A stretch of DNA of 12,944 bases from Rudanella sp. (GTDB lineage Bacteria; Bacteroidota; Bacteroidia; Cytophagales; Spirosomataceae). Shown here in pieces: positions 1-12,944 of the stretch. The notes under the pieces were generated by a model. The model made no database searches, was not told where the DNA came from, and worked only from the letters and a program-made list of their open reading frames with translations. The position numbers and the translations under genes are program-made. Where the stretch lies: NCBI GenBank assembly GCA_026785985.1, contig JAJAYX010000658.1, positions 1 through 12,944 on the forward strand. Reading direction: 5' to 3'. Numbering within the stretch: position 1 is the first letter of the stretch; the number at the start of each line of letters is the position of its first letter.

Positions 1-1
1 A

Positions 2-638
2 TTACGGGGCATTGCCACATTCGGTTAAAACCCGTAGGCGAAGAGACTGAAAATCGACATAGCCAAAGGCCCGGCGAATGATGCTCCGAATGTGATTATT
101 GGTTCCTTCCATGCCCGCATTGGTCAGCCGATCTGTGAAAAAATTACACACCTTATCTTTCCAGTTTTTGACCGTAACCGCGTCGGCGGCCCGGCAAGAC
201 TTTGCTAACGGCTTTGACTCTAACTTGGAGGCAGCTTCTTCCCAACCTGTCAAGGCTAAAAAGCCCGCTTCTCGGCTACAATCGGTATCAAAAATGGCTT
301 TAAGTTTTGTGCGCAAGTGATAGATCGAGCCTAAGGTGGGCGATATCTCAAGAGCTGCCTGTAACTGCAACTGCTCGTCCGGATTCAGACAGCAACCATC
401 CCCACGCGCATTCAAATTGGCGGCAGTTAACCGTTAAAAATGTCTTATGGCCCAAATCTAAGTCCCTAACTTTGCGGCAGGTGTAGCTGCGAACGGTACT
501 ACAGGGCTGTTGGCAGCGGGGGCATTTTTCGGATTTGGTTTCTCTGAGCAGGCCCACCAATACCTGTTTATCGGTAAAGGTGAAGTCAGTCACCCGAACA
601 TGAGGCAGATTTAAAAGCAGATCGATGTCTATTTCCAT
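2..638 (-). pseudogene. ISL3-family transposase, internally deleted and frame-disrupted
   Basis: This is a remnant of a DDE transposase of the ISL3 family. The N-terminal piece (ATG at 638, reading down to about 411) carries the zinc-finger-like region of the family, with CPRC at about residues 38-41 and further cysteines up to QFEC at about residue 77. The C-terminal piece, in another frame from about 415 to the TAA at 2-4, carries the family's ending: NAGMEGTNNHIRSIIRRAFG contains the acidic E of the DDE triad, followed by a YVDFQSLRLRVL tail. Together they give only about 210 residues, against roughly 400 for intact ISL3 enzymes. The helix-turn-helix and the first two catalytic Asp regions are missing between the pieces, and the join near 405-420 changes frame. 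It cannot be active. The terminal inverted repeats were not identified, and the end beyond position 1 lies outside the window. Family assignment is confident; the deletion is inferred from what is missing. Confidence 0.8.
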
Positions 639-700
639 AACAGGTCAATAGTACGAGTTTACCAGCGCGCCCGCAATAACTTTTTAAGAACCTATTTCTC

Positions 701-1621
701 ATGAGTAATTACCTCCAAACATTTCTGAATGGCTACAGCGGGTATTTCAATTACCTGCTGAACGAAATAATTCACCCTGCCTGGCCGAATTATTTCTACA
801 CCCTGATTGGTATCTCGTTACTGGTTTGGGGCCTGGAGTTATTGTTCCCCTGGCGCAAAAACCAACCCGTTTTCAGGCAGGATTTCTGGCTCGACACGTT
901 CTATCTATTTTTTAACTATTTCCTATTTTCACTCATTGCCTATAATGCTTTTTCGGAAGTGGGTGTGCTGGCATTCAGGGGCTTACTGGCCCTGCTTGGC
1001 ATCAGAAATCTGGTTGCCATCAGCGTTGCCGACCTGCCCGGCTGGGCACAGTTGTTGATTTTGTTTCTCGTCCGCGATTTTGTGCAGTGGAACATTCACC
1101 GGCTGCTGCACCACTCACCCTGGTTGTGGGAGTTCCATAAGGTTCACCATTCGGTAGCGCAGATGGGTTTTGCGGCCCACCTGCGCTATCACTGGATGGA
1201 AACCATTGTGTATCGGACGCTGGAGTACGTGCCGCTGGCTATGATTGGCTTTGGGCTACAGGATTTTTTTGTGGTTCACCTCTTCACACTGGCGGTGGGC
1301 CACCTCAACCATGCCAACCTTTATTTGCCCATTGGACCGCTTCGGTATGTATTCAACAGTCCGCAAATGCACCTTTGGCACCATACCGACGCACTGCCCC
1401 ACAACCGCGAGGGAGTCAACTTCGGCCTGACATTGAGCGTGTGGGATTACCTGTTTCAAACCGCCTACATCCCCTTCGAGGGTAGTCATATCAAACTGGG
1501 GTTTGGTGGTATAAGTCGATTCCCCAAAACGTTTTTTGGGCAGTTGGTCTATCCCTGGCGCAAATCCGTAACCCCAAAAAAAACGAAGGAATTGGCCGAG
1601 GAAAGCCAGGCCCTTTTTTAG
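701..1621 (+). CDS. Sterol desaturase / fatty acid hydroxylase superfamily membrane protein
   Basis: A 306-residue integral membrane di-iron oxygenase of the fatty acid hydroxylase superfamily (sterol desaturase type). Such enzymes hydroxylate or desaturate lipids in the inner membrane. The histidine clusters that bind the two irons are all visible: HRLLHH (133-138), HKVHH (146-150), HLRYH (160-164), HLNH (201-204) and HLWHH (224-228). Hydrophobic segments lie near residues 30-50, 65-90, 112-125 and 177-200. The ATG at 701 is the only good start after the transposase remnant. The substrate cannot be told from sequence; similar proteins act on sterols, carotenoids, sphingolipids or alkylglycerols. 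It is the first gene of the co-oriented group containing sulfur-oxidation genes, with 98 bp to the likely start of the next gene, so co-transcription is possible but not shown. No truncation or missing His motif is seen. Confidence 0.88.
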   Translation: MSNYLQTFLNGYSGYFNYLLNEIIHPAWPNYFYTLIGISLLVWGLELLFPWRKNQPVFRQDFWLDTFYLFFNYFLFSLIAYNAFSEVGVLAFRGLLALLGIRNLVAISVADLPGWAQLLILFLVRDFVQWNIHRLLHHSPWLWEFHKVHHSVAQMGFAAHLRYHWMETIVYRTLEYVPLAMIGFGLQDFFVVHLFTLAVGHLNHANLYLPIGPLRYVFNSPQMHLWHHTDALPHNREGVNFGLTLSVWDYLFQTAYIPFEGSHIKLGFGGISRFPKTFFGQLVYPWRKSVTPKKTKELAEESQALF

Positions 1622-1649
1622 AATTGGTGCAAATCGGTTAAGGATTCGT

Positions 1650-1657
1650 GATATTTG
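1650..1657 (+). promoter_or_regulatory. Weak candidate Bacteroidota -7 box upstream of the cytochrome gene
   Basis: GATATTTG matches the Bacteroidota -7 consensus TAnnTTTG at every fixed position but the first. A TTG that could serve as the -33 element is at 1624-1626, giving 23 bp between the two, slightly long. If real, transcription would begin near 1660. That would favour the ATG at 1720 over the GTG at 1648 as the start of the cytochrome gene. Confidence 0.25.
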
Positions 1658-1719
1658 TCAAAGAAAGGCCCATCGAAACCGTGCATCGTTGGGTCATTTA
1701 CTCCCTAAGCCTTTTTTTG

Positions 1720-2816
1720 ATGGAATCACCTGACACAAACCCTTTTGAACAAAATCTAAAACGAAGTTTCTGGATGCTAACCAGCCTGATGGCCCTTGCC
1801 GCCATCTTGCTGACGACCTTAGTTTTTTTGCAATGGCGCATGGCCAACCCGCCCGCTGCTGAACCTGTTGCTCTGGTAATACCAACCGTTGCCAAAGACA
1901 CCAATTTCGTGAACCTCTGGACGGCCCCCTCCGATTGGCGGCTCAGTCGGTTAGCCCCGCAGGAGCAGGAACTAGTTCGCTATGGCCGCGAACTGATTGC
2001 CCACACCGCCGACTACTTAGGGCCGAAGGGTTCTGTGGCGCATATCTCCAACGGCATGAATTGCCAGAACTGCCACCTCAACGCCGGTACGCAGCCCTGG
2101 GGAAATAATTATGGCGCGGTGCAAGCCACCTACCCCAAATTTCGGGAGCGGTCGGGTACGGTAGAGAATCAAGTGAAGCGGGTGAACGACTGCATCCAAC
2201 GGAGCCTGAACGGTTGTGGGCTGACTCCACAAGCCACGAAATGCGGGGGATTTTGACATACATCAAATGGCTTGGTACCGATGTTCCCCGCAAAAAGATG
2301 CCCCGTGGGTCGGGAATTTTCAAGTTAAAGGGCCTCAAACGAGCCGCCGACCCCGACAAAGGACTGGCCGTTTACACCCAAAAATGCCAAAGCTGTCATC
2401 AGGCTTCGGGAGCGGGTTTGCTGGTCGCTGGTACCAGCAGTTATGTTTATCCACCACTCTGGGGATCAAATAGTTATAATATAGGCGCGGGTTTGTTTCG
2501 GCTGTCGAATCTGGCAGGATATGTGCGCTACAATATGCCGCTGGGTGCCACCTACGAACGCCCTCAACTAACCGACGAAGAAGCCTGGGATGTGGCCGCC
2601 TACATCAATTCGAAACCCCGACCCACCCTCGATCTGAGCCGCGACTGGCCTAATCTGGCGGGCAAACCGTTCGACCATCCGTTTGGCCCCTTTACCGACC
2701 CGTTTTCAGAAAAACAACACAAATACGGCCCCTTCAAACCAATCAAAGACTGGAAAGAAACTCACAAGAAAAAGTCTCCCAAGAAACTCCTTAAAAACCA
2801 ACTGGCTCAGTTATGA
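1720..2816 (+). pseudogene. tsdA: TsdA-like dihaem cytochrome c (thiosulfate dehydrogenase), interrupted by a frameshift
   Basis: TsdA enzymes oxidise two thiosulfates to tetrathionate in the periplasm. The first part (1720 to about 2214) has a membrane anchor (about residues 17-38 from the ATG at 1720), the first haem site CQNCH at 2062-2076, and a Cys in RVNDCIQRSLNG about 39 residues later, matching the Cys expected to ligate haem 1 in TsdA. The second part (about 2217-2816, one frame away) has the second haem site CQSCH at 2385-2399, YPPLWG, NMPLGATYE with a candidate Met ligand, DEEAWDVAAYINS and the terminal HKYGPF. Reading across the junction, NG-x-WADSTSHEM lines up with the family's NGKALPEDSREM-type segment if a single base is missing near 2212-2220. 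Either the gene is broken or the assembly lacks one base. A GTG at 1648 would give a longer N-terminus, but ATG 1720 places the anchor more typically. The stop overlaps the next gene's start. Confidence 0.78.
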
Positions 2817-3241
2817 AAAATCAACTGTTTTCCCTGCTCATTGCCCTACTGTTGCTCAACATCTCGGCACAAGCACAGACCAAACCCGCCGATAAACAAC
2901 ACCGGATCATGTTTCATTTGGCCTCCCCCGACACACTGGTGTACAAGGGCCTGATTCGACAACTCAACAACGTGCTCGATTATTGGCCAACTGCCACCCT
3001 CGAAGTGGTTATCCACAGCGGAGGCATCGACTTTATGCGCAAGGATCGGTCGAAGCTGGAGCCGGAGATTCAGGCCCTGAAAAACAAAGGCGTTGTGTTT
3101 GCCGTCTGCCAAAATACCATGAAGCAACAGAAACTCACCAAAGAGCAGATTCTAAGTCAGGCCATTTTTGTTCCCGTCGCCATCGCCGAACTCACCCTGA
3201 AACAGGAAGAAGGCTGGTCATATATCAAAGCGGGGAATTAA
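2813..3241 (+). CDS. Exported DsrE/DsrF-like family protein
   Basis: A 142-residue protein with a clear signal peptide (hydrophobic core about residues 5-18, ending ISAQAQ with likely cleavage near residue 20-22) and a DsrE/DsrF-like domain. Family features visible are the HLASPD strand-turn after residue 34, IHSGG at 67-71, VCQNTM with Cys99 followed by the helix KLTKEQIL, then VPVAIAEL and the terminal EGWSYIKAGN. DsrE-type proteins bind or relay sulfur on a conserved Cys; Cys99 is the only cysteine here and sits where such a Cys is expected. The ATG overlaps the cytochrome's TGA as ATGA, suggesting translational coupling. With a signal peptide it should act in the periplasm, next to the cytochrome and the SoxB-like protein. 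Many exported members of this family are uncharacterised, so a sulfur-carrier role is inferred from context. Confidence 0.85.
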   Translation: MKNQLFSLLIALLLLNISAQAQTKPADKQHRIMFHLASPDTLVYKGLIRQLNNVLDYWPTATLEVVIHSGGIDFMRKDRSKLEPEIQALKNKGVVFAVCQNTMKQQKLTKEQILSQAIFVPVAIAELTLKQEEGWSYIKAGN

Positions 3242-3260
3242 GTTTTTTGGCAGGCTGAAG

Positions 3261-4979
3261 ATGCGAAAATCCTACTCTTCAATTATCCATCAAACTATGC
3301 AATCAAGACGCGATTTTTTACAGAAAAGCCTGCTGGCCGGGGCAGCAGCCGCCGTGCCGCTGGCGACTCCGGTTTTGGCTGGGACCGAGACCAATTCAGG
3401 AACCAACGCGGCTCCGGTTGCTCCCGAAAGTGGCACCATCACGCTGCTGCAAACCACCGACGTTCACTGTCAGCTTCACGCCCACGACGAACTATTTTGG
3501 GAAAACGACAAACTTACGTTTCGAAAAGCGGGTGGCTACGCTCATTTGGCTACCGCTATCGACAGCATCCGTAAAAAGAACCCCACGAACACCGTCCTAA
3601 TCGACACGGGCGATATGTTTCAGGGCAGTATGCTCTCCGTTAAAACAGAAGGCAAGGCATTTTTGCCCCTGCTCAATGCCCTGAATTACGATCTGTTTTT
3701 ACCCGGTAACTGGGAGGTCGTTTATTACAAAAAAGCCATGCAGCACCTGATGGGTGGCCTTCAGGCTCCCAAAGTCTGCACCAACATGCACCACGACAAG
3801 GGCGAGGGGGCTAAAGGCGAACTAATTTTCCAACCCTATCAAACCATGCACCGGCTGGGCATCAAAATTGGTTTCCTCGGTTATACCGACCCGCTGGTGC
3901 CGATTCGTCAATCGCCCCTCTACAGTAAGGGAATCGTATATGCCAAACCCGAAGAAAGCATCAAATATTGGGTCGATGTGCTTCGGAATCAGGAACAATG
4001 CGATTTTGTGATTGTGCTGGCTCACCTCGGACTATCGCAGCAAATTGCCCTCGCCAATAACCCTGACGGTGAAGGCGTTGACTACATTTTTGGGGGCGAT
4101 ACCCACGAGCGCGTTCGTAAACCCATTGTTTGTAAGTATGCCAAAGTAGTTGAACCCGGTGCATTTGGCTCCTTCGTCGGGCGGCTCGACATTACGGTTA
4201 AAGATGGCAAAATGACGGGCAACCGCTATGAACTGATCGAAGTTGATCCTAAAAAATTCAAAGCCGACCCGATTGTGCAGCGATTGGTGGAGCAGATCGA
4301 AGCCCCTCATAAAACCGACATAGACCGAATTATCGGCTACAGCACCGAACCACTTTACCGCAATTTCGTTGTCGAAAACACCATCGACACCCTCATAACC
4401 GATGCTTTGATGTGGAAAGTAAAACCCGACGTGGCCCTGTCTAACGGCTTTCGGTTTTGCCCCCCGCGCACGGCTGGTTCCGATGGCCGGGTGGCCATCA
4501 CCGAAGGCTATTTGTATGATATGCTCCCTTTCGATGCGCCGGTACGAACAGGCAAAGCCACCGGAAAACAGATCACCGAATGGCTTGAGCGTGAACTGCA
4601 AAATGTGTTTGCGCAGGATGCCACCAAGCGATTCGGCGGCTGGGTGGTGCGTTTCAAGGGTATGGAAGTGGAATTTAAAGCCTTTGCCCCGGCCAATGAG
4701 CGCGTGCAGGCGGTGCGCATCGGTGGCCAACCCCTCGACCCCGCCCGCACCTATACCATTTGCGCCTGCGAACGCGAAGGTGACCCGGTCGATATGCTCT
4801 GCCGGATGCGGGGTGTCAACGAAGGAAAAAACACCATGGCCACACTCCATTCGTCGGTGAAAGAGTATTTGCAGGCCTTTCCACTTGTCAGTCCAAAGGC
4901 ACCCCGAATGGCCCGGATTCTGGACGGACCCCAAACCCTGTTGACCCAGGTGTATGGTGTGGACTATAAATTTTCCTGA
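3261..4979 (+). CDS. Tat-exported SoxB-like / 5'-nucleotidase-family metallophosphoesterase
   Basis: A 572-residue binuclear metallophosphoesterase with a C-terminal 5'-nucleotidase domain, the architecture shared by 5'-nucleotidases and the Sox thiosulfohydrolase SoxB. A Tat signal is clear: [13 protein letters not shown] at 15-27, with AGTE near 40 as the likely cleavage region. Metal-site motifs are TTDVH (D67, H69), DTGDMFQGS (D118), GNWEVVYY (N150), AHLG (H255) and GGDTHE (D280, H282). Two deviate from classical 5'-nucleotidases: the catalytic His of GNHE is Trp151, as in the GHWE of SoxB, and the first His of GGHTHE is Asp280. The C-terminal domain shows [12 protein letters not shown] (372-383), SNGFRF (394-399) and FGGWVV (458-463). 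The ATG at 3297 would put RR at residues 4-5 and is a plausible alternative start. It lies 19 bp after the DsrE-like gene. A thiosulfate-pathway role is favoured by these neighbours, but nucleotidase activity is not excluded. Confidence 0.82.
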
Positions 4980-4995
4980 TAAATAGTTCGTTGGG

Positions 4996-5040
4996 TGTGA
5001 CAATTGTCACGGAACAGCGAAACTCGGCTCCCTACTTTTG
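4996..5040 (+). promoter_or_regulatory. CRP/FNR-type operator plus TAnnTTTG promoter box before the transporter pair
   Basis: TGTGACAATTGTCACG at 4996-5011 contains a perfect 14-bp palindrome (4997-5010) and matches the CRP consensus TGTGA-N6-TCACA at all but the last base. Downstream, TACTTTTG at 5033-5040 fits the Bacteroidota -7 box exactly, while no TTTG lies at the usual -33 spacing. With transcription starting near 5043, the palindrome is centred near -40, the position used by class II activators that replace a missing -35-type contact. It lies 17 bp after the SoxB-like stop. The transporter genes therefore probably have their own activated promoter. The regulator is not in the window and is inferred. 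Confidence 0.6.
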
Positions 5041-5087
5041 GGTTACCATTAACAGTCGTGAGAGGAGGCTGTGTATTCCTTAAGATT

Positions 5088-5663
5088 ATGTCTTTTTTAG
5101 AGTTTATTCGCCAACCCTGGCCCTGGTACGTAGCCGGGCCTCTGATCGGCCTGACCGTGCCAACGCTGTTACTGATTGGCAACAGATCGTTCGGCATTTC
5201 ATCGTCGCTGCGGCATATTTGCGCGGCCTGTTTACCAGCCAACATCTCCTTTTTCAAGTACGATTGGAAAAGGGAAGCCTGGAACCTGTTTTTCGTAGTG
5301 GGGATTCTGCTGGGCTGCTTTGTGGCCACCTATTTCCTGTCGAACCCAAACGACATAGTGATTGCTCCGGCCACAGAAACGGCTCTGCGGGCGTTTGGTA
5401 TTCAGGACTTTAAGGGACTGATGCCCGCTGATCTGTTTGCCACGGCAACTATTTTTACCCTGAAAGGCTTGTTTTTCTTTGTCATTGGCGGCTTGCTGGT
5501 TGGTTTTGGCACCCGCTGGGCGGGTGGCTGCACATCGGGTCACGCCATCATGGGGCTTTCTAATCTGCAATGGCCATCGCTGGTGGCTACCTGCTGCTTC
5601 ATGATTGGCGGTTTTGCCATGACGCACCTGTTACTGCCATTCATTTTCAAACTGGTTCTTTAG
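5088..5663 (+). CDS. YeeE/YedE family sulfur-compound transporter subunit (PmpA-like)
   Basis: A 191-residue membrane protein of the YeeE/YedE (TsuA/PmpAB) family, which imports thiosulfate or related sulfur species through a channel lined by conserved cysteines. The hallmark [20 protein letters not shown] is at 141-160, with Cys148 the conserved sulfur-binding candidate. Further cysteines are at 45, 48, 77, 169 and 170. Hydrophobic segments lie near residues 12-30, 66-83, 124-141 and 164-188. At about half the length of one-piece YeeE proteins, it should need a partner, supplied by the next gene 13 bp away. The ATG at 5088 is chosen over upstream in-frame TTG codons because those would lie within or before the promoter; no Shine-Dalgarno is next to it, which is normal for this phylum. 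Transport of thiosulfate specifically is inferred from its family and neighbours. Confidence 0.85.
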
Positions 5664-5676
5664 TCAATCTCAACGT

Positions 5677-6180
5677 ATGCAACCAATAACTACAACGAAC
5701 CCCCGTGCCACCGAAAATCGGGAGATAGGGTGCGACGCGCCGAACGTGAGCAAAAAGTCGGAAAGCGGGTTGGCCAATCTGAAATATATGCTGGTTGGGC
5801 TGGCTTTTGGAATCGTGTTTGTGAAAGCCGAAATCATTTCCTGGTTCCGCATTCAGGAGATGTTCCGGTTTGATTCGTTCCATATGTACGGCGTAATTGG
5901 CAGCGCAGTGATGGTAGGAATGCTCTCCGTATTTCTTATTAAGCGATTTAATATCAGGACATTAAATGGCGAACAAGTATATATTATGCCAAAGACCTTC
6001 AACAAAGGACAGATTTATGGCGGCTTGCTGTTTGGTTTTGGCTGGGCCATCACGGGAGCTTGTCCGGGGCCACTGTTTGCCCAAATTGGAAGCGGGTTTT
6101 GGGCAGTTCTGGTTACGCTGTTGAGTGCCATTGCCGGTACGTGGCTCTACGGTTATTTCCGCGAACGGCTGCCCCACTAA
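5677..6180 (+). CDS. DUF6691-type YeeE/YedE family membrane protein (PmpB-like)
   Basis: A 167-residue membrane protein forming the second half of a split YeeE/YedE transporter. The signature FGFGWAITGACPGPLFAQIG is at 119-138, with Cys129 in the conserved GACPGP position. Membrane segments lie near 35-52, 70-88, 112-130 and 140-160. The N-terminal 30 or so residues are polar and poorly conserved in appearance (NPRATENREIGCDAP), so translation could also begin at a later codon, but ATG 5677 is the only Met before the first membrane helix except M38. It follows the PmpA-like gene by 13 bp in the same operon. The two proteins would form one pore with the cysteines of both halves facing the path. 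The substrate is inferred to be thiosulfate or another reduced sulfur compound. Confidence 0.85.
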   Translation: MQPITTTNPRATENREIGCDAPNVSKKSESGLANLKYMLVGLAFGIVFVKAEIISWFRIQEMFRFDSFHMYGVIGSAVMVGMLSVFLIKRFNIRTLNGEQVYIMPKTFNKGQIYGGLLFGFGWAITGACPGPLFAQIGSGFWAVLVTLLSAIAGTWLYGYFRERLPH

Positions 6181-6310
6181 CCATAGTTTATAAAACATTC
6201 AGGGCGGCAATCGTCCGGTGTGCCTGTGGAGTCGCTAACATTAGTTGGGACGTTGAAACGGGAAAAGTTAAAGAAGGCTTCCGCTCCGGCGTACCGGCCC
6301 GACCTTTAAG

Positions 6311-6329
6311 CCACTTTCTTAAAAGGTGG
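6311..6329. terminator. Short hairpin between convergent operons, possible terminator
   Basis: CCACTTT (6311-6317) and AAGGTGG (6323-6329) form a 7-bp stem with one G-T pair and a 5-nt loop, in the 171-bp gap between the convergent transporter and DUF1501 genes. No strong T-run follows on either strand, so termination is only suggested by the position. The rest of the gap shows no convincing gene. Confidence 0.3.
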
Positions 6330-6351
6330 TAATTGACTGACTGACGTTGCC

Positions 6352-7806
6352 TCAAACCAGAATTCCCTTCACCAGCTTGCCTTCCACATCGGTGAGCCGG
6401 AAACGTCGCCCCTGAAATTCGTAAGTCAGTTGTTTGTGATCCACGCCCAGCAGGTGCAACAGGGTAGCCTGAAAATCATGTACATGCACCGGATCACGGG
6501 CGATGTTGTAGCCAAACTCATCGGTTTCGCCGTAGGTGATGCCCTTCTTTACACCCCCGCCCGCCATCCACATCGTGAAGCAGCGCGGGTGATGATCGCG
6601 CCCGTAATTATCTTTGGTTAGCTTCCCCTGTGAGTAGTTCGTCCGGCCAAATTCGCCCCCCCACACCACCACCGTATCGTCTAACAATCCCCGTTGCTTG
6701 AGGTCAATGACCAGCGCGGCCGAAGCTTGATCGGTGGCCCGGCATTGTTTGGTCAGGCCAGCGGGCAGGTTGCCATGCTGGTCCCAACCTTGGTGATACA
6801 ATTGCACAAATTTAACGTCTCGTTCGAGCAATCGACGGGCCATCAGGCAGTTAGCAGCAAACGTGCCCGGCTCGCGGGCATCGGCTCCATATAAATCGAA
6901 GACCCAGTCGGGTTCACTGGAAAGGTCTGTCACATCGGGAACAGAAGTCTGCATCCGAAACGCCATTTCATACTGTGCAATCTGGTTGGCAATCTCTGGG
7001 TCGCCGAAGCGGTCGGCCTGCGCCTGGTTGAGTTCGTTCAGCGCGTCGAGCATGGCCCGTCGGTCGATGCCTTTATAACCATCGGGATTGTTGAGATACA
7101 ATACCGGGTTGTTGCCCGACCGAAACTGCACTCCCTGATGTCGGGAGGGTAAAAATCCGTTGCCCCACAGCCGGGCATAAAGCGGTTGGTCCTGCGGGGC
7201 GTTTTTGGAGACCAGCACAATGAAAGCGGGCAGATTCTGATTGGCCGAACCCAGCCCATAGCTCACCCACGCGCCAATGCTGGGCCGACCCGCCAACTGA
7301 TTCCCCGTCTGAAAAAACGTCAGAGCAGGGTCGTGGTTGATCTGCTCGGTATACATCGACTTAATGAAACACAGCTCATCGGTTACCCGGCTTGTGTAGG
7401 GCAACAATTCGCTGACCCAGGCCCCGCTTTGGCCGTGCCGGGCAAACGCATAGGGCGACTTCACCAGCGGCAAAGCCGATTGCTGGGCACTCATGCTCGT
7501 TAGCCGCTGTCCTTTCCGCACCGAATCGGGTAAATCCTGCCCGTGCATTTTAGCCAGCATTGGTTTGTAGTCGAACATTTCCAGTTGCGAGGGGCCACCA
7601 CTCTGAAACAGGTAGACAACACGCTTCGCTTTGGGAATTCGGTGTGGTATTGGTTCGGTATTCGGGCCGGATGAGGGGGAGGCTGGTTCCCGTTTTGGCT
7701 CAATTAGCGAACTGAGGGCTATTGACCCTAATCCCAGCGATGCGTTTCGGAGGAAGGCCCGGCGGTTGAGCGTGTCGGCAATAATCTGATTCAATGGCTG
7801 TTGCAT
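6352..7806 (-). CDS. DUF1501 family protein with Tat signal
   Basis: A 484-residue DUF1501 protein, a family related to the alkaline phosphatase/sulfatase fold but without a known reaction. The N-terminus carries a Tat signal: NRRAFLRNASLGLG at 14-27 then a hydrophobic stretch to 34. Family landmarks are YLFQSGGPSQLEMFD (65-79), GAWVSELLPY (128-137), QLYHQGWDQHGNL (335-347), VVVWGGEFGRT (379-389), YGRDHHPRCF (401-410) and the His-rich DPVHVHDFQATLLHLLG (438-454). The paired acidic and His residues in these motifs resemble a metal site. Length is normal for the family. It begins 5 bp after the stop of the DUF1553 gene, so the two are an operon, an arrangement typical of DUF1501. Tat export suggests it folds with cofactor or metal before secretion. 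Substrate unknown. Confidence 0.9.
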   Translation of the reverse strand: MQQPLNQIIADTLNRRAFLRNASLGLGSIALSSLIEPKREPASPSSGPNTEPIPHRIPKAKRVVYLFQSGGPSQLEMFDYKPMLAKMHGQDLPDSVRKGQRLTSMSAQQSALPLVKSPYAFARHGQSGAWVSELLPYTSRVTDELCFIKSMYTEQINHDPALTFFQTGNQLAGRPSIGAWVSYGLGSANQNLPAFIVLVSKNAPQDQPLYARLWGNGFLPSRHQGVQFRSGNNPVLYLNNPDGYKGIDRRAMLDALNELNQAQADRFGDPEIANQIAQYEMAFRMQTSVPDVTDLSSEPDWVFDLYGADAREPGTFAANCLMARRLLERDVKFVQLYHQGWDQHGNLPAGLTKQCRATDQASAALVIDLKQRGLLDDTVVVWGGEFGRTNYSQGKLTKDNYGRDHHPRCFTMWMAGGGVKKGITYGETDEFGYNIARDPVHVHDFQATLLHLLGVDHKQLTYEFQGRRFRLTDVEGKLVKGILV

Positions 7807-7811
7807 ACGAA

Positions 7812-10800
7812 TTACCGCTTGGTGATGAAAGCATCTGAGTTCATAATGGTGCTGGCGACAACGGTTCCCGCTGCCAGAGCGGGCAAATCGGTTGGGGGGC
7901 CTGACCGATAGGCTCCTGCATTCAGCCAGCCACTCATTTTGCCCGGCGATTGCCGGAATTTTTCCCGTTCCGATTCATACAAACGGGTCAAAATGGCCAG
8001 TTCGCGGGCCACCGGGCGACGGGCTGTCAGGATTCGATAGGTATACAGGAGCCGCTCCCTGGGTGTGGCATAGCGGGTAGCTGCCCGTTGGGCAATCACC
8101 CGGGTGGCTTCCACAAACTGCGGATCATTGAGCAGGATCAGAGCCTGCAGGGGGGTGCTGGTTTTTTGCCGCTGTACCAGGCAGTAACTCCGCGAGGGTG
8201 CGTCGAAGGTGTTCATGGATGGAGGTGGGTTGGTGCGTCGCCAGAAGGTGTATAGACTTCGGCGGTACAGGTTTGCGCCCGTATCAGTCTCATAAACGGC
8301 CTGGTTGAGATCCCACAGACCATCGGGTTGGTACGGTTTCACCGATTGACCACCCATCCGGCGCGACAGTAAACTGCTGGAAGCCAGTGCATGATCACGA
8401 ACCATTTCGGCGGTTAGCCGAACCGACGGGCCACGGGCCAACAGTAAATTGTCGGGATCATTTCGGAGTAATTCGGGGGTTGCCTGCGACGATTGGCGGT
8501 AGGTGGCCGACATGACAATGAGTTTTTGCAAGGCTTTCACGTTCCAGTTGTGGCCCGAACCCGTTGACTCCCGGAAGGTAACAGCCAACCAGTCGAGCAG
8601 TTCGGGGTGAGTGGGCATGCCGCCCTGGTTGCCAAAATTGTTGGCGGTTTTGTGGATACCAGTACCGAAATAGGTCTGCCAGTAGCGGTTCACAATGACC
8701 CGGGCTGTCAGTGGATTATCGGGATGGAGCAACCATTGGGCTAACCCCAGTCGATTTTTGGGAAAATTGCGAAAGGGCAATACACTGGCTGGTGCATCCG
8801 GCTGAACAATTGGCCCGTGCGCATCATAAACACCCCGTTTGAGGATGTAGGTAGGTCGCCGGGTTTTCCGTTCGTCCATCACCATCAGCTCGGGAATGGT
8901 CTCCACGATCTGGTTTCGCTTTACCCGGAGTTCCTGTAGAGTAGCCGCTTGCCGAGGATACGTTTTCGACACGTTGGCCAGAAAATACGGCATCAGATCG
9001 TTGGTCGTAAACGTCGGTAGGGGAGTAGTGGCGCCCATGGTGCGCACGAGTTGGGCCACATCGGGGGCCGTCAGTTCACGGGCGTAAACAACCAGTTCGT
9101 CCATGTACCCGTTTTTAAAGCCAGATCCGCGCATGTCGGCACCCAATTGCAGACCGGGCTGCACCCCCCCAATCGGGTTATCCTGACTCAGCAAAATGTC
9201 TTTGTAAAGGTTGTCGGCTTCGGTAACGACCTGGGCCAAACGACCATCCACGTAGAGTTTCAGGCCATTGGCTTTACTGGAGCCGTTGTAAGTCATCATC
9301 AAGTGAACCCACCGCTCTTTGGGTAATGGTTGCCGGCTCACCCGGATTAGGGTGTTGTAGGGCCAGGTATGGGCCATAAGCAGTTCGGCCCGGCCGTCGC
9401 GCAGGTTCAGGAAATACCCCCGGAAGTTGTATAAAATGTCACCCATCCCTTTATGGAAAATCACCCCTTTGTCGAGCAGCTTCGGGATGTGTACCCATAA
9501 ACCCACCGAGAACGGTTGCGCCCGGTCGAAAATGCCGACTTTCCCCAGCGTCAATACATCGTCGCCGTTGGATTGAAACGCCTGCCCCACTTTCCCCGCC
9601 ACCAGCTTTGGGTCAATCACCACGCCCTTATCCTTTGCTGACACGCTGTTTGGAAACTGCCCATTCACCAGTTTATCAAACGAAAAATGCGCCTGTAATG
9701 CCTGTTTATAGTCGAAGGGGGGCAGGGCAGTGTTGGTTGCCTGCCAGGCAGCGAAGGCGGGTTTTTCTTTATTAACGGTCTGATGAAGAGCTGTTTCTGT
9801 TGCTTTTATCTGCCTGTCCAGAAACGTCAGCAGGCTGTCGTGTTTGGTTTCGGTGAGCAGCAGAGTGGGCACCGGCATGGCGTTGTCCCAGGAAATCTGT
9901 CCTGCTTCGTCGATGTTGTTGAAAAAGCTGAACAGGCTGTAGTAGTCCTTCTGTGAAATGGGGTCAAACTTGTGATCGTGGCAACGGGCGCACTCCACCG
10001 TCAGCCCCAGAAAGGCTGTACTCACGGTGTTAGTCCGGTCGGCGACATATTCGACCCGGAACTCTTCGTTGATGATCCCTCCCTCCATATTCTGGGAGTG
10101 GTTGCGGTTGAAAGCCGTAGCCAGTCGTTGCTCCTGAGTAGGCCGGGGCAGCAGGTCACCCGCCAGTTGCCAGGTCGTGAAACGGTCGAACGGCATGTTC
10201 TGATTAAACGCGTTGATCACCCAGTCGCGCCAGGGCCACATGGGTCGATAGCGATCCACGGTATAACCATGCGTATCGGCAAAGCGCGAGACATCGAGCC
10301 AGTCGGTGGCCATTTTCTCACCATAATGGGGCGATTTCAGCAGCCGGTTCACCACGGTTTCGTAGGCACTGGGCGAGCGGTCGGCCAGAAACACATCCAG
10401 TTCCCCGATGGTTGGGGGCAGGCCCGTGAGGTCGAGCGTGACGCGCCGGAGCAGGGTTTCGCGGTCGGCTTCGGGGGCTGGTTTGAGCTGGGCTTTTTCC
10501 AGCGAACTGAGTACAAAATAGTCAATTTGGTTTTTGGGCCAGCTTTTATTGGCGACTACGGGCAGATCAAATTGTTGGGGTTTGAGCAACGCCCAATGGG
10601 GTTTGTATTCGGCACCCTGCTCGATCCACTTCATCAGCACGGCTTTCTCATAAGTCGTCAGAAAGCGGTTCGACGAAGGTGGGGGCATCAGTTCCGAGGT
10701 GTCGGATGTGGTGAGCCGGTAGAACACCTCGCTTTGAGACAGGCTACCCGGCACAATGGCGTGTTTGCCTTTGGCCTTTTTCAATGCGGCATAGGCTCCT

Positions 10801-11081
10801 TCGGGCGTGGCCAGTTCAAGCCCTGCTTTCTGAGCCGCTTTGTCGGGACCGTGGCAGAAAAAACACTTATCAGACAGAATGGGCTTAACGTGCCGATTGT
10901 AGTCGATCTGTGTGGGCAACTGACTATCGAGCCGGGCAATTTCAGCGGGTTTATCGACCCTACCACAGCCCATTACCAGCCAGAGGCTTACGAAAGCCAG
11001 CCATCGACCCAATCGTTGAACGGACGAAGTACGTTTATGTGGATAGTTGGGCATCAGGCTGGTTGAACGTGGCTTATACAT
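7812..11081 (-). CDS. Dihaem PSCyt1-DUF1549-LamG-DUF1553 lipoprotein
   Basis: A 1089-residue secreted multidomain protein of the Planctomycete cytochrome type. A lipobox LVMGC at 35-39 after a hydrophobic stretch indicates a lipoprotein with Cys39 lipidated. Domains in order: PSCyt1 (about 55-165) with haem site CFFCH at 73-77; DUF1549 (about 183-390) with a second haem-like site CARCH at 364-368 followed by DHKFDPI; a LamG/concanavalin-like domain (about 463-675) with FSVGLWVHIP, WVHLMMTYNG and LYVDGR; and DUF1553 (about 775-1040) with NPLTARVIVNRYW (789-801) and STPLQALILLNDPQFVEA (975-992). LamG domains often bind glycans, so an extracellular redox role on a polysaccharide is possible, but no reaction is known for the family. 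The start could be Met10, which would shorten the region before the signal. It heads the operon with the DUF1501 gene. All domains look intact. Confidence 0.9.
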   Translation of the reverse strand: MYKPRSTSLMPNYPHKRTSSVQRLGRWLAFVSLWLVMGCGRVDKPAEIARLDSQLPTQIDYNRHVKPILSDKCFFCHGPDKAAQKAGLELATPEGAYAALKKAKGKHAIVPGSLSQSEVFYRLTTSDTSELMPPPSSNRFLTTYEKAVLMKWIEQGAEYKPHWALLKPQQFDLPVVANKSWPKNQIDYFVLSSLEKAQLKPAPEADRETLLRRVTLDLTGLPPTIGELDVFLADRSPSAYETVVNRLLKSPHYGEKMATDWLDVSRFADTHGYTVDRYRPMWPWRDWVINAFNQNMPFDRFTTWQLAGDLLPRPTQEQRLATAFNRNHSQNMEGGIINEEFRVEYVADRTNTVSTAFLGLTVECARCHDHKFDPISQKDYYSLFSFFNNIDEAGQISWDNAMPVPTLLLTETKHDSLLTFLDRQIKATETALHQTVNKEKPAFAAWQATNTALPPFDYKQALQAHFSFDKLVNGQFPNSVSAKDKGVVIDPKLVAGKVGQAFQSNGDDVLTLGKVGIFDRAQPFSVGLWVHIPKLLDKGVIFHKGMGDILYNFRGYFLNLRDGRAELLMAHTWPYNTLIRVSRQPLPKERWVHLMMTYNGSSKANGLKLYVDGRLAQVVTEADNLYKDILLSQDNPIGGVQPGLQLGADMRGSGFKNGYMDELVVYARELTAPDVAQLVRTMGATTPLPTFTTNDLMPYFLANVSKTYPRQAATLQELRVKRNQIVETIPELMVMDERKTRRPTYILKRGVYDAHGPIVQPDAPASVLPFRNFPKNRLGLAQWLLHPDNPLTARVIVNRYWQTYFGTGIHKTANNFGNQGGMPTHPELLDWLAVTFRESTGSGHNWNVKALQKLIVMSATYRQSSQATPELLRNDPDNLLLARGPSVRLTAEMVRDHALASSSLLSRRMGGQSVKPYQPDGLWDLNQAVYETDTGANLYRRSLYTFWRRTNPPPSMNTFDAPSRSYCLVQRQKTSTPLQALILLNDPQFVEATRVIAQRAATRYATPRERLLYTYRILTARRPVARELAILTRLYESEREKFRQSPGKMSGWLNAGAYRSGPPTDLPALAAGTVVASTIMNSDAFITKR

Positions 11082-11252
11082 TGGCTGAATCCTTAAAGTT
11101 AACTAAAAAGGGGCTGGATAGTGGGTTGCCTGCTGCTTGCTACGTCAGAAAAGTGGCAACCGGACTCAAGTTACCCACCGGAAACTGCACAGGCAATTAA
11201 ATCAGTTAGTGCCGCACCTACGCTGTTTTAGGATGCGTGAGGAAACTCTCGT

Positions 11253-11279
11253 GCCAATTTACGTTGAACGTTTTCTGGC
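11253..11279. repeat. Imperfect palindrome between the initiator and the DUF1553 gene
   Basis: GCCA...ACGTT-G-AACGT...TGGC forms a 27-bp imperfect palindrome with perfect outer 4 bp and inner 5 bp arms around a single base. It lies 29 bp beyond the initiator's stop, within the 226-bp gap before the DUF1553 start. It lacks a T-run, so it is not a clear terminator; a protein site is possible. No gene is seen in the rest of this gap. Confidence 0.25.
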
Positions 11280-11307
11280 AGTAACGGCTGATTATCAGTA
11301 CGTGCCT

Positions 11308-12564
11308 TTACAAAACCCCTGATCGTGTATAAATGAGGCAGTCTACACCATTCCGTCGTTCAAACCGATAGTTGGGCATTGTTCGATACGGGGTTAAACT
11401 GGCTTCAAATGTTTCGTAGTCCGATAGCCCTTGTTTTCGCATCGCTTCCCAACCGCTGCGTAGTTCATCCAGCGCGATAACATCTTCGCCGATTTCGTCG
11501 GTAGCAGCTTTAGGCTGGGGTGCTTTGTAGGTAGGTTGAGCCGCTTTCACAGCTTCCAGTTCATTGACTAACTGATTGGTCATTAAGGCTTTATAGATAG
11601 CTCCAGCCAGTGAACGAATCCGGCCTTTGGTCTGTGCCTGTTCATAGTAGATGAGCACAAACCGGATGTATTCTTCGGCTAGTTTACCCTGCCGGTAGCG
11701 GTCTTTTATGTCGTGTAGGGATTTAAGAGAAATCCCCAGTTCAGTCAGTTTTTGTTGAACGCCATCCGGTAATTCCGTGTCAATTCGGGCCACCACCACT
11801 GGCCTCAGCAACTGAAACTGAATGCTCACCACCGACTTGCCGTCTTTGATCGGTTTGTACTCAAAAGCCATATCGGTGGTGGCGATTTCCTGTTGGGAAA
11901 CATCCAGAACAAAGCGTTTGAAATCAGCGAAATTGGTGTACTTCCCCGTCAAATGAAACATATGCTTCATCTCCGCCAGGCCTACGTCGATGGTGTCACT
12001 GTGAAAGGCCGACAGTTTGAGCAGCCAATAGACGCGAAAGGAGTAAAAGCTGCGAAACTCGATCAACGTTAACTCTTGGGCCACCGAAAAATCACCCCTC
12101 AATTCCAGCAGGTACGGCTTCACAAAGTTGTTAAACTGGGCCATCACGTGCCCCGATTTTTCTTTGTATCGACAGGTTGACATAATCGGATTGCTGACAA
12201 TCTCGCGAATACCCCGTTCGTCTTTTGATTCCACCGTGATGGTTCGGCCCGACAACCGGATAACCGCTTTTTTGATTTGCGAGTAGGTCTTGCCCCCTAC
12301 TTTATCTTCCGGGTATAACTCGCTGACGGGAATCCGATATGTCGAAAATTCTTTATCGCCCCGGTTTATGCGGGCAAGCATGGCAATAAATAACCGCATT
12401 TCCAGCAGCGACATATCATATTGCGCCCTTATCAAATCGTTGTGTTGGGCAACAATACGGTCGGGTCGGTTTTCGGGAAAGCCAATTTCCAGTTGAACAG
12501 GCAGTTGTTCGGTTCGGTTTTCTGTGTTCTCGTTGGTAGCCATCGGAAGTTGCTGTGTCGCCAT
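11308..12564 (-). CDS. Plasmid replication initiator, Rep_3 (RepB-like) family
   Basis: A 418-residue initiator of the Rep_3 (Initiator Replication protein) family. These proteins bind iterons as monomers to open the origin, and often repress their own gene as dimers. The first winged-helix domain spans about residues 35-150: QHNDLIRAQYDMSLLEMRLF (40-59), ARINRG, YRIPVSELYP (76-85) and KPYLLEL. The second spans about 155-255: FYSFRVYWLLKLSAF (173-187), then LAEMKHMFHL and FKRFVLDVSQQEI. The C-terminal 150 residues (RYRQGKLAEEYIRFVLIYYEQA onward) form a helical extension of the kind seen in Bacteroidota initiators. ATG 12564 is used; Met8 is an alternative. Iterons lie about 180-380 bp upstream, the classical arrangement of iteron-regulated plasmids, which supports a replication role and gives the window its plasmid identity. 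No truncation is seen. Confidence 0.92.
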   Translation of the reverse strand: MATQQLPMATNENTENRTEQLPVQLEIGFPENRPDRIVAQHNDLIRAQYDMSLLEMRLFIAMLARINRGDKEFSTYRIPVSELYPEDKVGGKTYSQIKKAVIRLSGRTITVESKDERGIREIVSNPIMSTCRYKEKSGHVMAQFNNFVKPYLLELRGDFSVAQELTLIEFRSFYSFRVYWLLKLSAFHSDTIDVGLAEMKHMFHLTGKYTNFADFKRFVLDVSQQEIATTDMAFEYKPIKDGKSVVSIQFQLLRPVVVARIDTELPDGVQQKLTELGISLKSLHDIKDRYRQGKLAEEYIRFVLIYYEQAQTKGRIRSLAGAIYKALMTNQLVNELEAVKAAQPTYKAPQPKAATDEIGEDVIALDELRSGWEAMRKQGLSDYETFEASLTPYRTMPNYRFERRNGVDCLIYTRSGVL

Positions 12565-12568
12565 CAGA

Positions 12569-12598
12569 CAAATTTATCAAATCCGGGCAGGACCACAA
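12569..12598 (-). promoter_or_regulatory. Candidate promoter of the initiator gene
   Basis: On the minus strand TAAATTTG (12576-12569) matches the Bacteroidota -7 box TAnnTTTG exactly, and TTG (12598-12596) lies 19 bp upstream as a -33 element. Transcription would start close to the annotated ATG at 12564, so the message would be nearly leaderless or translation would begin at Met8 (12541-12543). This is a consensus match only. Confidence 0.4.
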
Positions 12599-12604
12599 GT
12601 CTCA

Positions 12605-12622
12605 TTTTAGACCTTTCTAAAA
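12605..12622. repeat. Perfect inverted repeat upstream of the initiator gene
   Basis: TTTTAGA-CCTT-TCTAAAA gives two perfect 7-bp arms around a 4-bp centre, just upstream of the candidate initiator promoter. Dimeric Rep proteins of this class often bind an inverted repeat near their own promoter to limit expression. Its sequence does not resemble the iteron, so it may be a site for another regulator. Confidence 0.4.
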
Positions 12623-12674
12623 AGGCATTTTGATCAATTGCGAGTAAAAACCCGTCAATAGCCAATTTCGTACA

Positions 12675-12703
12675 CTCTTAAGGTACGATATACCCTATAA
12701 GAG
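12675..12703. repeat. Imperfect AT-rich inverted repeat in the origin
   Basis: CTCTTA (12675-12680) and TAAGAG (12698-12703) are perfect 6-bp arms, extended inward by GGTA (12682-12685) and TACC (12691-12694) after a small offset. A second overlapping pair, CGTAC (12669-12673) and GTACG (12683-12687), shares the sequence. The AT-rich setting between iterons and gene could be a protein site or part of the melting region. Confidence 0.35.
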
Positions 12704-12740
12704 ATCTGTACTAACCCAGTCAGTGTCATTTTTGGCAATC

Positions 12741-12944
12741 TGACGGTACTTTCCTCGTATTTACCGATAGAGGGTCAGGACACCCTTCACTAAAAACACC
12801 TTAAACAGGCTGGAAACAGTGATTTGACGGTACTTTCCTCGCAGGTGACGGTACTTTCCTCGCAGGTGACGGTACTTTCCTCGCAGGTGACGGTACTTTC
12901 CTCGTAGTTGACGGTACTTTCCTCGCATTCAGACGGTACTTTCC
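12741..12944. repeat. Iteron array, consensus TGACGGTACTTTCCTCG
   Basis: Six exact copies of a 17-bp iteron start at 12741, 12825, 12846, 12867, 12888 and 12909. A seventh with first base A starts at 12931 and is cut by the window end. Copies from 12825 to 12909 repeat every 21 bp with 4-bp spacers (CAGG three times, TAGT once). The isolated first copy lies 84 bp before the second, which is four periods of 21. All have the same orientation. Such phased arrays bind Rep_3 initiators on one face of the helix and set copy number. The array probably continues past the window. Confidence 0.9.

Follow-up and report, generated by a model that had tools for sequence, protein, structure and literature searches.

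The window, the whole stretch of 12,944 nucleotides analysed here, is one entire contig of a draft Rudanella sp. genome (891 contigs, 72% complete), and it raises the question of what a SoxB-like protein does within a sulfur gene set that includes none of the Sox carrier proteins. An initial annotation had described a TsdA-like dihaem cytochrome, an exported DsrE-like protein, a Tat-exported SoxB-like protein and a split YeeE/YedE transporter, consecutive and co-oriented on a plasmid, with SoxYZ, SoxAX and SoxCD missing. The families and their order were upheld by Pfam (1720–6180, + strand), and no Sox carrier or SoxA, SoxX, SoxC or SoxD family occurred among the 11 window proteins scanned. 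The plasmid setting was borne out by a Rep protein with 56–58% identity to three Spirosoma plasmid Reps and by 21-bp iterons at the right end; the left end carries a transposase remnant. The features are as follows:

701–1621, + strand: fatty-acid hydroxylase / sterol desaturase family gene (Pfam), an occasional partner of the module
1720–2816, + strand: TsdA-type dihaem cytochrome gene, frameshifted near 2215–2223 (Pfam, homology)
2813–3241, + strand: exported DsrE-like protein with one cysteine, Cys99 (Pfam DsrE)
3261–4979, + strand: Tat-type SoxB-like metallohydrolase, here termed class A, with GNWE, FRFC and GGDTHE motifs (Pfam Metallophos and 5_nucleotid_C)
5004–5663, + strand: PmpA-like half of a two-gene YeeE-family sulfur transporter (Pfam Sulf_transp; TsuA C-terminal part)
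5677–6180, + strand: PmpB-like half (DUF6691) of the same transporter (Pfam DUF6691/Sulf_transp)
11308–12564, − strand: plasmid replication initiation protein (NCBIfam RepM/RepE matches, below cut-off)
12741–12944, no strand: iteron array with a 21-bp unit, one outlying copy and tandem copies from 12825 to the contig end

The five genes of the module (1720–6180) are separated, in order, by a 4-bp overlap and by 20, 25 and 14 bp. An Rfam search of the window returned no matches, and a promoter and terminator scan gave hits at chance level only. With a probability of roughly 0.6, the window carries a mobile copy of a periplasmic thiosulfate-oxidation module of the Bacteroidota, a variant of the TsdA-to-SoxB tetrathionate route. 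The gene set is widespread and little noticed, and probably serves to convert thiosulfate to tetrathionate, which would then be split by a cousin of SoxB.

Spread and gene content of the module

One scan recovered 268 confirmed loci encoding relatives, of which the best 80 were kept (60–80% identity); 79 of these 80 belong to the Bacteroidota by title. Among the 52 loci with full context, tsdA and the class A gene lie no more than 8 kb apart in 46, with the other six having no TsdA in that range, and dsrE falls within the same distance in 34 (neighbour counts by tblastn; longest-ORF calling undercounts short genes). Two Runella plasmids carry the order TsdA-DsrE-SoxB-like-OprD-YeeE-DUF6691, so the arrangement is not unique to this plasmid. 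The initial description of the module as reduced and plasmid-borne by nature lost its support, because the module is spread over Bacteroidota genomes and the window copy is smaller than both of the fuller Runella plasmid copies. The fatty-acid hydroxylase / sterol desaturase gene recurs near the SoxB-like gene (within 8 kb) in 7/52 full-context loci and also in a Pontibacter plasmid sulfur island. Genes frequent in the relatives and missing in the window encode an OprD porin, an MBL-rhodanese, a rhodanese and TauE; pieces of TauE and MBL-rhodanese genes are found on two other contigs of the window's own host.

The cytochrome scored 26.2 bits against the Pfam family SoxA-TsdA_cyt-c, just short of the cut-off of 27, with Cytochrom_C as a further Pfam assignment. 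Its homology follows frame 1 up to approximately 2214 and resumes in frame 3 at 2223 (ORFs 1720–2256 and 2214–2816). The TsdA-like family assignment stands, but the gene is not a single reading frame. Both halves share one ORF in 66 of 68 distinct relatives, the exceptions being a gene cut by a contig end (L048) and one whose upstream part is absent (L045). All 66 single-ORF relatives possess two CxxCH motifs and the NDC cysteine, the conserved Cys ligand of haem 1; the window gene also retains both CxxCH motifs and the ligand cysteine, split over its two frames. One relative (L030) matched the thiosulfate dehydrogenase 4wqc in the PDB with 140 bits. A SoxA identity was rejected, as TsdA is among the five PDB matches and SoxA is not.

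With its TsdA frame broken, the window copy could represent an incomplete module or contain an assembly error. That the plasmid module is decaying and non-functional is possible, if doubtful: the frame switch, the transposase remnant and the absence of the OprD and MBL genes carried by the Runella plasmids are all consistent with decay, but apart from the frameshift the two cytochrome halves contain no stops and retain their CxxCH motifs, none of the four genes downstream is interrupted, and a single-base assembly error would look identical to the frameshift. Gene company also bears on the purpose of the module, which might clear sulfide-derived thiosulfate, tetrathionate and polysulfide for detoxification or assimilation, with no net role in electron transport. 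Rhodanese, MBL-rhodanese, SQR-like and TauE genes nearby would suit such a role; against it, a membrane-anchored dihaem TsdA would pass electrons to the respiratory chain, and such a role is quite unlikely.

The class A SoxB-like type was identified in at least 14 of 296 genomes of the phylum, a lower bound since no more than four candidates per genome were scored in the SoxB-model search; all 14 were confirmed by sequence (13, plus G231). SoxY, SoxZ and SoxA each exceeded their cut-offs in 0/14 class A genomes in the phylum search, compared to 14/14 true-SoxB genomes as a positive control. Judged by SoxY, SoxZ and SoxA, no complete sox cluster was found elsewhere in these genomes or in that of the window, at its 72% completeness. 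In the genomes covered, class A thus appears to lack SoxYZ as the genome partner that accompanies true SoxB.

Affiliation of the SoxB-like protein

The predicted Tat export of the SoxB-like protein agrees with a Tat motif. Against the SoxB equivalog model TIGR04486 (cut-off, 550 bits) the protein scored 270 bits, compared to 829–858 bits for true SoxB of the same phylum. Residue conservation was assessed in sets free of duplicates (L022, L024, L025) and restricted to ORFs of >450 aa for class A and >120 aa for DsrE, which excludes broken genes (for example, L045) and any DsrE genes that escaped ORF calling; the window sequence is included in every set except that for TsdA. The 5′-nucleotidases of the UshA/CD73 type are marked by GNHE, with its catalytic His, and by a GGxR-type motif. 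Class A has neither: the Trp of SoxB sits at the nucleotidase His position (GNWE in 85/85), and FRFC occupies the place of the GGxR-type motif.

Phylogenetically, class A, SoxB and a second SoxB-like clade (B) grouped together (support, 100/98), and a grouping of class A with the nucleotidases was rejected (AU, p = 0.005), contrary to a firm placement among ordinary nucleotidases. The AU trees comprised 39 rows, with a partial UshA, L154 and 20 class A rows omitted for long branches or speed; in a 61-row tree that includes these, class A falls outside the SoxB clade itself. A nucleotidase identity for the protein was therefore rejected on motifs and tree. It is likewise very unlikely that class A is a nucleotidase-like periplasmic phosphohydrolase merely sitting in a sulfur island, a reading suggested by the annotation ‘bifunctional metallophosphatase/5′-nucleotidase’ on three plasmids (the two Runella plasmids included), by the nucleotidase-like Asn150 and by a few class A genes with neither tsdA nor dsrE nearby (L054, L055, L104), as the tree, the motifs and the proximity of tsdA in most full-context loci all argue against it.

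In comparison to SoxB (TIGR04486; PDB 2WDC), class A is related over most of the protein and has the Trp, an Arg and GG motifs in common, but differs in its sub-threshold model score, in having no SoxY, SoxZ or SoxA found alongside and in two aligned ligand positions, which are occupied by Asn and Asp. A class A profile matched the nucleotidase 3ivd with 136 bits, nearly the 144 bits of SoxB. Asn150 corresponds to His in SoxB and to Asn in the nucleotidases, and Asp280 to His in every other group sampled; both positions align with residues that we take to be metal ligands, and because these are replaced the chemistry of class A may differ. No biochemical work on any class A protein came to light. 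Cys503 and Cys514 of class A are absent in the seven SoxB sampled. The idea that the enzyme itself carries the sulfur on an internal cysteine (Cys70 or Cys400) was weakened, as Cys70 varies among class A and the deepest branch (L127, L128, L173) is missing both Cys247 and Cys400.

Candidate sulfur carrier and transporter

The exported DsrE-like protein with a single cysteine was confirmed by sequence and by a confident structure model (pLDDT, 92.5), which show a signal-like N-terminal helix and Cys99 as the one cysteine. Cys99 is conserved in 47/47 DsrE neighbours and invariant in a 41-row alignment, as would suit the active cysteine of a DsrE-type carrier, and the N-terminus is hydrophobic in 43/47. 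The dsrE gene and the class A gene are no more than 1 kb apart in 29/52 full-context loci, while 18/52 gave no DsrE match by tblastn in the fetched DNA. Across the phylum this DsrE type (E ≤ 1e-18) was present in 8/14 class A genomes compared to 12/282 others, where the 8/14 may be low since 13 candidates per genome were scored and a smaller genome set gave 8/9 class A compared to 7/30 others.

These patterns make DsrE a plausible sulfur carrier, judged from its sequence. A stronger version, in which DsrE truly replaces SoxYZ, with TsdA or tetrathionate loading a thiosulfonate on Cys99, class A freeing sulfate and PmpAB taking the sulfane sulfur from DsrE, draws on the conserved cysteine and N-terminus, the close linkage and the co-occurrence with class A, but is rather unlikely. 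Known DsrE carriers are, to our knowledge, cytoplasmic, and with no match in 18 loci, DsrE could be essential as a carrier across the family only if another protein, or a gene located elsewhere, substituted for it. DsrE is also absent from the main text of the Erythrobacter flavus report discussed below (PMC7608252). In its favour, a study on thiosulfate transfer by Metallosphaera DsrE3A and TusA describes an archaeal DsrE3A that reacts with tetrathionate to form a Cys-S-thiosulfonate (PMC4175335); this tetrathionate-reactive cysteine of a DsrE-family protein is a model for Cys99, though DsrE3A has two cysteines, compared to one cysteine and a signal-peptide-like N-terminus in the window protein. 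The wider proposal of a carrier-bound thiosulfate oxidation in the Bacteroidota convergent with Sox, with the exported DsrE Cys99 standing in for SoxYZ, a TsdA-family cytochrome for SoxAX as loader, a sister clade of SoxB, with a metal-ligand set of its own, releasing sulfate and the whole set travelling on plasmids, is unlikely.

The transporter is encoded by two genes, as described, but is not a broken gene; it has the PmpA/PmpB form, and the relatives also have two genes. Both Cys176 (in GGCTSGH) and Cys73 of the PmpA-like half are conserved in 52/52, and Cys129 of the PmpB-like half in 46/47, with one gap. Two short YeeE-like subunits with one key cysteine each are shared with PmpAB of the YeeE/YedE family, whereas the window halves are longer (219 and 167 aa as called, compared to ~130 aa) and the PmpA-like half has Cys73 as an extra invariant cysteine (PMC11582611).

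A putative route through tetrathionate

In the favoured reading of the module, TsdA would oxidize two thiosulfates to tetrathionate and deliver the electrons to the respiratory chain, and the class A enzyme would hydrolyse off the terminal sulfonate as sulfate, acting either on tetrathionate itself or on a thiol bearing a thiosulfonate group picked up from tetrathionate. In the periplasm, Cys99 of DsrE would probably accept or relay a thiosulfonate or sulfane group and would not be needed everywhere. PmpAB would import the remaining sulfane sulfur, which hosts having the MBL-rhodanese persulfide dioxygenase would oxidize to sulfite for export by TauE.

The nearest published parallel is E. flavus 21-3, for which the Sox complex was reported absent. 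A tsdA deletion abolishes its thiosulfate use, and in a mutant lacking a SoxB annotated as ‘bifunctional metallophosphatase/5′-nucleotidase’ tetrathionate rises, with zero-valent sulfur undetected in liquid medium and a little on plates (PMC7608252). The combination of TsdA with a SoxB-domain protein under this annotation and no reported Sox complex is shared with the module (tsdA in 46/52 loci; SoxY and SoxZ in 0/14 genomes), and an MBL-rhodanese sulfur dioxygenase lies in the same E. flavus cluster (PMC7608252). Since a TsdA/SoxB route without a Sox complex is thus already published, the absence of SoxYZ is not new in itself. E. flavus is, however, an Alphaproteobacterium, compared to the 79/80 Bacteroidota loci, and class A has motifs of its own (GNWE, GGDTHE). 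The E. flavus SoxB could be A, B or neither, and sister clade B could be nearer. The Erythrobacter protein was not named among the best 120 of 2957 clade B homologues. Deleting two further SoxB-domain genes in E. flavus had no effect on sulfur globules, which weighs against the tetrathionate reading of the module (PMC7608252).

Class A would be expected to escape surveys that rely on a sox cluster or on a SoxB scoring above the curated cut-off, because its genes on the three plasmids carry nucleotidase names. If the proposed route is correct, many Bacteroidota of freshwater, soil and sludge (Runella, Emticicia, Flavobacterium, Saprospiraceae) would be unseen users of thiosulfate and tetrathionate, and this trait could move on plasmids. 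The module provides a clean way to ask whether SoxYZ is dispensable for a SoxB-type hydrolase, and which substrate is then used.

Gene content and replicon

The window comprises an entire contig (C658; 12,944 bp) from a draft genome of 891 contigs that is 72% complete.

Annotated genes of the contig
701–1621, + strand, fatty-acid hydroxylase gene
1720–2816, + strand, TsdA-type cytochrome gene
2813–3241, + strand, DsrE-like gene
3261–4979, + strand, SoxB-like gene
5004–5663 and 5677–6180, + strand, two YeeE-family genes (PmpA-like and PmpB-like)
− strand, DUF1501 gene, PSCyt1/PSCyt2/PSD1 gene and Rep gene

In the run that starts with tsdA and ends with the PmpB-like gene, the first two genes overlap by 4 bp, and the gaps after them measure 20, 25, and 14 bp. 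The Rep protein shares 55.6–58.0% identity with the Reps of three Spirosoma plasmids, 21-bp iterons adjoin its gene and extend to the contig end, and the left end carries an ISL3-type transposase remnant (2–638, − strand; two overlapping ORFs) in which a Zn-ribbon portion and the second half of the DDE domain survive and the stretch between them is missing; the contig is therefore very likely a plasmid or a piece of one. This Spirosoma-type plasmid also carries the DUF1501 gene and a PSCyt1/PSCyt2/laminin-G/PSD1 gene (6352–11081, − strand), from families best known from Planctomycetes. Relatives of the DUF1501 gene occurred in five of 72,556 plasmid records, with identity reaching 70% in Catenovulum.

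The window cytochrome is FRAMESHIFTED: its homology to three relatives follows frame 1 up to ~2214 and resumes at 2223 in frame 3. Among the fetched loci, 66 of 68 distinct relatives have the two tsdA halves joined in a single ORF; of the exceptions, L048 is truncated at a contig end, and L045 lies near a contig start, where the upstream part was not found and the SoxB-like gene is likewise in two ORFs. The frame switch of the window may reflect either recent decay or an assembly error.

A SoxB-related clade distinct from SoxB

The SoxB-like protein and its relatives form a clade termed class A. The window protein scored 270 bits against the SoxB equivalog (cut-off, 550), and all 34 aligned class A members matched the SoxB model at E ≤ 1e-3. 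A profile of these 34 members scored 144 bits with PDB SoxB and 136 bits with the nucleotidase 3ivd, so that scores alone were not decisive. Motifs separate the SoxB-like protein from nucleotidases better than scores do. The nucleotidase GNH[ED] motif is GNWE in class A (85/85) and HW[ED] in SoxB and in clade B, a second, shorter clade; from what is known of the family and the alignment to 2WDC, we take the Trp of GNWE to replace the catalytic His. The Arg of an FR[WFY]-type motif and a GG motif are common to A, B, and SoxB. Position 150 is Asn in class A and His in SoxB, while position 280 is Asp in class A alone among the sampled groups and His in the others, both being presumably metal ligands (alignment to 2WDC).

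A 61-row tree placed A, B, and an orphan sequence (L154) on one side (100/96), with SoxB next (100/97) and class C, a further SoxB-related clade, outside A/B/SoxB together with other nucleotidases. With long rows left out (39 rows), A+B+SoxB was recovered at 100/98 and A+SoxB without B was disfavoured (p = 0.03). On the same tree, a grouping of A with nucleotidases was rejected (p = 0.005). Judged from sequence, the class A protein is neither a nucleotidase nor SoxB. The orphan (L154, 240–2057, − strand) is a GNWD metallophosphatase on a long branch that joins the A+B side. Six Cys are conserved in the exported class A enzyme (window residues 70, 173, 247, 400, 503, and 514), and every one of the 32 sampled rows, as well as L154, has Cys503 and Cys514, which are absent from SoxB and clade B rows.

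Distribution and gene neighbourhood

The module proved common: with one genome scanned per species, 268 loci were confirmed to encode relatives of the SoxB-like protein, of which the best 80 (60–80% identity) were kept. By title, 79 of these 80 are Bacteroidota (Spirosomataceae, Saprospiraceae, Chitinophagales, Flavobacterium, Daejeonella, and others). The bin titled Streptomyces griseus (L081) has a Bacteroidota-type class A gene and is probably a mislabelled bin or MAG. In the family-centred set, 8 of 38 relatives (own genome excluded) had a match (48–81%). The module is chromosomal in L038, L063, and L094 (3/80), as these lie on contigs >1 Mb, a judgement confined to these three long contigs.

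Neighbours were sought by tblastn within 8 kb of the SoxB-like gene at the 52 of 80 loci with full context (at least 5 kb either side). The tsdA gene was found at 46 of these (45 on the same strand), dsrE at 34, and PmpA-like and PmpB-like genes at 38 each. MBL-rhodanese (39) and rhodanese (37) genes also occurred, with counts that overlap as both queries contain rhodanese domains, and so did OprD (30), TauE (24), Crp (19), SQR-like (11), and fatty-acid hydroxylase (7) genes. Both tsdA and dsrE were absent around some loci (e.g., L054, L055, and L104). The sterol-desaturase-family gene (window 701–1621) recurs beside sulfur genes at 7/52 class A loci and on the Pontibacter sulfur plasmid, and on Haliscomenobacter pHALHY01 such a gene lies two genes away from an MBL gene.

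Among the 72,556 plasmid records, 273 matched the SoxB-like query at E ≤ 1e-5, and only two exceeded 60%: Runella rosea unnamed6 and Runella slithyformis pRUNSL04. Both share the order TauE, MBL genes, cytochrome c, DsrE, SoxB-like, OprD, YeeE, and DUF6691, with a few other genes interspersed. Pontibacter akesuensis Paks1 encodes a SoxB-like protein at 47% in a stretch with cytochrome c, DsrE, a sterol desaturase, and two more SoxB-related genes. On Paks1 (L173), clades A, B, and C lie inside 7 kb; clade B and C genes are also close together at L160 and L161. Novosphingobium plasmid pSA3 carries a clade B gene (L176, 7992–9434) beside YeeE/DUF6691, FAD oxidoreductase, TauE, DsrE, and sulfite oxidase genes, and in the 17 kb of pSA3 examined, for which the gene table is incomplete, no TsdA-type cytochrome c was annotated.

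Possible sulfur carriers and a proposed route

The initial annotation had described a plasmid-borne sulfur-oxyanion module free of SoxYZ and SoxAX, with the DsrE-like protein as a possible carrier. Across 296 genomes of the phylum, SoxB exceeded its cut-off in 14 and SoxA in the same 14, and SoxY and SoxZ exceeded theirs in the same 34 genomes, all 14 SoxB genomes included. Class A was found, sequence-checked, in 14 genomes of this set, none of which had any of the Sox partners searched for (SoxY, SoxZ, and SoxA) over the cut-off; weak SoxA-model matches in nine of them are probably TsdA-type cytochromes. SoxY was found in 0/39 genomes of the family-centred set, which held no positive control.

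The DsrE type (E ≤ 1e-18) occurred in 8/14 class A genomes versus 12/282 others (p = 2e-7), and in a nearer genome set in 8/9 versus 7/30; DsrE is thus associated with class A, yet none was detected at 18 of the 52 full-context loci. Cys99 is kept in all 47 neighbour DsrE proteins. Of these, 43 have a hydrophobic N-terminus, as do 92 of 95 long homologues, 66 of which have exactly one Cys after residue 25. The predicted structure of DsrE has high confidence (pLDDT 92.5) and shows an N-terminal helix at 2–21.

The nearest system with experimental demonstration is that of Erythrobacter flavus 21-3 (PMC7608252), a strain reported to lack the Sox complex. There, TsdA produces tetrathionate, a SoxB-domain protein annotated as metallophosphatase/5′-nucleotidase acts after TsdA, and sulfur is oxidised by MBL-rhodanese dioxygenases; the authors also report tsdA + soxB sets in Bacteroidetes. 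The E. flavus cluster holds three SoxB-domain genes, and deleting the two others left sulfur globules unaffected (PMC7608252), so a SoxB-like domain alone is no proof of role. Two further sources describe Metallosphaera DsrE3A reacting with tetrathionate to give Cys-S-thiosulfonate (PMC4175335) and PmpA and PmpB as two short YeeE-family subunits with proposed pairing, which in Hyphomicrobium were not linked with sulfur oxidation (PMC11582611).

As a concept, the SoxYZ-free TsdA/SoxB route is already in print; in the open-licence literature, no description was found of the class A clade and its motif set, of its link with exported DsrE and PmpAB across Bacteroidota, or of its plasmid carriage. 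In the genome carrying the window, contig C767 ends with a TauE gene and the start of an MBL-rhodanese gene, and contig C241 starts with the remainder of an MBL-rhodanese-type gene. From the E. flavus, Metallosphaera DsrE3A, and PmpA/PmpB precedents, we infer a route in which TsdA would convert thiosulfate to tetrathionate, the class A enzyme would release sulfate, and PmpAB would take up the sulfane sulfur, with further oxidation and sulfite export in fuller hosts.
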